Shown: positions 1 to 64,000 of the stretch, one piece after another
How the letters are laid out: each line of letters starts with the position of its first letter
How positions within the stretch are numbered: the stretch's first letter is position 1
Source of the DNA: Nodosilinea sp. P-1105
Lineage (GTDB): Bacteria > Cyanobacteriota > Cyanobacteriia > Phormidesmidales > Phormidesmidaceae
Direction: 5' to 3'
DNA length: 64,000 nt
Assembly (NCBI RefSeq): GCF_012911975.1
Contig: NZ_SMDQ01000014.1
Coordinates: forward strand, 1-64,000
Notes under the pieces: generated by a model
What the model saw: only the letters and a program-made list of their open reading frames with translations
Databases searched by the model: none
What the model was told of the DNA's origin: nothing
Position numbers and translations under genes: made by a program

Positions 1-106
1 TCCTTGAGTTGCACCATACACCTGCTCTGTCAGAACAGTGCAAATATACTGAAATTCTGTTTATCCGAACAGTATTGCATGGCGTTCCACCCAACCTGCG
101 ATGCTT

Positions 107-187
107 CTAGAACTCCGGTACAGAACCCCGGTTTCTGGGCCAGAAGGCCAGTCATGCCGTTAGGGCAGTGACGAAGCAACCGGGTTG
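107..187 (-). repeat. MITE-like dispersed repeat, copy 1
   Basis: About 80 bp that closely match, in reverse complement, positions 58370-58449. Both copies carry inverted ends built on AACCCGGTTTCT / AGAAACCGGGTT and a shared core (GGCCTTCT, CATGACTGG). No transposase is encoded inside. The size and terminal inverted repeats suggest a non-autonomous miniature element, which is inference. It lies just downstream of the 194-1504 gene. Confidence 0.7.
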
Positions 188-193
188 TTAACC

Positions 194-1504
194 CTACTGA
201 ACTAATTGCTCTGGGTCGCTCAGCCATGCCCGTGTCTCTGCTGCTGCGGCCGTCATTGCCGCCTCGGGGGTGGTCTGCCCCACCAATACCTGCCACAGGT
301 GGGCCTGCAAAATCCGCGACACCTGGTCATACTGGGGAATCTGGGGCCGAAAGACGGAGTTATGCTCCAGAATCTCTAAGATCTGAGGGAAAAAGGGATA
401 CTGGGCCACGATTTCCGGGGTCTCAAACAGGGCCGTGCGGCTGGGTAAATGGGCCGAGCCCAGCACAAACTGGCGTTGGGCAGCGGCGCTGGTGAAATAG
501 GTGATCGCCCGTTCCGCCGCCTGGGGGTGAGCTGCATTGCGGGGAATGCCAAATCCCCATCCCCCCCGGCAGGCCTGGGACCTCCGCCCAGAGGTGGCAA
601 CCATGGGGGCCAGGTTAACCTGGTGCTGCAGGGGCGACTCCTCTTGCTGGGCCAACTGCCAAAAGGCGGGCCAGTTGCGCACAAACAGGCTCTGGCCATC
701 CAGGAATTGATTAAACGACGCCGTTTCCCCATAGCTGGTGACCAATTGGGGGGAAATTCCCTGGCGAATGGTGTCGGCTAAAAACTGGGCAGCCGCGATC
801 GCCGCTGGCTGATCCAACCCCACCTCCTCTGTGCTGGGTTCAAGCCAAAACCCCCCGTGGCCGGCCAAGACCTCCACAAAGTTGGCCACCAGCCCCTCGT
901 ATTCCCGCCCCTGCCAGAGATAGCCCCAGGTTGTCCCCTGGGCCTGGGTCCCCTGGGCCTGGGCCACCAAGTCGGCAAAGGTTTGGGGTGGCTCGGCCCC
1001 CACCTGGGCCAGCAGATCAGTGTTATAAAACAAGAGCCCCACATCGGCCCGAAAGGGTAGCCGGTACAGACGGTCCCCATAGCGCCCAGCCGCTAACTCA
1101 CTGGGGATAAAGGCGGCCAGCTCATCCTCGGGCAATAGGGTAGAGAGATCTTGCAGCCAGCCTTCACTGGCAAACCAGGGCAGCCAGACCACATCCATAT
1201 ACACCAGGTCATGCTGGGGGCTACCGCTACTCAGATCAGCGCTATAGATGGCTTTGACCTGGTCCGTACTGTAGGTGCCTTCCACCAGTTGCAGCCGAAT
1301 GTCAGGGTTTTGGGCTTCAAACTCAGCAATCAACGGCTGCCAGGCGGCGGCTTCATCCAGCGGCACCACAAACGACAGCAGGGTCGGCTGGGCCTGGGGC
1401 CAGGTCCACCACCAGGCCGCCAGGCCTAGCAGTTGGGCCAAGAGCAGGCCCGTGAGACAGGCGATCGCCAAGTGATGGGGAGCTTTGACAAAAAAACGGC
1501 GCAT
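194..1504 (-). CDS. ABC transporter extracellular substrate-binding protein (family 1, sugar type)
   Basis: Predicted periplasmic solute-binding lipo/secreted protein of the MalE/UgpB superfamily, 436 residues, normal length for the family. The N-terminus has a basic start (MRRFFVK) followed by a hydrophobic stretch at about residues 12-35, a signal anchor or signal peptide. The body shows typical family-1 text such as FEAQNPDIRLQLVEG near residue 65, VYMDVVWLPWF near residue 105 and LYRLPFRADVGLLFYNTDLL near residue 150. No permease or ATPase gene is adjacent, so it is an orphan binding protein here. The substrate cannot be told; sugars or polyols are usual for the family. The ATG start is followed directly by the signal segment. 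Confidence 0.85.
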   Translation of the reverse strand: MRRFFVKAPHHLAIACLTGLLLAQLLGLAAWWWTWPQAQPTLLSFVVPLDEAAAWQPLIAEFEAQNPDIRLQLVEGTYSTDQVKAIYSADLSSGSPQHDLVYMDVVWLPWFASEGWLQDLSTLLPEDELAAFIPSELAAGRYGDRLYRLPFRADVGLLFYNTDLLAQVGAEPPQTFADLVAQAQGTQAQGTTWGYLWQGREYEGLVANFVEVLAGHGGFWLEPSTEEVGLDQPAAIAAAQFLADTIRQGISPQLVTSYGETASFNQFLDGQSLFVRNWPAFWQLAQQEESPLQHQVNLAPMVATSGRRSQACRGGWGFGIPRNAAHPQAAERAITYFTSAAAQRQFVLGSAHLPSRTALFETPEIVAQYPFFPQILEILEHNSVFRPQIPQYDQVSRILQAHLWQVLVGQTTPEAAMTAAAAETRAWLSDPEQLVQ

Positions 1505-1826
1505 GATGGGGGGCTCCCTAACGCTGCACTAGAATGCTACCGCTATCTTTAGAGGTTGTTTGAAAAAGGTGATCCCAGGTATAGTTTGCCGCCAAGAGGC
1601 CGTCAACTCGCTGACGCTTGAGGACGTAGGGCTACTCTATATCTCAATATCCTCAGGCAAGAGTGATAGTCCTGATAGAAACTTCATCCCTAGGGATGTC
1701 TCATAGGGCACAATAAGGAAAAGATGAATCCCAGACATAACCTGTCTGACCCGATATTAACCAATCTGGGATCAGGCTCGTACCGTTACCCCCCGCCATT
1801 GAATTACTTGAATTACTGCCGTTGCT
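1505..1826. other. Intergenic region between divergent genes
   Basis: 322 bp between the minus-strand binding protein and a plus-strand gene, so it should hold both promoters. Shared short motifs such as ACTTCATCCC and CATAAGG occur but no promoter or operator could be assigned with confidence. A tandem GAATTACTT/GAATTACTG pair sits just before the 1827 start. Confidence 0.5.
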
Positions 1827-2765
1827 ATGGTTAGGCCCATCAACCGTCCGATCATCCACCACTTGAGGGAAATCAGCTGCACAGCGCTTGCTAGCGTTAT
1901 CTTGATGTCAGGGGCGATCGCCCAACAGGCCATGGCCACCCCATCGCCCTCGGCGGGGACGCATACCACTGCCGCCACCACCACCGGGCAGCCGAAGCAA
2001 CATCAAGCATCAGAACAACGGCCCACGGTACCGGCCCTGCCTGCTGATATTCCTACCGCCATTGAGCCTGACGAAAACGGTATCGTCGGGCTTATGCCCC
2101 AGCCTAATGATGACCTTGGCATTGGTCATCTGCGACCGGCTGACCTGGATTCCTTAGCCGGTAACAACTGGCGCAACAGTCCCTTGCTCAACGCCCGCTG
2201 GCTGCGAGGCACAGCTTTGCCCATTTATGCGGCCCCTGAAGGGGATCCCTGGGGCTGGTTAGTTAATGGCTGGTTGCTGTCTGACGGGCATGACCCCTTG
2301 GCCATTGGTCGCGATGCGGCTTTTTCGATGGTGCAGGTCAACCGGGGACTCTACACCTTTCCAGTGCTCGAGCTGCGCGATGATGGCTGGTTTGAGTTTC
2401 AGTACACCCCCGCCGGCAGTGCCTGGGCCCATGTTAGCCACCTCAATCTAGGGGCCAATACCCTAGTGGTTGAGGCTTGGGAAGACTACCTGCCAGCGGT
2501 AGATCGGGTTGAGTTTCGGCGTTTGGGTGTGTCTCAGCCAGTGCGCTCTGCCCCCAGTGCCAGCGCCTCGCTGCAAGCGTTAGTGGGGCCTAATAGCCTG
2601 ATTGAACCCCTAGAAGTTGCAGATGACTGGCTGCGGGTGCGGGTGGTTCAGCCCGCCAATGGCTGTACGCCGCTGCCTGGTTCCGGTAGTGCCGAGGGTT
2701 GGGTGCGCTGGCGTGACGACACCGAAACCCCCCTGGTTTGGGTGGCTGTCGACGACTGTCTTTAG
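1827..2765 (+). CDS. Secreted SH3-like domain protein of unknown function
   Basis: 312-residue protein with a probable signal peptide (hydrophobic run LASVILMSGAIAQQAMA ending near residue 37) followed by a Thr/Gln/Pro-rich linker at about 40-75. The remainder resembles tandem SH3-like (SH3b) folds: LPIYAAPEGDPWGWLVNGWL near residue 130 and a C-terminal segment with EPLEVADDWLRVRVVQP and GWVRWRDD near residue 255-295. Such modules bind cell-wall or protein ligands in the periplasm. Two C-terminal cysteines (NGCTPL, DDCL) could form a disulphide. No neighbour indicates a pathway. Start chosen at the ATG giving the signal peptide. Confidence 0.65.
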   Translation: MVRPINRPIIHHLREISCTALASVILMSGAIAQQAMATPSPSAGTHTTAATTTGQPKQHQASEQRPTVPALPADIPTAIEPDENGIVGLMPQPNDDLGIGHLRPADLDSLAGNNWRNSPLLNARWLRGTALPIYAAPEGDPWGWLVNGWLLSDGHDPLAIGRDAAFSMVQVNRGLYTFPVLELRDDGWFEFQYTPAGSAWAHVSHLNLGANTLVVEAWEDYLPAVDRVEFRRLGVSQPVRSAPSASASLQALVGPNSLIEPLEVADDWLRVRVVQPANGCTPLPGSGSAEGWVRWRDDTETPLVWVAVDDCL

Positions 2766-3080
2766 GGGCTCAGCCCATCAGCTTTGGCTTGACAGACCAC
2801 TAGTACTGCCTGGCCGAAATATGGCCACCTTTGCTGGGGGTGTCAGGTGCTAGGTGACAGGTAACATGACGGGTTGGCCGATTTATGCCACCGGGTACTA
2901 CTGGTCTGAGGCAGAAATCAGTCTATTGTTCAGGACGCTTAAAATCCTTGGGCAGCCACAATTTTTCACCTTGAACTTTGCATTTTTAATTCCGCGTAGC
3001 GGTACTAGGCTTAGGGACGCCTCATCCACATATGAGAGGATAACCCTGGATATCAATGATTTTCAGGAGTAGCGCAGACT
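2766..3080. other. Intergenic region, no gene seen
   Basis: 315 bp. It holds non-coding text of a kind common in cyanobacteria, including a segment reading GAGGCAGAAATCAG that recurs as GAGGCAGAAATGA near 28330. An open frame at 2854-3072 lacks coding character and is not called. An AGGAG at 3065-3069 precedes the next GTG start. Confidence 0.5.
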
Positions 3081-4010
3081 GTGGGCTATGGGCTTGTTTT
3101 GCTGGCCGGGGTTTTCTTCTGTAGCCAGAATTTAATTGTGCGGGTGCTGTTCACCCCATCCAGCTTGCTGGGTCACCTGGAAACTGGGGGCTTTGTGGCT
3201 CCGACCCTGGCTAATTCGTTTCTGCTGCTGTTTATGCGGATGGCCGTTGGTGTACCGCTGATGCTAGGGCTTTTGCCCCTGGTCTACCCACGCTTGTGGT
3301 CTGATCTGCGTCAACTGCATCAACCCCGCTCTCGTCCAGACCTGATCCTGGCCCTGACGGGTGGGGTGCTGATGTTTAGCTACCTGGCGCTGCTGTATGT
3401 GGCCATTGGTCGGGTTGCTGCTGGCATTGCCCTGGCCCTATTTTTCACCTTTCCGGTGTACACGGCATTGCTGTCATGGGCCTGGTTTGGCCACCGTCCC
3501 AGTGGCCTGCGCTGGATCATTATGGGGGTGATCTTGTTAGGCAGCAGTCTCACGATGCCTCAGGATGGCACAACGGTGGATAGCTGGCTGGGGGTAATCT
3601 TTGGCTTGGCCTCTGGGCTGGCCTATGCCCTGTATTCGGTAACAGCCCAAAGGGCGTTTGAAACCGTTCACCCGGTACCGTTTACGACAATCAGCTTTGC
3701 CACTACCCTGGTGCTGGCCACGGGTAGCCTCCTGGTCTGGCGCAGTGACCTGAGTGGTCTGGCCTGGACGGCTCTGTGGATGGGTGGGGCGCTATCGGCG
3801 ATCGCAACGGTGACTGGCCATGTGCTCAACAATCTGGGCATTCGCCTGGTAGGGGCCACGGCCGCGGCCATGTTGGGGGCTGCCAATCCGGCGTTAACCG
3901 CTGTGCTAGCTTGGGTGGGGCTACAAGAACAGCTCACCCTGATCCAGGGGGCCGGGGTAGCGCTGGTGACAGGGTGTGTGGCCTTGCTGGCTCTGAGCAA
4001 ACCGGCCTGA
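3081..4010 (+). CDS. EamA/DMT-family membrane transporter
   Basis: 309-residue integral membrane protein of the drug/metabolite transporter superfamily, with about ten hydrophobic segments in two five-helix EamA halves. First half: GLVLLAGVFFCSQNLIVRVLF at the start and LILALTGGVLMFSYLALLYVAIG near residue 95. Second half: SWLGVIFGLASGLAYALYSV near residue 170 and GATAAAMLGAANPALTAVLAW near residue 260. These are typical metabolite or amino-acid exporters of the cytoplasmic membrane; the substrate is unknown. The GTG start has an AGGAG 11 nt upstream, and the frame is closed by a TGA at 3057. No operon partner is evident. Confidence 0.85.
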   Translation: MGYGLVLLAGVFFCSQNLIVRVLFTPSSLLGHLETGGFVAPTLANSFLLLFMRMAVGVPLMLGLLPLVYPRLWSDLRQLHQPRSRPDLILALTGGVLMFSYLALLYVAIGRVAAGIALALFFTFPVYTALLSWAWFGHRPSGLRWIIMGVILLGSSLTMPQDGTTVDSWLGVIFGLASGLAYALYSVTAQRAFETVHPVPFTTISFATTLVLATGSLLVWRSDLSGLAWTALWMGGALSAIATVTGHVLNNLGIRLVGATAAAMLGAANPALTAVLAWVGLQEQLTLIQGAGVALVTGCVALLALSKPA

Positions 4011-4040
4011 GCCTTAACATGGTCTGTCAAGCCGGACGTG

Positions 4041-4088
4041 ACGGTGCACGGTTCACGGTCTACGGTTCACGGTCTGCGGTTCACGGCT
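4041..4088. repeat. Tandem GGTTCACGG-type repeat
   Basis: Iterated units of the form ACGGTTCACGGTCT. The same family appears at 39536-39570 (GGTTCACGGTTTACGG) and, inverted, near 24285-24296 (CCGTGAACCGC). Non-coding intergenic repeats of this kind are familiar in filamentous cyanobacteria. Confidence 0.8.
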
Positions 4089-4205
4089 CGCCTTACCGTA
4101 TACCTTGCACCTTGCGTCGTGAACCCCAAGTCCCACCTCCCGTCATTATTTTTTGGGACTCAACCCTAGCGGTATGCTGATCTAAGACGTTACCACTGGA
4201 CCATC

Positions 4206-4559
4206 ATGCCTCTGATTAAAGTACAAACTTCGGTACCCGCCCCCGACAAAACCCAGGTAGAGGCCATGCTAAAAGACCTGTCCGCCAGCCTGTCTGACCA
4301 TCTTGGCAAGTCAGAGTCTTACGTCATGACCGCCTTTGATGCTGATGTGCCGATGACCTTTGGGGGCACTACCGACCCAGTCTGTTACATCGAAATCAAG
4401 AGTGTCGGCACCATGGGCGGCAGTAAAACCAAAGCCATGAGTCAAGATTTTTGCGCCAAGGTGGAAAGCGCCCTGGGGGTGCCCCAAAACCGCACTTACA
4501 TTGAGTTTGCCGATGCGGCGGGGGCCATGTGGGGCTGGAACGGCAGCACCTTTGGCTGA
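4206..4559 (+). CDS. MIF-like phenylpyruvate tautomerase-related protein
   Basis: 117 residues, the usual length of the macrophage migration inhibitory factor/D-dopachrome tautomerase family (trimeric tautomerases). After the initiator Met the catalytic amino-terminal proline is present (MPLIKVQTSV). Conserved features include FGGTTDPVCYIEIKSVG near residue 60-75 and the C-terminal YIEFADAAGAMWGWNGSTFG. Members tautomerise phenylpyruvate-like enols in vitro; the physiological role in cyanobacteria is not established. It stands alone, upstream of and convergent with the K+ uptake operon. The start is fixed by the required Pro-1. Confidence 0.9.
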   Translation: MPLIKVQTSVPAPDKTQVEAMLKDLSASLSDHLGKSESYVMTAFDADVPMTFGGTTDPVCYIEIKSVGTMGGSKTKAMSQDFCAKVESALGVPQNRTYIEFADAAGAMWGWNGSTFG

Positions 4560-4573
4560 TTTAGGGTTGGAGA

Positions 4574-6055
4574 CTACTTCCTGGACAAGACCGGACCCAT
4601 ATCGCGCAACATCCGAGTTAAGCCCACAAATACCGTAAAAAACTCTAGCCGCCCTAAAAACATTGCAGCGATTTGGGTCCAGAGCAAGGTGACAGGGGCG
4701 TCAGGGGCGGTGACCCCCACCGATAGACCCACGGTGCCGATAGAGCTTGCTGTCTCAAACAGACTCTTGTCTAGGGCATAGCCGTGGGCGGACATAATCA
4801 GGGTGAACAGGCTGAAGGTAGCGAGGTAAAGGAACATAAAAACGGCGACTTGCCGAACTTGGGTATCCTTCAGAAACTGACGACGGTCACTTTGCCATAA
4901 GGAGGGTTCACCGACGACACGATCCGGTTTCAACATCTGCTGAACTTCCCACAGCAGACTGCGGTAGAGCATATAAATACGAAGTTGTTTGATGCCCCCA
5001 GCTGTGGAACCAGCACCACCGCCGACTAGCATCAGCAAAATCATCATCCCCCAGCCTAAGCTACCCCAGTCGTCATAGCCCACGGTCGAAAAACCGGTTG
5101 TAGTAAGGGCTGAGACTGTTTCAAATAATGCTACCCGAATGGCCTTGTCCAAACCGCTGTAGATTGGTAAAGCCACAATAGTTAGAAGCACTAGCGTGCT
5201 AATACCAATTAGAACAGTTTGTAGGCGTACCTGACCGTCTCGCCACAAACTCTGAAATCTGCCGGTCAAGGTAAAATAGCTCGTGACAAAGCTAAGGCTG
5301 CCTAGCAGCATCAGGACCAGCGTAACAGCTTCAATCAGAGCGCTATCCCAATGGCCAATTGATTCATCTTGGGTAGAAAAGCCACCCGTAGATAGGGCAG
5401 CAAAGGCATGGTTGACCGCATCGAACCAGCCCATCCCTGCGAGCACTAATGCCAGGATACCGAGGGCTATGTAGCCAAGATAAATCTTTAGTACTAGTTT
5501 GGCAGAGCGGCGCACATTAGGGGCTAGCTGTTCGCTGCGACCCTCAGCGCTCGATAGCCCTGAACCCGACGGCCCGGCAATCGCGCTCAGGGTGATTATC
5601 GCTAACCCGGCACCGCCAAGCAATTCGGTAACACTACGAAACAGCAAGATCAGCCGAGGGGCTTGGGTGACATCCACTACTGACAGTCCGGTAGTGGTCC
5701 AGCCACTGGTCGATTCAAATAGGGCCTGGGTAAAGCTAAGCCCTGAGATCCTCAAAAAAGGTACTGTTCCAGCCAGAATGGCCAGTATCCAGGCCATTAC
5801 CACAATCACAGACCCCTCTTGTAGGGTAAGGCTGGCTCCATTGCGAGGGCGTAACCCTTGCCAGGCTGCTCCACCCAATCCTATGAGCAGGCCCCCTGGC
5901 AGCAAAAACCCCATCGCCAGCGTCCACTCTTCCGGGTAAGCCAGTAAGGCCAGCAGTGGCGACAAAATACCAACACCTGCAATCAGGCAGACAAGACCGG
6001 TATAGGCAGCGATCGCCCGATAACGTTGGCGCAGAAATGTTTGATAGCGCCCCAT
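4574..6055 (-). CDS. TrkH/KtrB-family potassium channel subunit
   Basis: 493-residue membrane protein of the TrkH/KtrB superfamily with four repeated M1-pore-M2 modules. Pore-like segments are visible: FESTSGWTTTGLSVVD (about residue 115), AFAALSTGGFSTQDESIGHW (about 220), FETVSALTTTGFSTVGYDDWG (about 315) and FETASSIGTVGLSVG (about 435). The selectivity-filter Gly of each module is present. It forms the K+ (or Na+-coupled K+) translocation pore in the cytoplasmic membrane. It is the last gene of a three-gene unit: its ATG abuts the stop of the RCK gene at 6056 with no gap, so co-translation with its regulators is likely. Confidence 0.9.
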   Translation of the reverse strand: MGRYQTFLRQRYRAIAAYTGLVCLIAGVGILSPLLALLAYPEEWTLAMGFLLPGGLLIGLGGAAWQGLRPRNGASLTLQEGSVIVVMAWILAILAGTVPFLRISGLSFTQALFESTSGWTTTGLSVVDVTQAPRLILLFRSVTELLGGAGLAIITLSAIAGPSGSGLSSAEGRSEQLAPNVRRSAKLVLKIYLGYIALGILALVLAGMGWFDAVNHAFAALSTGGFSTQDESIGHWDSALIEAVTLVLMLLGSLSFVTSYFTLTGRFQSLWRDGQVRLQTVLIGISTLVLLTIVALPIYSGLDKAIRVALFETVSALTTTGFSTVGYDDWGSLGWGMMILLMLVGGGAGSTAGGIKQLRIYMLYRSLLWEVQQMLKPDRVVGEPSLWQSDRRQFLKDTQVRQVAVFMFLYLATFSLFTLIMSAHGYALDKSLFETASSIGTVGLSVGVTAPDAPVTLLWTQIAAMFLGRLEFFTVFVGLTRMLRDMGPVLSRK

Positions 6056-6718
6056 TTAGCTGGTCTCTCCTACGATCACGCTGTAGACCGCCTCGTAGGT
6101 CTCAGCCCGGCTAACCACCACCAGGCGATCGCCAGCGGCTAAGCGACTACTACCTTTGGGGATGAGTAAATTTCCCTGGCGCACAATGCAGGCAATGATA
6201 GCCTCGCCAAGGTTAAGGTCTTGTAGGGTCTGCCCTACGGCCAGGTGGTGTCCCTGGAGGGTGAGTTCTACTAGCTGAACATTGCCATCGGCAACCGGAA
6301 CCAGTGCCTTAATATCTTGGTAATCGGTCTGCTGCTCAATCAGATGCCCTAGGATTTCTGTAGCTGAAAAGACTACCGATACCCCTAGCTGACGAAACAC
6401 GGGTTGGTTATCGGGGTCATTGACCAGGGCAATGGTGCGAGGTATGCCAAACCGCTTTTGGGCAATTTGACAGGTCACCAAATTATCTTCATCTTGGGCA
6501 GTGAGGGCTAGCAAGACATCTGCCCGATAAGCTCCGGCATCTTCGAGCACAGCCGGGTCGCTGCCATCACCATGGAGCACCGTAGCCTTGAGCTTGTGAG
6601 ATAAGGCGATCGCCTCCGCTTGGTTAGGGGTAATCAAGGTCAGAGTATAGCCTTTGGCGACAAAGTGCTTGCCTAGAAAATAGACCAGCTTTTCTTGCCC
6701 AATCACAATTACTCTCAT
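6056..6718 (-). CDS. TrkA-like K+ uptake regulator with RCK_N and RCK_C domains
   Basis: 220 residues, standard KtrA/TrkA length. An N-terminal Rossmann domain (about 1-130) is followed by an RCK_C/TrkA-C domain (about 140-215; VQLVELTLQGHHLAVGQTL, IIACIVRQGNLLIPKGSSRL). The nucleotide-binding glycine motif is degenerate: VIGQEKLVYFLG stands where GxGxxG is expected, although the later GDGSD and LTAQDEDN elements remain. Nucleotide binding may therefore be weakened. The protein should sit as a cytoplasmic ring under the TrkH pore. The start overlaps the end of the 6715-7143 gene by 4 nt. Confidence 0.85.
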   Translation of the reverse strand: MRVIVIGQEKLVYFLGKHFVAKGYTLTLITPNQAEAIALSHKLKATVLHGDGSDPAVLEDAGAYRADVLLALTAQDEDNLVTCQIAQKRFGIPRTIALVNDPDNQPVFRQLGVSVVFSATEILGHLIEQQTDYQDIKALVPVADGNVQLVELTLQGHHLAVGQTLQDLNLGEAIIACIVRQGNLLIPKGSSRLAAGDRLVVVSRAETYEAVYSVIVGETS

Positions 6719-7143
6719 AGGGCCATCTGCATATCTTGGGACAGAATATCCAGAAACGTCTGGGCCGACAGCTGGGTTGGACTAATGGTGGCGATACCAA
6801 AGTCTTTGTAAATTGCCTCGCGCATCGGATTGTAAACCCGAGCCATGACTACTGGTACATCGAACATGATCTTGGCCACCTGGGCCACCATCAAATTTAA
6901 GTTGTCCTGGTCGGTTACAGCCAGCAGGCAATCAGCCCGCTCAATATTAGCCTTTCGTAAGACGGTCATTTCAGTGGCATCTCCGGTAACCTTAAAGCCG
7001 CTAAACTCCAGTGCTAGATGCCTGAAAGCGCTATCTTGGATATCAATGGTCACTACGCTGTGGCCAGCGCTACTGAGCTGGCTTGACAGCAGTGCCCCTA
7101 ACCGGCCACATCCGACGACTACGAAATAACTCGATTTAGCCAT
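6715..7143 (-). CDS. TrkA-N (RCK_N) only K+ uptake regulatory subunit
   Basis: 142 residues: essentially just a Rossmann RCK_N domain with an intact VVGCGRLGALL motif at about residues 9-19, the acidic strand end (TIDIQD) and the TGDATE and VTDQDN segments. There is no room for an RCK_C ligand-binding domain, unlike a normal 220-residue KtrA. It is the first gene of the K+ uptake operon and overlaps the next (full-length but glycine-motif-degenerate) RCK protein by 4 nt. The pair looks complementary: one has the intact nucleotide site, the other the C-terminal domain. Start ATG at 7143. Confidence 0.85.
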   Translation of the reverse strand: MAKSSYFVVVGCGRLGALLSSQLSSAGHSVVTIDIQDSAFRHLALEFSGFKVTGDATEMTVLRKANIERADCLLAVTDQDNLNLMVAQVAKIMFDVPVVMARVYNPMREAIYKDFGIATISPTQLSAQTFLDILSQDMQMAL

Positions 7144-7348
7144 AGACAGCGACGTTTTCCAGAAAACACTACCTAGGGCACCGTTAACCTGTTAGCCAGA
7201 GCAGCTAAGAGTACATTACCCCTATCCTGAACTGACTGCCTGGCAGATCTCCAGTCCCCTCAACGCTTTATTGAGTAGTATATAGGCAGGTAGTACCATT
7301 GTTTTTACAGTGAGGCTTCCCACTTTTTGGCTGGTTAGAAAATCTGAA

Positions 7349-8068
7349 ATGACGACTGCCCCCAGTAGACCGATCGATCAGCAAGCAAGCGCCCATGTGC
7401 TGGTCATTCATCATGAGCCGGAAACGCGATCGCTACTTACACAATATTTGCAAGCGGGTGACTACCAGGTTTCTGCCGTAGAAGACTGGGATACAGCTTT
7501 AGGCAGTCTTCAGCAGCGGATGGCAGATGTGTTGATTTTAGATTTGGCTATGGTGCAACAAGCTGAAGGCGATCGGCTAGGTTCACTGTTTGCCCAGTAT
7601 CCCACCCTACGTTTAGTGGTCATCGGCGATGGTTGTAGCTTAGAAGACGCTATTGGGGCGATGAAGCAGGGTGCTATGGACTTTATTGACGAGCCGCCAG
7701 GGTATCTCCAGCGACCTTTAGAAGCAGACCGTATTCAAGCAGTGGTTGCCGAAGTATTGCAACGCCCCTTACCCTCCCCAGAGGTTTCGGTAGACTACGA
7801 CGAGTTGATCCAGCGGGCACAGCAATGGGCCCAAAATAGCGATTTTCATCGTGCCCGCGAGATCATCCGAGAAGCGCTCAAGCAGGCCCCCAACCGTCCT
7901 GAAGGCCTGACATTGCTAGGGCAAATTACTGAGTACCTGGGTGATCACAACGAAGCGCTCAAGTACTACCGGGCGGCCATTGGCCTCGACCCAACCTACA
8001 CAGTGGCTAAACAAAACTTAGATCGAGCTGTGATGCACCCCCGCACCCGCCCCAATTTTGATCAGTAG
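7349..8068 (+). CDS. Atypical response-regulator receiver domain fused to TPR repeats
   Basis: 239 residues from the ATG at 7349; an upstream GTG at 7310 would add 13 residues with no visible homology. An N-terminal receiver-like domain (about 15-135) keeps the phospho-acceptor region LILDLAM, but the acidic pair is replaced by HHE, the conserved Thr/Ser strand reads VVIGDG, and the conserved Lys position reads DFIDEPP. It is therefore probably a pseudo-receiver that does not switch by normal phosphorylation. The C-terminal half has TPR helices (AREIIREALKQAPNRPEGLTLL, YYRAAIGLDPTYTVAKQNL), suggesting a protein-protein scaffold. Its partner kinase, if any, is not adjacent. Confidence 0.8.
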   Translation: MTTAPSRPIDQQASAHVLVIHHEPETRSLLTQYLQAGDYQVSAVEDWDTALGSLQQRMADVLILDLAMVQQAEGDRLGSLFAQYPTLRLVVIGDGCSLEDAIGAMKQGAMDFIDEPPGYLQRPLEADRIQAVVAEVLQRPLPSPEVSVDYDELIQRAQQWAQNSDFHRAREIIREALKQAPNRPEGLTLLGQITEYLGDHNEALKYYRAAIGLDPTYTVAKQNLDRAVMHPRTRPNFDQ

Positions 8069-8123
8069 CCTGGGCTCTGCCCTAGGGGCACCTCGAACAA
8101 CTGCCTTGAATACGCCTCTTGTT

Positions 8124-8209
8124 GGACCTATTAAACCAAGCCCCAGTTCAGACGTGGAGTTCTGCTTATGGAAAAACGCCAGATCCTGAACTGGACTTGG
8201 TATAGGTCC
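8124..8209. terminator. Long imperfect palindrome between convergent genes
   Basis: Arms GGACCTAT…CCAAG…CAGTTCAG (8124-8151) and CTGAACTGGACTTGGTATAG through GGTCC (8186-8209) can form a stem of more than 20 pairs with small bulges. It lies between the plus-strand TPR gene and minus-strand dnaX, so it may serve as a bidirectional terminator or be a palindromic repeat element. No T-run is evident on either side. Confidence 0.55.
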
Positions 8210-8239
8210 GGGGTAATAACTTTTGACTCGGTTAAGCAC

Positions 8240-10120
8240 CTAAAAGGGGACATCCCGATCGGGGTGGGACGGCTGGCTGGCGGCTCCGTTGTGGCTGTTG
8301 GCTCTCCCCTCTTTTAGTAGCGTATCAACATCATTATCTATATCGACATCGACCACCTGGCCGTTAAAGAACTGGGCGAAGTTTTTCACAGCCCGGTCAA
8401 AATCACTGGCAATTTCTGGCATCAACGGAGCGGCTGGTTGTTGATTGGCAGAGGCGGCTGGCTCTATAGTGGGCGGCGCAGGGGACGAGTTGCTGGGGGA
8501 TACGGCCTGGTCGTGGGGCACTGGTGGCGGCGGCGACTCTGGAATAGACGGCGGTGAGGTCGTTGGCTGCCGACCTGGGGCCCCAGAAATATTGGGGGCT
8601 GGGGCCTCAGGCTTTGGGTCGAGTAGCACCTCCAGGGACACCTGCACCTTTTGCTGAACCACCTTTTGAAAGGCGGCCTCAATATTTTCTACCCGGCCCT
8701 GGGCCATCTTAAACAGGGGCTTGGAGCTAATGCCAATGCGGGCCACGGTGCCGTCGTAGAACAGCAGGCTACCCTGCTGCTGCATCAGGGCGCGAGTGCC
8801 CAGGGGCTCGAGTACAGCGATCACTTGCAGCCAGAGTTGATCGAGGTTGGGGTCGGGGGTGTCGGCGGGTGGGGGAGTGGGGGAGTGGGGGAGTGGGGGA
8901 GGTGGAGAAGATGGGGGAGATGAGGGAGTGGGGGAGTGGCCTGCCCTGAGCGGAGTCGAAGGGGGGAGTGGGGGAGTGGCGGGAGATGGGGAGGAGTTGG
9001 GGAGGAGTTGGGGAGTGGGGGCGCTGATCAGAGTGGAGGGTAAGAGACCGAGCAGGGAGACTTCTAGCCAGAGGCGGGGTTGGGTGGTGTTTTTCACCTG
9101 CACTTCGGTGGAACGCAGGTGTTGCTGCCCCTGCAACAGCAGAGCAATATCTAGGTCTTGGGCTAGGGTTTGCATGTCGGCCCAGGTGGGGGGGGTAATG
9201 GCTACCAGGTCTTGGCGATCGCCCGCAGTTTTGGCAATCAGTAAATCTCGATAGAAACCGGCCAAGTTTTGTAGCACAATCAGGGGCTCGCGCCCTCGGT
9301 CCATCAGCTTACGGGCTTGCTCAAGCACGGCCGTACCGTTATCACTGACGATCGCCTGGACCAGGGCTAACAGATCCTGCTCTGGCACGGCGCCGACCAG
9401 ATCCCAAACAGCATCTGCTTCTATGGGGGGCTCCAGCAGGCTGAGTTGATCGAGTAAGCTCTGGGCATCCCGCAGCCCCCCCTGGGACACCTGGGCGACG
9501 AGCCGTAGGGCTTCATCGTTGATGTCGATGGCTTCTTGGGATGCGATCGCCCGTAAATGCCCAATCATCGGCTCCAGGGGAATGCGCCGATAGTCAAACC
9601 GCTGACAGCGCGAAATAATTGTCGGTAGCACCCGTTGGGGATCCGTGGTTGCCAGCACAAACACCACATTGCTGGGCGGCTCCTCCAGAGTCTTTAGTAG
9701 GGCGTTAAACGCAGCAGTGCTTAGCATGTGGCATTCATCAATAACGTAGACCTTGTAGCGGCACTGCACCGGGGCAAATTGGGCTCGTTCGATCAATTCC
9801 CGGATGTTGTCGACGCCGGTGTTGCTGGCGGCGTCGATCTCGATAAAGTCGAGGGCCGAGCCGTTGGTGATCGAGCGGCAGGTCTCGCAGACGCCACAGG
9901 GCTCTGGGGTGGGGTGGTCCTGACGAACACAGTTGAGGGATTTCGCCAAGATTCGGGCGCTGGAGGTTTTGCCTGTGCCCCTAGGGCCGCAGAGCAAGTA
10001 GGCGTGGGCAATGCGCTGCTGCTGCAAGGCATTGGTCAGGGTCGTGGCGATCGCATCTTGCCCCACCAGTTCGCCAAAGGTCTGGGGCCGGTACTTGTGG
10101 TGCAGGGGTTCGTAAGCCAT
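8240..10120 (-). CDS. dnaX: DNA polymerase III gamma/tau subunit
   Basis: 626-residue clamp-loader ATPase of the replisome. The start was taken at ATG 10120 (MAYEPLHHKYRP), the family's conserved N-terminus; an earlier in-frame codon would add 15 unrelated residues. Visible motifs: Walker A GPRGTGKTSSA near residue 45, zinc module CGVCETC near residue 75, Walker B/DExx VIDECHMLS near residue 125, sensor-1 region LATTDPQRV and SRCQRF near residue 160. Domain III follows to about residue 360. A Pro/Ser/Thr-rich linker near 365-425 is encoded by repeat DNA (see 8868-9021). The C-terminal third is another Pro-rich, tau-like region. No intein is present. Confidence 0.95.
   Translation of the reverse strand: MAYEPLHHKYRPQTFGELVGQDAIATTLTNALQQQRIAHAYLLCGPRGTGKTSSARILAKSLNCVRQDHPTPEPCGVCETCRSITNGSALDFIEIDAASNTGVDNIRELIERAQFAPVQCRYKVYVIDECHMLSTAAFNALLKTLEEPPSNVVFVLATTDPQRVLPTIISRCQRFDYRRIPLEPMIGHLRAIASQEAIDINDEALRLVAQVSQGGLRDAQSLLDQLSLLEPPIEADAVWDLVGAVPEQDLLALVQAIVSDNGTAVLEQARKLMDRGREPLIVLQNLAGFYRDLLIAKTAGDRQDLVAITPPTWADMQTLAQDLDIALLLQGQQHLRSTEVQVKNTTQPRLWLEVSLLGLLPSTLISAPTPQLLPNSSPSPATPPLPPSTPLRAGHSPTPSSPPSSPPPPLPHSPTPPPADTPDPNLDQLWLQVIAVLEPLGTRALMQQQGSLLFYDGTVARIGISSKPLFKMAQGRVENIEAAFQKVVQQKVQVSLEVLLDPKPEAPAPNISGAPGRQPTTSPPSIPESPPPPVPHDQAVSPSNSSPAPPTIEPAASANQQPAAPLMPEIASDFDRAVKNFAQFFNGQVVDVDIDNDVDTLLKEGRANSHNGAASQPSHPDRDVPF
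8868..9021. repeat. Minisatellite and dispersed repeat inside dnaX coding sequence
   Basis: Plus-strand iteration of GGGGGAGTG and related units, interrupted at 8941-8966 by CCTGCCCTGAGCGGAGTCGA, a motif well known as an intergenic repeat in cyanobacteria. The whole block remains in frame with dnaX and is translated as a linker rich in Pro, Ser and Thr, including PPSTPLRAGHSP. The insertion therefore expanded the linker without breaking the gene. Confidence 0.85.
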
Positions 10121-10381
10121 AGCACTAAGATACCTTGCCCCATGGTCCCATGGCCCTATGGCCACCCGGCTTAGCCATAGATCACTCGATGATCAGAATG
10201 TCCATATCTTGGCACGAGCAGTCAGACTGACCCTGGCAAGAGTAACCGATACGTTGCTGGACTTTCTGGGCCAATCTCCTGACTTGGGTCACCGCTGCCG
10301 AGATCGCCTGGCAAGGGGTAACTGGCCGAGGCCCCAATGAGGCCCCTAAGATACCTGATGGGCACGCAAGCTTTGCCCATC
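10121..10381. other. Intergenic region upstream of dnaX
   Basis: Holds the dnaX promoter on the minus strand and short palindromes such as GATGGGCACGCAAGCTTTGC followed by CCATC near 10358-10381, of the GGGCA…TGCCC type scattered over this window. No gene is supported here. Confidence 0.4.
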
Positions 10382-10578
10382 CTATGGGGGTATTTTGTTA
10401 TCCAGAGATTGCCTTAAGCGATCCGGCATCGCCTGTTCCACTTGGGCCGATTTTTCTAAACCGTCTACCAACTGCCCCATAGCGTGGGCAATTAACCGAT
10501 TATCCTGACGGGTGGTGGGGTAAATATCCTTAAGATCTAGCCGCAGGCTTCAAATTCAGCCAACTCTCGTAGCATCAT
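10382..10578 (-). pseudogene. Frameshifted remnant of a small gene
   Basis: Two minus-strand frames join into one plausible small protein. The first runs from ATG 10578 (MMLRELAEFEA) to a stop near 10537; the second, shifted by one base, gives LDLKDIYPTTRQDNRLIAHA and continues through MGQLVDGLEKSAQVEQAMPD to a TAG at 10382. The charged, helix-like composition is protein-like. The joined product would be about 65 residues. Family not recognised. The last 24 bp (TATTTTGTTATCCAGAGATT…) recur at 58456-58479. Either a decayed gene or a sequencing indel. Confidence 0.45.
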
Positions 10579-10612
10579 GGGACAGACCTAGCGATTGGAA
10601 AATGTCATAAAT

Positions 10613-11122
10613 ATGTCAATTATTCAAAAAATCTACACCGATGGTGCCTGCTCCGGAAATCCCGGTCCAGGGGGCTGGGGCACCGTGTTGTACTTAGCCG
10701 AGGGGGGGGTCCACGAACTCGGTGGTCGCGACGCTCAAACCACCAACAATCGCATGGAAATGCAGGCGGCGATCGCTGGGCTAACCCTCCTGCGCGACAG
10801 TGGCCAAACCCAGCCCATTACCCTCCACACCGACAGCGAATATGTGCTGAAGGGCATCACCCAGTGGATCAAAGGCTGGAAGCGCCGGGGCTGGGTAAAC
10901 TCTGCCAAAAAGCCGGTGCTTAACCGCGATCTGTGGGAGATCATGGATCAGCTCCATGCAGAGGTAAATCAAACCCTGGATCGTCCGGTGCAGTGGGTTT
11001 ATGTGCGGGGTCATGCCGGGGACCCTGGTAATGAGCGCTGTGACACTATCGCCCGAGCGTTTGCCACCAACCGTTCCATCGAGTTGGAAACCGCCGACTT
11101 TCCTAGCGTCGTTAGCTTGTAG
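10613..11122 (+). CDS. rnhA: Ribonuclease HI
   Basis: 169-residue ribonuclease H type I, which cleaves the RNA strand of RNA/DNA hybrids (Okazaki primers, R-loops) using two metal ions. All four catalytic carboxylates are visible: Asp10 in [17 protein letters not shown], Glu49 in [10 protein letters not shown], Asp74 in LHTDSEYV, and the C-terminal Asp in [10 protein letters not shown], preceded by the conserved His in [10 protein letters not shown]. The basic handle with [11 protein letters not shown] is present, as in bacterial RNase HI. Start chosen at ATG 10613 ([11 protein letters not shown]), matching family N-termini; a TTG 18 nt upstream is possible. Confidence 0.95.
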
Positions 11123-11224
11123 TCAAATCATTGGGAGCCGGTCGATTTAGCTCATCAGTTTCAGCTTCAACGGCTCCCCTGTCGATACTATCTATATAGA
11201 GTGCTTTGCCCAGTGAGGAAAACT

Positions 11225-12376
11225 GTGCTGCTGTCAAAAGGCTTCGAAGTAGAAATGTATACCGGTACCCCCGCCGGGGAGATTGTTGGCCTCTCCGATC
11301 GGATTGTGGCTGACCTAAATGGCTTTGTGCGGGAGCCAGACAGCCGCAACGTCGAATACACCACCCCGCCCCTCTGCCAGTACGAAAAACTACTATGCGA
11401 ACTGGTGCGGCCCCGCCACGAACTCCGACAGTACCTGAAGGGACTTGGCAATTACACCCTGGTGCCGGGCAGTACCCTCGCCCTAGGAGACACGAGCGCA
11501 TTCCATCGTTCGGATCCAGGTAACCCTTACCATGCCTATATCGAGCAGACCTATGGCACCACCGTAGTGACCGCCAGCATCCACATCAATATTGGCATTT
11601 CCGATCCAGAAACCTTGATGCGGGCCTGTCGCCTGGTGCGCGTAGAGGCCCCTCTGTATTTAGCCCTTAGCGCCGCCTCGCCATTTTTGGCTGGCGAAGT
11701 GACTGGCTATCACTCCAGCCGCTGGCAGGTATTTCCTAAAACCCCGGCTGTTGTTCCCTTATTTGAAAGCCACGACCACCACATTCGTTGGATGGAAGCG
11801 CAACTGGCTGCGGGGACCATGCAGAATGTGCGCCATTTGTGGTCCTCGGTTCGGCCTAACGGCGATCGCCGCCCCTACAACCTTAATCGCCTGGAACTGC
11901 GCATTTGCGACTTAATTAGCGATCCTATCGCTCTGTTAGCGGTTACAGCTCTGCTAGAAGCCCGGCTGATGCAGCTCATGGCCAATCCAGATATGGATCC
12001 CTTAGTCATGAGCACCCTACCCAAGGCCACCCGCAATCAAGCCTTAGTTGCCCTCAGTGATGCCAATGAAATGGCCGTGGCCAAGCATAGTCTGGACGCT
12101 GAACTGCACCACTGGCAGGATGGTCGTCCGATTCTGGCTCGAGATTGGATTCAACAGCTCTACGACCAGGTTTGGCCCATCGCTAAAGCCCATGGCATCA
12201 GCTGTTTTCTCAGCCCGGTCAAGAAAATCCTCCGGGAGGGCAACGAAGCCCAACGTTGGCTGCGACAGTACGAGTCAGGGCAGTCGGTCCAGCACGTTAT
12301 TCAAGGGGCGATCGTGGCCGTTGGCACCCATGAAGGGCGACTTGCCAGGGACCTCTGTGAGCCCTGCGCGGCCTAG
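11225..12376 (+). CDS. gshA: Glutamate-cysteine ligase, cyanobacterial type
   Basis: 383-residue cytoplasmic enzyme making gamma-glutamylcysteine from Glu, Cys and ATP, the first step of glutathione synthesis. The sequence is typical of the compact cyanobacterial/plant-like GshA family: GFEVEMYTGTPAGEIVGLSD at the N-terminus, REPDSRNVEYTTPP near residue 40, TVVTASIHINIGI near residue 115, and NRLELRICDLISDP near residue 220. The start is GTG at 11225 because the family begins MLLSKGFEVEM; a GTG 24 nt earlier is an alternative. Neighbours rnhA and trmL are on the same strand but functionally unrelated. Confidence 0.92.
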   Translation: MLLSKGFEVEMYTGTPAGEIVGLSDRIVADLNGFVREPDSRNVEYTTPPLCQYEKLLCELVRPRHELRQYLKGLGNYTLVPGSTLALGDTSAFHRSDPGNPYHAYIEQTYGTTVVTASIHINIGISDPETLMRACRLVRVEAPLYLALSAASPFLAGEVTGYHSSRWQVFPKTPAVVPLFESHDHHIRWMEAQLAAGTMQNVRHLWSSVRPNGDRRPYNLNRLELRICDLISDPIALLAVTALLEARLMQLMANPDMDPLVMSTLPKATRNQALVALSDANEMAVAKHSLDAELHHWQDGRPILARDWIQQLYDQVWPIAKAHGISCFLSPVKKILREGNEAQRWLRQYESGQSVQHVIQGAIVAVGTHEGRLARDLCEPCAA

Positions 12377-12573
12377 ATCTAGGCCGCCATTACCTTTGCC
12401 GTATTTATACTGGCTATAAGCTAAGCTTTTCTATTGGCCAGAGTTTTCTAGTCAATTCAGAAGTTGAGAGGGGGGCTGGCCAACCGAGAAGCAAGTATTA
12501 ATAAAATCTATAGCTCCTAGACTTTCGTCTCGTTTTGCCGATCAAATTTCGTTCGCGGTTTATTCCTGCTGCC

Positions 12574-13047
12574 ATGCCCCATCTTGTGTTGGTTACGCCT
12601 CAAATTCCCCCCAATACTGGCAATATTGCCCGCACCTGCGCTGCGACACACACGCCGCTCCACTTAGTTGGTCCCTTAGGGTTTGAACTCAGCGATCGCT
12701 ATCTCAAGCGAGCCGGTCTAGATTACTGGCCTCAGGTCGATCTAGCCCTTTATGAGGACTGGGAACAGTTCTATACCCAGCAGCAGCAACAGGGCGGACG
12801 CACCATCGCCTTTAGTACCGGTGGGCGATGTAGCTATATAGAGCTAGACTATCGTCCTACCGACTGGCTGTTGTTTGGCAGTGAGACTGAGGGGCTACCC
12901 CAGACGGTACTGGCCGCCTGCGACGAAACCGTCACCATTCCCATGGCCCGCTCAGCTGTTAGAAGTCTAAACTTAGCCACCAGCGCGGCTATTGGGCTCT
13001 TTGAGGCATTGCGACAGCTTGAATTTTCTCCTCTCTATCACCCCTAG
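12574..13047 (+). CDS. trmL: tRNA (cytidine/uridine(34)-2'-O)-methyltransferase
   Basis: 157-residue SPOUT-class methyltransferase that 2'-O-methylates the wobble nucleotide of certain tRNA-Leu species, acting as a homodimer with a trefoil-knot SAM site. Signature motifs: PQIPPNTGNIARTCAAT (motif 1, about residues 9-25), LLFGSETEGLP (motif 2, about residue 98) and IPMARSAVRSLNLATSAAIG (motif 3, about residue 125), all intact. Start set at ATG 12574 (MPHLVLVTPQIP); the frame extends 39 nt upstream to a TTG without homology. Confidence 0.93.
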   Translation: MPHLVLVTPQIPPNTGNIARTCAATHTPLHLVGPLGFELSDRYLKRAGLDYWPQVDLALYEDWEQFYTQQQQQGGRTIAFSTGGRCSYIELDYRPTDWLLFGSETEGLPQTVLAACDETVTIPMARSAVRSLNLATSAAIGLFEALRQLEFSPLYHP

Positions 13048-13106
13048 CGGCGACTAGAGCTTGAAACACTCATGGCGATCGCCCCTATGAAATCAGGGGG
13101 GTGATG

Positions 13107-13253
13107 CAGGTTCAACTCCATCCGCAAGCAGTAATAAGTGTCACCGGCCCACCGTAGGTGCCAAGGAAAAATGGGTGGTGAGGCTCGCATGCCCCCTCTT
13201 ATAGTCAGACCAGTGGAGAGCCGTAACCTCTATTACTGTCTGCTTCAAACCTA
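13107..13253 (+). ncRNA. Candidate structured RNA (6S-like single long hairpin)
   Basis: GCAAGCAGTAATA (13123-13135) pairs with TATTACTGTCTGC (13231-13243), flanked by AGGTT / AACCT, closing a rod of about 145 nt. The apical part contains a GGTGAGGCTCGCATGCCCC-like stem-loop. A closing stem, an internal bulge and an apical stem in one unbranched rod are the architecture of 6S RNA. Cyanobacterial 6S is about 185 nt, and the match is by shape rather than recognised sequence. The strand is uncertain because a palindrome folds on both. Confidence 0.35.
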
Positions 13254-13897
13254 GACTTACATCAGGTTTCATGCCCCTGAATCAGGGGATTAGAGGTTGG
13301 GCCGTAGAGCGAAAAGCGCCTTAAAAAAACATGGGGTTGTCGGGGATACAAAACAGGCCACGGCTAGATAAGAAATTTATATGGCTCGAACCTGTCACAG
13401 ACTTATGGGATTAGTTGAATGGATACATAACCCTATCTTAGGGCTGTCTTGATCCCCAGATATCCTTGCCGTACTAGGTTCTCAGCCTTTTATGCTGAAG
13501 AATGTTGCCGCCCCAACTGACGTAACAACAGGCCTTTCAAGCTGTAACTGGATCAGGGAGAACACGCTTGCGGAAAAATTCTTTTAGGGGTTAAACCTGT
13601 ATGTTGAGTTAGCAAAGTTCCCGGTTAAGCTTGGCTTCACTGGGAATAAGCGGTAAGAATCGTGAGGGATTGCTTTTTTAGAGCACTCATGTAAACTTGC
13701 CTAAGCCACTTGGGCAAGGTAGTCTTACCTAGTCAAAAGAGCTTGGTTGATTCACGGTTGTTGTAATGCTAATGTTCTGCTCGCCATCTAGGATGTTGAC
13801 TCGTCGCTCTACGGAGATCTCGAGGTTGACAATCCGGTGGGTGGGAAAGTTCAAACGAAGTTGATTCGTTGAGCGCTGGTTTACAGGAGGTCGTTCC
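13254..13897 (+). other. Long leader/intergenic region upstream of the M23 hydrolase gene
   Basis: About 640 bp without an open frame. It contains a perfect palindrome CCCCTGAATCAGGGG at 13274-13288. TTGACT (13796) and TTGACA (13826) are possible -35 boxes, without a clear -10. Cell-wall hydrolase genes are often preceded by c-di-AMP (ydaO) riboswitches, but I could not find that consensus here. Confidence 0.45.
13885..13891 (+). promoter_or_regulatory. Shine-Dalgarno AGGAGGT deciding a TTG start
   Basis: AGGAGGT sits 6 nt before the TTG at 13898. It supports that unusual start over the in-frame ATG at 13925, which has no such sequence. Confidence 0.75.
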
Positions 13898-16207
13898 TTG
13901 AAACGCGTATTTCTGCAAGAGCCTATGGTTGATTCACATTCATCTAGCTTGAATGAGGTTCAGCTAGGAGCTTCAGGAGGTTCCCGCCGAGTTCAAACTT
14001 CGGCCGCCATGTTAGGTATTGCTTTGTCTTTTGGGGCATCGGCTCCTCTGCTATATGAGCCGGAAATGGCTCTAGCGGCTGATGGCTCAGCAATTGCTGT
14101 TTTGCCTGCCGTTCGAAGCAATGTTGAGGTGTCTGGTGCAAGAGGTGCATCTGGTCAACGATCTGTTTTGGCGTCCTACTACACGGTCGAAGATGGGGAT
14201 AGCCTCTGGCAAATCGCCGAGCGTCACCAGGCTGATATCGATTCGATTAAGGTAGCTAACGGCATCTCTCCCGAAGAGGTGCTCCGAGCTGGTCAGGTGA
14301 TTCGGGTCCCCGCTGTGGGTATGGCTGACGCCGGTACGGTCAGTCAGGATCAGCGGTTGGCCCTGCGTTCCGATGGCCTTGGGGGCGTTGGTGGTGATCT
14401 ATCAGCTGCCAATACATTGGTCCTTTCGGCATCTGCCTTGTCCGTTGATGACTTGGAAAAAGCGTCAGCCGATAAGCTAGAACTCGAAGAAATGGCTGGG
14501 TTAGATCTAGACGAGCATGACGATGACGTCGCCACAGACTTAGCTGATGAGGATGTCCCCAGTCTGTTGGCTTCAGCCAATTTAGATGAAAGCTCATCCC
14601 CAGATGCCAGTGTCATCGCTGATGATCAGCCTGCGACTAACAATTGGTCTGTGGCGGATGTGGCCGGTGTGGACCAAGTCGCCTCGGCTCAGGTGCCTGC
14701 TACTGAGGAAATCGCTACTGAGGAAGCGGTGACCTCTGTTGTAGCCGCAGACGAGGTTTCTGATGCTACGCCTGGGTATCCATCTACTTTGCCGCTGCAT
14801 GAACAGCCTCCACAGCCTCGCCTGGCTGTGCGGTCTGCCCCATCTGAGGCCACTGCTAACACTATTGCTAACACTTCAGTCGAGCCGGAAGCGACTTCAG
14901 AGACGGTTAACTCTGACTCTGTGGATCACTCTGCTGCTGATGACCTCAATGGAGCTAGGGTAGCCAAAGAGGAATTTGTTGCTGTTCTAACTCCAGGGGT
15001 GGTGGATTCTAGCCAGCTACCGTCGACGAGTGCGACACCAACCGGTACGGCTACTAGCAGCTATGATGTCAAGCCTGGGGATACCCTGTGGACCATTGCA
15101 TCTAACCATGGGGTGACCTTGCAAGAGCTGTTGAGTCACAATCATGGCATTGACCAGCCAGAGGCGATCGCTGTTGGTGACAGTATTAGTCTGCCGACAG
15201 CAACAGCTTCGATAGACGAGGTCTCTGATCGCTCTGCTGATCGGGTATCTGCTGCCTTGCCTAATGCTGCAGCTCCTCGTACTCGAGATCAGGTCATTCA
15301 AGATCACCTGGCTCGTATCCGAGAGTCAGCCAATAGCCTGGTGGATCGTGAGGAATTGAATGCTCGTATTCGTCAGGCTCGTGAAGAGCTAGAGCGTACT
15401 CGCCTAGCGACTAGTGAGCGACCTCAGGTGTCCTTGGAATACTACAGCGATGATCAAGCTGTTGCCTTAGCCTCTCCAGAGCATGACACGGTATCCGCTA
15501 CAGCTACAGCCTCGACCCCTGCTACCCTAGCCAGTTCCCAGTCCAGCCAGTGGCGAGTCACTGATGCCTCCCAAGCTGATGATACTGAGGCTGCGGTGGC
15601 TGCCGTTATCAGCCCAGGTGTCATTCAACCAGCTGACATTAGGGACACTGATTCCCTGGCTGATGAGGTACCTGAGCAACTAGACAGTCGGCAACTCTTG
15701 GCGGCAGCTCCCCTGGAACCCGACGCTTACCGGGCTACTCCCAGTTTACCGACAGGGCAAACCGTATCTCCCAGTATGCCGTTGCTACCTAGTTCAGGGG
15801 AGTTCCTCCCAGAGGCTCCCGAGCGATTTAATGGCTACATCTGGCCCACCCACGGCACCTTTACGTCCGGCTATGGCTGGCGCTGGGGTCGAATGCACCG
15901 TGGGATTGACGTTGCTGGTCCTGTGGGTACGCCGATTGTGGCAGCCGCAGCAGGGGTGGTGGAGCGTTCTGGCTGGAACTCGGGTGGCTACGGCAATATG
16001 GTTGATATCCGTCACCCCGATGGCAGCATGACCCGCTATGCCCACAATCATCGGAACTTGGTACAGCAGGGACAACAAGTGCGCCAGGGGCAGCAGATTG
16101 CTGAGATGGGTAGCACCGGCTTTAGCACCGGGCCTCACTTGCACTTTGAAGTGCACCTGCCTAATCAAGGAACCGTCAATCCGATGGCTTTTCTACCGAG
16201 TCGTTAG
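13898..16207 (+). CDS. Secreted LysM/peptidase M23 (LytM) cell-wall hydrolase or NlpD-like protein
   Basis: 769 residues, TTG start fixed by AGGAGGT. Order: hydrophobic signal or anchor segment (about 34-60), LysM 1 at 94-138 (YYTVEDGDSLWQIAERH), a long acidic low-complexity Ser/Ala/Asp/Thr region (about 150-380), LysM 2 near 388-432 (YDVKPGDTLWTIASNHG), a short coiled-coil-like stretch (NARIRQAREELERTR, about 485-500), another linker, and a C-terminal M23 domain near 650-765. The M23 zinc ligands appear intact: HRGIDVAG, and HLHFEVH at the end. Role: peptidoglycan endopeptidase, or amidase activator, in the periplasm during division or filament separation. Confidence 0.92.
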   Translation: MKRVFLQEPMVDSHSSSLNEVQLGASGGSRRVQTSAAMLGIALSFGASAPLLYEPEMALAADGSAIAVLPAVRSNVEVSGARGASGQRSVLASYYTVEDGDSLWQIAERHQADIDSIKVANGISPEEVLRAGQVIRVPAVGMADAGTVSQDQRLALRSDGLGGVGGDLSAANTLVLSASALSVDDLEKASADKLELEEMAGLDLDEHDDDVATDLADEDVPSLLASANLDESSSPDASVIADDQPATNNWSVADVAGVDQVASAQVPATEEIATEEAVTSVVAADEVSDATPGYPSTLPLHEQPPQPRLAVRSAPSEATANTIANTSVEPEATSETVNSDSVDHSAADDLNGARVAKEEFVAVLTPGVVDSSQLPSTSATPTGTATSSYDVKPGDTLWTIASNHGVTLQELLSHNHGIDQPEAIAVGDSISLPTATASIDEVSDRSADRVSAALPNAAAPRTRDQVIQDHLARIRESANSLVDREELNARIRQAREELERTRLATSERPQVSLEYYSDDQAVALASPEHDTVSATATASTPATLASSQSSQWRVTDASQADDTEAAVAAVISPGVIQPADIRDTDSLADEVPEQLDSRQLLAAAPLEPDAYRATPSLPTGQTVSPSMPLLPSSGEFLPEAPERFNGYIWPTHGTFTSGYGWRWGRMHRGIDVAGPVGTPIVAAAAGVVERSGWNSGGYGNMVDIRHPDGSMTRYAHNHRNLVQQGQQVRQGQQIAEMGSTGFSTGPHLHFEVHLPNQGTVNPMAFLPSR

Positions 16208-16229
16208 GCTCGTAGGTGAGACTGTATAG

Positions 16230-16263
16230 CATCCCCAGACTGCCTTCGCTCAGTCCGGGGATG
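16230..16263 (+). terminator. Hairpin downstream of the M23 hydrolase gene
   Basis: CATCCCCAGACTG (16230-16242) pairs with CAGTCCGGGGATG (16251-16263) across an 8-nt loop, with one bulge. No long T-run follows, so it may act as a weak terminator or an mRNA 3' stabiliser. Confidence 0.6.
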
Positions 16264-16399
16264 TTCATAGGTTTGGTCAGGATAAGTTACCCTACAGGCT
16301 CCACAAAAATAAGCTTGGTATGTGGCTGATTCTGTGATACGTTTATTTACTGTTGGTTTGCGAAACGCAGTCTAGGACTGCTAGTAGCAACTAAACTCT

Positions 16400-16471
16400 G
16401 GCTCAGTAGCTCAGTGGTAGAGCAGGGGACTCATAAGCCCTTGGTCGCGTGTTCAAATCACGCCTGAGCCA
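16400..16471 (+). tRNA. tRNA-Met (anticodon CAT), elongator type
   Basis: 72 nt cloverleaf. Acceptor GGCTCAG pairs with CTGAGCC plus discriminator A. The D-arm has AGCTCAGTGGTAGAGC, the anticodon loop reads CTCATAA (CAT), and the T-arm is GCGTGTTCAAATCACGC. The first acceptor pair is a normal G-C, so this is not an initiator. A CAT tRNA modified to read isoleucine AUA is less likely but not excluded. CCA is not encoded; a T-run follows at once. Confidence 0.93.
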
Positions 16472-16516
16472 TTTTTTTGAAGTTTGCTCTGTAATGTCTT
16501 GAGTGTAAACAGTGGG

Positions 16517-17230
16517 CTACAGGTATGGCTCTAGGGGTTGTGCTGCGTAGTGCTGCGCTAGGGCTTGCAACAAGGTTTCAGTACAACTTGTCCAGCCCAC
16601 GATGCCGCCCTGGGCCCGCACCATCTCCAGAGTAGCCCGCTTAAACTCAGGGAAATAGCTCTCGGTGGCGTCTTCCACCAGTAGGCACTCGTAGCCGCGA
16701 TCGTTAGCTTCGCGCATGGTGGTCTGTACGCAAACCTCGGTGGTCACCCCAGTAATGACTAGATGGGTAATGCCCTGTTTGATCAGGTGGTGTTCTAGGT
16801 CGGTGGCAAAAAAGGCCCCCTTACCTGGCTTGGGAATTACCACTTCCCCCGGCAGCGGTGCCAGCTCAGGGATGATGCCGTTGCCCGGTTCCCCCAGCAC
16901 CAGGATGCGACCCATGGGGCCAGGGTCGCCTATTTTGAGGGCGCTAGTGCCGCGATCGCGCTTCGACGATGGACAGTCAGACAGATCGGGCAAATGTCCT
17001 TCTACGGTCTGAAAAATCGGCAGATTGTAGCGGCGAAACGCCTCCTGTAACGCCTTAACGTTAGAGATGATGGCCCGCAGCAGACTGACATCGTTGCCCA
17101 GGGCATCGCCAAAGCCGCCGGGCTCGATGAAGTCCCGCTGCATGTCGATGATCAGCAGCGCCAGGCCGGTGGCGGGCAGGGGGTAGGGGTAGGGTTGGGC
17201 GGGTAGAGGGGTGGTGGGCATGGTGGGCAT
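16517..17230 (-). CDS. Isochorismatase-fold cysteine hydrolase, paralogue of the neighbouring biuret-hydrolase-like enzyme
   Basis: 237 residues. The catalytic triad of the family is intact: Asp29 ([10 protein letters not shown]), Lys134 ([14 protein letters not shown]) and Cys167 ([20 protein letters not shown]). It aligns along its length with the 19633-20313 enzyme, sharing [31 protein letters not shown] and NDRGYECLL, but differs around the presumed substrate loops ([30 protein letters not shown]). The two are old paralogues that may take different substrates, for example triuret versus biuret; that is inference. Last gene of the BMP-transporter cassette. The start is uncertain because ACCATGCCC is tandemly repeated here (ATGs at 17230 and 17221). 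Confidence 0.85.
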
Positions 17231-17276
17231 GGTGGGTGATGGGGTGGATGGGTGGGGTGACGGGGAGGAAACGTAG

Positions 17277-17298
17277 GGGCGGACCCGTGTGTCCGCCC
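17277..17298. repeat. Palindromic element, GGGCGGAC/GTCCGCCC variant
   Basis: 22-bp palindrome with arms GGGCGGACnC and GnGTCCGCCC around a CGTG-like centre. It is one of six related copies located only between or at the ends of genes of the 16.5-24 kb cassette. Confidence 0.8.
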
Positions 17299-17343
17299 TT
17301 AGCGGGAAACGACGACAAAAATGAATGAAGGGCGATGCCGTAG

Positions 17344-17365
17344 GGGCGGATCCGTGTGTCCGCCC
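17344..17365. repeat. Palindromic element, second GGGCGGA variant
   Basis: Nearly identical to the copy at 17277-17298 and in the same orientation. Its last base is the first base of the cupin gene's stop triplet as read on the plus strand, so the element directly abuts the coding end. Confidence 0.8.
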
Positions 17366-17709
17366 TAGGGTTCGATGTGGACAGGTTTGGCCCAGATGGC
17401 GAGGACGATGCAGCCCTCGGGGCTGTGGACGGTGTGGCGGGTGTCGGGGGGATTAACGACCAGGGTGCCAGCGGAGTAGGTGCCGTTCTCGTCGGACTGA
17501 CTGCCAGAGAGCACCAGAATGTGCTCGAAGCCGGTGTGCAGGTGGTAGGGCACGGTGGCTCCCGGCTGGTACCGCAGCAGGGCGGCAGCGGCCCCCTCCG
17601 GTTCGGCAGGGTACAGCCGATGGATCTCCACCCCAGGGCGAAACGGCTCCCAGGGTAGGTTTGGGTCGAGGGCGATCGCCTTCAGGTCATTCAAAACAAT
17701 CGGTTCCAT
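17365..17709 (-). CDS. Small cupin-domain protein
   Basis: 114-residue single-domain cupin (ChrR/anti-sigma-like subtype). Conserved metal-site text: [16 protein letters not shown] near residue 55-70 (two His and a Glu) and [12 protein letters not shown] near residue 90 (the third His). Cupins bind a metal and either catalyse small-molecule reactions or sense ligands. In this cassette, between the ABC ATPase and the first hydrolase, it could be a ureide-handling enzyme or a ligand-binding accessory; no function can be fixed. Start ATG 17709 (MEPIVLNDL) fits the fold; an upstream GTG would add 16 residues. Confidence 0.8.
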
Positions 17710-17747
17710 CAAGACTCTCCCATTGGTCAACCGCTTCTCGCTAGGGC

Positions 17748-17767
17748 GGGCAGACACGTGGGTCTGC
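17748..17767. repeat. Palindromic element GGGCAGAC…GTCTGC, copy 3
   Basis: Arms GGGCAGACnC and GGGTCTGC around CGTG, slightly truncated on the right. It is in the gap between the ABC ATPase and cupin genes. Confidence 0.75.
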
Positions 17768-17800
17768 TACGACCCATCCACTCCCTACCCATCCACTCCC

Positions 17801-19342
17801 CTAATGTCCCGCCATCCGCTGCCCCAGCACCTTGATATCCGCCTTGGCGGTGGCGCTTTCGTAGACCAGGTCGCCGTCGCTGATCACCACAATGCGATCG
17901 CTCAGCTTCAGCAACTCATCCAGGTCTTCGCTGACCAGTAGCACCGCCACACCGCGATTGCGGGCGGCGAGGATTTGGGTGTGGATGTAGTCTACGGCGG
18001 AAAAGTCGAGGCCAAAGCAGGGGTTGGCGGCGATCAGCAGGTTGATCGTAGTGGACGACAGCTCGCGGGCCAGCACGGTGCGCTGCACGTTGCCGCCAGA
18101 GAGGTGACCGACGGGGGTATCCACCGACGGCGTTTTGACCGAGAACACCTGCACCAGGCCCTCGGCCATACGGCGAATATTGCTGAGGCTGAGCAGCCCG
18201 CCCCGCTTGGCCTGGGGCGGTTTGTCAAAGGTGCGCAGGGCCATGTTTTCGGCCACGCTCATGTGGGGGACGCAGGCGTTGCGCAGGGGTTCTTCGGGCA
18301 GGGTGTAGACCTGGTGCTGGGCCATTTCCTTGCGGGTGGACTGGTAGGGCTCTCCATTGACCAGAATGTCGCCGCTGGAGCGGGGGCGCTGCCCGGCCAG
18401 CACCTCCACCAGCTCCCGCTGGCCGTTGCCCGAGACCCCGGCAATGCCGACGATTTCGCCACTGTTGACCATCAGGTTGATACTGCGGACGGCGGGCAGA
18501 CCATTGTCGCGATCGGCACAGAGGGCCTTGAGTTCCAGCACCGGGTGAGGGTCGGGGATGGCGACTTTCTCGACCGGGGTGGGTTCCTGCTTCTCGCCCA
18601 GCATCATGTGGGCCATGTCGGCTACAGTGAGGTCGCGCACGTAGCCGTGGCCCGCTAGCTTGCCCTTGCGCAACACGGTAACTTCGTCGGTAAAGGCCGT
18701 CACCTCCCGAAACTTATGGGAGATCATCAACACGCTCAGGTGCCCGGCGGTGACTTCTTCGCGCAGCAGGCCCAGCACCTCGTCGGCCTCGTCGGGGGTG
18801 AGCACCGAGGTGGGCTCGTCGAGAATCAGCACCCGGCTGTTGAGGTAGAGCTGTTTGAGAATTTCCAGCTTTTGCTTTTGGCCCGCCGCCAGCTGGGCGA
18901 TGGGGGTGCGCAGGTCGATCTGAAAGGGGGAGGTGGCCATGAAGGCTTCCAGGCGATCGTACTCCTCCTTCCAGTTGATCCACTGGGGGCTGTCGTAGCG
19001 GGAGAGCACCAGGTTTTCGGCCACGGTCATGGCGGGCACCGAGGTGAAGTGCTGGTAGACCATGCCAATCCCGAAGTGGTGGGCATCCTTGGGGCTGGCG
19101 ATGGTGCGGGAGTGTTTGTCGATCAACACATCGCCGGAGGTGGGGGTATAAAAGCCCATGATGCATTTCACCAGGGTGCTTTTACCCGCCCCGTTTTCCC
19201 CCAGCAGGGCATGGAAACTACCGGGGGTGACTTTGATCGACACCTGGTCGAGGGCGGTGAAGGTCCCGAAGCGCTTGGTCAGGTTGATCACTTCGAGCTC
19301 GGGGGGGGTGGTTTTGGTTTGGGTGGCGGTGGCGGTTTGCAT
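17801..19342 (-). CDS. BMP-type ABC transporter ATP-binding protein (two NBDs)
   Basis: 513 residues with two nucleotide-binding domains in tandem, as in MglA/NupA/YufO importers. NBD1 (about 15-245): Walker A GENGAGKSTLVK, signature AAGQKQKLEIL, Walker B VLILDEPTS. NBD2 (about 265-505): degenerate Walker A GVSGNGQREL, signature LSGGNVQRTVLAREL, and NLLIAANPCFGLDF instead of a canonical Walker B. This asymmetry is normal for the family. It powers import through the two permeases at 20467 and 21597 with the BMP lipoprotein at 22909. The start is ATG 19342 (MQTATATQTKT); the open frame continues 153 nt upstream only through minisatellite DNA. Confidence 0.92.
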   Translation of the reverse strand: MQTATATQTKTTPPELEVINLTKRFGTFTALDQVSIKVTPGSFHALLGENGAGKSTLVKCIMGFYTPTSGDVLIDKHSRTIASPKDAHHFGIGMVYQHFTSVPAMTVAENLVLSRYDSPQWINWKEEYDRLEAFMATSPFQIDLRTPIAQLAAGQKQKLEILKQLYLNSRVLILDEPTSVLTPDEADEVLGLLREEVTAGHLSVLMISHKFREVTAFTDEVTVLRKGKLAGHGYVRDLTVADMAHMMLGEKQEPTPVEKVAIPDPHPVLELKALCADRDNGLPAVRSINLMVNSGEIVGIAGVSGNGQRELVEVLAGQRPRSSGDILVNGEPYQSTRKEMAQHQVYTLPEEPLRNACVPHMSVAENMALRTFDKPPQAKRGGLLSLSNIRRMAEGLVQVFSVKTPSVDTPVGHLSGGNVQRTVLARELSSTTINLLIAANPCFGLDFSAVDYIHTQILAARNRGVAVLLVSEDLDELLKLSDRIVVISDGDLVYESATAKADIKVLGQRMAGH

Positions 19343-19500
19343 GGGAGTAGGGGGTAGGGGGTGGATGGGTGAGGCGTGGATGGGCGTAGGGGCAGACCCA
19401 CGTGTCTGCCCGGATGTGGATGGGTGGATGGGTGGATGAGATGGAGGTGATGGTAGGGAGAGGGATGGGGAAGGTGGGGGAGATGGAGGGTGCATTCGCG
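19343..19500. repeat. GGGTGGATG-type minisatellite between ATPase and hydrolase genes
   Basis: Runs of GGATGGGTGGATG and related units, plus a palindromic element at 19390-19411. It is open in the frame of the downstream ATPase, but the Pro/His/Ser-only translation is not protein-like. Confidence 0.8.
19390..19411. repeat. Palindromic element GGGCAGAC…GTCTGCCC, copy 4
   Basis: Perfect-arm copy in inverted orientation relative to 17748, with centre CCACGTG. It is embedded in the minisatellite upstream of the ABC ATPase start. Confidence 0.8.
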
Positions 19501-19632
19501 GCCTGCAATCCTGCGCGACTCCTCATCACTTTTCCCTGTGGGCCGCAATGCACCGATTTCGGTATCGAGAAATCCGCAGGGTATGAGCCGTAGGTGCCGT
19601 AGGGTGGGCACTGCCCACCAATTTCCTTGGGG

Positions 19633-20313
19633 CTAAACCAATGCCTCGATCAGCGCCTCCGAATGGGCTACGGCGCCAAAGACGCCGCCCTGCATTTTGA
19701 CCATCTTTAGGGCCGCCAGGTGGTTGCCGTAGTCGGTAGCCCCGGTGCAGTCCGAGAGCAGCAGGCACTCGTAGCCGCGATCGTTGGCGTCGCGCATGGT
19801 GGTGTGGACGCAGACGTCGGTGGTGATGCCGGTGAGGATGATGTTGCGGATGCCCCGGCGGGTGAGGATCAAGTCCAGGTCGGTGGCGTAGAAGGAGCCT
19901 TTGCCGGGTTTGTCGATCACCACCTCGCCGGGTAGGGGTTGCAGTTCAGGGATGATTTCCCAGCCGGGTTCGCCCCGCACCAGAATGCGGCCACAGGGGC
20001 CAGGGTCGCCGATGCCTGCGCCAATCTGGCGCGATCGCCACTGTTTGTTTTCCGGCAGGTCAGCTAAATCGGGGCGATGGCCCTCGCGGGTGTGGATGAT
20101 GGTGAAGTGGCCATCGCGCATCACCCCCAGCAGCTTGGCAATCGGTTCGATGGGGGCGCGGGTGAGGGAGAGGTCGTAGCCCATCTTGTCCACATAGCCA
20201 CCGATGCCGCAGAAATCGGTCTGCATGTCGATTACAATCAGCGCCGTATTCTCGGGCCGCAGATCGCCGTTGTAGGGGTAGGGGTAGGGTTCAGCATCAA
20301 CAAAAATTCCCAT
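19633..20313 (-). CDS. biuH: Biuret amidohydrolase-like isochorismatase-fold enzyme
   Basis: 226-residue cysteine hydrolase. Triad Asp29 ([12 protein letters not shown]), Lys135 ([14 protein letters not shown]) and Cys168 ([19 protein letters not shown]) falls at a constant offset of 7 from the published Asp36/Lys142/Cys175 of rhizobial biuret hydrolase. The flanking text also matches my memory of that enzyme very closely ([67 protein letters not shown]). Reaction: biuret + water to allophanate + ammonia, in the cytoplasm. It sits inside a BMP-type importer operon. Start ATG 20313; 29 upstream residues in the open frame come from palindromic repeat DNA. Confidence 0.85.
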
Positions 20314-20346
20314 AGTGGTTCTCCAATCACAGAAAAGGCAGTGCCA

Positions 20347-20419
20347 TAGGTTGGGTAGAGCGTAGCGGCACCCAACAAATCTGCCGCTGTTGGGTTGCAC
20401 TGCGTTTCACCCAACCTAC
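20347..20419. repeat. GGTTGGGT/ACCCAACC palindromic repeat
   Basis: Outer arms AGGTTGGGT (20348) and ACCCAACCT (20409), with internal CACCCAAC/GTTGGGT. It resembles widespread cyanobacterial intergenic repeats. It fills the gap between permease and hydrolase genes. Confidence 0.8.
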
Positions 20420-20466
20420 AGGGCGAGACACTTCTACAAAATGCTCTAAAGGACGTTGGCAAACTG

Positions 20467-21396
20467 TTACTCCTGAGCCTGCCCCAGTGCTCCCGGCGCG
20501 CCAGTTAACGTGCGCTTTGGCGAGCAGGTGATCACCATGATCAACAGCGTCAAAATGTAGGGCGATGCGTTGAACAGGTAGTAGTAGGCGTCAATACCCA
20601 CCGACTGCATCGCCGGGCCGATCGCCTGGGCACCGCCAAATAGCAGCGATGCAAACAGGCATTGAATTGGATTCCATCGGGCAAAAATTACTAGGGCGAC
20701 GGCCATGAGACCCTGGCCGCTAGAGATGCGCTCTGACCAGCTGCCAGGGTAAAACAGCGATAGCGAGGCCCCGCCGATACCGGCCAAAAAGCTGCCCGCC
20801 ACAATGCTGGCCATGCGCACCTTAAAGATCGAGATGCCCATGGCGCGGGCGGCGTCAGGGCTATCGCCCACGGCCCGCACCAGCAGCCCCCAGCGGGTGG
20901 AGCGAAAGAACCACTGCATCAAAGGCGCGATCGCCACCCCCAAAATAAACAGCGGGCTAATCCGCAACGCCGACTCCAGCTGGGGAATCTGGGTCCACCC
21001 CGCCAGGGAAAAGGTGGGCAACTGGGGGGCCGAGGGCTGGATGAACGGCTTGCCCAGGAAAAAGGCCAGGCCGCTGCCAAAGATGATCATGGCAATGCCC
21101 ACCGCCACGTCATTGACCCGGGGCTGCTGGGACAGCCAGCCGTGGATCAGCCCGAGAAACAGGCCCGCCACCCCCGCTGTCACCACCCCCAACCAGGGCG
21201 ACCCGGTCAGGAAGGAGATGGCGTAGGCGCTCATGGCACCCATCAGCAGGGTGCCTTCCAGACCCAGGTTGATCTTGCCGCTCTTTTCGGTCAGGCATTC
21301 CCCCAGGCTGACAAACAGGAAGGGCACGCTGCCCCGCAGGGTACCGGCGACAATGGCCAGGGGTACGCCCCACCAGCCCAATGCTTCTGTAGCCAT
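20467..21396 (-). CDS. BMP-type ABC transporter permease, subunit 2
   Basis: 309-residue permease of the BPD_transp_2 family, with eight to ten hydrophobic segments. It has the characteristic SLGECLTEKSGKINLGLEGT near residue 30 and the EAA-like coupling region AVGDSPDAARAMGISIFKVR near residue 175. It pairs with the 21597-22694 permease as the heterodimeric channel typical of nucleoside/purine-type BMP importers (YufP/YufQ arrangement). ATG start at 21396, preceded on the coding strand by AGAGAGAACC rather than a strong Shine-Dalgarno. Confidence 0.9.
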   Translation of the reverse strand: MATEALGWWGVPLAIVAGTLRGSVPFLFVSLGECLTEKSGKINLGLEGTLLMGAMSAYAISFLTGSPWLGVVTAGVAGLFLGLIHGWLSQQPRVNDVAVGIAMIIFGSGLAFFLGKPFIQPSAPQLPTFSLAGWTQIPQLESALRISPLFILGVAIAPLMQWFFRSTRWGLLVRAVGDSPDAARAMGISIFKVRMASIVAGSFLAGIGGASLSLFYPGSWSERISSGQGLMAVALVIFARWNPIQCLFASLLFGGAQAIGPAMQSVGIDAYYYLFNASPYILTLLIMVITCSPKRTLTGAPGALGQAQE

Positions 21397-21490
21397 GGTT
21401 CTCTCTCTCCGTAAATAAAACTTTCGCTAGGGACAAGATCGGGGCTTCAACCAGCCGCTACCTATCCACCCTCGCCACCATTCCCCGCCA

Positions 21491-21586
21491 GGGCAGACAC
21501 ATGGGTCTGCCCCTACACCCACCCATCCACCCTACCCTCCGGGAAGCCGCTCCGCGTCTACCACCCATCCACCCATCCACCCTTCA
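21491..21586. repeat. Composite repeat, copy A (palindrome + GCCGCTCCGCG block + minisatellite)
   Basis: GGGCAGAC palindrome (21491-21512), then CCTACCCTCCGGGAAGCCGC and TCCGCGTCTACC, then iterated CCCATCCA. Nearly the same order and sequence recur at 22874-22966. This copy lies just downstream of the permease-1 stop, outside coding sequence. Confidence 0.88.
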
Positions 21587-21596
21587 CCCTTCACCC

Positions 21597-22694
21597 CTAA
21601 ACCAGCGTCGCCGTTGCCACCGGCGGTGTCGGCCGCACCTTGGGGGGTCGCGCCTTAAAGATCGGCAGCTTGCCGTAGAGGGAGTCGCTGTAGAGTACCG
21701 ACAAAAACACAATCCCCTGGAACACCATCACCGTGGCATCGGGTAGGCCGTGGGCCCGCTGGAGAATGCCACCGCTGGCCAAAATCCCCCCCAGCAGTAG
21801 GGCCACCAGGCTGGCGGCGATCGGGTTGTGGCGGGCAATAAAGGCCACCAGCACGCCGCCGTAGCCGTAGTTGGCATTCAACGATTCATTGGCGCGACCG
21901 TGGACGGCGGCCACCTCGACCATCCCCGCCAGCCCGGCGCAGGCCCCGCCCAAAAAGCAGATCGCCAGGGTGAGCTTGCCCACGGGCAGACCGGCTACCC
22001 GCGCCGCCCGCACGTTGCCCCCGGCGGTACGGGCCGCAAAGCCAAAGGTGGTGCGCTGAATTAAGAAATAGGCCAGCCCGCAGGCCACCAGCCCCAGCAC
22101 CAGCCCGTAGTGCACCCGACTGCCGGGCAGAGTACCCAACATGTGCTCCGACGGAATCGGAAAGGTGGAGGGCTTATTTAGCGAGGCCGGGTCCCGCATC
22201 GGGCCATTGACCATCTGGTTGAGGAAGGCGATCGCAATGTAGTTCATCAGCAGGCTGCTGATGGTCTCATTCACCGCCCGGTAATGGCGCAGGGCACCGA
22301 CAATGGCGATCCAGAGGCCGCCCGCCAGAATGCCTGCCAGGGCCATGCCCAACTGCACCCCAGGGGTGGGCAGACCCCAGCCCCCCAGGGTGAGGCCCCC
22401 AGCCACCGCCGCCAGCCCCCCCAGCACCAGCGCCCCCTCATTGCCGATAATCACCAGCCCCAGCCGGGCGGGCAGGGCGGTACAGAGGGCGCTCAACATC
22501 AGCGGCGACGCCTGAATCAGGGTGTTCTGAAACGAACTCCAACTGCCAAAGGCGGCCCGGTAAATGGAGTGGTAGACCCCAAACGGGTTCGCCCCCGCCA
22601 GGGCACAAAACAGGCCAAAGATTACCAGGGCCGCCAGCAACGCCCCCAGGGGGATACAGATTTTTTCCAGTAGACTCCGCCAGCGATCGCTCAT
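21597..22694 (-). CDS. BMP-type ABC transporter permease, subunit 1
   Basis: 365-residue BPD_transp_2 permease with about ten hydrophobic segments. Recognisable pieces are LMLSALCTALPARLGLVIIG near residue 65, NEGALVLGGLAAVAGG next to it, INYIA-type LLMNYIAIAFLNQMVNG near residue 150, and RTAGGNVRAARVAGLPVGKL near residue 225 (ATPase-coupling loop). The companion permease follows 200 bp downstream. Start ATG 22694, with AGGAGCAAAACC just upstream on the coding strand. Together the two permeases, the ATPase and the BMP lipoprotein form a full importer. Confidence 0.9.
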   Translation of the reverse strand: MSDRWRSLLEKICIPLGALLAALVIFGLFCALAGANPFGVYHSIYRAAFGSWSSFQNTLIQASPLMLSALCTALPARLGLVIIGNEGALVLGGLAAVAGGLTLGGWGLPTPGVQLGMALAGILAGGLWIAIVGALRHYRAVNETISSLLMNYIAIAFLNQMVNGPMRDPASLNKPSTFPIPSEHMLGTLPGSRVHYGLVLGLVACGLAYFLIQRTTFGFAARTAGGNVRAARVAGLPVGKLTLAICFLGGACAGLAGMVEVAAVHGRANESLNANYGYGGVLVAFIARHNPIAASLVALLLGGILASGGILQRAHGLPDATVMVFQGIVFLSVLYSDSLYGKLPIFKARPPKVRPTPPVATATLV

Positions 22695-22873
22695 GGTTTT
22701 GCTCCTTCGTTCACTGATGTTTTGGCGCAGGGGTTGTGGTGTTGGTCAATCGGTAGAGATAGAGGGTTGGTGAGCCGTGAAGGGGATGGTGGGCAAAGCC
22801 CACCCTACGTCAGTGGCGAATTGGTTTCAGGCGGGATTTCGGGCGGTGGCGAATTGGTTACAGGCGGGGTTGG

Positions 22874-22989
22874 GGGCAGACACGTGGGTCTGCCCCTACG
22901 CATCCACCCTACCCTCCGGGAAGCCGCTCCGCGTCTACCACCCATCCACCCATCCACCCATCCACCCCATCCACCCACACTCCCCATCC
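22874..22989. repeat. Composite repeat, copy B, overlapping the BMP gene 3' end
   Basis: GGGCAGAC palindrome (22874-22895), the GGGAAGCCGCTCCGCGTCTA block and CCCATCCACCC/CCACACTCCCC units. The same composite occurs at 21491-21586. Here the block from 22909 rightward is translated as the C-terminus of the BMP-family protein and supplies its TAG stop. Confidence 0.88.
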
Positions 22990-24144
22990 ACCCACACTCC
23001 CCATCACCCCTTCCGCCAGCCAGTTCATCTGCTCCAGCTCCACTGCCGTCTGGCCCAGTTCCTTGCCGCTTTCAATCACGGTCTGGCCCTGGTTGTCTTT
23101 GATTTCGCCTTTGTAGATCACCAGGTTGCCCGCCACTAGCTCAGCTTTGGCCGCTTCTGCTGCTTGCTGGGCTTCGGGGCTCACCGCCGGGCCAAAGGGA
23201 GAGAGCTTTAAAAAGCCATCCTGGAAGCCGCCCCGCACCAGGTGGGGGATGCCGCCGTTCATCAAGGTTTTGCCTTCCAGTATTTGAGTCATATAGTTGG
23301 TGTAAACATTCGACCAGTCCCACTCGGCCCCAGTCAGGTAGCCCTGGGGGGCCAGTTCCGCCTGGTTGGCATGGTAGCCGGAGGCAAAAATGCCGCGCCG
23401 CTCGGCGGTTTCGATCACCACCTTGGGGCTGTCCACGTGGCAGGTGAGCACGTCGATGCCCTGGTCGGCCATGCTGTTGGCCGCTTCGGCCTCACGTACC
23501 GGGTCGGCCCAGTCACCGGTAAAGATCACCTGGGTGGTGACACTGGGGTCGATGGTGCGGGCACCGAGGGTAAAGCTGTTGACGTTGCGCAGCACCTGGG
23601 GAATCGGCTTGGCGGCGATGAAGCCCAGGCGCTTGCTGTTGGTGGCGTGGGCGGCGACGATGCCGGCCACGTACTGGGCTTCGTCGATGTAGCCAAAGTA
23701 GCTGCCCACGTTGTTGGGGTGGACGCCTTCTTCGTACAGCCCACCGCAGTGGAAGAACTGCACGTCGGGGAATTCCTCCGCCAGGGCCAGCACATGGGGG
23801 TCGAAGTAGCCAAAGGAGGTGGCAAAGATGGCGGTGGCTCCATCGATGTCAATCATGCTACGCATGGTCTCCTGGACGGCGTTAGTCTCGGGCACACTGG
23901 CCTCCTCGGAGACCTTGACCCCATCTATGGCCTCAAGGCTGGCGGCCCCTTCGGCGTGGGCCTGGTTATAGCCGTAGTCATCCCTGGGTCCGACATAGAT
24001 AAACCCAGCGGTGATGTCATTGTTGCTAGCGGTCGTGGAGGTGTCGCCGCAGGCGCTGAGCTTCACCGTGAGCCCAAAAGCCCCGGTAGCTAGCAATCCC
24101 CGGATGGCCTGGCGACGGGTCACCTGAAACATCGGACTCCGCAT
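22909..24144 (-). CDS. BMP-family ABC transporter substrate-binding lipoprotein with repeat-encoded tail
   Basis: 411 residues from ATG 24144, chosen because CTAAGGAGAACCCCC precedes it. The N-terminus has VTRRQAIRGLLATGAFG and a lipobox-like LSAC with Cys32, so a Tat-type lipoprotein is likely. The body is a PBP1-type BMP fold: FIYVGPRDDYGYNQAHAEG near residue 48, NNVGSYFGYIDEAQYVAGI near 140, DVLTCHVDSPKVV near 225 and GAEWDWSNVYTNYMTQIL near 270. It captures the ligand outside and delivers it to the permeases; the ligand is probably a ureide or purine-like nitrogen compound. The final 25-30 residues (Gly/Trp/Val/Asp-rich, after NWLAEGVMG) are encoded by minisatellite DNA. Confidence 0.9.
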   Translation of the reverse strand: MRSPMFQVTRRQAIRGLLATGAFGLTVKLSACGDTSTTASNNDITAGFIYVGPRDDYGYNQAHAEGAASLEAIDGVKVSEEASVPETNAVQETMRSMIDIDGATAIFATSFGYFDPHVLALAEEFPDVQFFHCGGLYEEGVHPNNVGSYFGYIDEAQYVAGIVAAHATNSKRLGFIAAKPIPQVLRNVNSFTLGARTIDPSVTTQVIFTGDWADPVREAEAANSMADQGIDVLTCHVDSPKVVIETAERRGIFASGYHANQAELAPQGYLTGAEWDWSNVYTNYMTQILEGKTLMNGGIPHLVRGGFQDGFLKLSPFGPAVSPEAQQAAEAAKAELVAGNLVIYKGEIKDNQGQTVIESGKELGQTAVELEQMNWLAEGVMGSVGGWGVWVDGVDGWMGGWVVDAERLPGG

Positions 24145-24572
24145 GGGGGTTCTCCTTAGATGAACTACAAAACAGCAGCAGCAGTCCCCTAAAAGGGGGA
24201 GCGCCTGGGGCGTGAACCAGCCAATTAATAAAGGGGCTAGTCGATTAGGGCTTAGGGTGGCAAGGTCTGGGGAATAAGGCAGAACCGTGAACCGCAAACC
24301 AGCAACCCGGCACCCGAAACCTAAAACCCTGGCGGTAGAACGCTATTGTCGAAACGTTAAAGTAGAGGTTATCAGCGCCAGCCGAGGGGCAAGGTTCGAG
24401 AGAAGTTCGCGAAAAGTGCGTTGTTTAGCTGCCTAGGGAGTCTTGCCTCTAGAAATGTTGCTTAGGTCACAAAAATGGGGGTATTGCTTGACTACCATCG
24501 AAATTGAAGAGTTGCCTCTAAGCCCTGTGCTACTTGAGTTTCAGCACAGCAAGTAACTTTGGACACACCACC
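24145..24572. other. Intergenic region between divergent BMP operon and STAND gene
   Basis: 428 bp expected to hold both promoters. It contains CCCCTAAAAGGGG (24186-24198), a 13-bp palindrome close to the BMP start, and a CCGTGAACCGC repeat near 24285. I looked for a GTA-N8-TAC (NtcA) site and did not find a good one. Confidence 0.45.
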
Positions 24573-27500
24573 ATGATCGCCGATGATGCCTTAAGACTGG
24601 TTGAACGGGCGTTGGTCGAGCAGGGGGCAGAACCGCTCAGCCCAATGCAAGGGGCAGTATTGCAGCAAGCCTGGAACGATCGCTCTTACCAGGCTATGGC
24701 TTTGGCCTTGGGCTATGAAGTGGGCTATGTCAAGCAGGTGGGCTCTGATCTGTGGCAGTATCTCTCGACTCACCTGGGGGAGAAGGTGACCAAGCGTAAT
24801 TTGCGGGGGGTGCTGACGCGGCGACTGAGCTTTAAGCAGTCTACCGATGACCCCCCGGTGGGGCTGGTTGGGGGAGTTCCCTCCCAGGGACGCCGAGATT
24901 GGGGTGATGCCTCTGATGTTGTCACTTTCTATGGTCGTACCGACGAATTGGCCCAGCTTAAGGCGTGGGTTTTAGCCGAAGCTGGGCCAGATCCATCTCT
25001 GCCCTATGCCCATCAGCGCTGTCGACTAGTGGGCATCTTTGGCATGGGGGGCATCGGCAAGACCACCCTGGCGATTAAGCTGGCTCGGGAGATTCAAGAC
25101 CAGTTTGAGGTGGTGATCTGGCGATCGCTGCGTCACGCCCCACCCCTGGCAGATTTGCTCAAGGATTTGCTGGGCGTGTTAGCCCCAGGGCGTGAAACGG
25201 CTTTGACCAGGTTGGATGGGTTACTGCGATCGCTGTTCGATCAGCTGCGTCAGCACCGCAGTTTGATCGTGCTAGACAACGGGGAAACGATCTTGCAACC
25301 CCAGGACTGTACTGGCACCTATCAGCCCGGTTATGAAGCCTACGAAGACCTCTTCCACTGTCTGGGCCAGGTGGCCCACCAGAGTACGGTGGTGCTCACG
25401 AGCCGCGAAACTCTGAAGGGAATGGCCCGCCAGGAAAGCGATGGCCTGCCGGTGCGATCGCTGCGGCTGCTGGGGTTGCCCCCTGCCGTGGGCCAGTCCC
25501 TCTGCCAGGCCAAGGGCAGGGTACACGGCACCGCCACCGACTGGCGACAGATGGTTAACCACTATGGTGGCAATCCCCTGGCTCTGAAGATAGTGGCCGC
25601 TGTGGTCCAAGACTTTTTTGATGGTGAACTGAGTTCCTTTGTGGATATGCTGGCCCAGGGTGACTCGGTGTTTGGTGATGTGCGTGACCTGCTTGGCAGG
25701 CAGATCGATCGCCTCGCCCCCCTGGAACAGCAGGTGATGGTGTGGCTGGCCATACACCGGGAGCCCGTTACCCTGGTCCACCTGCGTACTCATCTGGTGA
25801 CGCCCCTGCCTCTGGGGCACCTGATCGAGGCCCTCACCAGTCTGGAGCGACGGTCGCTGGTGGAGCGCGACACCCCCCGCACTGGCCCACGCAGCACCCA
25901 ATTTACCCTCCAACCCGTGGTGATGGAGTACATGACTGACTGGCTGGTGGAGCAGGTAAGCCAGGCGATTCTGGCGCCCCCTAGCCCGGCTCCCAGCCCC
26001 CTGCACACCTACGCCCTGATGGTGGCCCAGGCCAAAGACTACATCCGCGACAGCCAGACGCGGCAAATCCTGCAGCCCGTGCTCGATCGCATCGGCCCCG
26101 GCCCTCTAGCCCCACGGCTCCAGGGCCATCTGGATGCCTGGCGTCACCAGCGGCTGCCCAGCTATGGGTGCAGCACTATCATTCACCTGCTGCTGCAAGC
26201 CCAGATTTCCCTCCAGGGGTGGGACTTTTCCCACCAGACCATCTGGCAGGCTTACCTGCAAGACAGCAATCTCCAGCACACCACGTTTACCGAGGCCGAT
26301 CTGTCCCGCTCAGTGTTTAAAGACACTTTCAGCCAAGTGCTCTGTGTTGCCTTTAGCCCCGATGGGCAACTGCTAGCCGCCAGTGATGTCAGCTACGAAA
26401 TCCATCTGTGGCGGGTCAGTGATGCCCAGCCCGTCCTCACCCTCCAGGCCCAGGATGGCTGGTGCTGGGCGGTCACTTTTAGCCCTGACAACCAAACCCT
26501 GGCCAGCAGCGCCAACGGCACCATCGACCTGTGGGATCTCAAAACCGGCGATCGCGATGGTCAGTTGAAGGATTCCTCCAGCCGGGTCTTTTCCCTGGCC
26601 TTTAGTCCTGACGGCCTTTTTCTGGCTAGCGGCTGCGAAGATCACCAGATTCGAGTGTGGGACGTGCGCCGCCGTACCCTGGTCCATTGCCTGAGCGGCC
26701 ATCAGGATGAGGTGCGGGCAGTGGCCTTTTCTCCCCAGGGTTACCTGCGTCGGGGGCCAAAGTTGGGGGCACCCCAGGCGGGCCACCAGCTGGCCAGCGG
26801 CAGCTACGATGGCACCCTGCGCCTGTGGAATTTAACCGACGGCGACAGCACCGCCCTGGCCACGGACTCTCCAGTGGCAGCCCTGGCGTTCAGCCCCGAT
26901 GGGCAAACCCTGGCCAGTGGCCATCAAGACGGCAGCATTGGCCTTTGGAACCAGACGCCCCAGCCTCAGGTGCGGTGGCTCAAGCCTGCGGCCAGCGGGC
27001 AATCGCTGCAAAGCCAGGTGCGCACTGTCGCCTTTAGCCCCGATGGTCGCACTCTAGCCAGCGGTGGCGACGACCAAACCATTCGCCTGTGGGACTGGCC
27101 CACCGGACGGCTTACCTGGGCCTTTAAAGGCCACAGCAGCTGGATTTCCAACGTCGCCTTTAGCCCCGATGGGCGCACCCTGGCCAGCGCTAGCGAAGAT
27201 CAGTCTGTGCGATTGTGGGATAGCCAGACCCGCCAGGCTCTACGGGTGTTGCGAGGTCATAATAGCGGCGTCTGGTCGGTGGCCCTGCATCCCCAGGGCC
27301 AGTACCTGGTCAGCGGCGGTCAAGATCGGCGGGTGCGCCTCTGGCCCCTGGCCAGTACCATTGCTACTGGAGCTACTAGCTCCGGAGCCACGTCACCGCA
27401 GGCTCTGGAGGGTCACACCGGCTGGATCCTGGCGGTGGCGGTCAGTCCCGATGGTCGCTGGATTGCCAGTGGTGGCGAAGATCGCACCGTGCGCCTGTGG

Positions 27501-28313
27501 GACAGCACGACTGGCGATTGCCGGGCCACCTGGGCCGACCACAGTCACGAAGTTTGGGCGGTGGCCTTTTGCCCCCAGGGCGATCGCCTGGTCAGCGGCA
27601 GCCTCGATGGCACCATTCGCCTCTGGGACCTCGATAGTCAATCTAGTCAGGGCAAACTTACGGGGCATACCAGCGGCGTCTGGACCCTGGCCATCAGCCC
27701 TGACGGTCGCCGGTTGGCCAGCGGCAGCCAGGACGAAACCGTGCGCCTGTGGGATCTGGACAGCCAGATCTGCCTGCAGGTGTTGCCCTGCGAAGGCAGT
27801 TGGGTGCGGGGGCTAGCCTTTAGCCCGGACGGGCGCTATCTCTGCTGTGGGGGTTCCAATGGCTACCTGATGCTGTGGGATCTAAAACTGGGCCACCGCA
27901 CGGTCATCGGTACCCATCCCAGCCTGGTGCTGGCGGTGGCCTTTAGCCCCGACGGACAGTGGCTGGCCAGCTGCGGCGGCGACACGAATATCAAACTCTG
28001 GCACCTGACCACCCGCCGCTGTCACCAGACCCTCTCTGGCCATGAAAAGTGGGTGCGTTACATCACCTTTAGCGCCGACGGCAATCGCCTGATCAGCTGC
28101 AGCCAGGATGAAACCATTCAGGTGTGGCAAAAACTTAAGGTTCCCGAGGGCTTTATCTACGGTCGCGAGCAAACCCTGCGGTTGCCCCGTCCCTACGAAG
28201 GGATGATAATTCAGGGGGCTACAGGGCTAACCGATGCCCAGCAGTTAGCTCTGGCGACGTTAGGCGCCACCAAGACTGAAGCGATCACTGTCTCTGGCAA
28301 ACTTGGCCTGTAG
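24573..28313 (+). CDS. STAND-class NTPase: N-terminal HTH, NB-ARC, 14 WD40 repeats
   Basis: 1246 residues from ATG 24573 (a TTG 39 nt earlier is possible). The N-terminal HTH-like module (about 20-95; LSPMQGAVLQQAWNDRSYQA…VTKRNLRGVLTRR) is common in cyanobacterial NB-ARC proteins. NB-ARC (about 130-480): P-loop GIFGMGGIGKTTLA, LIVLDNGE, VVLTSRETL, GGNPLALK. A short pentapeptide-like stretch (DSNLQHTTFTEADLSRSVF, about 565) leads into 14 WD units (FSPDGxxLASGxxDxxIRLWD), enough for two seven-bladed propellers. Unit 4 has a 15-residue insertion. No enzymatic effector is visible. Likely an ATP-driven sensor oligomer in signalling or antiphage defence. Confidence 0.92.
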   Translation: MIADDALRLVERALVEQGAEPLSPMQGAVLQQAWNDRSYQAMALALGYEVGYVKQVGSDLWQYLSTHLGEKVTKRNLRGVLTRRLSFKQSTDDPPVGLVGGVPSQGRRDWGDASDVVTFYGRTDELAQLKAWVLAEAGPDPSLPYAHQRCRLVGIFGMGGIGKTTLAIKLAREIQDQFEVVIWRSLRHAPPLADLLKDLLGVLAPGRETALTRLDGLLRSLFDQLRQHRSLIVLDNGETILQPQDCTGTYQPGYEAYEDLFHCLGQVAHQSTVVLTSRETLKGMARQESDGLPVRSLRLLGLPPAVGQSLCQAKGRVHGTATDWRQMVNHYGGNPLALKIVAAVVQDFFDGELSSFVDMLAQGDSVFGDVRDLLGRQIDRLAPLEQQVMVWLAIHREPVTLVHLRTHLVTPLPLGHLIEALTSLERRSLVERDTPRTGPRSTQFTLQPVVMEYMTDWLVEQVSQAILAPPSPAPSPLHTYALMVAQAKDYIRDSQTRQILQPVLDRIGPGPLAPRLQGHLDAWRHQRLPSYGCSTIIHLLLQAQISLQGWDFSHQTIWQAYLQDSNLQHTTFTEADLSRSVFKDTFSQVLCVAFSPDGQLLAASDVSYEIHLWRVSDAQPVLTLQAQDGWCWAVTFSPDNQTLASSANGTIDLWDLKTGDRDGQLKDSSSRVFSLAFSPDGLFLASGCEDHQIRVWDVRRRTLVHCLSGHQDEVRAVAFSPQGYLRRGPKLGAPQAGHQLASGSYDGTLRLWNLTDGDSTALATDSPVAALAFSPDGQTLASGHQDGSIGLWNQTPQPQVRWLKPAASGQSLQSQVRTVAFSPDGRTLASGGDDQTIRLWDWPTGRLTWAFKGHSSWISNVAFSPDGRTLASASEDQSVRLWDSQTRQALRVLRGHNSGVWSVALHPQGQYLVSGGQDRRVRLWPLASTIATGATSSGATSPQALEGHTGWILAVAVSPDGRWIASGGEDRTVRLWDSTTGDCRATWADHSHEVWAVAFCPQGDRLVSGSLDGTIRLWDLDSQSSQGKLTGHTSGVWTLAISPDGRRLASGSQDETVRLWDLDSQICLQVLPCEGSWVRGLAFSPDGRYLCCGGSNGYLMLWDLKLGHRTVIGTHPSLVLAVAFSPDGQWLASCGGDTNIKLWHLTTRRCHQTLSGHEKWVRYITFSADGNRLISCSQDETIQVWQKLKVPEGFIYGREQTLRLPRPYEGMIIQGATGLTDAQQLALATLGATKTEAITVSGKLGL

Positions 28314-28553
28314 ACCACTGGTACTCCGAGGCAGAAATGACTCATCTATTTCCGCCAGCCCAAGCCTTGGCGTAGAGAGGGATTCCATATTCTGCCTTTT
28401 GCCTTCTCACTTCTGCCTTTCTGTACTAGCCCCTTGAATCGCCAGCCAGCCCTGCCAATGGCCAAGGCAAGGTGTTAAAGTCTAAGGGTGAATAGCCACA
28501 GTGCCCAGTGGTCCTTATTTTAGGGAATTATAGATTTAAGGGATTATACGTTG

Positions 28554-29159
28554 ATGAGTGAACATAACGAGGGATGCCTGCGGGTAGGGCAAATGGCCCC
28601 CGAATTTATGGCCACAGCCGTCGTTGACCAAAACTTTAAAACCATTAAGCTTTCTGACTATCGCGGTAAATACGTGGTGTTGTTCTTCTATCCCCTTGAC
28701 TTCACCTTTGTCTGCCCAACGGAAATTGCCGCTTTTAGCGATCGCTACGACGAATTCAAAGCGCTTGACACTGAAATTTTGGGCATTTCCGTCGATAGTG
28801 AATTTTCCCACCTGGCGTGGATTCAAACTGAACGCAAGTTAGGCGGCGTCGGTGATCTGAACTATCCGCTGGTGTCAGATCTGAAGAAAGAAATCAGTGC
28901 CGACTACAATGTTCTGGACCCAGAAAGTGGGGTAGCCCTGCGGGGTTTATTCATCATCGACCGAGACGGGGTGATTCAGCACTCTACTATCAATAACCTG
29001 GCCTTTGGCCGCAAGGTAGATGAAACCCTACGGGTACTACAGGCGATTCAACATGTGCAGACCAACCCTAACGAGGTCTGCCCCGCCGACTGGCAGCCAG
29101 GGGATAAAACCATGACCCCCGACCCGGTTAAGGCCAAAGATTTCTTTGCTGAGGTCTAA
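28554..29159 (+). CDS. Typical 2-Cys peroxiredoxin
   Basis: 201-residue thiol peroxidase of the AhpC/Prx1 class. Peroxidatic Cys54 in [10 protein letters not shown] and resolving Cys near residue 175 in [11 protein letters not shown]; the conserved Thr and Arg environment ([23 protein letters not shown]) is intact. It reduces H2O2 and alkyl peroxides at the expense of thioredoxin, with one of the best-known roles in chloroplast/cyanobacterial redox defence. Start ATG 28554; a TTG directly precedes it. A second redoxin-fold gene starts 40 nt downstream on the same strand. Confidence 0.95.
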
Positions 29160-29199
29160 AATCCATCAGGTCAATCAGGTCAACCAGGTTAGCCAATCC

Positions 29200-29730
29200 A
29201 TGACCGCCGCATCGTCTAGTCCATCCCCCTTCTGGCGTTATCTGCTACCCCGCCCCCCCTGGCTAGGGCTACCTCTGGGGCAGATCCCCCCTGACTTTGC
29301 CCTCTGGGATGTCACCCACCAGCGCACCGTACGCCTGGCCAACTGGCGCGGTAAACAGCCGGTGGTGCTTGTCTTTGCCCGTCTTGCCGCCCAGGATGTC
29401 TATCAACCCACCGACCACCGCCATATTGTGGCCGTGAATCGAGCCTATGAACCGTTCCGCAACGCTGGGGCTGAGGTGATGGTGATCACCACCCTCAGCC
29501 TGCGCCATGCCCAAGGGGTCGTAGACGACTTGCAGCTCAGCCTACCCCTGCTGAGGGATACCACCGGTGACAGCTTTCGGGCCTATCACACCGGCCAAGC
29601 CCTGGGAGCCCCCCTGCCGGCTCAATTTATTCTTGATGCTCAGGGTCGCCTCCGTTACGGTCATCTGTTTTCGCTGCTGCACACCCATGCCGACCCTGAG
29701 CAGTTATTGAAGGTGGTGGAAGGGTTGTGA
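29200..29730 (+). CDS. Peroxiredoxin-like (AhpC/TSA fold) protein lacking the peroxidatic cysteine
   Basis: 176 residues with a redoxin fold: LPLGQIPPDFALWDVTHQRT at about 28-47, WRGKQPVVLVFARLAAQDVY at about 52-71, and PAQFILDAQGRLRYGHLFS near residue 145. At the place where a peroxiredoxin has its active TxxC the sequence reads ARLAAQDVYQ, and there is no cysteine anywhere in the protein, so it cannot be a normal thiol peroxidase. It follows the true 2-Cys peroxiredoxin by 40 nt and may be a partner or scaffold. Start ATG 29200 (MTAASSSPSP); the upstream in-frame part is a CAGGTCAA-type repeat. Confidence 0.75.
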   Translation: MTAASSSPSPFWRYLLPRPPWLGLPLGQIPPDFALWDVTHQRTVRLANWRGKQPVVLVFARLAAQDVYQPTDHRHIVAVNRAYEPFRNAGAEVMVITTLSLRHAQGVVDDLQLSLPLLRDTTGDSFRAYHTGQALGAPLPAQFILDAQGRLRYGHLFSLLHTHADPEQLLKVVEGL

Positions 29731-29773
29731 CAACGAGTTCTTTCAATCCTGCAAACCCCAGTGGAGAACCGGG

Positions 29774-29796
29774 GTATACTAAATGGGTTGCCCATT
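29774..29796 (+). promoter_or_regulatory. -10-like TATACT and dyad in front of the Rrf2 regulator gene
   Basis: TATACT at 29774-29779 is followed by AATGGG-TTG-CCCATT (29782-29796), a perfect 6+6 dyad, 13 nt before the GTG start. Its position overlaps the expected transcription start, so it could be an operator for autoregulation. This is inference. Confidence 0.45.
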
Positions 29797-29809
29797 ACCT
29801 GGACCCGTT

Positions 29810-30244
29810 GTGGATCTTTCCTGTAAAAGTGAATATGCCCTGCTGGCCTTACTGGAGCTTAGTCCTCACTATGCCAGTGGTGAGCCCCTGCAAATTCGTC
29901 AGATCTCGAGCCAGCAAAATATTCCCGATCGCTATCTAGAGCAACTGCTGGCGACCCTGCGGCGGGCGGGTCTGGTCAAAAGCCAGCGGGGAGCTCGGGG
30001 TGGGTACCTGCTGGCCCGTGATCCCTGGAAGATTTCCCTCTATGATGTGGTGAGCTGCATTGAAGGGTTTGATACCCAGGCGGATGCGACTAAGGCGCCC
30101 GATACCTCTGAAGCCGTGGTCATCCAAGATGTCTGGGGGGAAGTGCGCCAGGCGGCGGAAGCCATTTTGCAGAAATATACCCTGCAAGATCTGGTAGACA
30201 AGCGCAACGCCAAGCAGCAAGTTGACATTATGTATTACATCTAG
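29810..30244 (+). CDS. Rrf2-family transcriptional regulator, CymR-like
   Basis: 144-residue winged-helix regulator. Conserved N-terminus DLSCKSEYALLALLEL, recognition region IRQISSQQNIPDRYLEQLLATLRRAGLVKSQ cut here as two helices near 27-58, and the wing RGARGGYLLAR near 60-70. The cluster-binding Cys triad of IscR is absent (only one Cys, in VVSCIEG), so it should not bind Fe-S. It is 9 nt upstream of cysK, matching the CymR-CysK pair that controls cysteine metabolism in Bacillus. The start is GTG 29810 because the family begins MxLSxKxEYA; an ATG at 29783 lies within a dyad. Confidence 0.88.
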   Translation: MDLSCKSEYALLALLELSPHYASGEPLQIRQISSQQNIPDRYLEQLLATLRRAGLVKSQRGARGGYLLARDPWKISLYDVVSCIEGFDTQADATKAPDTSEAVVIQDVWGEVRQAAEAILQKYTLQDLVDKRNAKQQVDIMYYI

Positions 30245-30253
30245 GCCAAGCCC

Positions 30254-31216
30254 ATGCGAATTGCAGAAAACGTCACCCAGCTGATTGGTCGCACCCCGCT
30301 GGTACAGCTCAACCGCATTCCCCAAGACGAAGGCTGCGTTGCCCGTTTAGTGATGAAGCTAGAGGGTATGAACCCCTCGGCTTCGGTGAAGGATCGCATT
30401 GGCATCAACATGATTGAGGCGGCGGAGGCCGAGGGGCTGATTACCCCTGGTAAGACGACCTTGGTGGAGCCGACTTCTGGGAACACGGGCATTGCCCTGG
30501 CCATGGCCGCCGCGGCCAAGGGCTATCGGCTGATTTTGACCATGCCAGAAACTATGAGTTCGGAGCGACGAGCGATGCTGCGGGCCTATGGGGCCGAGTT
30601 AGAGCTTACCCCTGGCACTGCGGGCATGTCCGGCTGTATTCAACGGGCCCAGGAAATGCTGGATACCCTGCCCGATGCCTACATGTTGCAGCAGTTTCGC
30701 AATCCGGCCAACCCGGATATTCATCGCCGCACCACCGCCGAGGAAATTTGGACCGATACCGATGGTCAGGTGGATATGCTGGTGGCGGGGGTGGGGACTG
30801 GCGGCACCATCACTGGGGTGGCTGATGTGCTGAAGCAGCGTAAACCGGAGTTCCGGGCGATCGCGGTGGAACCCACGAACAGCCCAGTGATCTCGGGTGG
30901 GCGGCCTGGGTCCCATAAAATTCAAGGTATTGGGGCTGGGTTTATCCCCGATGTGCTGGATGTCAGCTTGATTGACGAGGTAGTGCAGGTGAGCGATGAC
31001 GACGCGATCGCCTATGGCCGTCGCCTGGCCCGGGAAGAGGGCTTGCTCTCGGGCATTTCCACTGGGGCTGCGGTTAAAGCGGCGATCGAGGTGGGCCGTC
31101 GCCCAGAAAACACCGACAAATTAATCGTGATTGTTCAGCCCAGTTTCGGCGAGCGTTACTTGAGCACTCCCCTGTTTCAAGATCCCGAACTGCTGGCTCC
31201 GATGGCCGTGAACTAG
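30254..31216 (+). CDS. cysK: Cysteine synthase A (O-acetylserine sulfhydrylase)
   Basis: 320-residue PLP enzyme that converts O-acetylserine and sulfide to cysteine in the cytoplasm. PLP lysine in [12 protein letters not shown] near residue 42; phosphate-binding [11 protein letters not shown] near residue 75; [14 protein letters not shown] near residue 180; [12 protein letters not shown] near residue 225; and the [12 protein letters not shown] site near residue 265. Length is standard. It is 9 nt downstream of an Rrf2 regulator and probably co-transcribed. In the CymR paradigm CysK also binds the regulator as a corepressor, which is a testable idea here. Confidence 0.96.
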
Positions 31217-31336
31217 TACCGCAGACTGGGTGAGCAGTCAACGGGTCCTCAGCTATTCCTCGGATTCCTGGAAGAGAGTCGTTAGCCCCAAGCTGCCCTG
31301 GGCATTCTAACCAGAGCATTATCGGTGGGCATCGCT

Positions 31337-32863
31337 ATGTTGGCCAGAGTTTGGAGTGCATCCCTGGTGGGCATCGATGCCCTCAAGGTAGGGGTTGAAG
31401 TGGATCTGTCCGGCGGATTACCTGGGGTGGTGATTGTCGGCCTACCCGATACGGCGGTGCAGGAGTCGCGGGAACGGGTGAAAGCGGCGCTGAAAAATGC
31501 TGGATTTCCCTTCCCCATGCGCAAGGTGGTGATTAACCTCACCCCGGCGGACCTGCGCAAAGAAGGTCCGATTTTTGATCTACCTATCAGTGTCGGGATT
31601 ATGGCTGCCGCCGAGCAGGTGCGGCCCGAAGCCCTTAACGACCTGCTGTTTCTGGGGGAGCTCTCCCTGGATGGCAGCCTGCGGGCGGTGGCCGGGGTGC
31701 TACCGATTGCCGCCGCCGCCCAAAAACTGGGCATTCGCGCCCTGGTGGTACCCACTGACAACGGTCGGGAAGCCGCCGTAGTACCTGGGCTCACGGTCTA
31801 CAGCTTTAACCACCTGTCAGAGGTGGCAGATTTCCTCAACCACCCGGCTGGCTACCAACCGGTGGTGGTGGATAGCGCCAGCACCATGCAGGCTACCCCA
31901 GGGGCTTTGGACTTGCGGGATGTCAAAGGCCAGGCCCAGGCCCGCCGCGCCCTGGAAATTGCGGCCGCTGGCGGCCATAACTTGATCTTCGTTGGCCCCC
32001 CTGGCAGCGGTAAAACCATGCTGGCCCGCCGCCTGCCCTCGATCTTGCCGCCCCTGCAATTTGAAGAAGCCCTGGATGTCACCCAAATCCATTCGGTGGC
32101 CGGGCTGCTGAAGGAAAAGGGCACCCTGGTGAATACTCGTCCTTTCCGTAGCCCTCACCATTCCGCCTCAGGACCGTCGCTGGTGGGGGGCGGCAGTTAC
32201 CCCAAACCGGGGGAAATTTCCCTGGCCCATCGGGGGGTCTTGTTCCTGGATGAGCTGACGGAGTTCAAGCGGGATGTGCTGGAATTTCTGCGGCAGCCCC
32301 TGGAAGATGGCTATGTCACCATCACCCGCACCCGCCAGTCGGTGGTGTTTCCGGCCCAATTTACCCTGATTGCCAGCACCAACCCCTGCCCCTGCGGCTT
32401 TTACGGCGACTCGGTACAGCCTTGCACCTGCACCCCCCGCAGCCGCGAAAACTACTGGTCGCGGCTGTCGGGTCCACTGATGGACCGGATTGATTTGCAG
32501 GTGGTGGTTAGCCGGATCAAACCCGAAGAAATGACCCAGCACCAGTCGGGGGAAGCCTCGGAGCCAGTGCGCCAGCGGGTGCAGGCCGCTCGCCAACGGG
32601 CCTACCAGCGGTTCAAAGCAGAACCCGGCCTGCAATGCAACGCCGACATGCAAAGCCGCCACCTGAAGCACTGGTGCCCCCTGGATGACCCTAGCCGGAC
32701 GCTGCTGGAAGGGGCCGTGCGCAAGCTGGGCCTATCCGCCCGGGCCACCGATCGCATCCTGAAGGTGGGCCGTACCATCGCCGACCTGGATGGAGCCGAC
32801 GATCTGCAAACCCACCACATCGCTGAAGCCATCCAGTACCGCACCATCGATCGAATGCAGTGA
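31337..32863 (+). CDS. comM: ComM/YifB-family Mg-chelatase-like AAA+ ATPase
   Basis: 508 residues. The N-terminal ChlI/Lon-protease-like domain (LARVWSASLVGIDALKVGVE to about residue 160) is followed by the Mg_chelatase AAA+ domain. Walker A GPPGSGKTMLARRL near residue 220, Walker B GVLFLDELTEF near residue 300, a four-Cys metal motif (NPCPCGFYGD…QPCTC near residue 355) and SGPLMDRIDLQ near 380. In transformable bacteria ComM is a hexameric helicase promoting branch migration during natural transformation, and many cyanobacteria are competent. Start ATG 31337; a GTG 12 nt earlier is possible. Confidence 0.93.
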   Translation: MLARVWSASLVGIDALKVGVEVDLSGGLPGVVIVGLPDTAVQESRERVKAALKNAGFPFPMRKVVINLTPADLRKEGPIFDLPISVGIMAAAEQVRPEALNDLLFLGELSLDGSLRAVAGVLPIAAAAQKLGIRALVVPTDNGREAAVVPGLTVYSFNHLSEVADFLNHPAGYQPVVVDSASTMQATPGALDLRDVKGQAQARRALEIAAAGGHNLIFVGPPGSGKTMLARRLPSILPPLQFEEALDVTQIHSVAGLLKEKGTLVNTRPFRSPHHSASGPSLVGGGSYPKPGEISLAHRGVLFLDELTEFKRDVLEFLRQPLEDGYVTITRTRQSVVFPAQFTLIASTNPCPCGFYGDSVQPCTCTPRSRENYWSRLSGPLMDRIDLQVVVSRIKPEEMTQHQSGEASEPVRQRVQAARQRAYQRFKAEPGLQCNADMQSRHLKHWCPLDDPSRTLLEGAVRKLGLSARATDRILKVGRTIADLDGADDLQTHHIAEAIQYRTIDRMQ

Positions 32864-32936
32864 TGAAGGGGCGCTCAGTAAGGATCTTAAGGGCCATAGC
32901 ACCGTACAGGATGCTATGACCACTTTTGGAGCCGTA

Positions 32937-33890
32937 TTACGAAGTTCTATATGGTCCTAGAAAGCGCTCACCATTGAAGTGGATCAGATGTGAAGGTGCA
33001 TCTGCGACCCATACCTCTGTCTCCCAGGCAATTTCACCAAGATATCGCCCCATAATGACACGGTTAGGGAATGCGGTCACGTAAACCAAGTCAGCTCGCG
33101 CGCCACTGAATAAAGTAGCTAATTCCCCATGACGTTTACCATCCATAGGACCATGGCTTGTAACTGACTCAATCAAGAGCAGCCAATTTTTCTCAACATA
33201 GTGCAGCACTACATCAGGCATCTTGCCATGGGTATCCATGGTAACGCCTAGCTGGCTCAGTAGAGCAGCGTTGAAATATCCCCACTTTTTCCCAGTATCG
33301 CCTACGTAGACCAATACGCTTCCTGGTGCAAAACGGGGGGCGAAACTCTCGACAATGGCTCGGATTAGTTCGCTGTGATCACCAGGGCTGAGGGTGATTT
33401 GCTGCCCTGGGGAAACCTCTACAGGGATACGGTTTTGCTCCCGCTCTTGAGCATATCGGGCCACTAGGGTTTTCCGCTCAGCCAAATACGCCGCTAGCTG
33501 ATCGGACCATGTTTCTTGACCAAAGGTACGTAACAGAGAAAGGGCTGAGGGTTCAATCTGATAAGCAGCTTTAGGACTATTTACTGGGCGATCGGGCCGG
33601 TCTGGGTTGTAAAGCACAATGCCAGCATCACAGAACTGGTGCATGGTTTGTCGACGAATGGTTTCTCGACTATTAGGAGCATAATCTTTGTCGTAATGCT
33701 GTCGAATCCAGTTCATGATTGGGGTTATACCCATTAGTGGACTTTCTGCATCAATCCAGGCTTTACCGGGTGTCAAGTTTAGCAGAGCTAGCAGGCAAAG
33801 GGCAGAGCGCTCATTTTGCTGTGCCCGAGGCAAGCCCAGTGAAATAATTATTTGAAAAGCGGCCTTGATATAGGCACTTTTATCTTTCAT
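32937..33890 (-). CDS. BsuBI/PstI-family type II restriction endonuclease
   Basis: 317 residues, against about 316-326 for R.BsuBI and R.PstI. The C-terminal catalytic region has the family text VLVYVGDTGKKWGYFN near residue 190, MPDVVLHYVEKNWLLLIESV near 225-245 (acidic and E residues of the nuclease core) and TSHGPMDGKRHGEL just after. N-terminal helical DNA-binding domain about 1-150. By family it should cut the hexamer CTGCAG. It overlaps the methyltransferase end by 11 nt, so the pair is translationally coupled with methylase first. GC content is visibly lower than in flanking genes, suggesting acquisition. Confidence 0.92.
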   Translation of the reverse strand: MKDKSAYIKAAFQIIISLGLPRAQQNERSALCLLALLNLTPGKAWIDAESPLMGITPIMNWIRQHYDKDYAPNSRETIRRQTMHQFCDAGIVLYNPDRPDRPVNSPKAAYQIEPSALSLLRTFGQETWSDQLAAYLAERKTLVARYAQEREQNRIPVEVSPGQQITLSPGDHSELIRAIVESFAPRFAPGSVLVYVGDTGKKWGYFNAALLSQLGVTMDTHGKMPDVVLHYVEKNWLLLIESVTSHGPMDGKRHGELATLFSGARADLVYVTAFPNRVIMGRYLGEIAWETEVWVADAPSHLIHFNGERFLGPYRTS

Positions 33891-35364
33891 TGATGAGCGT
33901 TTCTAGTCTATTATCAATCATGACCTGGGTTAGGTTGCCCTGCTGCATGGACCATTCACCAAGCTCAAAAAGAACATTTCGGCTGGGATACTTCATCAGT
34001 TTTAGGTCGGTGGCATTGACTTGAGTATGGCCACTAAACTGGCGAAATTGCTGGTCAACAGTCGTAGAGTTAAGAAAGACGGCAAGTCCATGAGCCAACG
34101 GAGCTGGCAAACTATGCTTATGCTCATGAAATAGATTGAGATGATTTTCGAAGCCTAACATTGGCGAATTGTTAAAAATATTAGGATTTACCACACTAGC
34201 TACAATTCGCCGTTTTTCCTCCTTAGATGAGAAGCGTCGTACCACACAATAAAACCCTGTTGGATATAGCCATTTCTCAGTCTCTTGGTTGTGCTGAATG
34301 GCATTGGGCTTCTTCATACCTTTAATCGGCCAAGTGGTGGCTCCATATTTGAAGTGCCTGGGATACAGTAGAGGTACAGTGCCTGGTTCTGGACTATTAC
34401 GTAGGTATTCTTTAAGTCTAAAGTCAACGACTGGACCAGTAGATACTTGAATCCCTAGATCACTCAGCGTATGGTGAAAGGCCGATAGTTCAAAGGTATG
34501 GTTGGTTAGTATAGGGACATGAATAAAACGTTCTGAATCACCGGGTAGTACGATTTGGCTGAATGAGTGTTCATGAGTGACTATATCAGTAAATACATCA
34601 TCGGTAGATGTAGAGATGATCACTGCCCCTTGCCGACCATCTCGCTCAAGCCGAATAATCACGTTCTCTTGCAGAACCGCATCATCCTTAAAAGCTTTGT
34701 TGCGTGATTCAAACAGGTGCAGATGGCGGATGGCTGTATGATCTAAAATAAAATCTCGAAAGGGCCGATAGTAAGGCCCGTTGCAGAAACTACGGGGAAT
34801 AATGGCAACGATTTGCCCACCCGGAGCTGTCAGGGCGATGGCTAGAGCTACAAAGGCTGAATAGAGGTTAACCGTTTCGATGCCAACACGACGCAAGGCT
34901 AAACGGTGAGGCGAGTGGCTATTGATCTTCTTATAAGGCGGATTCAGAATAGCGTGGGTATACTGGGGGAGTGGCTCGGCAAACAGATTACCAGAAAGCC
35001 AGTCCGCTGCCTTGTGAATGAAATCACCGCTGCGAATACTGTAAGAAAAATCGATTCTGTTGCTGTACCGGCCCAAGGTATCCTGCAAGTAAGGATGTAG
35101 GGTCTGATCGAGTTCGAAGGCATCCAGATGAAGACTTTGGAAATTGAGGTCGCTAGAGCACCAGCGGTCTAGAAGTGCGGCTGAAAGAGAACCGATGCCA
35201 GAACCGGCATCAAGTAAACAGCAATGACCATCGGCCGCAGGAAATAGGCTAGCCATAAAAGCCGCAGTCTGTTCTGAAGTCAAGAATTGGCCAAACTTAG
35301 ATTTTTTCCCTGCCTCAGTATTCTGGGAAATCAGCAATCTGGTTTGTTTAACTGTTGATAACAA
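33880..35364 (-). CDS. Adenine-specific DNA methyltransferase of the BsuBI/PstI system
   Basis: 494 residues, close to M.BsuBI/M.PstI. N6-adenine methyltransferase (Eco57I-like). SAM-binding motif I CLLDAGSGIGSLSAALLDRW near residue 48, catalytic motif IV HAILNPPYKKI near residue 142 (NPPY), and IVAIIPRSFCNGPYYRPFR near 187. It protects CTGCAG sites from the partner nuclease. The start is TTG at 35364: AGGAG lies 7 nt upstream on the coding strand and no better ATG is near. Same AT-richer composition as the endonuclease. Confidence 0.92.
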   Translation of the reverse strand: MLSTVKQTRLLISQNTEAGKKSKFGQFLTSEQTAAFMASLFPAADGHCCLLDAGSGIGSLSAALLDRWCSSDLNFQSLHLDAFELDQTLHPYLQDTLGRYSNRIDFSYSIRSGDFIHKAADWLSGNLFAEPLPQYTHAILNPPYKKINSHSPHRLALRRVGIETVNLYSAFVALAIALTAPGGQIVAIIPRSFCNGPYYRPFRDFILDHTAIRHLHLFESRNKAFKDDAVLQENVIIRLERDGRQGAVIISTSTDDVFTDIVTHEHSFSQIVLPGDSERFIHVPILTNHTFELSAFHHTLSDLGIQVSTGPVVDFRLKEYLRNSPEPGTVPLLYPRHFKYGATTWPIKGMKKPNAIQHNQETEKWLYPTGFYCVVRRFSSKEEKRRIVASVVNPNIFNNSPMLGFENHLNLFHEHKHSLPAPLAHGLAVFLNSTTVDQQFRQFSGHTQVNATDLKLMKYPSRNVLFELGEWSMQQGNLTQVMIDNRLETLINER

Positions 35365-35511
35365 TGGGATTCTCCTTTAAAAGAGGCAAAGACAAATTAG
35401 TCTGGTTTCTCCTATCAGGGTTGCCAGGAAGGAAACTCTAGCAGTATAGTTGTTCTCTATTATGATTGTCAGCCGGACATCGGACAATACTGAAAATTAG
35501 AAAAATAGTAT

Positions 35512-37233
35512 CTATCCTTCATTCTCAGCTAACTCCAAGGGTTTCATGGTCCAGGTGTGGTCTTCCGCCAGTTCTAGTACCCGGTGGTGGTAGCTATTCA
35601 GCGACGCTCGGTGCCCAACACTGATAAAGGTGGTGGCGGTATGGCGCAGATGGTCGTAGAGTTGGGCTTCATTGGCCAGGTCCAGGGCGCTGGTGGCTTC
35701 ATCCAAGATGGCAAAGTCTGGCCGGTTCAGCAAAATCCGGGCAAAGGTAAGCCGCTGCTGTTCTCCCAGGGAGAGCACATCTCCCCATTCTTCAACGGCA
35801 TCAAAGCCACCGAAGCGGTCGTCTAGATCCGCCAGGTTAACTTTCTCCAGGGCCGCTTTCAGGGTGGCATCATCCAAATCCTGGCGGGTATTGGGATAGA
35901 GCAACTGATCCCGCAAGCTGCCGAGGATCATGTAGGGTTTTTGGGGTAGAAACAAAATTTGGTCCAATGCCGGACGATGCAGGGTGCCGCTGCCGGAGTT
36001 CCAGAGACCGGCGATCGCCCGCAGTAGGGAACTCTTCCCGCAGCCGCTGGGGCCAACAATCAATAGCCCGGTTTGCTTTGGCAGTTGTAGGGACAACGCT
36101 TCTACCAGGGTGCGCTGGTAGTTGGGGGTTTGCAGGGTCACCCCCTCTAGGGACAGGTGATCGGCAGGTTCTACCGTGATCTGGGGATGCTCAACTGTAT
36201 CTGCCTGGTCTGCGATCGCAATCTCCCCATGGTTTAGGGCTTCGGCAAAGCTGTAGAGACGGTTAATCCCAGCCCCAAAGGAGGTCAGCTCTTGGAAGCG
36301 AGCCACCACCACATTCAGGGAAAAGAACACCCGCACAAAGGCCCCCTGGGCTTCGGACACCTTGCCCACTTCAATCTCGCCAGCAAAGACGGCGGGAGCT
36401 ACCACAATGGCGGGTAACACAAAGGGAATAAACTCATAGGCATTGGTCAGGGCATTGAGATTGAGTTCCCAAATAATCAGTCGCTTGAAATTCTCAAAGG
36501 CGGCCATGAACCGATTGTTCACCTGGCTGGCTTCCTGGGCTTCGCCCCGGTAAAAGGCGATCGCCTCGGCATTTTCCCGAATCCGCACCAGGCTAAAGCG
36601 AAAGTTCGCCTCCCGTTTTAGCTGCTCAAAGTTCAGCCGCACCAGGGGTTTACCAAAGATCACCACGGTCACCAGGGTACCGAGCACCGCATATAGCACC
36701 AAAAAGACCACCAGGTTCTTGGAGATGCCCCACAGCACGCCGCTGAAGGCCACCACTTGCAGCACCGAACTCACCACCACCAGCAGCAAGGCCAGGGATT
36801 CTTGGGTGAAGCTCTTCACATCTTCGGCAATCCGCTGGTCAGGATTGTCAATGTCGGGCTGAAATTGCTGGATCTTGTAGAAGGCGCGATCGCCAAAATA
36901 ATCATCCACAAACCGATTGGTCAACCAGCGTCGCCACTCCAGACCCAACCGCTTTTGCAGATACTCGTACCCGGCCAGCAGGGGGGCATAGGCTACCAGC
37001 ACCCCAATAAACACCAGCACCGTCTGCCAAAAGCGGGCTTCGTCCTGGGCTGATAGGGCTGAAATCAGCACCCCCCGTTTGTTGTTCAGCACCACACTCA
37101 GGCCGGTATAGCCCAACAGCAGTACCCCAATCAACACCAGCAGCCCTCGAGCTTTCCACTTTTCGTCACCAAACCAATAGGCTTTGGCGATCGCCCAAAA
37201 CTGACGAAACGCCCTGAAATTAACTCGTTCCAT
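35512..37233 (-). CDS. ABC transporter, fused membrane/ATPase (SbmA/BacA-like, ABCD type)
   Basis: 573 residues. Membrane domain (about 1-330) of the ABC_membrane_2 class, with helices near 30-50, 75-95, 155-205 and 275-300; segments EWRRWLTNRFVDDYFGDRAFY (about 100-120) and NPDQRIAEDVKSFTQ are hallmarks of the YddA/BacA/ABCD group. ATPase domain: Walker A VGPSGCGKSSLLRAIAG near residue 397, signature LSLGEQQRLTFARI near 490, Walker B PDFAILDEATSALD. Exporters or fatty-acyl/vitamin B12 or peptide transporters belong here; the substrate is unknown. Start ATG 37233 rather than the GTG at 37245. Confidence 0.9.
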   Translation of the reverse strand: MERVNFRAFRQFWAIAKAYWFGDEKWKARGLLVLIGVLLLGYTGLSVVLNNKRGVLISALSAQDEARFWQTVLVFIGVLVAYAPLLAGYEYLQKRLGLEWRRWLTNRFVDDYFGDRAFYKIQQFQPDIDNPDQRIAEDVKSFTQESLALLLVVVSSVLQVVAFSGVLWGISKNLVVFLVLYAVLGTLVTVVIFGKPLVRLNFEQLKREANFRFSLVRIRENAEAIAFYRGEAQEASQVNNRFMAAFENFKRLIIWELNLNALTNAYEFIPFVLPAIVVAPAVFAGEIEVGKVSEAQGAFVRVFFSLNVVVARFQELTSFGAGINRLYSFAEALNHGEIAIADQADTVEHPQITVEPADHLSLEGVTLQTPNYQRTLVEALSLQLPKQTGLLIVGPSGCGKSSLLRAIAGLWNSGSGTLHRPALDQILFLPQKPYMILGSLRDQLLYPNTRQDLDDATLKAALEKVNLADLDDRFGGFDAVEEWGDVLSLGEQQRLTFARILLNRPDFAILDEATSALDLANEAQLYDHLRHTATTFISVGHRASLNSYHHRVLELAEDHTWTMKPLELAENEG

Positions 37234-37635
37234 GCCGGTGCTCACGCTCCTGCCGTGGGGATGCTAAAGAGATCTTACAAAACTTAACCCGGCAGTGCTA
37301 GAAAGGGACAGATCCCAGGGTTCTGCCCCTTTCTAGTGAATGCTTTTCAAAGTCGAGCGAAAGAATGGGCTTTTCAGCAGTCAGACAACCAAGACACTTG
37401 AGCGAAGCAATGAGGGTTTTGGACTATTTCCAGCTTTTATAGCGGTTCTTGATTGGATGAGTTATTGAAGTCCTTGATAAATAAGGCTTACAGGACTTAG
37501 GCTGCACCTCACTCGGGTGAAAACCGCTATACTTTGGTCGCCAACTAAAAAACACCCATCTGAAAGGGGTTCTGCCCTCGGACACCCCAAAGTTCATAGC
37601 CCGTGATTATCTTGACCTAAACAGACGAAAGCTAA
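37234..37635. other. Gene-free gap with dispersed palindromic fragments
   Basis: 402 bp. GATCCCAGGGTTCTGC at 37311-37326 is shared with the palindromic element at 48510. A related TTCTGCCCTCGGACACCCCA at 37570 matches the 48521 sequence in pattern. No coding sequence is supported. Confidence 0.55.
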
Positions 37636-37869
37636 TCACATCAAGGCTTTTACCTTATAGATATATCTACAAGGTAAAAATAGTAGTACAAAGGTTCGGA
37701 CATTTTTCCGGGCAAGTACTGAAACCCTTGTTTTTTCTGTTTTTTCGTTGGCTAAATCACGGTAGGAAAGGGCTTCAACCTGCATTCTACCGTTGGCATT
37801 CAAAAACTGTCCGGAGTGTTGGTAGTAATGAGTTGGATCTACAATCAGCCATGATGTATGTCTAGCCAT
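37636..37869 (-). CDS. Small hypothetical protein
   Basis: 77 residues; family not recognised. It starts MARHTSWLIVDPTHYYQHSG and has a charged middle (LANEKTEKTRVSVLARK) and a hydrophobic, basic C-terminus (TFVLLFLPCRYIYKVKALM). On the coding strand GGGAG lies about 6 nt before the ATG, which favours translation. It is the leftmost gene of an AT-rich accessory stretch and is divergent from the winged-helix gene at 38218. It could still be a chance frame. Confidence 0.45.
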   Translation of the reverse strand: MARHTSWLIVDPTHYYQHSGQFLNANGRMQVEALSYRDLANEKTEKTRVSVLARKNVRTFVLLFLPCRYIYKVKALM

Positions 37870-38039
37870 AGACTCCCTAGATACTTAAACGGGCAAAGCT
37901 ATATTCATCAGTACTTTCAGAGATTTTAAGTAAGCGTGTCAGATACACTCATATATGTTAAGCAATTGTAAAGATTACGCTTTTGGGTGATGCCTTTAGG
38001 CCTTTTCCGTAATATATTTTACCTATGGAGAAGAAAGGC

Positions 38040-38068
38040 TTGACAAAATTTTTCATTAGCTCTAATAT
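38040..38068 (+). promoter_or_regulatory. Consensus sigma70 promoter
   Basis: TTGACA (38040-38045), 17-bp spacer, TAATAT (38063-38068). This is nearly perfect for the housekeeping sigma factor. It would give a leader of about 140 nt before the winged-helix gene at 38218. Confidence 0.75.
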
Positions 38069-38132
38069 ATAAGATTTGCTAAAGCATTGGCATATTAGCA
38101 TCAAAAATGTTATATTAGCTACAGAGCTAAAT
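38054..38132 (+). promoter_or_regulatory. Repeated ATATTAGC/TTAGCTCT operator-like motifs
   Basis: CATTAGCTCTAATATAT overlaps the -10 box. CATATTAGC follows at 38091 and TATATTAGCTACAGAGCTAA at 38111. TTAGCTCT (38056) is inverted as AGAGCTAA (38123). Spaced half-sites over and just after a promoter suggest repression, perhaps by the winged-helix product of the next gene (inference). Confidence 0.5.
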
Positions 38133-38217
38133 TGATAGGCCTTCTGGGGGCTTCACCATGGTCGAACATTTTTATTGATCCTCCTGTTGATTAAACTATA
38201 TTTGGTAGCACAGACCC

Positions 38218-38544
38218 ATGGCTCGCAAAATACCATTGACATTCAACGAGCTAGCTGTCCTAAAGTCTTTCGGTGACTTGTGTGAGGCTTCCATCCCTCA
38301 GCTTGCCGTAGAAGCAAGGTTAACTCCTACTGAAATGCGCGAAACGCTGTTTGGGTTAGAAGGTAAAAGTTTGGTTAGGACTGCTAAGGGCGGCTACTTT
38401 GCTCAAATCACGCCTTTGGGAACAAAGGCGCTGACCAACTGGGAATTTGATGAATATCAGGGTTCTTCGACAATTGTTCCCAAAGGTTCGAGAAACCGTC
38501 CTAACCCCCAAACAGCCTTTCAGCCCGAGAAATGTGATCACTAG
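38218..38544 (+). CDS. Small winged-helix/HTH protein
   Basis: 108 residues. Residues 1-75 look like a winged-helix: TFNELAVLKSFGDLCEASIP, then LAVEARLTPTEMRETLFGLEGKSLV cut here into recognition helices, then a wing RTAKGGYFAQITPLGTKAL. The C-terminal tail is disordered (Ser/Pro/Asn-rich). Probably a DNA-binding regulator; specific family not recognised. It follows a consensus promoter with repeated operator-like motifs and ends in front of a hairpin-T terminator, so it is a monocistronic, possibly autoregulated unit. Confidence 0.7.
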   Translation: MARKIPLTFNELAVLKSFGDLCEASIPQLAVEARLTPTEMRETLFGLEGKSLVRTAKGGYFAQITPLGTKALTNWEFDEYQGSSTIVPKGSRNRPNPQTAFQPEKCDH

Positions 38545-38572
38545 ACAAGCTGTATAAATGTTAATTAGTGTT

Positions 38573-38611
38573 AAGGAGGGGGACTTACTAGTTCTTCTCC
38601 TTATTTTATTT
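38573..38611 (+). terminator. Intrinsic terminator after the winged-helix gene
   Basis: AAGGAGGGGGACT (38573-38585) pairs with AGTTCTTCTCCTT (38590-38602) if three G-U wobbles are allowed, followed by ATTTTATTT. The AAGGAGG could instead serve as a ribosome site, but no start follows within range. Confidence 0.6.
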
Positions 38612-38648
38612 AATAAAATAGGCTCGAAGTCTATGGGGCCGAAGTTTC

Positions 38649-39233
38649 ATGTATTGGTGGCTTCTAACGCCCATTCTTTCTGGCTTTCTAACTTGGCTCG
38701 AGATAGACAACACTATATCTATAACAACTGATATAAAAGAAAGGCGACGATTTATTCGGATTTGTTTTTTCCTCTTTATCGCAGTTAATAGCATTCTGTC
38801 AATTGTATTGTATTTCATACTTGAGGAAAATGCTGCTTTGAGAGATCTTCGCCCTCCAGTCAGGGCATTCGTCGTTGGAATAGGATATCCAGCTCTTATC
38901 CGTTTAAAATTTACGACCCTAAAGGTAGATGACAGAGAGGTCTCGATCGGGCTCGAACCTATTTACGAAAACATCAAGAACTCTTTAGACAAAAGAATTC
39001 GGCGAATTGTTCAAGAAGCTGAGTTTGAGGAAGTAAAAAATTATGCTAATTCCAAAACTTTACCAGAGCTATTACAGCGAGCACAATTTCAAGTAGGGCA
39101 GATAGGGTTTGATTCAGAGAAAAGAGGAGAATACATGTCATGGTGTGAGAGTACGGCTAATGACGAAAAATCTACTGAAATGGATAGAAAAATATTTTTG
39201 GCTGATTTTATCTTATTTAATAGAAGGAGGTGA
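38649..39233 (+). CDS. Hypothetical membrane protein
   Basis: 194 residues; family not recognised. Two transmembrane helices are likely in the N-terminal third: WWLLTPILSGFLTWLEI (3-19) and ICFFLFIAVNSILSIVLYFI (38-57). A weakly hydrophobic segment at 74-85 follows, then a cytoplasmic charged domain with helices (KNSLDKRIRRIVQEAEFEEV, KTLPELLQRAQFQVGQ). AT-rich with codon use unlike the housekeeping neighbours, which suggests horizontal origin. Small two-helix proteins with a charged cytoplasmic domain occur in phage-defence and toxin modules, but nothing here proves that. Confidence 0.65.
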   Translation: MYWWLLTPILSGFLTWLEIDNTISITTDIKERRRFIRICFFLFIAVNSILSIVLYFILEENAALRDLRPPVRAFVVGIGYPALIRLKFTTLKVDDREVSIGLEPIYENIKNSLDKRIRRIVQEAEFEEVKNYANSKTLPELLQRAQFQVGQIGFDSEKRGEYMSWCESTANDEKSTEMDRKIFLADFILFNRRR

Positions 39234-39277
39234 TATTTTCTATGTGGGTGGATGATTCAATCTAGCTCAGGCAGCAG

Positions 39278-39481
39278 TTAGTAATCACACTGCACTCTAG
39301 TAAAGATATCTGGACCTTCAACTTCCTTAAGCGCTTCTTCACCGAATTTGTTAATCAAGACATCAAGAGCCCTCTGAGTACAAACAGTTGAGCGATTAGA
39401 TTGCGAAATGTTGTAGTCACTTCCTTGAGTCAAATCTGTGTCTTGACGAAGGGTTTCAGCTATCTGTTCTTTAGTAATCAT
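39278..39481 (-). CDS. Small hypothetical protein
   Basis: 67 residues, hydrophilic and helix-rich (MITKEQIAETLRQDTDLTQG, QRALDVLINKFGEEALKEVE), with two cysteines. Family not recognised. On the coding strand AGGG precedes the ATG by a few nt. It converges with the 38649-39233 gene across 44 nt. AT-rich like its neighbours. Confidence 0.5.
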   Translation of the reverse strand: MITKEQIAETLRQDTDLTQGSDYNISQSNRSTVCTQRALDVLINKFGEEALKEVEGPDIFTRVQCDY

Positions 39482-39535
39482 CAGACCCTGCTTACATACG
39501 TTACAGCTTAGTTACAAATTGACAAAGAGCTATCA

Positions 39536-39570
39536 GGGTTCACGGTTTACGGCTCACGGCTGACAGTGAA
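39536..39570. repeat. GGTTCACGG-type repeat
   Basis: GGTTCACGGTTTACGGCTCA and CGGCTGACAGTGAAC, same family as 4041-4088. It marks the edge between the AT-rich island and the GC-rich backbone. Confidence 0.75.
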
Positions 39571-39617
39571 CTCCAGGTCGCAGAACCTATCATCATCAGA
39601 TTGACTGAGCATTACGG

Positions 39618-40865
39618 TTAAGGCATCGGCACCCAGGCGAAGGGATAGACATACTCGTCAGGGGCTGTCAGGGCAGAGAAGTCGCTGCCATCGGGGCGTA
39701 CCCCATGCAACACTTGCGTGCCTAGCTCATCGCCGATTGGGGTGGCTGTAAAGGCGATCCAGTCCCCATGGGGGCTCCAGTGGCTGTCGAGTATCGCTTG
39801 AAATGCCTCAGAGGTGAGGGTGGTATAGTCGCGGCTAGGCAAATCTAGCAAAAACAACGCCTGTTGATTGATCTCCTCGCCAAAGGCAAAGACCAGTTGC
39901 TGGCTATCAGGGGACCAGCTTAACCCACTAAAGAACCCAGGTCCCGTCAGTGATTCGACCGTTTGGGTCTCAATATCAATCAGGGCAATTACTTCTTGAT
40001 TGCTGAAAGGGGGATCAAAAGGCTGGTAAAAGGCCAGGACGTTGCCATCGGGGGACCAGTGCAAACGGCTGCGGTAAATTTGGAAGTCTGGATTCGGGGT
40101 TAAGAGCTGCTGGTCAGTGCCATCCCCCTGTACCAGATGAATCCGCTGGAAGGGGTAGGCCCCTTCGTAGACAGCCAGTTGACGGCCATCGGGCGACCAG
40201 GCTAAAGGGCTACCAGCGGCTCCGTAGTTGCCTGGCGTCTGGGAAATTCGGCGGGGAGGGTTGCCGTCGCTATTATCGCCATTCACAGCAGCGACATAGA
40301 CATGCTCACCCGCCACATAGGCGACCTGAGTGCCGTCAGGGGAAAGGTATAGATCTGAGGCCAGGTCTGCCGGTAAGGCAACGCTGGTCATTGGACCACC
40401 GGGTTCAGTCAGCCACAGATCGGTTTGCCCTGAGGCGTTGGAGGCAGTTTGATCGCACTGTTGACCAATGACCAGGGTTTGGGCAGGCTGCTGCCACCGC
40501 ACGGCGATCGCTGGTGACCCGGTACACTGGCTGGAAAAAATTGGGGTTGATGAGCCAGTCTCTAAATTCACCAGGGTTACCTGGTCTTGGCCCTCTACTA
40601 CAGCGAGTTGTTGGCCATCCGCCGACCAGGCCAGGGCGTTATAGGGGGTATCGCTGTTTTGGGTCAACGGCTGACGGTCTGCCCCATCGGGCCGAATGAG
40701 AAACACCCCTTCTGGCGTCGCAAAGGAAATTACCCCGGGGGCTGCTCCCACATTCTCCATGGCCTGCTCCGCCATCGTCTGCGGCAGTCCCACAAGGGTG
40801 ATACAACCCGTTAGCACAGCAACGACTGGGTACTTAATCACAATTGATATCCTTAAACATCCCAT
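39618..40865 (-). CDS. Secreted TolB-like (PD40/WD40-like) beta-propeller protein
   Basis: 415 residues with a signal peptide (YPVVAVLTGCITLVGLPQTMA, about 12-32). The mature part is made of PD40 beta-propeller repeats with the motif W(S)(P/A)DGxxLA(V/F): LAWSADGQQLAVVEG, LYLSPDGTQVAYVAG, LAWSPDGRQLAVYEG, LHWSPDGNVLAFYQP, LSWSPDSQQLVFAFG and SHWSPHGDWIAFTAT. Six units suggest a six-bladed propeller in the periplasm. No Tol-Pal genes are nearby, so it is probably a stand-alone binding or scaffold protein rather than TolB itself. Confidence 0.82.
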   Translation of the reverse strand: MGCLRISIVIKYPVVAVLTGCITLVGLPQTMAEQAMENVGAAPGVISFATPEGVFLIRPDGADRQPLTQNSDTPYNALAWSADGQQLAVVEGQDQVTLVNLETGSSTPIFSSQCTGSPAIAVRWQQPAQTLVIGQQCDQTASNASGQTDLWLTEPGGPMTSVALPADLASDLYLSPDGTQVAYVAGEHVYVAAVNGDNSDGNPPRRISQTPGNYGAAGSPLAWSPDGRQLAVYEGAYPFQRIHLVQGDGTDQQLLTPNPDFQIYRSRLHWSPDGNVLAFYQPFDPPFSNQEVIALIDIETQTVESLTGPGFFSGLSWSPDSQQLVFAFGEEINQQALFLLDLPSRDYTTLTSEAFQAILDSHWSPHGDWIAFTATPIGDELGTQVLHGVRPDGSDFSALTAPDEYVYPFAWVPMP

Positions 40866-41054
40866 TTGCCATCATAGCCAGTTGGCAGACAACTCATACA
40901 GGCTGATAGAAACTGCTACAATCCCCAGCAAAACCTCATTTTGGGTTACTCACCAACAAAGGATTAGGTCTGGACAATTGCTAGGGATAGCGTGTCTGCC
41001 CTAAAACAGCTACGGTCGCTAGATTCAGCAGGGAGCTTCAGGTCTGGACGTCGC

Positions 41055-42137
41055 CTAAGCTGTGATCAGGTAATCGACGATTGCCTGGGCAATGGTCTGG
41101 TTGCCGTCTTTGGCCAGTGGGTTAGCTGTGCGGGGGGGCGAGAGCGGCTCTTGCAAGAACTGCCACTGCCCTTGGAAAAAGGCCTCGGGGGTAAGTACCC
41201 GATGCCAGCTATGATCCTGCATGGCGTTGACCAGTACGGGACCTTCGGCGAAGGTGTTACGGGTGATGGTGGTAATGGGCAGATCTAAACGGCAGGCTTC
41301 GGCAAAGGTGCTAAAGCCTGGCTTTGATACCACCTGGCTGCACAGGGGCATGACATCCACGGGGCGGAATCCGAGCTTGGGCACCTTAAACAAATTGGGT
41401 AAATCAGGGGCGTTTTGGTCAAAGGTGAGAAACTGCCAGTGGGGGAAAGCCACTAGCCCTTGGTAGGGGATGGTTTGCAGCCCTAGGCCGCCAAAGGTCA
41501 GTAGGACGGTGCGTGCTTGGGGGACGGTCAGCTGCCAGCGACGGCGCAAGTCCTCCGGGGCAAAACGGGGGGAACCGCCGGTTAAGCCGACGTCTTCGAT
41601 GACCGGGAAGGCCGCCATCGGCTCATGGAAGGGGAGGCGAAACAGGCGATCGCACTGGCTAAAACACGTACCAATCCAGTCGGCGATCGCCTCAAATTCG
41701 CCCCCCCAATCTCGGTAGATAAAGTCCCAGCCAAAGTTGCTAACCAGCCAACAGGGCACCCCAGCCTCATGGGCAATCGCTGGGGCCAGGGGGGGAATAT
41801 CCCCTAAGACTAATGTCACCCCCCGCTGTCGTAGATAAGTCGCCTCGGCCGCCACAATCTGCTCCTGGTGAGCCTGGATGTGCTGGAGTTTGGCCAGGGT
41901 GGCCGGCAAGTCCATGGTCAAACTGTCGGGCTGCACTACTCCCAAATCTACCGACACCGGGCGATACTCAAAGGCGGCGGTTAAATATCCCTGCAACAGC
42001 CACTGGGGGGCCGTAGTGGCCATGATGATGTCAACCTCGGGGCACAGGGCTTGGACCGTAGCGGCGATCGAGGCGGTACGGGTGGCATGGCCAAAACCGT
42101 GGTTGGTAATTGAGAGGTAGAGGGTGGGACGGGGCAT
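41055..42137 (-). CDS. GT-B-fold glycosyltransferase-like protein (MurG/UGT-related)
   Basis: 360 residues. N-terminal SITNHGFGHATRTASIAATV (about 9-28) is the GHxxR-type loop of MurG-like enzymes, and the C-terminal half has LLTFGGLGLQTI (about 210) and CSQVVSKPGFSTFAEACRLD (about 270), the nucleotide-sugar binding region. An ERxxxx-type end (AEGPVLVNAMQDH) is also visible. It probably transfers a sugar from a nucleotide donor to an unknown acceptor; related proteins are often annotated as glycosyltransferase or galactokinase-like. It lies downstream of ftsH2, separated by a strong palindrome. Confidence 0.75.
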   Translation of the reverse strand: MPRPTLYLSITNHGFGHATRTASIAATVQALCPEVDIIMATTAPQWLLQGYLTAAFEYRPVSVDLGVVQPDSLTMDLPATLAKLQHIQAHQEQIVAAEATYLRQRGVTLVLGDIPPLAPAIAHEAGVPCWLVSNFGWDFIYRDWGGEFEAIADWIGTCFSQCDRLFRLPFHEPMAAFPVIEDVGLTGGSPRFAPEDLRRRWQLTVPQARTVLLTFGGLGLQTIPYQGLVAFPHWQFLTFDQNAPDLPNLFKVPKLGFRPVDVMPLCSQVVSKPGFSTFAEACRLDLPITTITRNTFAEGPVLVNAMQDHSWHRVLTPEAFFQGQWQFLQEPLSPPRTANPLAKDGNQTIAQAIVDYLITA

Positions 42138-42149
42138 CGGGTTACTACA

Positions 42150-42183
42150 AGACCTCCGAGGTTTTTGAAAACCTCGGAGGTCT
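42150..42183. terminator. Perfect 16-bp inverted repeat downstream of ftsH2
   Basis: AGACCTCCGAGGTTTT (42150-42165), loop TG, AAAACCTCGGAGGTCT (42168-42183). It is placed 17 nt after the ftsH stop on the minus strand, so it probably terminates that transcript. It is also the kind of palindrome that is dispersed in genomes. Confidence 0.7.
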
Positions 42184-42199
42184 GGCTAGGGTCTAAGGG

Positions 42200-44086
42200 T
42201 TAGAGTTGGGGTGCAAACTGAGGCTTTTCAGGCACAACGGCATATTCCGACACGATTTGACGGAACTCATCGCCGTCGATCGTTTCTTTTTCAATCAGCA
42301 AATCCACTAACCGATCGATCACGGCTCGGTTGTCCTGCATGATCCCCTTGGCCTCGTTGTAGCAGTGTTCCACAATCGAGCGCACCTGCTCATCAATGCG
42401 AGATGACACTTCCTCAGAATATTCTGAGCGGGACAGCCAGTCGCGACCCAGGAAGACCTCCCCTTGGGAACTTTCTAAGGACAGAGGCCCCAAGTCAGAC
42501 ATGCCAAACCGGGTCACCATCTGGCGAGCCATGTTGCTCACCTGCTGCAGGTCATTGCCGGCCCCGGTGGTGACTTCGGCATCGCCAAAGATTACATCCT
42601 CGGCGGCGCGGCCCCCCAACGCTCCAGTGATCCTAGCCATAATTTGGGAGCGGGAAATCAGCATTTGCTCTTCGCTGGGGGTAAACCAGGTCAACCCCTG
42701 GGCCTGACCACGAGGAATCAGCGTCACTTTTTGTACCGGATCGTGATCTTTGACCAGGGTACCCACCATGGCATGGCCAATTTCGTGGTAAGCAATCAGC
42801 CGCTTACTCTTGCTATCCACGAGGGGAGTGCCTTCCATCCCGGCAATCACCCGATCCACAGCGTCATCCACTTCTGCCATGGTGATCGCCTCTTTGCGCC
42901 GTCGCGCCGTCAGAATTGCGGCTTCGTTCAGTAGGTTGGCCAGGTCAGCACCGGTAAAGCCAGGGGTACGACGGGCAATGGTTTCTAGGGAAATATCATC
43001 CGACAGTTTTTTGTTGCGGGCGTGTACCTCCAGAATACCCAGGCGCCCCTTGATATCGGGGGGATCAACCATCACCTGCCGGTCAAAGCGGCCGGGACGC
43101 AACAGGGCAGAATCCAGCACGTCAGCTCGGTTGGTGGCGGCGATGATGATGATGCCGGTGTTGCCCTCAAAGCCATCCATCTCGGTTAGCAACTGGTTGA
43201 GGGTCTGTTCCCGCTCGTCGTTGCCGCCGCCAATGCCAGCGCCCCGCTGGCGGCCAACGGCGTCAATCTCATCGATAAAGATGATACAGGGGGCATTTTC
43301 TTTGGCCTTCTTGAACAGGTCGCGCACCCGAGAGGCACCCACCCCTACGAACATTTCCACAAATTCAGAGCCGGAAATACTGAAGAAAGGAACCCCGGCT
43401 TCCCCTGCGATCGCTTTTGCCAGCAAGGTTTTACCAGTACCGGGAGGGCCGACTAACAGTACCCCCTTAGGAATGCGAGCCCCAATGGCGGTAAAGCGCT
43501 CGGGCTTTTTCAGAAAGGTAACCACTTCCTGTAGTTCTTCTTTGGCTTCGTCGATGCCGGCGACATCGTCAAACATGATGCCAGTCTTAGCTTCCATCAT
43601 GAAGCGAGCCTTAGACTTACCGAAATTCATGGCCTGGCCAGGTCCACCAGCACCACCGGCAGAACGGCGGAACAAAAAGAACAGACCCCCAATCAATAGG
43701 AGCGGGAACAACAAGTTGCCGAGGGCCCCGACTAAGGCGCCGTCATTCCGGGGCGGATGGGAATCTAAGCTAATATTGGCGTCCCGTAGCCGACTGACCA
43801 GGTCTGGGGAGTTGCCGGGTAGATCCACTCGCCAGCGCATGACTCGATCATTCAGCTCTGGATCTACAGCTTCCACAATGGCGGTACGGCCACTATCGTA
43901 CAAATCAACAGCGGTGACCCGTCCAGCGTCTAGATAGTCTAGAAAGCGGCCATAGGTCAGACGGGTATTTGCCGCATTGCGCCCCATGTCAGCAGGGGCA
44001 GAGGAAAAGGCTCCCTGCCAGAGAAAGAACCCAATCACCAACAATGGCAGGGTCCAGAGTAATACGACTCTCCACGAAAGTTTCAT
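42200..44086 (-). CDS. ftsH: ATP-dependent zinc metalloprotease FtsH (FtsH2 type)
   Basis: 628 residues. Two N-terminal membrane helices (about 5-25 and 115-140) bracket a lumenal domain. AAA+ module: Walker [20 protein letters not shown] near residue 205, Walker [16 protein letters not shown], and [23 protein letters not shown]. Zinc protease motif HEIGHA near residue 432. The whole sequence, including the C-terminal EKPQFAPQL-like end, closely follows Synechocystis FtsH2 (Slr0228), which with FtsH3 degrades damaged D1 in photosystem II repair. Start ATG 44086 ([11 protein letters not shown]); a TTG six nt earlier is rejected. Confidence 0.94.
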
Positions 44087-44452
44087 AACCAATGGCCTCT
44101 ATTCACGACGTGCAAAGATGGGTTTGCTATAGGGTGGTGGGCAAAGCGGCCCGAACCATCCGGCTCACTATTTCCGGCTCACTATTACTATTTAAGTTCA
44201 ATCTTTAAATTAGGTTGGCTAAAGCACAGTATCTTCAGTCACCCAGGTTGGCCTTGATGGTTCATACATACGTCCATCATGCCTGGAAAACGGCAAAACC
44301 ATAGTTTTTAATGAGCAGAACCACCTATCTATCCAAAAATATGAGATGAATCTTTACTTAATGTAACGTAATCTGATGAACTGGGGCAAATTTACAAGCT
44401 GGGATCGCCGCGAGGGGCGATCCCCTAGGCCAAAATTGGCCGCTGTCACCCT
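44087..44452 (-). other. ftsH2 promoter region and gltX 3' hairpins
   Basis: 366 bp, AT-rich in the middle. GGGATCGCC (44401-44409) pairs with GGCGATCCC (44416-44424), and GGCCAAAATTGGCC (44429-44442) is a perfect palindrome, both directly after gltX. They may end the gltX transcript. A TGGTGGGCAAAGC fragment at 44134 belongs to the GGTGGGC palindrome family. Confidence 0.5.
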
Positions 44453-45907
44453 TTAATCCGCCTTGGCAATCCCTAGGGCCTGCTGCAGCCGAGGTAGATC
44501 AAACTGGCGTTGGCGTAAAATCAGCCAGGAGTCCATCAGGTCTGGCCCCTGGAGTGCCCCCATTAGGGCCGCCCGCAGTGACTTCATCACCAATCCTTTC
44601 TTCACCCCTTGGGCCTTCGTCACCTGATTTACCACCCCCTTGAGTGCTGCCGGGGTGTCCAAGGGGTCCCCAGCGGTGAGAGCTGACAGAACGGCCGCCA
44701 TCACATCGGCCACCCCTGGCAGTTGGAGTTGGGCTTTGGCTGCCTCGGTGACATCGACGGTCTTGGCGATAAAGAAGCGACTTTGGTCAACCGCGTCAGT
44801 AAGCCGGGTCAGGCTGGGGCCAATCAGGGCCATGAGGGGCAACAACCAATCGCGATCGTGGTCTAGATCAACACCATAGCCTGCCCCCTGCAAGAAGGGC
44901 AGCACCAGCTCTAACAACGCCTCAGGCTCCATACTGTGCAAGTACTGGCTATTGAGCCAGTCCAGTTTGTCCCAGTCAAATTTGGCCCCTGCTTTATTGA
45001 CGCGATCGAAGCTAAAGACTTTGGCCGCCTCCGCCAGGGTAAACAGTTCTTGCCCATCGGGGGCCGACCAACCCAGCAGCGTCATGTAGTTGGCTAGGGC
45101 CGGGGCCACAAACCCCATCTTCTGAAAGTCGGAAATGGAGGTGACCCCGTCCCGCTTAGACAGCTTTTGGCCAGTTTGGTTCAAAATCAGTGGCGTATGG
45201 GCGAATTCAGGCACATTAGCCCCTAGGGCTTCGTAGAGCAAAATTTGCTTGGCCGTATTTGCGATGTGGTCTTCCCCACGAATCACATGGGTAATCGCCA
45301 TATTCATATCATCCACCACCACCGCCAAGTTATAGAGAGGCTGGCCAATGGTGGTTTTGGACGCAGCTCGGGCAATCACCATGTCGCCCCCTAGATCGCT
45401 AGCCTGCCAGGACATGGGACCCCGCACTAGATCTTTCCAGGTGATGGTGCGACTATCGTCAATTTTGAAGCGGATCACCGCTGGACGTCCTTCGGCTTCA
45501 AAAGCCGCCTGTTGCTCAGGGGTTAAGTCGCGATGGCGGTTGTCGTAGCGGGGAGCCTGGCCCTTTGCTTTCATGGTGTTGCGCATGGCCTCTAACTCTG
45601 CCGGGGTATCGTAGGCCCGATAAGCTAACCCCTTATCTAACAGAGTCTGGATCGTCTGGCGATATAAATCCAGTCGTTGGGATTGAAAGAATGGCCCCTT
45701 ATCCCAGGTCAGCCCCAACCAAGTTAGCCCTTCTAAGATATTGTCGGTAAATTCTGGCTTCGACCGGTCTTCGTCAGTGTCTTCAATCCGAATAATGAAC
45801 TGTCCCCCTTGGTGGCGGGCAAATAACCAGTTAAAGACAGCGGTGCGAGCGGTACCGATGTGCAGATTCCCGGTGGGACTGGGGGCAATGCGAACGCGGA
45901 CGGTCAT
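44453..45907 (-). CDS. gltX: Glutamyl-tRNA synthetase
   Basis: 484-residue class I aminoacyl-tRNA synthetase charging tRNA-Glu (in cyanobacteria also tRNA-Gln for later amidation, and feeding tetrapyrrole synthesis through Glu-tRNA). HIGH motif in [20 protein letters not shown] near residue 8-27; KLSKR (KMSKS-type) in [14 protein letters not shown] near residue 250; and [14 protein letters not shown] near residue 210. C-terminal anticodon-binding helical domain intact, standard length. Start ATG 45907 ([13 protein letters not shown]). Confidence 0.96.
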
Positions 45908-45998
45908 GATGTACCTGCTCTATCGACAAACCCTTATTTTAAGGGTTGGCGAGATTAGTTTTTCTAGACTAAGGGGGCTACATAGCCTAAAGCCAACC

Positions 45999-46307
45999 CT
46001 AACGCCGCCACCCCCAAGCAAAAATGCGGGGACGATTTTGCAGACGGGGCAGAGCCTCATAGCTAATTTTTAAGCCCAAAATAATGGAAGACAGCATCAG
46101 GGTGACCAGATTGGCCATTACCAACGGGGTGTCGTGCACGTACATGCCATAGACCAGCCACAGAGAAACGCCAGCACAGAGCACTAGTAACATGGCCCAG
46201 GATAAGCTGTCGGCTGACTTTGTCCGCCAAATTTTGATCACTTGGGGCAAGTAGGCCAAGGTCGTGAGAGCACCAGCTACCATACCGAGGGTTACTGTGA
46301 GATCCAT
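45999..46307 (-). CDS. SemiSWEET/PQ-loop transporter
   Basis: 102-residue membrane protein with three transmembrane helices, the single triple-helix bundle of bacterial SemiSWEETs. The PQ motif is in TLAYLPQVIKIWRTKSADSLS (about 18-38), with further helices LSWAMLLVLCAGVSLWLVYG (about 38-57) and VMANLVTLMLSSIILGLKI (about 66-84). Functions as a homodimeric sugar facilitator. Start ATG 46307 (MDLTVTLGM): a GAGG lies 8 nt upstream, while the earlier GTG overlaps that GAGGTGG. Confidence 0.88.
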   Translation of the reverse strand: MDLTVTLGMVAGALTTLAYLPQVIKIWRTKSADSLSWAMLLVLCAGVSLWLVYGMYVHDTPLVMANLVTLMLSSIILGLKISYEALPRLQNRPRIFAWGWRR

Positions 46308-46520
46308 TAAAGCCACCTCATGACAATCAAGCGTGGATTTCAGCAGACGTTGAGTTGCCTCAGTCAGTTAACCTAACACAACAAAGCAAGATATTTCCTC
46401 ACATAACTTGAAGTAATTCTGTCCATTTGCGGCTTGAACCTCAAGAGACTGTAAATAGCCTCGTCTAGGGTTGGGGTAGATTGTTAAGTCTTGTACATCT
46501 GGGTGCTTTTAGCCTGGGGC

Positions 46521-47999
46521 TCACCAGTGCACCATCTGCTTAACCGTCCCGGTCACTGTTTCAGTTGCCATAAAGGAGCCATCCTGGGGATAGGCCACCA
46601 TGGGAAGTCCCCCTTTCGGCGAAAGAACGATAAACCCAGCCCGATCGATCCGAGTGTGGGGCCGCAGTTGTAGGCGGTAGCGCTGTAACAGCATCGCCAA
46701 CACCACTTTGATTTCCACCATGGCGAAGGTGGCTCCGATACAGGTGCGTGGCCCGGCACTGAAGGGGACGTATTCGTAAGGGCTAGGGGCGATGGAGAAC
46801 CAACGCTGGGGATCAAACTGCTCTGGTTCGGGGTATAGGTTGGCCTGGTGGTGAGTATGGTACAAGCTGACCATAATTTCGGTACCCGCAGGCAGATCAT
46901 AGCCCAACATTTGGGTCGGCTGGGCCAGCACCCGACCATTCCAGGGAACAGGGGTAATGATCCGCAAAGACTCTTTGACCACGGCATCCAGATAAGGCAT
47001 TTGCTTCAGCTGGTCTAGGGTGGGGGCAGTCCCCTGGAGCACGGTGGTCAGTTCGCAGAGCAACTTACTCGCCACCTGGGGATGTTGAGACAGTAGCATC
47101 AGGGTCCAGGTCAGGGCATTGGCGCTGGTTTCATGGCCAGCGGCAAACAGCACGCCAATGTGGCCTAGGAGCTCTGACTGGCTAAGGGTAAGACCGGTGT
47201 CAGCATCCCTCGCCTGGATTAACAGGGCTAGCATGTCGTGGGCTGGGTTCGCCTGTTGACGCTTTTGGGCAATTAGCTTGTCCATCGCCCGCTCGTAGTC
47301 ATGTATCCGATTCAAAAATCGGTGAAACGGCAGACCAGGCCGGTCATAGGGCAGCATCAGCACTCCCAGGCTACCTAGCATGGATAAGAGCTGTTGCAGG
47401 AGTTGGCCTAGTTCTCCGCCCGATTCGCCCATGTCGTAGCCAAATAGGGTTTTGGTAGCAATCCGCAGGGTCAGCAGTCGCATCAGGGTGGCCACGTCGA
47501 AGAGCTGATGCAAGGGCACCCGGTCGAGCATGTCGGCGGTGATCGCCACCATGTCATCTCGATAGGCTTCGATTTGCCGCTGGTGAAAGGCGGGCATCAT
47601 CAGCCGTCGATGTTGTAGGTGTTGGAGGCCGTTGACGCCAAATAGCCCCACGACAAAATTGTGCAGGCCGGTGGTGCGATCGCTACGATCGCGATAGCGG
47701 TGGAGCACCCCAGTCAAGGGAAACTTATGGAAAACGTCATGGTTGAGGGCCACCTGCTTCACCACCTCAGGGCCGCAGGCGATCACGGTGCCTGGACAGT
47801 CTGGCAGGGGGGAGTAGAAATTGGTGCCGCCCCCAGCCGCCAGAGAGACGATGGGGCCATGCTGTTGGAATAGTCGACCAGCAAACCCCAGGGAGTCTTT
47901 GGCGTAGCCTATGGTGTTGAGCCAGGGGCCAAGGCCAGGGAAGGTGGGGGCCGCAGGCAGTGATGCTGGCCAGGGGGCGGCGGGCAGGGTAGACACCAT
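46521..47999 (-). CDS. Cytochrome P450
   Basis: 492 residues with all P450 hallmarks: I-helix LFAAGHETSANALTW near residue 265-280 (acid-alcohol ET pair), K-helix ExxR in VVKESLRII near residue 330, FDPQRW meander near 385, and heme loop FSAGPRTCIGATFA near residue 408-421 with the axial cysteine. No membrane anchor or carrier domain. It resembles bacterial/cyanobacterial class P450s that hydroxylate fatty acids, terpenes or carotenoid-like lipids; subfamily and substrate cannot be set. No ferredoxin or terpene synthase is adjacent. Confidence 0.92.
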   Translation of the reverse strand: MVSTLPAAPWPASLPAAPTFPGLGPWLNTIGYAKDSLGFAGRLFQQHGPIVSLAAGGGTNFYSPLPDCPGTVIACGPEVVKQVALNHDVFHKFPLTGVLHRYRDRSDRTTGLHNFVVGLFGVNGLQHLQHRRLMMPAFHQRQIEAYRDDMVAITADMLDRVPLHQLFDVATLMRLLTLRIATKTLFGYDMGESGGELGQLLQQLLSMLGSLGVLMLPYDRPGLPFHRFLNRIHDYERAMDKLIAQKRQQANPAHDMLALLIQARDADTGLTLSQSELLGHIGVLFAAGHETSANALTWTLMLLSQHPQVASKLLCELTTVLQGTAPTLDQLKQMPYLDAVVKESLRIITPVPWNGRVLAQPTQMLGYDLPAGTEIMVSLYHTHHQANLYPEPEQFDPQRWFSIAPSPYEYVPFSAGPRTCIGATFAMVEIKVVLAMLLQRYRLQLRPHTRIDRAGFIVLSPKGGLPMVAYPQDGSFMATETVTGTVKQMVHW

Positions 48000-48059
48000 G
48001 GCGGAACGGTACCATATAGGTCAAGGCCATCCTAGCGAACATCCAACCTGACCACCTTT

Positions 48060-48443
48060 ATGACGATTCAACTCTTAAGCCAGGACGTGGCGAGCACCGT
48101 CCGCATCCTCAACAGCCTGATGATTAGCGTATGCCAGCTGCTGGCGTTGTTAATTATCTTCTTGGGGGTGATGCGGGCTTTGGTCATTTATGTGGGCGAT
48201 GGTCTGGTTCGGCGACAGGCGAGTAACGCGTTCCAAAGTAGCCGCCTAGCCATGAGCTATTCGTTTTCCCTGGGGCTGAGCTTTTTGATTGGGGCCAGTA
48301 TTTTGAAAACTACCATTTCCAGTCAGTGGGAAGATTTTGCCCAGTTGACGGCCATTATTGCGGTGCGCACAGTCCTGAATCTGCTGTTGGAGCGGGCGAT
48401 TCGCCAGGGCAGTATTGCTCAGGATAGTGAAATGGCTGCTTAA
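48060..48443 (+). CDS. DUF1622 family membrane protein
   Basis: 127 residues with three or four transmembrane helices: LMISVCQLLALLIIFLGVMRAL (about 19-40), YSFSLGLSFLIGASILKTTI (about 62-81), FAQLTAIIAVRTVLNLLLE (about 88-106). The ASNAFQSSRLAMSYSFSLGLS region and ILKTTISSQWEDFAQLTAI are typical of DUF1622. Function unknown. It is divergent from the P450 gene by 60 nt. Confidence 0.85.
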   Translation: MTIQLLSQDVASTVRILNSLMISVCQLLALLIIFLGVMRALVIYVGDGLVRRQASNAFQSSRLAMSYSFSLGLSFLIGASILKTTISSQWEDFAQLTAIIAVRTVLNLLLERAIRQGSIAQDSEMAA

Positions 48444-48509
48444 GGAACGAAAAAAGAAGCTAGAAGCCCAAAGAAAGCGCCCAGGATGCTGGCGCTAGAA
48501 CGCCGACAC

Positions 48510-48577
48510 AGATCCCAGGGTTCTGCGCTCGGATAGCCCCAAATTCCTGGCTAATCAGCCCAAGAACCCTGGGATCT
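48510..48577. repeat. Palindromic dispersed repeat AGATCCCAGGGTTCT
   Basis: AGATCCCAGGGTTCT (48510-48524) is inverted as AGAACCCTGGGATCT (48563-48577). Half-elements occur at 37311-37326 and, inverted, near 54443-54457. It sits downstream of DUF1622 and of the Mrp operon end, between converging transcription units. Confidence 0.8.
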
Positions 48578-48739
48578 TGACATACTGTAACGATGCGCTA
48601 CCGATCGACGTAGGCGGTGAGTACCGTCGTGGAATCAAGGATAACCCGCCTGGGCCACCTTGATGTTGGGATCATTGCCGTCAGGATCCCCATGGCCGAA
48701 ATGGTCTCGCAGTCCCATCTTGGCTGAACGCGATCGGCC

Positions 48740-49405
48740 TTACAAGAGGCCTCGGTAGCGGATGAATAGCAAGATGACCGCCCAGGAACCCAGGGCAACT
48801 TTGAGGGCCACCAGCACATTCAACAGGGGAATGATGCCCCCACTGAGCAGGGTGCCAAAAGCCCCAGGCGGCCATTCTCCTCCCACCAGGGTAAACACAG
48901 CTAAAAGAATGAAAATCAGCACCGACACCTTTTCCCAAGCGGCGGCCCGCCAGCGTTCGTAGATGGCCTGCATCCACTCTGGAGAGGCGGCGGTAATCGC
49001 AATTAGGCCAATGGCCGTTCCTCCTGCCACCCCAGCGGCAAACCCACCCCCAGGGCTCAGGTGGCCGCGAATGGCCAGTTCGATGCTAACCAGGGCAGCA
49101 ATGGTTGCCCCCAGCCGGGCCAGCACCACAGAGGGTTCATCGGTGAAACGGTAAAAAGAGGCCACTGGGGTCTCGTCAGCCAGCAGATACTTTGCCCCCA
49201 TAATGGCGATGGAAAACACCACCACCTCAAAAATGGTGTCGTAGAGCCGATTGCGAAAAATAATGCCGGAGACGGCATTGGGTACGGCGCTGTCTGAGAC
49301 GATGGCTTCTGCGATCGACACGTCAGATCCTGCCGCCACCGGATCGGGCAGCACCAACATTTTCACAAAGAGCAGCATCCCTGCCACCACATAAACCCAT
49401 TTCAT
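48740..49405 (-). CDS. mnhB: Mrp-type Na+/H+ antiporter subunit B
   Basis: 221-residue membrane protein with the MnhB domain: RNRLYDTIFEVVVFSIAIMGAKYLL near residue 50-75 (cut here at about 25) and IRGHLSPGGGFAAGVAGGTAIG near residue 112-133, the family's most conserved text. Six or so helices. Last gene of the antiporter operon, two nt after the DUF4040 gene stop. It works only as part of the Mrp complex, which exports Na+ (and Li+) in exchange for H+. Confidence 0.9.
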   Translation of the reverse strand: MKWVYVVAGMLLFVKMLVLPDPVAAGSDVSIAEAIVSDSAVPNAVSGIIFRNRLYDTIFEVVVFSIAIMGAKYLLADETPVASFYRFTDEPSVVLARLGATIAALVSIELAIRGHLSPGGGFAAGVAGGTAIGLIAITAASPEWMQAIYERWRAAAWEKVSVLIFILLAVFTLVGGEWPPGAFGTLLSGGIIPLLNVLVALKVALGSWAVILLFIRYRGLL

Positions 49406-49407
49406 AC

Positions 49408-50100
49408 CTAGTCATCCTCCGTTAGGGGTGAGGCATCTGCCAGAACCGGCTGCAAGTCGCCAGTCCCAAGATCATCTAGCCCATCGTCTCCCAGCGCTTG
49501 GACTTGAGCCATCACTGGGGGCAGCTCGGTCGTGAAAATCTCATAGAGGCGGGGCACCCGCAGGGTAATCAGGTAGGGGGACTCGGGGGTATCGACAGGC
49601 ACAGGGTTAGGGCTGCCATGCCCATCTGACAGCGCCTCATCAGGATAGTGGCCTGCCTCAGTCGGTCCAAAAACCACACAGGTGCCATGGACGTCTTTCG
49701 TCTTGAGCGCCTGGTGTAGTGTCTCAACATCGTCATAGGTCACTAGTTCTAATCGCAGGTGGTAGCGATTAAGCAGGGCTCGTAGGTAAGTTAACAGTGG
49801 TCGCCAGTGCAGATTTTTCCTGACTTCCTCCCCTGACAGCACCCCTAACCGCATCACCAACGATGACCGCACCGCCACCGCGTATAGGGTAATCGCCAGC
49901 ATGGTCCCCACCAGGGCTTCGGTCAGGGCCACGTCAGCCCCCCCTAATACCGCATAAATTAGGGCAGCTACAGCCCCTAAGATGCCGCGAATCACCAAAG
50001 CCTGATAAGGGCTGGTTTGAATCACTAACATCAAGGCTGCCAGGGGCAGCAGTGCCATAATCACGTAGATATAACTGTCGGTGATAGCACTATGGCTCAT
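49408..50100 (-). CDS. DUF4040/MnhA C-terminal-like antiporter subunit
   Basis: 230 residues. Three helices at the N-terminus match the C-terminal part of MnhA/MbhD (DUF4040): ALMLVIQTSPYQALVIRGIL, then AVLGGADVALTEALVGTMLA, then ITLYAVAVR, with TEALVG especially typical. A hydrophilic C-terminal domain of about 130 residues follows, with a VTYDDVETLHQALKTKDVHG segment and an acidic tail. It replaces the missing large MnhA together with the second MnhD-like subunit. ATG 50100 overlaps mnhG by 11 nt. Confidence 0.85.
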   Translation of the reverse strand: MSHSAITDSYIYVIMALLPLAALMLVIQTSPYQALVIRGILGAVAALIYAVLGGADVALTEALVGTMLAITLYAVAVRSSLVMRLGVLSGEEVRKNLHWRPLLTYLRALLNRYHLRLELVTYDDVETLHQALKTKDVHGTCVVFGPTEAGHYPDEALSDGHGSPNPVPVDTPESPYLITLRVPRLYEIFTTELPPVMAQVQALGDDGLDDLGTGDLQPVLADASPLTEDD

Positions 50101-50371
50101 AGCTGTCCTCCTGAGTCGAGCAGTAGGCCAGCACATAGCCTAGGACTGTGTTCCAAATGGCCAAAGAAATTAACCCCAGCACCAGCAATGGCCACTCGTG
50201 GGGAATGCGCAGCAGCAGTCCGACGACGATCGCCATGGATCCTAGGGTGTCGGCTACCGACAGACCATGCAGCTTGAACAAGACGGAACGGCGACCCAAT
50301 AGGGGCCAGGTGCCCCAAAACCAAAACACCAGGCCAATCACGATACAGACATAACTGAGGACGTTAACCAT
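50090..50371 (-). CDS. mnhG: Mrp-type antiporter subunit G
   Basis: 93 residues, three helices. Family text: VLSYVCIVIGLVFWFWGTWPL (about 3-23), RSVLFKLHGLSVADTLGSMA (about 27-46; KLHxLSVADTLG is diagnostic of MnhG/PhaG) and WPLLVLGLISLAIWNTVLGY (about 60-79). Start ATG 50371: GGAGGA precedes by 7 nt, and the ATG overlaps the TGA of mnhF as TGATG. Confidence 0.93.
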   Translation of the reverse strand: MVNVLSYVCIVIGLVFWFWGTWPLLGRRSVLFKLHGLSVADTLGSMAIVVGLLLRIPHEWPLLVLGLISLAIWNTVLGYVLAYCSTQEDSYEP

Positions 50372-50634
50372 CAATATTCCTCCATTACCTCACTCAGTCG
50401 TCGAATGACGTGGGCCAGCAGCATCAGGGCGGCATTGCCCACACTCAGGATCAGCACCCCCACCACCCCGATCATCCAGTCATCCCGCATTACCGACACC
50501 ACTAAAATCATCACCGATGTTTTGGTGGCAATACTGGCAAAGGCCAACATCCGTTGCCAAATATCCTCATCCTGAAATGCCTCCACCATAGGAATCAGCA
50601 ACGCCGCAATCATTGCCATTAGCACAGCTGTCAT
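50371..50634 (-). CDS. mnhF: Mrp-type antiporter subunit F
   Basis: 87 residues with three helices typical of MnhF/PhaF: TAVLMAMIAALLIPMVEAF (2-20), RMLAFASIATKTSVMILVVS (about 28-47) and GVVGVLILSVGNAALMLLAHV (about 55-75). Its ATG overlaps the mnhE stop (ATGA), as is usual in Mrp operons. Confidence 0.9.
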   Translation of the reverse strand: MTAVLMAMIAALLIPMVEAFQDEDIWQRMLAFASIATKTSVMILVVSVMRDDWMIGVVGVLILSVGNAALMLLAHVIRRLSEVMEEY

Positions 50635-51020
50635 GGGTTTGGCCTCCGTTGAATGCGGTGGACTTCATACCAGCCCTGTTCTCGATAGTGTTGGACAATG
50701 GTTTTAGGGGTAAAGGTAATCAGAAAAATATCCAGAAAGATTAAACTGGGACTGCGACGTGGTTTAGCGCGATCCACGGTCACCACCTCATAGCGATGGG
50801 GGCGCAGCATGATTTCAAAGGCTTCGGCATAGGCCTGGGGAATCGCCACAACGACCTCCCCCAGGGTCTGCAGCCAATCTTTCAACCTTCCAGGGTTGCT
50901 CGCCCCCCGGGGTAGCAAAATCGCCACCGTAACTCCAATTAAAATGTTGGCCCAACTCAGGTCGGCCGTGAGCAAAAACCAGATCGCTAATCGCAGCAGT
51001 AGGTTTAGATAGCCAGCCAT
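50631..51020 (-). CDS. mnhE: Mrp-type antiporter subunit E
   Basis: 129 residues. Two N-terminal helices (LLLRLAIWFLLTADLSWANIL, IGVTVAILLP) and a cytoplasmic C-terminal domain with the MnhE text VVVAIPQAYAEAFEIMLRP, then LIFLDIFLITFTPKTIVQH near the end. ATG 51020 overlaps the preceding MnhD-like gene by 16 nt; a GTG-type codon 15 nt earlier is less likely. Confidence 0.9.
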   Translation of the reverse strand: MAGYLNLLLRLAIWFLLTADLSWANILIGVTVAILLPRGASNPGRLKDWLQTLGEVVVAIPQAYAEAFEIMLRPHRYEVVTVDRAKPRRSPSLIFLDIFLITFTPKTIVQHYREQGWYEVHRIQRRPNP

Positions 51021-52462
51021 GACCACCCCATCCAAAACAACACAATCAACATCAAGCTCATAAACCCGATTAGATGCTCGAAGGCTTCTAGGCTCTGGGA
51101 CAGGCTGAAGCCAGTGCGCTGAATCACCCCTTCATTAATCAGCCAGCCACCAGCGATAATCGCCAGTACCTTCAGCCCATTGCCCCAGGTATAAGCCCCT
51201 AGGAACCCTATATTGGCCACCACCAGGCCACCAATCAGCAGCGTCAACGCCATCCACAACCCTGGTTTGGCCGAGGCCCAGCCGCCCCTGGGCTGATTTG
51301 ACTGGTGGGGCAAAAAGATAAATTTGGCATAGACGAGGGCTGTCCCTGTGGCCGCCACATTCAGGGCGATCACTTGCCAGGGAAACGCGTGCTTGAGGGT
51401 GGAAAATTTGGCCGCGAAGCCGACTAACCCTGGAAACCCTGACATGGAGAGGCCAGCCACCGTCAGCGGCAGCCACAGACTGGTGTAAATGGGCTGCTGC
51501 CGCAACACCCTCAAATCACGGCTAGGCAAGTTGCCAACGGTCAAAAAAAGAGCCCCTTTTGCTAGCCCATGGGCCAGGGCATAGAAGCCAGCCACCTCTG
51601 GGGCGGCCAACACCCATCCCATCTGCGAGAGGGTACTGCAAGCCAGCACCCGCTTGGCATCGGTTTCAACCAGGGCGTACACCACCCCTAATAGGGCGGC
51701 CGCTACCCCAAATAGGCGCACTAATGGGTCTAATTCCTCCACCAGCAAGGCGCAGCGCACCAGGGGAAACACCCCTGCCTTCACCACCACCCCCGATAGC
51801 AGGGCCGATACTGGACTTTCTGCCTCTGAGTGGGTCAGGGGTAACCAAAGACCCGAGACAAACACCCCTCCCTTGGTGAGCAGCCCCACCAAAATCAGCG
51901 CCAGGGCTTCGGGTGGGGCTCCATGCAGCCCGCTAAAGGCAAATGAGGTGTGGGTTTGGTAGACCAAAATCACCCCCACCAGGTAGAACAACATGGCTGT
52001 GTTGCTGACAAACAGATAGCGCAGGGCTACCCACAGGGAGCGATCGCCCCTGGGATAGGCAATCAGCAAGAAGGCGGCTATGCCGATGACTTCCAGGGCC
52101 ACATATAGGCTGATAAAGTCGGCACAGACAAAGGTGGCGTTGATGCTGCCATGGAGGATAATCACCTGGATATAGAAAAAGGCTGACTTACCGGTCTCCC
52201 AGCAGTAGAGAATCACCGCTGCAGTGACCAGGGCATTGGTCAGAATGAACCAGGCACTGAGATTATCGGCCAGCAGCGTCACCCCAAAGCTATCCAGTAG
52301 GTGCAGGTCCAGGGGGGCCGCCTGCAAAAATAGGGTGGTGGCGTAGGCGATGGATACCAGGGTGCCGCCCAGGGTAAGCAGGCGATCGCCCCGGGGGAGC
52401 AAGTAAATCCCAAACCCGAGTAGAAAGGGCACGGTAACCCACAGAACCGTAAACGCAATCAT
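51005..52462 (-). CDS. mnhD: Second MnhD/NuoN-like proton-translocating subunit
   Basis: 485 residues, about 14 helices, Proton_antipo_M domain. Key conserved acidic and Lys-containing helices are visible: ISLYVALEVIGIAAFLLIAY near residue 110, LLTKGGVFVSGLWLPLTHSE near residue 195, and ALVETDAKRVLACSTLSQMG near residue 260. It is a close paralogue of the 52548-54005 product (shared DSFGVTLLADNLSAWFILTN), so it arose by tandem duplication. In cyanobacterial Mrp operons such a subunit takes the place of the N-terminal MnhA. ATG 52462 follows GGGGGTG; ATG 52474 is the alternative. Confidence 0.9.
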   Translation of the reverse strand: MIAFTVLWVTVPFLLGFGIYLLPRGDRLLTLGGTLVSIAYATTLFLQAAPLDLHLLDSFGVTLLADNLSAWFILTNALVTAAVILYCWETGKSAFFYIQVIILHGSINATFVCADFISLYVALEVIGIAAFLLIAYPRGDRSLWVALRYLFVSNTAMLFYLVGVILVYQTHTSFAFSGLHGAPPEALALILVGLLTKGGVFVSGLWLPLTHSEAESPVSALLSGVVVKAGVFPLVRCALLVEELDPLVRLFGVAAALLGVVYALVETDAKRVLACSTLSQMGWVLAAPEVAGFYALAHGLAKGALFLTVGNLPSRDLRVLRQQPIYTSLWLPLTVAGLSMSGFPGLVGFAAKFSTLKHAFPWQVIALNVAATGTALVYAKFIFLPHQSNQPRGGWASAKPGLWMALTLLIGGLVVANIGFLGAYTWGNGLKVLAIIAGGWLINEGVIQRTGFSLSQSLEAFEHLIGFMSLMLIVLFWMGWSWLAI

Positions 52463-52547
52463 GGGCACCCCCATTGACAGAGCGATTTAAAGGCCAGGGC
52501 TAGTCCTGGCTGGGGCAACGCCCAGGGCTGCTGCCGGGGCGATCGGC

Positions 52548-54005
52548 TTAAGCCATTGACCATGACCACACCATCCAAAACAGCACCACCAGCATGACAC
52601 TCATTCCGCCAATCAAATGGTCCATTTCCTCTAGTACGACAGGTAATCGTAACCTTAGGGATCGCCGCAGCCCTCCATACGCTAACCAGCCTCCGGCCAA
52701 AAAGGCCAATACTTTCGCTACATCTGGCCAGGTATAGGCCTCCAGGTGCACGGCACTGCCCAGGACCACCCCCCCCAGCAGTAGTCGCGAAGCCGCCCAG
52801 TAACCCGGCTGAGGGGGCGCCTGCTTAGGGGCTGAAGCGTCGGCTGTATGGGGCAAAAAAATGAACTTGGCATACACCGCCGCCGTGCCTGCCGCCGCCC
52901 CATTCATGGCTGCTGATTGCCAGGGCAACACTGAATCTAGGGTCAGCACTTTAGCGCCAAACCCGACCAGGCCTGGCATGCCTGACATGGAAAGGCCGCC
53001 CAGGGTCAGCGGTAGCCACAGGGCCGTCGCCATGGGTTGCTGGCGCAGGGTAGTGATATCTCGTTCGGGCAACTGACCCACCGTTAGAAATAAACTGGCC
53101 TTGGCGAGGCCATGGGCCAGGGCATAAAAGCCCGCCACCGCTGGAGCCACCAACAACCAGCCCAGTTGAGACAGCGTACTACACGCCAGTACCCGCTTGG
53201 CATCGGTGGCGACCAGCCCATAGGCAACCCCCAACAGGGCCGTGGCTATCCCAAAAATCTGGATGATCGGCTCAAACTCGTCTAGCATCAGGGCAAACCG
53301 CAGGAGGGGAAAAACCCCTGCTTTTTCGACTGCCCCAGACATCATGGCAGCCACGGGACTATCAGCGACGGTGTTGGTCGCGGGCAGCCATAATCCAGAT
53401 ACAAAAATGCCGCCCTTAGTCAGTAGACCCATCAATATTAAGGCCGGGGCCTCTGCTGGAGCCCCCCGCAATCCCTCAAAGGCAAAAGACTGATGGGCCT
53501 GGTAAACCAGTACCGCCCCCATCAGGTAGAACAGCATGGCCACATTGCTAATAAATAGATAGCGGAGGCCCACCCACAGGGTCTGATCCTGGCGAGGCAG
53601 GGCAATGAGTAAAAAGGTGGTGATGCCGACTAACTCTAGGGCCACATACAGGCTAATCAAATCAGCACAGATAAAGGTGGCATTGACGCTGCCATGGAGC
53701 ATCACTAGCTGGATGTAAAAAAAATCAGGTTTGCTCTGATCCCAGCAGTAAACGATGACGGCGGTAGTCACCAAGGCGTTGGTGAGGATAAACCAAGCAC
53801 TCAAGTTGTCGGCCAGCAGGGTCACTCCGAAGCTGTCGAGGAATTGCAGCTCTAAGGAGACAGGCTGCAGAAACAGGATGATCCCATAGGCGACAGAGGC
53901 CAATGCAACACCCAGGGCCAAAAGGCGATCGCCATGGGGTAGTAGATAGACACTAAACCCCACAAAAAACGGCAAGGCCATCCAAACAACAGTCCAGGTG
54001 GTCAC
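52548..54005 (-). CDS. mnhD: MnhD/NuoN-like proton-translocating subunit
   Basis: 485 residues, about 14 helices, same Proton_antipo_M architecture as the 51005 gene: ISLYVALELVGITTFLLIAL, LLTKGGIFVSGLWLPATNTV, GLVATDAKRVLACSTLSQLG. The start is GTG at 54005; the GTG overlaps the TGA of mnhC in a GTGA arrangement, strong evidence for translational coupling. It forms a proton half-channel of the antiporter. Confidence 0.92.
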   Translation of the reverse strand: MTTWTVVWMALPFFVGFSVYLLPHGDRLLALGVALASVAYGIILFLQPVSLELQFLDSFGVTLLADNLSAWFILTNALVTTAVIVYCWDQSKPDFFYIQLVMLHGSVNATFICADLISLYVALELVGITTFLLIALPRQDQTLWVGLRYLFISNVAMLFYLMGAVLVYQAHQSFAFEGLRGAPAEAPALILMGLLTKGGIFVSGLWLPATNTVADSPVAAMMSGAVEKAGVFPLLRFALMLDEFEPIIQIFGIATALLGVAYGLVATDAKRVLACSTLSQLGWLLVAPAVAGFYALAHGLAKASLFLTVGQLPERDITTLRQQPMATALWLPLTLGGLSMSGMPGLVGFGAKVLTLDSVLPWQSAAMNGAAAGTAAVYAKFIFLPHTADASAPKQAPPQPGYWAASRLLLGGVVLGSAVHLEAYTWPDVAKVLAFLAGGWLAYGGLRRSLRLRLPVVLEEMDHLIGGMSVMLVVLFWMVWSWSMA

Positions 54006-54337
54006 GGCCGATACCCCTTTTCGATTTCGCGAATTTCCAGGGTGGGGTTATCCCGTGCCAGTTTCATCACCCCTACCAGCATCAGTGCCTGAATCGAAAA
54101 CCCAATCACAATGGCAGTCAAAATCACCGCCTGGGGAACCGGGTCGGCGAAGTTTCGAGGAGTCATCACCGAGACAATTGGTGTCCGAATCCCCTCTCTA
54201 GCGGCCACTAACACAAACAGAGCAATGACTCCGGTGCTCATCACATCCATGGCAATGATTTTCATCACCAAGTTCTCTTTGAAGATGAGACCAAAGAAAC
54301 CCAACAGAATGGTGGCATAAACACAGGCGTGAAGCAT
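54002..54337 (-). CDS. mnhC: Mrp-type antiporter subunit C
   Basis: 111 residues, three helices, NuoK-like: YATILLGFFGLIFKENLVMK (about 7-26), STGVIALFVLVAAREG (about 34-49) and PVPQAVILTAIVIGFSIQAL (about 65-84; DPxPQAxxLTAIVI is diagnostic of MnhC). First gene of the eight-gene antiporter operon. Start ATG 54337 (MLHACVYATIL) fits family N-termini; nine more residues are possible upstream. Confidence 0.92.
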   Translation of the reverse strand: MLHACVYATILLGFFGLIFKENLVMKIIAMDVMSTGVIALFVLVAAREGIRTPIVSVMTPRNFADPVPQAVILTAIVIGFSIQALMLVGVMKLARDNPTLEIREIEKGYRP

Positions 54338-54876
54338 AAGCACTCGGTGACAAGGCTTGGACAAAGGAACAGATAAAGACCAGGGGGATAAATATCACCA
54401 TGATAGTCACCGCTGCCGACCGCTTGTCAGGGCACCAGAAGCAGGGCAGAACCCTGGGCTCAGGAACCTTTCCGGCATCCCATCACCGTCAGCCAGGCTG
54501 TATAACTATCTTGGCTGGCGGCGCATACGGGTTGTGATGCATCCGCCAACACCCAAAAAACAAGATTTAGCTGAATCAATGGCAGGAAGTCATTGTATCC
54601 ACATAAGTCTATAGTAAACCATAGCAGTCTGGCTGTGGATGCGATCGCCGCAATTTAACGTCGCAATTTATAGAATTTCCTGAATGTCCTGATAAGTCAG
54701 TCAAGGACGGCTTGTAGAAGCTGCGTCACAACGATGCTTCTGCGGATCAAAGCCTTAGCCAGTATGGGTTACTGGCACAGGTGCGCCTGTGAGCAGGGCA
54801 TCAAGGTCAGCCGAGACTATCTTGAAGGCGAGGAATTGGCGTACTTCGTATCAACTGACCCTAGTATCAACTGACC
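54338..54876. other. Gap upstream of mnhC with repeat fragments
   Basis: 540 bp. It holds the Mrp operon promoter region, an inverted GGGCAGAACCCTGGG fragment (54443-54457) of the 48510 repeat family, and a tandem 16-bp duplication GTATCAACTGACCCTA at 54848-54863 and 54864-54879. A 40-odd codon frame around 54733-54870 (…GIKVSRDYLEGEELAYF) looks weakly coding and may be a gene remnant, but is not called. Confidence 0.5.
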
Positions 54877-56424
54877 CTACAGAGAGCAAAACTTGCGCAC
54901 CCGGTCGAACTCTGGATCTTGCCAGGAATAGGCAAAGTGGCTAACGGCGTTAATTTCAGGCGCGGCCCGGCGTAGGGCCTCCATCTGGGTTTCCAGGGCC
55001 GGGCGGTTATAGGTGGCTTGGCCCCAAATACCGGCCAGGGCAGGCACAACGGGCGGGGTGGAATTGCTAGGAGCCATGGTTAACACCCGCCGCACCCCAT
55101 CTAAAATACAGCCCGTATGGCCGCAGACCCCGTAGGCCATGGGATGCCAGCTCATGGTAGTCGGGAAACGGTCCCAATACTGTAAGCGTGAGTCGTAGCC
55201 CCCTGTGCCCACCAGTTGGTTGCCATCTGGAAAAAACACTGCCCCGGCCCGAATGTTGTGACGCTGCATCTGTTCTCCAGCGACGTCTAAGAAATCAACC
55301 ACCCCCTGGACGGCGTGAGCCACGGTTAACTGCCATAGCTCCGCCTGCAACCGAGGTCTGAGGGTAGCGGGGGATGGCCGGGCGGCACCATTTTCCAAGG
55401 GGGGAGAGGGGGTGCGACTTTGCCAAAGGGGCTCGGGTTCATCGGGGTAGAGGTCACGGACATCTTGAATATCGCGATCGACTAGATGGCCTCGGCTAAT
55501 ATAGCGACGAATCAGCTCTAGCCCCTGGCGGTTGGTAGCTCTGCGAAATAGAGCATCTCGGGATGCCTGACCGTAGATCCAGAGGTCATCTACACTGTCA
55601 GCCACAGAGTTGGGCCCCACCCCCCGGGGGTAGCGCACATAGTCAAACAGGATGCCGTCAGGCTGTCGCCGCGCGATCGCCTCTAGGAGCTGGGCATAGT
55701 CAGCCCGGGCCTGGGGATGATAGGGGTCGATAAACACCTCGTCGGGGTTGCTGGAAGCCCCCGATTTGGCATAGGTATAGGTGGTTTGCCCCCGGCCATT
55801 TAGCGCCAGCACATGCTCTCGGTCGGCGCGCAGCCCATAGGAATAGCCAAAGTTAAGGGTAAATACCCAAGCATCTACCTTGAGCCCCCGCTGCCGACCC
55901 TTCTCAATCGCTTCAGCGAATAGATCCCGGCGCTCGTAGCCTGCTTTTTGCACAACGGCAGGCCAGACGGTGGGGTTGTCCGCCTGGGGTAGCAGCACCT
56001 GACCACCGTAGAACACTTCTACATAAACTTCGTTGTAGCCCAGGTTAATAATGCGATCGAGCACTGCTTCCAGTACCCCTGGCTGTAAATCACAGGGGTA
56101 CAGTCGTAGCCAAACCGCCTGTTGCCGAGGCCAGGTTTGACTGCGACAGCGGCGTAAGGCGTCGTTATGCTGGCGGACTACGATCTCGTATTGCTGTTGA
56201 GCTGTGGTATCGCCATCAAAAGCCGCTTTGCGAAGTGCTTCCTTAGCCAGAGCTGACTCTTGGCTGACCTGGCAATAGGCATTTAAATCTACCGCCCCAC
56301 CCGTGGCCATAGGCAATACCCCCAGCCCCGCTATCCCAGCCGCCAAGGCCAGGATCTGAACCGCTAGGGGCCTGAGATAGCGACGAAGACGGGATCGTAG
56401 AGCGTGGGGCCGAGGGTTAAACAT
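54877..56424 (-). CDS. Secreted GHL10 (glycosyl hydrolase-like family 10) protein
   Basis: 515 residues. Signal/anchor helix at about 20-45 (AVQILALAAGIAGLGVLPMA). The GHL10/PF02638-type TIM-barrel begins at VWLRLYPCDLQPGVLEAVLD near residue 105, with GYNEVYVEVFYGGQVLLP (about 130), GLKVDAWVFTLNFGYSYG (about 180) and PDGILFDYVRYPRG (about 250; FDYxRYP is diagnostic). It probably acts on periplasmic or cell-wall polysaccharide. Start ATG 56424. The TAG stop lies in the second unit of a 16-bp tandem duplication. Confidence 0.85.
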   Translation of the reverse strand: MFNPRPHALRSRLRRYLRPLAVQILALAAGIAGLGVLPMATGGAVDLNAYCQVSQESALAKEALRKAAFDGDTTAQQQYEIVVRQHNDALRRCRSQTWPRQQAVWLRLYPCDLQPGVLEAVLDRIINLGYNEVYVEVFYGGQVLLPQADNPTVWPAVVQKAGYERRDLFAEAIEKGRQRGLKVDAWVFTLNFGYSYGLRADREHVLALNGRGQTTYTYAKSGASSNPDEVFIDPYHPQARADYAQLLEAIARRQPDGILFDYVRYPRGVGPNSVADSVDDLWIYGQASRDALFRRATNRQGLELIRRYISRGHLVDRDIQDVRDLYPDEPEPLWQSRTPSPPLENGAARPSPATLRPRLQAELWQLTVAHAVQGVVDFLDVAGEQMQRHNIRAGAVFFPDGNQLVGTGGYDSRLQYWDRFPTTMSWHPMAYGVCGHTGCILDGVRRVLTMAPSNSTPPVVPALAGIWGQATYNRPALETQMEALRRAAPEINAVSHFAYSWQDPEFDRVRKFCSL

Positions 56425-56444
56425 GCCTGAGTTTAGCACTGTCC

Positions 56445-56783
56445 TTAATCAACGGTAGGAGAATTGGTTTGGTCGCTAAATGTTCCCCATTCAGCTTCAT
56501 CCATTTGGGCTAAGAGCGATCGCAGCTTCATGCGCTGAATATAGGGCCAACCGCCATTCAACTCAATATCCCGCAGCAGGCTATATAAGTTGTGTCGGTT
56601 GTCGGGTAAGGCGTCTCGAAAGAAGGTGTCGCAGACATCTCGGTGGCGATCTTCTAACAGCCGTAGCAATGCCAGCAACGCCACCGTATTCCCCTGGCGG
56701 GCGGTTGCGGCCTGGTCAATCAGTGCAGCCAGTTTGACTAGATCATCCGGCAAAGGAGAAGCGGTAGCGGAAAAGTTATCCAT
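56445..56783 (-). CDS. Conserved hypothetical protein
   Basis: 112 residues, soluble, helical. LVKLAALIDQAATARQGNTV, LLALLRLLEDRHRDVCDTFF, and HNLYSLLRDIELNGGWPYIQ are the clearest segments. It looks like a small cyanobacterial conserved protein; family not recognised. It is 20 nt upstream of the GHL10 gene on the same strand and so may be co-transcribed. ATG 56783 (MDNFSATASP) preferred to a start 57 nt upstream. Confidence 0.7.
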   Translation of the reverse strand: MDNFSATASPLPDDLVKLAALIDQAATARQGNTVALLALLRLLEDRHRDVCDTFFRDALPDNRHNLYSLLRDIELNGGWPYIQRMKLRSLLAQMDEAEWGTFSDQTNSPTVD

Positions 56784-57315
56784 GCAGGGCGCGTTACTCG
56801 ACAGGTCTTTTATAGCAAGTCCTAAAGGAAACCCCACCATAGCTTACTCACAACTTATGCAAACGCTACGTTGACGACCAGAATTTTGAGCATCAGGCGA
56901 AGGCCGTCCAACCCTATCCTGAGACAGCTTCATATACCTTAATATCTCCTTTTGTCTTTTTCAGGAATCTGCTGAGAAGCCACAGGATCTTTGTCTAGTG
57001 GTCGCTTCTGGACCTTGGCCCCATCCCCTGTAGTCTGCTTGAGAATGAATCTTCAGGACCACAGCGGCAATGTCTGGCAGATTCTAAGAAAGGGGCGCAA
57101 AGCCATGTAGAATGCTTACTTGAGGCTCTACTGGCTAAGAGTATTTCAGCTGTGCCAGGTCCAGCTCAAGATCTGGAGGGTTCCCACTGGCAACACTCCA
57201 CGTCTGGACTTGGATGAGGTTTAATCTGCCGACGCCTACCAACAGCCCAGAGCCACAATCTGTCGCATTATTCAATAATTTGACAGTCATTTTACATACT
57301 GATTTGAGGTAGACC
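56784..57315. other. psbO upstream region
   Basis: 532 bp without a convincing gene. TTGACA at 57280-57285 is a possible -35 box for psbO, but no clear TATAAT lies 17 bp on. GAGGT at 57306 is the probable ribosome site. Confidence 0.5.
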
Positions 57316-58143
57316 ATGAGGTATCGCGCCCTTATAGTTGCGTTCTTGGCCATCTGCCTGAGTGTGCTGACAGCCTGTAGCAAAGCGCCCAGTCCCACCA
57401 GTAGTGTGCCGTTAACCTATGACCAAATTCGAAACACCGGCCTAGCCAACAAGTGTCCCCAGTTATCAGAAATGACCCGGGGCAGCTTAGAACTAGACCC
57501 TGATAAGCGCTATCAGTTGGTAGGCATGTGTATCGAACCCACAGCTTACTTCGTTAAAGAAGAGCCTACGTCTAAGCGCCAAGAGGCGGCTTACGTTCCC
57601 GGCAAGGTGCTGACCCGCTACACCACTAGCCTAGATCAGGTGCGGGGCGACCTGACATTGCAGTCGGATGGTAGCCTGCTGTTCTCTGAGACCGGTGGCA
57701 TGGATTTCCAGGCCACCACGGTACAGTTGCCTGGCGGTCAGCAGGAACCTTTCCTGTTTACGGTGAAAGGCTTAGTCGCTGAATCCCAGCCTGGGCTCAA
57801 TGCCATTACCACCTCCACTGACTTCGAAGGGGACTATACGGTACCTTCCTACCGAACCTCCAACTTTTTGGATCCTAAAGGTCGTGGCTTAGCAACAGGC
57901 TATGACACCGCCGTTGCTCTTCCCGCCAGCGGTGACAGCGAAGAGTACGTCAAGGAAAACACTAAGGCCTTCGACATAGGCCAGGGTCACATTTCCCTCA
58001 GAGTGTCTAAGATTGACGCCTACAGTGGTGAAATTGCGGGTACTTTTGAGGCCGAACAACCCTCTGACACTGACATGGGTACGGCTGAGCCTGTGGATAT
58101 CAAGGTTCAAGGGATATTCTACGGTCGTCTAGAAGAGGTCTAA
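57316..58143 (+). CDS. psbO: Photosystem II manganese-stabilising protein PsbO
   Basis: 275-residue lumenal extrinsic subunit of photosystem II that stabilises the Mn4CaO5 cluster. Signal peptide with lipoprotein-like end (AFLAICLSVLTAC, Cys about 21). Mature protein: LTYDQIRNTGLANKCPQL near residue 35 and YQLVGMCIEPTAYFVKEEP near residue 70, giving the conserved disulphide Cys pair; then GGMDFQATTVQLPGG near 135 and the beta-barrel region to the C-terminus (GEIAGTFEAEQPSDTDMG). It has its own terminator at 58281. Confidence 0.97.
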   Translation: MRYRALIVAFLAICLSVLTACSKAPSPTSSVPLTYDQIRNTGLANKCPQLSEMTRGSLELDPDKRYQLVGMCIEPTAYFVKEEPTSKRQEAAYVPGKVLTRYTTSLDQVRGDLTLQSDGSLLFSETGGMDFQATTVQLPGGQQEPFLFTVKGLVAESQPGLNAITTSTDFEGDYTVPSYRTSNFLDPKGRGLATGYDTAVALPASGDSEEYVKENTKAFDIGQGHISLRVSKIDAYSGEIAGTFEAEQPSDTDMGTAEPVDIKVQGIFYGRLEEV

Positions 58144-58146
58144 GGA

Positions 58147-58345
58147 CATTTCCAGGAAAGATTTTCCCTCTGCGTAGGATGGGCAAAGGGGTGTGCCCGT
58201 GTCCATCCGCAGCTTTCATAGAATGGGCTGTGCCTACCAATTGATAAGAAAGCTTTCCAGACATCACCTAAGTACCCTGAGGGGACGGCTCTCGCCAGAG
58301 TCGTCCCCTTTTGTTTAGGCAATTTCCAGGCAGGATTTTCCCTCT
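58147..58345 (+). repeat. Direct repeat TTTCCAGGnAnGATTTTCCC flanking the psbO terminator
   Basis: Unit 1 at 58147-58170 and unit 2 at 58323-58345 share TTTCCAGG-A-GATTTTCCCTCT. They bracket the psbO terminator, so the intervening block may be a duplication or insertion. Confidence 0.7.
58281..58315 (+). terminator. psbO: psbO intrinsic terminator
   Basis: GGGGACGGCTCT (58281-58292) pairs with AGAGTCGTCCCC (58297-58308), one G-U pair, CGCC loop, followed by TTTTGTTT. Textbook Rho-independent terminator. Confidence 0.92.
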
Positions 58346-58369
58346 AGAGCATCGGTACAGTATGGCTAA

Positions 58370-58478
58370 AAACCCGGTTTCTTCGTCGCTGCTCTAACGA
58401 CATGACTGGCCTTCTACCCCAGAAACCGGGTTTCTGTACCGGCGTTCTAGCGGTGGTATTTTGTTATCCAGACATTGC
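58370..58478 (+). repeat. MITE-like dispersed repeat, copy 2, plus TATTTTGTTATCCAGA tail
   Basis: 58370-58449 matches 107-187 in reverse complement. The ends are AACCCGGTTTCTT and AGAAACCGGGTTT. The extension TATTTTGTTATCCAGACATT at 58456-58475 matches 10391-10410. It ends against the creatininase stop codon. Confidence 0.75.
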
Positions 58479-59225
58479 CTAAGCCGACAAAAACTGTAGA
58501 TAGTCATTGCTCAAAGCTTTGACAGCCACCTCGTACAGTTGCTTGCCGTGCTCAGGGGTGGCTAGGGCCGGGTTCGATCCCATCCGCCCATCGGGATAGT
58601 GTTGACGGAAATCGGTGGGACTGTAAATCGCGTGGCCTGAGGGTGCGATCGCTGGGATGAGGTCTGCCTGTTTAATGTGGTCGGGGTAAACATACTGAGT
58701 TAAGGCCACTTCACTGGGGGTCGCATGGGAGCCTTCCTGATTGCCATACAGGGTTTTGGCGAGCCCGTGCACCGCTTGGGCCATAAACCAGTTGGCGACC
58801 ACACACCGCACCTGGGGCGCTTGGGGAACCTGCTCTTGGGCTAGGGCAGCGTAGGTTTCAGCAAAGGCGGCTTTTAGGGTGGCAATGTTGCCCCCATGGC
58901 CATTGATAAAAAAGAAGCGGGTAAACCCATACCGGGCTAAGGGAAGAACATAGTCTTGGATCAGAGCAATCAAAGTGCTGGGGCGTAGGCTCATGCTGCC
59001 AGGGAAGGCGGTGTGATGTAGGGCCATACCCACATTGATGGTGGGGCCTACCAGTGCATTGGTCGCGTCTCCGACCCCCTTGGCGATCGCCTCAGCACAA
59101 ATGGCATCGGTGCCAATCAGCCCCGTAGGACCATGCTGTTCTGTGGAGCCAATGGGCATAATGATGCCGGTCGATTGGGCCAGATAGGCTTCGACCTCGG
59201 GCCAGGTGCATAGGTGCAGCAACAT
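58479..59225 (-). CDS. Creatininase-family amidohydrolase
   Basis: 248 residues of the creatininase/creatinine amidohydrolase fold. Metal-ligand motifs: GIIMPIGSTEQHGPTGLIGTD near residue 21-41 (Glu, His, Asp ligands) and FFINGHGGNIATLK near residue 108 (NGHGGN). Members act on creatinine, N-formyl or riboflavin-pathway amides; the cyanobacterial substrate is unknown. Start ATG 59225 (MLLHLCTWPEVEAYL), eight residues shorter than the longest frame. Confidence 0.9.
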   Translation of the reverse strand: MLLHLCTWPEVEAYLAQSTGIIMPIGSTEQHGPTGLIGTDAICAEAIAKGVGDATNALVGPTINVGMALHHTAFPGSMSLRPSTLIALIQDYVLPLARYGFTRFFFINGHGGNIATLKAAFAETYAALAQEQVPQAPQVRCVVANWFMAQAVHGLAKTLYGNQEGSHATPSEVALTQYVYPDHIKQADLIPAIAPSGHAIYSPTDFRQHYPDGRMGSNPALATPEHGKQLYEVAVKALSNDYLQFLSA

Positions 59226-59695
59226 GGATACTAGGGAATGAAAGGTCAAAGTTCACTATAGCGCTGGTAATGATTGACCTGGGGATGCGGTCATAAGTGC
59301 ATGTCTGCCACACCTGATTCAGACTGTTGGACAGGCTCATACATGGGGCTAAATCAGGTCTCTAGAGCAGGGGTATTGTTAGATGGCCTAGACTGAGGCC
59401 AGCCAACCGTAGCCTGAGCTACTTTGCTATGCTGGACCTACTGATAAGAGAGGGAATAACGCCTTTGGTGGTCAGAACTAAAGTCAGACTTTCGTTAGGT
59501 TCCCGTGACAGGGCTGGCAGTGCCCACCTTAGCGGATTAAGGCCCTGAGTGATTTGCCAGGGCTAGTTTTATCTTATTTCAGTGCCATTAAGGGCTATTA
59601 TCGTTTACCCAAGAGGGTGACTCATTAAGCGATCGCCTAGACTGATGAATCAAGGGAATCAAGCGTTGATGTTACCTGTTGAGGAGACTCGACCT
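59226..59695. other. Intergenic region between divergent genes
   Basis: 470 bp between the creatininase and DUF6679 genes. No repeats of the families above and no convincing promoter were seen; GAGGAG at 59681-59686 is the DUF6679 ribosome site. Confidence 0.45.
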
Positions 59696-60007
59696 ATGCT
59701 AAGCCGCAAAATCTATCAACTCTGCTGTGATGGTCGAGAAGTATGGATTTTCTTACGGGATCAGCAGCGTTGGATCGAGCGCGCGCGGATTCTAGACATA
59801 GAGGGGGACTTAGTTACGCTCCGCTATGAGACAGAAGAGGATGATGAAATTTGCTCTTGGGAAGAAATGGTGCGCCTAGAAAGCATTGGTACAATTACTC
59901 AGCGCCTGGCGGTTGTACCCCGGGGCAATGTGGAGCTTAACATTGCCGAAGACTGCCCTGAGCCTGAGCAAATCAAAGACTCGTACCCAGAATCGAATCC
60001 GGATTAG
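59696..60007 (+). CDS. DUF6679 family protein
   Basis: 103 residues, conserved in cyanobacteria: RKIYQLCCDGREVWIFLRDQQ (about 3-23 in shorter pieces), WIERARILDIEGDLVTLRYE (about 25-44) and WEEMVRLESIGTITQ (about 55-69). Soluble, mostly beta, acidic C-terminus. Function unknown; it looks like a small SH3/Sm-like binding fold (inference). Start ATG 59696 because GAGGAG lies 9 nt upstream and homologues begin MLxRKxYQLC; ATGs at 59645 and 59672 are alternatives. Confidence 0.85.
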   Translation: MLSRKIYQLCCDGREVWIFLRDQQRWIERARILDIEGDLVTLRYETEEDDEICSWEEMVRLESIGTITQRLAVVPRGNVELNIAEDCPEPEQIKDSYPESNPD

Positions 60008-60079
60008 AGGGTTCCCTCTCAATACTACTTATTATCTGGATGATCTGGGATGTCACTGCGATCGGCCCAACGGATTGGG

Positions 60080-60991
60080 TTACCAGTCTTCGTTAGGATT
60101 GGAAAGCGTGTCGATGTGGCCCCCGCCTGTATGGGTACCGGGAGCCCGTGGGGCTGTAAAGGGAACTGAGTCCACCGGGGCGGTAGCCGGATTGATGTTG
60201 TGATCTGGGGACTGCGGTGCCGGGAGACGGTCAACGCCAGTCGATCGGCGAGCAGGCTGAGGGTCCATGGGCACATCTGGATGCACCCTGGGGGCGGGAG
60301 CGGTAGGTTTTAGGGCATCTGTCCCACTCCTGGGGGCACTTCTGGGGGACGGCTGGTTGAGGTTGGGCGGTTGAGTATAGCCCGTGATTCTGGAGGAGGA
60401 GGGCAAAACAGGCTGACGACGGTCCCTATCGAAAGACGCTGTATCCGGCTGGGGGGTGCTAGGACTAGCCATGTTTCTGTCCTGTGACCCGGGAGCGGTT
60501 CCGGCAAAACTATGGGGAGGACGTTCCGCGAAGGGGGTGGGTGCTGTTGTATCTGGTATTTGACTGGGTGGGGACAGGGAACCAACCCGAAACTGACGCC
60601 GTTCTAAATAATCAGCAAAGGGGCTCTGGACGCCCTGGGTCTCAGGGCTGCCCAGATCTAGCTGCAGCGGTTCTGGGGGAGTGGCATCGGCCGATTCTAA
60701 CCAGGGTGGGGATTGATTGGGGCCAGAGGCGGTGCCGGCCAGCGATTGTTCAACCGGGCTGGATAGGGGGACAGGGGCTGCTTCACCCAGGGGCATGAGC
60801 TGATTGGGGGATGGGGTTGAGGCGCTACCGGACTGACTCGGGGTAGGGGAAGACGGCGAATGGTACCCGATATGGGTGGGCCGCAGGTGCTCCACCACGA
60901 TCACGAGACCTAGTCCGACAACGGCAGCCCACACCACCGGATGATTAAAGTGGTGCAGTCGTTGCTGCCAGGTTCTAGATAAGGGTGCCAT
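60080..60991 (-). CDS. Pro/Ser-rich single-pass membrane protein
   Basis: 303 residues. One transmembrane helix near the N-terminus (VVWAAVVGLGLVIVVEHL, about 19-36) and then about 260 residues of Pro/Ser/Thr/Gln-rich, low-complexity sequence with charged islands such as FADYLERRQFRVGSLSPP. No enzymatic domain is visible. It is probably an anchored, disordered extracytoplasmic protein. Neither function nor family recognised; it is on the same strand as tilS further upstream but separated by a repeat. Confidence 0.6.
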   Translation of the reverse strand: MAPLSRTWQQRLHHFNHPVVWAAVVGLGLVIVVEHLRPTHIGYHSPSSPTPSQSGSASTPSPNQLMPLGEAAPVPLSSPVEQSLAGTASGPNQSPPWLESADATPPEPLQLDLGSPETQGVQSPFADYLERRQFRVGSLSPPSQIPDTTAPTPFAERPPHSFAGTAPGSQDRNMASPSTPQPDTASFDRDRRQPVLPSSSRITGYTQPPNLNQPSPRSAPRSGTDALKPTAPAPRVHPDVPMDPQPARRSTGVDRLPAPQSPDHNINPATAPVDSVPFTAPRAPGTHTGGGHIDTLSNPNEDW

Positions 60992-61040
60992 GGTTGCGGC
61001 TGGTATCGGCTTTCCCCAGTGTAGATCACTGATTTAGTGA

Positions 61041-61190
61041 CTAATACCAAATCCGATGCACAAAACCCCGAAACAAGTTAGGGCTTGCTCCCTTTGGGAG
61101 CCACTTCGTGTTTCATGTCGCTTGCGAAACGACAAGCTCAGCCTGAGCGGTATAGGGTTTGATTCGGGGGTATACAACTAGGATTTGTTA
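61041..61190. repeat. Imperfect palindromic repeat between tilS and the Pro-rich gene
   Basis: AATACCAAATCCGATGCACA and ACCCCGAAACAAG at the left; CGGTATAGGGTTTGATTCGG at the right, with an internal hairpin CGCTTGCGAAACGACAAGC. Resembles the 8124-8209 palindrome in having ACCAA…TTGGTAT-like outer arms. Confidence 0.5.
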
Positions 61191-61196
61191 TCGGGT

Positions 61197-62240
61197 TTAA
61201 GGGCCAGGGTTAGCGGTGGGGGGTCTGATCAGCACAATCCAGTCGGTATCGACCCGGGCAAGCCATCCCCCTGGAAATGGATCAGTCTGACTGCGGTTGG
61301 GGGCATAGATCAGGCTAACCAGCTTTTCTCCGTGGTTAAAGCTCACTTCACTGGCCACGACCTGCTGCAGCACTTGACGCACCACCCGTCGTTGCAACGC
61401 CAGGGGGGCGGCCTGTAATGGCGATCGCTGAATCCGCCAGCCTGGGAAATCTGTAGCGGCATGCACAGTCTGGTCGTAAAGGGTTTGAGCTAGCTGATCG
61501 AGCAGGGCGACCTCTGCCGTTAATAGCTCTGCGGTTTGGGCGAGGGTCGTTTCCACCTGGGGATTAAAGTGCTGCTGCAAGTACGGCATCAGTTCTAGGC
61601 GAATCCGGTTGCGGGTATAGCTGAGGTTTTGGTTTGTGGTATCTGCCCAGATGGGTAAGTCAAACTGATGGCAAAAGGTGATGGTCTGTTGTCGAGTCAA
61701 TGACAAAATAGGCCGAACCACCTGGATATGAGGACTTTGGTCACTCAGGGAACGTTGGGGAGCCAGGGCTTGCAGCCCCTGACTACCACTGCCTCGTAAT
61801 AGGTTATACAGCATGGTTTCTGCCCGATCCGAGGCCGTGTGGCCCGTGGCCACATGGGTCACCTGATCGGCGATCGCCGCCGTTTCAAAAACCTGGTAGC
61901 GCCACTGCCTCGCCTCGGCCTCGGTGTGCAGCGGTTCTGGGGCTGTGACCACCTGGATGGGGATGCTCCAGCTGTGACACAAGTTAACCACAAAGGCGAC
62001 ATTGTCAGCGGAATCTGATCGCCAGCGGTGGTCACAGTGGATGGCCTGCAACCGCCAATGCCATTTCGGCTGCAAGTCCACCAGTAATTTCAGGAGGCAA
62101 ACAGAATCTTGCCCTCCGGATATCGCCACCAGGCAGACGGCCCCAGGGGGAATTAACGCCGCTGACGGTTGGGATGGCGATCGCCCCTTGAGCTGCCGAT
62201 GCACCGTAGCATGAATATCACTCCAAGCCCCCTGCGCCAT
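61197..62240 (-). CDS. tilS: tRNA(Ile)-lysidine synthetase
   Basis: 347-residue N-type ATP-pyrophosphatase that adds lysine to C34 of the CAT-anticodon tRNA-Ile, enabling AUA decoding. PP-loop AISGGQDSVCLLKLL near residue 38 (SGGxDS type), IHCDHRWRSDSADN near residue 70, and VATGHTASDRAETMLYNLLRG near residue 135 (split). Zn/lysine-region PIWADTTNQNLSYTRNRIRLEL near residue 198. It links logically to the presence of CAT tRNAs. Start ATG 62240. Confidence 0.93.
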   Translation of the reverse strand: MAQGAWSDIHATVHRQLKGRSPSQPSAALIPPGAVCLVAISGGQDSVCLLKLLVDLQPKWHWRLQAIHCDHRWRSDSADNVAFVVNLCHSWSIPIQVVTAPEPLHTEAEARQWRYQVFETAAIADQVTHVATGHTASDRAETMLYNLLRGSGSQGLQALAPQRSLSDQSPHIQVVRPILSLTRQQTITFCHQFDLPIWADTTNQNLSYTRNRIRLELMPYLQQHFNPQVETTLAQTAELLTAEVALLDQLAQTLYDQTVHAATDFPGWRIQRSPLQAAPLALQRRVVRQVLQQVVASEVSFNHGEKLVSLIYAPNRSQTDPFPGGWLARVDTDWIVLIRPPTANPGP

Positions 62241-62292
62241 CTACCGGGCCCTTGCACACAGTGCTATATCAGCCAGGGACTGAATTAACCAG

Positions 62293-62366
62293 GGCGAGTG
62301 AAGGGAATCGAACCCTCGAATGGTGGAACCACAATCCACTGCCTTAACCACTTGGCTACACTCGCC
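62293..62366 (-). tRNA. tRNA-His (anticodon GTG)
   Basis: On the minus strand a cloverleaf with acceptor GCGAGTG/CACTCGC, D-arm AGCCAAGTGGTTAAGGC, anticodon loop TTGTGGT (GTG), variable loop and T-arm GAGGGTTCGATTCCCTTC. The genomic G at -1 pairs with C73, the identity element of tRNA-His. No encoded CCA. Confidence 0.93.
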
Positions 62367-62438
62367 ATAATCGCGTTTTTCAATATAGCATTGATGGGCA
62401 AAGAGAAACTAGTAAAACGGGTTTTTGGGTGAGTTAAG

Positions 62439-62831
62439 ATGGCCAAGCTTAATTTAGGATGTGCCATAACGGGTCTAGCTGTGGCGGGTTTGGCTGGGGG
62501 GATGGTCGCCACCAATCCTGGCCCCGAAGCCTATGGGGACTATGCTTACCGCACCCTGACCGAGTATGTCAGTGGTAATTTGTGCGACAACCTACCCCCA
62601 GTCCTAGGCTCGATGCTGGGAACCTCCTGTGAGGACTTAGTACAAACTACCCAGGTGGTGACACCACAGATGATTCTCGATCGCACCCAGCGCTATAACC
62701 TGGGTCTGTTTAGCCTCTACCGCACCACCCTGGGGTTGCCGGTGGAGGGGGTTTTGCCCACCTACCAGGCTGATACTATTGGCGTTTTTGATCGGTTCTT
62801 TACGGTGCGGGTAGAGCAAATCGACGGCTGA
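62439..62831 (+). CDS. DUF4359 family small membrane-anchored protein
   Basis: 130 residues. N-terminal helix LGCAITGLAVAGLAGGMVATNP (about 6-27) is a signal anchor ending in the family's MxxTNP motif; then an extracytoplasmic domain with a Cys pair (NLCDNLPP, TSCEDL) and RYNLGLFSLYRTTLGLP, ending FFTVRVEQIDG. DUF4359 is widespread in cyanobacteria; function unknown. ATG 62439. Confidence 0.85.
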   Translation: MAKLNLGCAITGLAVAGLAGGMVATNPGPEAYGDYAYRTLTEYVSGNLCDNLPPVLGSMLGTSCEDLVQTTQVVTPQMILDRTQRYNLGLFSLYRTTLGLPVEGVLPTYQADTIGVFDRFFTVRVEQIDG

Positions 62832-62958
62832 GGTCGCTGGGGTCATGCCTGCCTGGGCCATGGGCTATCGCTTTAATGTGGATGCTATGTAGGGACTATT
62901 CTGGCCAATTGCGTCATTGGATACCAGACGGTACCGGTGAAATTCCTATAATGTGATT

Positions 62959-62974
62959 ACTCTTTATAAAGAGT
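62959..62974 (+). promoter_or_regulatory. 16-bp perfect palindrome ACTCTTTATAAAGAGT
   Basis: Perfect palindrome 62 nt before the chelatase start, just after a TATAAT at 62947-62952. Its place downstream of a -10 box suits an operator. The binding factor is unknown. Confidence 0.45.
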
Positions 62975-63036
62975 GACAACATCTGGTGCCAGGTGCTCTG
63001 TTCGCTCGGTGGCCCATCAATTTTCAGGTTTGACTT

Positions 63037-64000
63037 GTGTCTGCATCCCCCTCCACAGCGTATCTTTTAGTTTCCCACGGTAGCCGTGATCCACGGCCGG
63101 GGCAAGCTCTGGAGCACTTAGCCCAGTTTGTACGCCAAGCGGTAACTGGTCCTCCAGGGCGATCGCCTCTGGTGCAAGCCGTTGATAACCCCAACCGCAG
63201 TGGCGTGATGGTGGCTTACGCTAGATCTTCGTTGTCGGAGCTGACGACTAGGCGTCCCCGGTCTACGGCACGATCGCACGCCTATGAGGTGCTCACTGGC
63301 CAAGATGCCAGTCACCAGCAAACCCATATGCCCCTGGTGGGTACGGCCTGCTTAGAGGCCACCAGCTTACCGTTGCACCAGCAGGTGATTGACTTTAGCC
63401 GCCGGGCTAGGGCGATGGGAGTCACCAAGCTCTGTATTGTGCCTCTGTTTCTGTTGAAAGGCGTCCACGTGATGGATGACATTCCAGCCCAGGTGAACCA
63501 GGCCCAAGGGGCTGTTCCCGACATCACCTTGGACATCTGTACTCACCTGGGGGGGCATCCCGGTATGGCTAACCTGCTGCGCCAGCGGCTCAAGTCCACA
63601 GATACAGAATCGCTACTGCTGCTGGCCCATGGTAGTCGTCGCCCTGGGGGCAATGCCCCGATTCAGGCGCTAGCGCGCTCCCTGGGGGGAGCGGCGGCTT
63701 TTTGGTCGGTGGCTCCCCAGCTTGAAACCCAGGTAGTGCAGTTGATGCAGTCTGGGGTGCAGCGTTTGGCCATTTTGCCCTACTTCTTATTTACGGGTAG
63801 TCTCACCGATGCCATTACCCACGCCACCGAAGAACTGGCGGAGCGATTTCCCCAGTTAGGATTTCATCTGTTGCCACCCCTGGGTCCCTCCCAAGACTTG
63901 GCCAACCTAGTGATTGATTTGGCGCTGCATCGGGTGCCGCCCAAAGGCGCCCAGGCGATGCCGATGAAACGGGTCGCGTTTAGGCATCAGCTGCATACCC
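63037..64000 (+). CDS. Sirohydrochlorin/CbiX-type chelatase-like protein (partial at window end)
   Basis: The open frame runs from GTG 63037 past the end of the window, at least 321 residues. Two CbiX-like halves are visible: first AYLLVSHGSRDPRPGQALEHL at the N-terminus and LCIVPLFLLKGVHVMDDIPA near residue 150; second LLLLAHGSRRPGGN near residue 195 and LAILPYFLFTGSLTDAI near residue 248. The HGSR metal-site His occurs in both halves, so it is the double-domain form. Role: inserting Co2+ or Fe2+ into sirohydrochlorin for cobalamin or siroheme. Start chosen at GTG giving MSASPSTAYLLVSHG. Confidence 0.85.
   Translation, partial: MSASPSTAYLLVSHGSRDPRPGQALEHLAQFVRQAVTGPPGRSPLVQAVDNPNRSGVMVAYARSSLSELTTRRPRSTARSHAYEVLTGQDASHQQTHMPLVGTACLEATSLPLHQQVIDFSRRARAMGVTKLCIVPLFLLKGVHVMDDIPAQVNQAQGAVPDITLDICTHLGGHPGMANLLRQRLKSTDTESLLLLAHGSRRPGGNAPIQALARSLGGAAAFWSVAPQLETQVVQLMQSGVQRLAILPYFLFTGSLTDAITHATEELAERFPQLGFHLLPPLGPSQDLANLVIDLALHRVPPKGAQAMPMKRVAFRHQLHT

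Follow-up and report, generated by a model that had tools for sequence, protein, structure and literature searches.

In Herbaspirillum BH-1, the breakdown of triuret has been described as a TrtA-BiuH-AtzF pathway (PMC7948467), and contigs of nitrifiers that contain biuH carry a BMP-type importer (bmpA-nupABC) together with BiuH and TrtA, with atzF accompanying the cluster in ammonia-oxidising and comammox bacteria (PMC12625717). A like cassette is found in the biuret/cyanurate cluster on plasmid pRL10 of Rhizobium johnstonii (leguminosarum) 3841, comprising a BMP protein, two permeases, BiuH, an ATPase, TrtA and a cupin; this plasmid belongs to the strain that supplied the crystallised Rhizobium BiuH. 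Cyanobacteria have no occurrence in the main text of PMC12625717, phytoplankton are mentioned in passing in PMC7948467, and a literature search found no paper on triuret or biuret use in cyanobacteria.

The locus considered here lies in a 64,000-nucleotide stretch (the window) from the cyanobacterium Nodosilinea sp. P-1105. Between 16517 and 24144, seven genes on the minus strand specify an ABC importer of the BMP type, a pair of hydrolases with the isochorismatase fold and a cupin, all situated where the preliminary description had placed them (Table 1). Their order is that of pRL10, except that on pRL10 the cupin follows trtA and genes for a GntR regulator, a formamidase and AtzD are added, none of which the Nodosilinea cassette holds. 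AtzD (PF09663) was unmatched in this genome and in 14 control genomes, and was matched in 25 of 399 genomes elsewhere. As in the nitrifier contigs, the BMP importer stands with BiuH and TrtA, and both hydrolases resemble those of Herbaspirillum BH-1 at all 14 tested residues each (PMC7948467). However, this genome is without AtzF above cut-off, unlike Herbaspirillum BH-1 and the ammonia-oxidising and comammox bacteria. The gene set for triuret and biuret is already known from other bacteria, and the difference here is the pathway's end.

Table 1. Features of the Nodosilinea cassette, with window coordinates and the basis of each assignment.
Feature	Coordinates	Strand	Basis
trtA, predicted triuret hydrolase (isochorismatase-like cysteine hydrolase)	16517..17230	-	Residues, tree, best solved relative 6xix
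Cupin, ChrR-like Cupin_7 kind, accessory gene, candidate enzyme	17365..17709	-	PF12973; ORF to 17757 if GTG start
Importer ATPase, two ABC domains	17801..19342	-	PF00005, 159 bits, 2 stretches
biuH, predicted biuret hydrolase	19633..20313	-	NF050097 equivalog, 6azo, residues, BiuH clade
Importer permease 1	20467..21396	-	PF02653 (BPD_transp_2), 130.4 bits
Importer permease 2	21597..22694	-	PF02653 (BPD_transp_2), 103.7 bits
BMP-type substrate-binding protein	22909..24144	-	PF02608, 135 bits, cut-off 24.1
Palindromes GGGC(A/G)GAC..GTC(T/C)GCCC with CCATCCA-type repeats	17262..22910		Pattern search

TrtA searches yielded 80 loci, of which 27 unite biuH and trtA with all four genes of the importer; many of the rest are short contigs. 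The cassette order is kept across cyanobacterial, proteobacterial and other loci as well as pRL10, and biuH was located elsewhere in the genome in 12 of the 14 genomes that have no biuH at the trtA locus. Since the genes and their order are found again in relatives, the cassette is not a chance assembly. Judged from its genes, it is very probably a nitrogen-scavenging unit for urea oligomers, combining import, TrtA, BiuH and the conversion of allophanate to urea, the substrate of urease.

The product of 19633-20313 has the isochorismatase fold (PF00857, 147.8 bits, cut-off 27), exceeds the cut-off of the curated NCBIfam equivalog NF050097 (419.1 versus 370 bits) and matches the solved structure 6azo at 2.4e-122. 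All 14 catalytic and specificity positions compared are identical to those of 6azo (the Asp/Lys/Cys triad and the specificity Tyr, Tyr53, Asp173, Ser, Thr and Val218; residue lists from PMC7948467 for BiuH and TrtA, both enzymes with measured substrates), and these include the catalytic Asp36/Lys142/Cys175 of biuret hydrolase that had been read from the sequence at the outset. In a tree of 80 sequences it falls within a 27-member BiuH clade with 6azo and 6xjm (ultrafast bootstrap, UFBoot, 99). Grouping with proven biuret hydrolases had been set beforehand as the test able to refute this assignment, and the equivalog score, the residues and the tree all place the protein among them. By residues and tree, 19633-20313 is assigned as the biuret hydrolase BiuH.

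The second hydrolase, 16517-17230, shares the fold (PF00857, 138.8 bits, cut-off 27) but scores under the BiuH cut-off (252 versus 370 bits). Its best solved relative is 6xix, the TrtA of Herbaspirillum BH-1 (293 bits; best BiuH chain 210), with which it shares all 14 of the catalytic and specificity residues compared (e.g., D24/K129/C162 as the triad and, for specificity, F35, N41, A134, E160, Y187, Q202 and I205). In the same tree it belongs to a TrtA group split from BiuH and other isochorismatases at UFBoot 100. The suggestion that this diverged enzyme takes triuret therefore held, and its residues and tree position identify it as the predicted triuret hydrolase TrtA, a type of enzyme expected to cleave triuret and to have almost no activity on biuret.

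In the proposed pathway, triuret and biuret would be taken up by the BMP-type binding protein and the ABC importer. TrtA would turn triuret into carboxybiuret with release of one ammonia, carboxybiuret would lose CO2 to form biuret, and BiuH would convert biuret to allophanate and ammonia; the chemistry of the TrtA and BiuH steps is known for homologues and is assigned here from residues and tree. AtzF was found above cut-off in all 8 proteobacterial TrtA genomes searched and in none of the 10 from cyanobacteria, among them this genome, where the best match (223 bits, cut-off 511; draft assembly of 195 contigs) is the GatA gene. Because no AtzF was found in the cassette-bearing cyanobacteria searched, allophanate would most likely be decarboxylated to urea, either spontaneously or aided by a stand-alone AH_C protein whose gene lies outside the cassette. 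The spontaneous decay of allophanate to urea and CO2 has been described (PMC6219798; PMC3944691). Urease, which is present in the genome, would complete the breakdown. Urease was found in 26 of 26 genomes (24 distinct), in 206 of 362 genomes of the phylum and in 154 of 174 same-class genomes among those listed; given that it is common in cyanobacteria, its presence says little for the pathway.

The stand-alone AH_C protein is a homologue of the AtzF C-terminal domain, and in this genome its gene is located on contig C121 at 3223-3582. Its subfamily is encoded by 12 of the 14 genomes that combine TrtA with BiuH versus 1 of 372 others, a count that ignores shared ancestry; the two genomes missing the subfamily are G060 and G215, the latter having a fragment. 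A tally of AH_C-like proteins from neighbour-gene clustering (30 of 109 loci) was dropped in favour of a stricter count (18 of 80 loci), since that cluster probably includes some complete AtzF proteins from Proteobacteria. A decarboxylase function for AH_C is possible. The fuller proposal, in which the cyanobacterial protein would be a dedicated N-carboxyurea decarboxylase for both carboxybiuret and allophanate, funnelling triuret and biuret through urea into urease, is unlikely in that complete form. It is a real possibility, if not the expected outcome, that AH_C is no decarboxylase but another part (structural or gamma-glutamylcyclotransferase-like) that merely travels with the cassette, with allophanate decay being purely chemical. 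Removal of the C-terminal domain left AtzF as active as before in an assay with biuret, the domain has been given a possible oligomer-organising role (PMC3944691), and the AH_C of this genome gives a weak GGACT match slightly under the cut-off (22.5 versus 22.8 bits). However, AH_C keeps company with the cassette even at a distance (on another contig or more than 1 Mb away in 5 of 12 genomes) and has 36 invariant positions in 25 sequences, both of which argue for a dedicated role. A split allophanate hydrolase, in which AH_C and an AtzE-family amidase (contig C185) would turn allophanate directly into ammonia without urea, appears improbable. This genome does encode such an amidase (694 bits, cut-off 425.75), a 59% identical relative of which adjoins AH_C in Phormidesmis priestleyi, and 8 of the 14 TrtA and BiuH genomes have one, but the other 6 show no match, and the substrate of Pseudomonas ADP AtzE is 1-carboxybiuret rather than allophanate (PMC6219798). 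AtzE was rejected as the missing step because its enrichment over the phylum sample (8/14 versus 55/372) is not significant against an estimated 160 same-class genomes (p = 0.14).

The importer would carry biuret and triuret, as suggested by gene order and binding-pocket residues. The gene for permease 1 precedes biuH in relatives. The ATPase scores under the cut-offs of all 25 NCBIfam families listed, of 188 matched, and those of the putative B6 ABC importer (NF047927-NF047930) were not reached (44.4/400, 146.1/465, 158.1/400 and 416/670 bits). The best solved relative of the BMP protein is AtzT (6pi5, 205.8 bits), which binds guanine and 2-hydroxyatrazine (PMC6834077). Tyr45 and Trp194, the aromatic clamp of AtzT, are common to both proteins, as are Ser97 and Phe98, but the guanine-bonding Glu165 is replaced by Gln and Asn218/Asn220 by His/Asp, the latter as in the purine binder 3s99. 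The last 26 codons of the BMP gene overrun the end of four Nodosilinea-type homologues and enter a repeat. BMP proteins near that of the cassette bind purines (PMC6834077), which counts against triuret and biuret import. If the importer carried a purine or cyanurate-like ring, the two hydrolases would clear internal products of urate oxidation instead of imported oligomers. The ligands of AtzT would suit this, as would the 22 of 80 loci, some on short contigs, in which trtA lacks importer genes and biuH. It is nevertheless quite improbable, as none of the 37 cassette BMPs that could be read at this position retains Glu165 (31 have Gln and 6 have Pro or Thr), cyanuric acid hydrolase was unmatched in this genome, and the 27 loci noted above keep the importer with both hydrolase genes. 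A triuret-only importer was considered for four loci that have importer genes and trtA without biuH and share Trp and Pro at two pocket positions; it was ruled out as three of the four genomes have biuH elsewhere and G060 combines the same pocket with both hydrolases, so that the Trp/Pro variant looks like a clade feature. The pairing of a BMP importer with these hydrolases had been presented as extending the role of such importers; it is not new, since the same cassette lies on pRL10 and trtA, biuH and bmpA-nupABC are reported for nitrifiers (PMC12625717).

The cupin belongs to Cupin_7 (PF12973, 74 bits, cut-off 27), and within its ORF (17365-17757) the ATG at 17709 is the likelier start. Of the 80 loci, 29 showed a cupin gene, as did 17 of the 27 full cassettes. 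Its model (pLDDT 93.8) has the ChrR cupin and 3ebr as nearest solved folds, within a set comprising a sigma-factor regulator, uncharacterised cupins, dioxygenases and a DMSP lyase. A ChrR anti-sigma factor was rejected (TIGR02451, 53.5 versus 124.5 bits), the 130-residue protein covering only profile positions 95-201 of 216. A carboxybiuret decarboxylase (TrtB-like) function is a tentative and somewhat doubtful alternative. The cupin would fill the place left over in a betaproteobacterial locus (L106) when compared with the nitrifier set bmpA-nupABC, biuH, trtA, trtB and atzF, and comammox contigs are said to be without trtB (PMC12625717), in line with a Nitrospira locus (L114) that has no cupin. 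Furthermore, none of its four metal ligands (His56, His58, Glu62 and His92) varies among the 29 cassette cupins aligned. Its patchy detection and the mixed functions of its nearest solved folds speak against this role. Genes beside AtzD in Burkholderiales, inspected for the identity of TrtB, formed a mixed set.

Palindromes at 17277, 17344, 19390, 21491 and 22874 occupy four of the six intergenic gaps, and all matches to the two palindrome patterns in the window fall within the cassette. The usual NtcA site, GTAN8TAC, is absent upstream of the cassette in this window, a point against the nitrogen-scavenging reading. A set of 32 upstream regions held 13 occurrences, in 11 of the regions, versus 4.9 expected from shuffles, and of 19 cyanobacterial loci, 7 have the site no more than 400 bases ahead of bmp, versus 30 of 310 other upstream regions (p = 0.002; p = 0.025 with two of three close relatives removed). 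These counts are suggestive only of NtcA control. By eye, alignment shows GTG-N8-TAC at the start of the divergent gene as the window's own variant.

The cassette places predicted triuret and biuret use in a major photosynthetic group, and predicts which cyanobacteria might be able to live on the impurities of urea fertiliser. It also raises a concrete question, namely how allophanate is handled without allophanate hydrolase. If AH_C were indeed a dedicated decarboxylase, this route would stand in for the one through AtzF in Proteobacteria, and a free-standing protein whose family owes its name solely to the tail of allophanate hydrolase would gain a function.

Both hydrolases of the cassette can be named from their sequences, the fourth gene in transcription order as biuH (biuret hydrolase) and the seventh as trtA (triuret hydrolase). 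Against the NCBIfam equivalog for biuret amidohydrolase, whose cut-off is 370, the BiuH protein scored 419 bits; its closest solved relatives are BiuH chains of the 6azo type. The TrtA protein fell under this cut-off at 252 bits, and its closest solved relative is 6xix, TrtA from Herbaspirillum BH-1 (PMC7948467). The catalytic residues and the positions of differing TrtA and BiuH consensus (PMC7948467) were mapped as 14 positions on a 166-sequence alignment, comprising 161 locus ORFs (some being the same protein met twice), three references and the two window proteins. Each window protein is identical to its own reference at 14/14 positions, and the rows divide into 95 TrtA patterns, 55 BiuH patterns and 16 others. 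A maximum-likelihood tree of 80 sequences (the three references, the two window proteins, outliers, chosen loci and 60 random remaining ORFs) separated the TrtA and BiuH groups with ultrafast bootstraps of 100 and 99, each group including its own window protein and reference. The preliminary description had proposed biuret hydrolase for the fourth gene and an enzyme for a related substrate such as triuret for the seventh, and the residues and tree groups, together with the equivalog score of BiuH, uphold both.

The genome also encodes a second TrtA (67% identical), which departs from the 14-position pattern only at the specificity positions N41 (His) and I205 (Thr); its closest tree neighbours (L058, L020) keep the normal residues. 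L002 (contig C134), an isochorismatase that is more distant and whose pocket residues are altered, is possibly another ureide hydrolase.

The seven genes lie where the preliminary description had placed them (table below). Six of the seven start with ATG; the cupin ORF begins with GTG, and an ATG matches the starts of relatives. The BMP gene is 26 codons longer at its end than Nodosilinea-type homologues and reads into a CCATCCA-type repeat, which looks as though it had removed the stop codon. Palindromes of the form GGGC(A/G)GAC..GTC(T/C)GCCC occupy four of the six intergenic gaps; the two palindrome patterns had no match outside the cassette in the 64-kb window, and in seven further stretches of the genome similar patterns had no match either. 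Four such palindromes surround the cupin of a close relative (L044).

Features of the cassette and of related loci (C, contigs of the P-1105 genome; L, loci of relatives or of this genome)
Feature	Location	Strand	Remark
BMP-type binding protein, permease, permease, hydrolase, two-domain ABC ATPase, cupin, hydrolase	16517-24144	-	Transcription order
Putative biuH	19633-20313	-	Fourth gene
Putative trtA	16517-17230	-	Seventh gene
Cupin starts	17757; 17709	-	GTG; ATG
End of BMP gene	22909-22989	-	
Palindromes	17277, 17344, 19390, 21491, 22874		
tRNA-Met	16399-16472	+	Directly downstream of trtA
AH_C gene of P-1105	C121:3223-3582		
Urease of P-1105	C1:101831		
Second TrtA of P-1105	L123:8079-8780		Contig C1; adjoins quinolinate phosphoribosyltransferase gene
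AH_C locus of G233	L219:10056-13129		
Amidase and AH_C of G396 (Phormidesmis)	L220:6241-8281		
Formamidase before biuH	L059, L070, L077, L081, L085, L088, L096, L103, L109		

The pairing with a BMP importer, which the preliminary description took for an extension of the importer's role, is not new, because it occurs both on a Rhizobium plasmid and in nitrifiers. In Rhizobium johnstonii (leguminosarum) 3841, the source of the crystallised BiuH, plasmid pRL10 carries in order a divergent GntR gene, BMP, permease, permease, formamidase, BiuH, AtzD, ATPase, TrtA and cupin; the two hydrolases and the cupin appear in its annotation as isochorismatase family hydrolase, cysteine hydrolase and cupin. 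In nitrifiers, trtA and biuH occur together with an ABC "nucleoside" importer, bmpA-nupABC (PMC12625717). The accessible sections of the BiuH crystal-structure paper discuss gene clusters without mentioning a transporter (PMC5806882). A literature search, mostly without subscription papers, returned nothing joining biuret and triuret with cyanobacteria, biuret hydrolase with cyanobacteria, or biuret with cupin and isochorismatase.

The TrtA search retained its best 80 loci, whose titles include Cyanobacteria, Proteobacteria, Nitrospira and Verrucomicrobiota-type MAGs. In 27 of them trtA and biuH stand together with bmp, the ATPase and both permeases; 29 have the cupin, and 22, many of them on short contigs, have trtA without importer genes or biuH. 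In nine of the 80, as on pRL10, biuH has a formamidase gene upstream of it (575 bits at L070, cut-off 406). In a plasmid collection, 284 records matched TrtA at E 1e-40 or better, a limit that also admits BiuH-like genes; 243 were at 60-80% identity, and the genera included Rhizobium (133), Escherichia (78) and Klebsiella (15).

The closest solved relative of the BMP protein is AtzT (205.8 bits), in which Tyr45 and Trp194 sandwich guanine or 2-hydroxyatrazine while Ser97, Phe98, Glu165 and Asn220 contribute bonds (PMC6834077). The window protein retains the aromatic clamp and Ser97/Phe98, but Glu165 is replaced by Gln. Across 37 readable cassette BMPs (one cut-off sequence and five BMPs from outside cassettes excluded), this position is Gln in 31, Pro or Thr in six and Glu in none. 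The His/Asp pair at 218/220 proves nothing, since it is shared with the purine binder 3s99. Judged from these pocket residues, the ligand is likely to be other than a purine, and biuret and triuret would fit.

The His-x-His-x3-Glu...His site typical of metal-binding cupins is kept in 29/29 aligned cassette cupins. The AlphaFold model of the cupin is confident (pLDDT 93.8); among solved structures it comes closest in fold to the ChrR cupin, uncharacterised cupins (3ebr among them), dioxygenases and a DMSP lyase. The cupin may serve the carboxybiuret step.

Allophanate from BiuH is normally hydrolysed by AtzF (allophanate hydrolase). No AtzF exceeded the cut-off in the P-1105 genome, where the best match (223 bits against 511) is GatA. 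A search behind 20 loci, covering 18 genomes or records, found AtzF above the cut-off in 8/8 proteobacterial TrtA genomes versus 0/9 cyanobacterial ones, this genome being counted separately and two of the nine (G398, G402) appearing identical, with the same urease places, to G005 and G193 of the phylum sample. The eighteenth record, pRL10 (plasmid only), had no AtzF match along its whole length, whereas operons with TrtA, BiuH and AtzF are described for both species in the accessible text of PMC7948467.

A small protein matching only the AtzF C-terminal domain (AH_C, PF21986) is present in 18 of the best 80 loci, 16 of them cyanobacterial. It matched in 33 of 386 phylum-sample genomes, much of the sample lying outside the cyanobacterial class. 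Matches fell into a close subfamily (at least 149 bits against a cassette-linked member) and distant ones (at most 85 bits), as computed on 30 of the 33; G070, G116 and G255 scored below 100 bits in the phylum search, where subfamily members had at least 127. TrtA-type and BiuH-type matches coincide in 14/386 genomes, including two with the genes on separate contigs (G133, G170) and one with BiuH split into two frames (G215). The close subfamily is present in 12 of these 14 versus 1 of 372 others (p = 6e-20, shared ancestry ignored), and the association holds against an estimated 160 or so same-class genomes (p = 1e-15, shared ancestry ignored). In five of the 12 (P-1105, G011, G170, G193, G346) AH_C lies on another contig or more than 1 Mb from trtA and biuH, and the association therefore exceeds what close linkage alone explains. 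Of the two genomes missing a full member, G060 has none and G215 a fragment; the sole exception among the 372, G233, has no TrtA or BiuH matches. Its AH_C gene stands, as judged by eye, at the end of an apparent NitT/TauT-type importer operon.

In a yeast, decarboxylation has been attributed to the tail of its allophanate hydrolase. AtzF without its tail was as active as the whole enzyme in a biuret assay (PMC3944691), which argues against a decarboxylase role. Alternatively, the amidase step on allophanate could be supplied by an AtzE-family amidase, which P-1105 encodes on contig C185, but only 8 of the 14 TrtA+BiuH genomes have one. In Phormidesmis, a stand-alone AH_C has as its direct neighbour an amidase that shares 59% identity with the P-1105 protein.

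The most likely route runs through urea. Homologues of TrtA yield carboxybiuret, which decays to biuret, and those of BiuH yield allophanate (PMC7948467); carboxybiuret and allophanate shed CO2 spontaneously to give biuret and urea (PMC6219798; PMC3944691). The importer would take up the substrates, TrtA would convert triuret to carboxybiuret, which would decay to biuret, and BiuH would convert biuret to allophanate, which would become urea by decay or AH_C-aided decarboxylation, and urease would complete the route. Urease was found in 26/26 genome handles examined (24 distinct) and, being so common in the class, lends weak support. The locus is a new and well-supported instance of a known cassette, with one systematic difference at the pathway end that appears worth an experiment.
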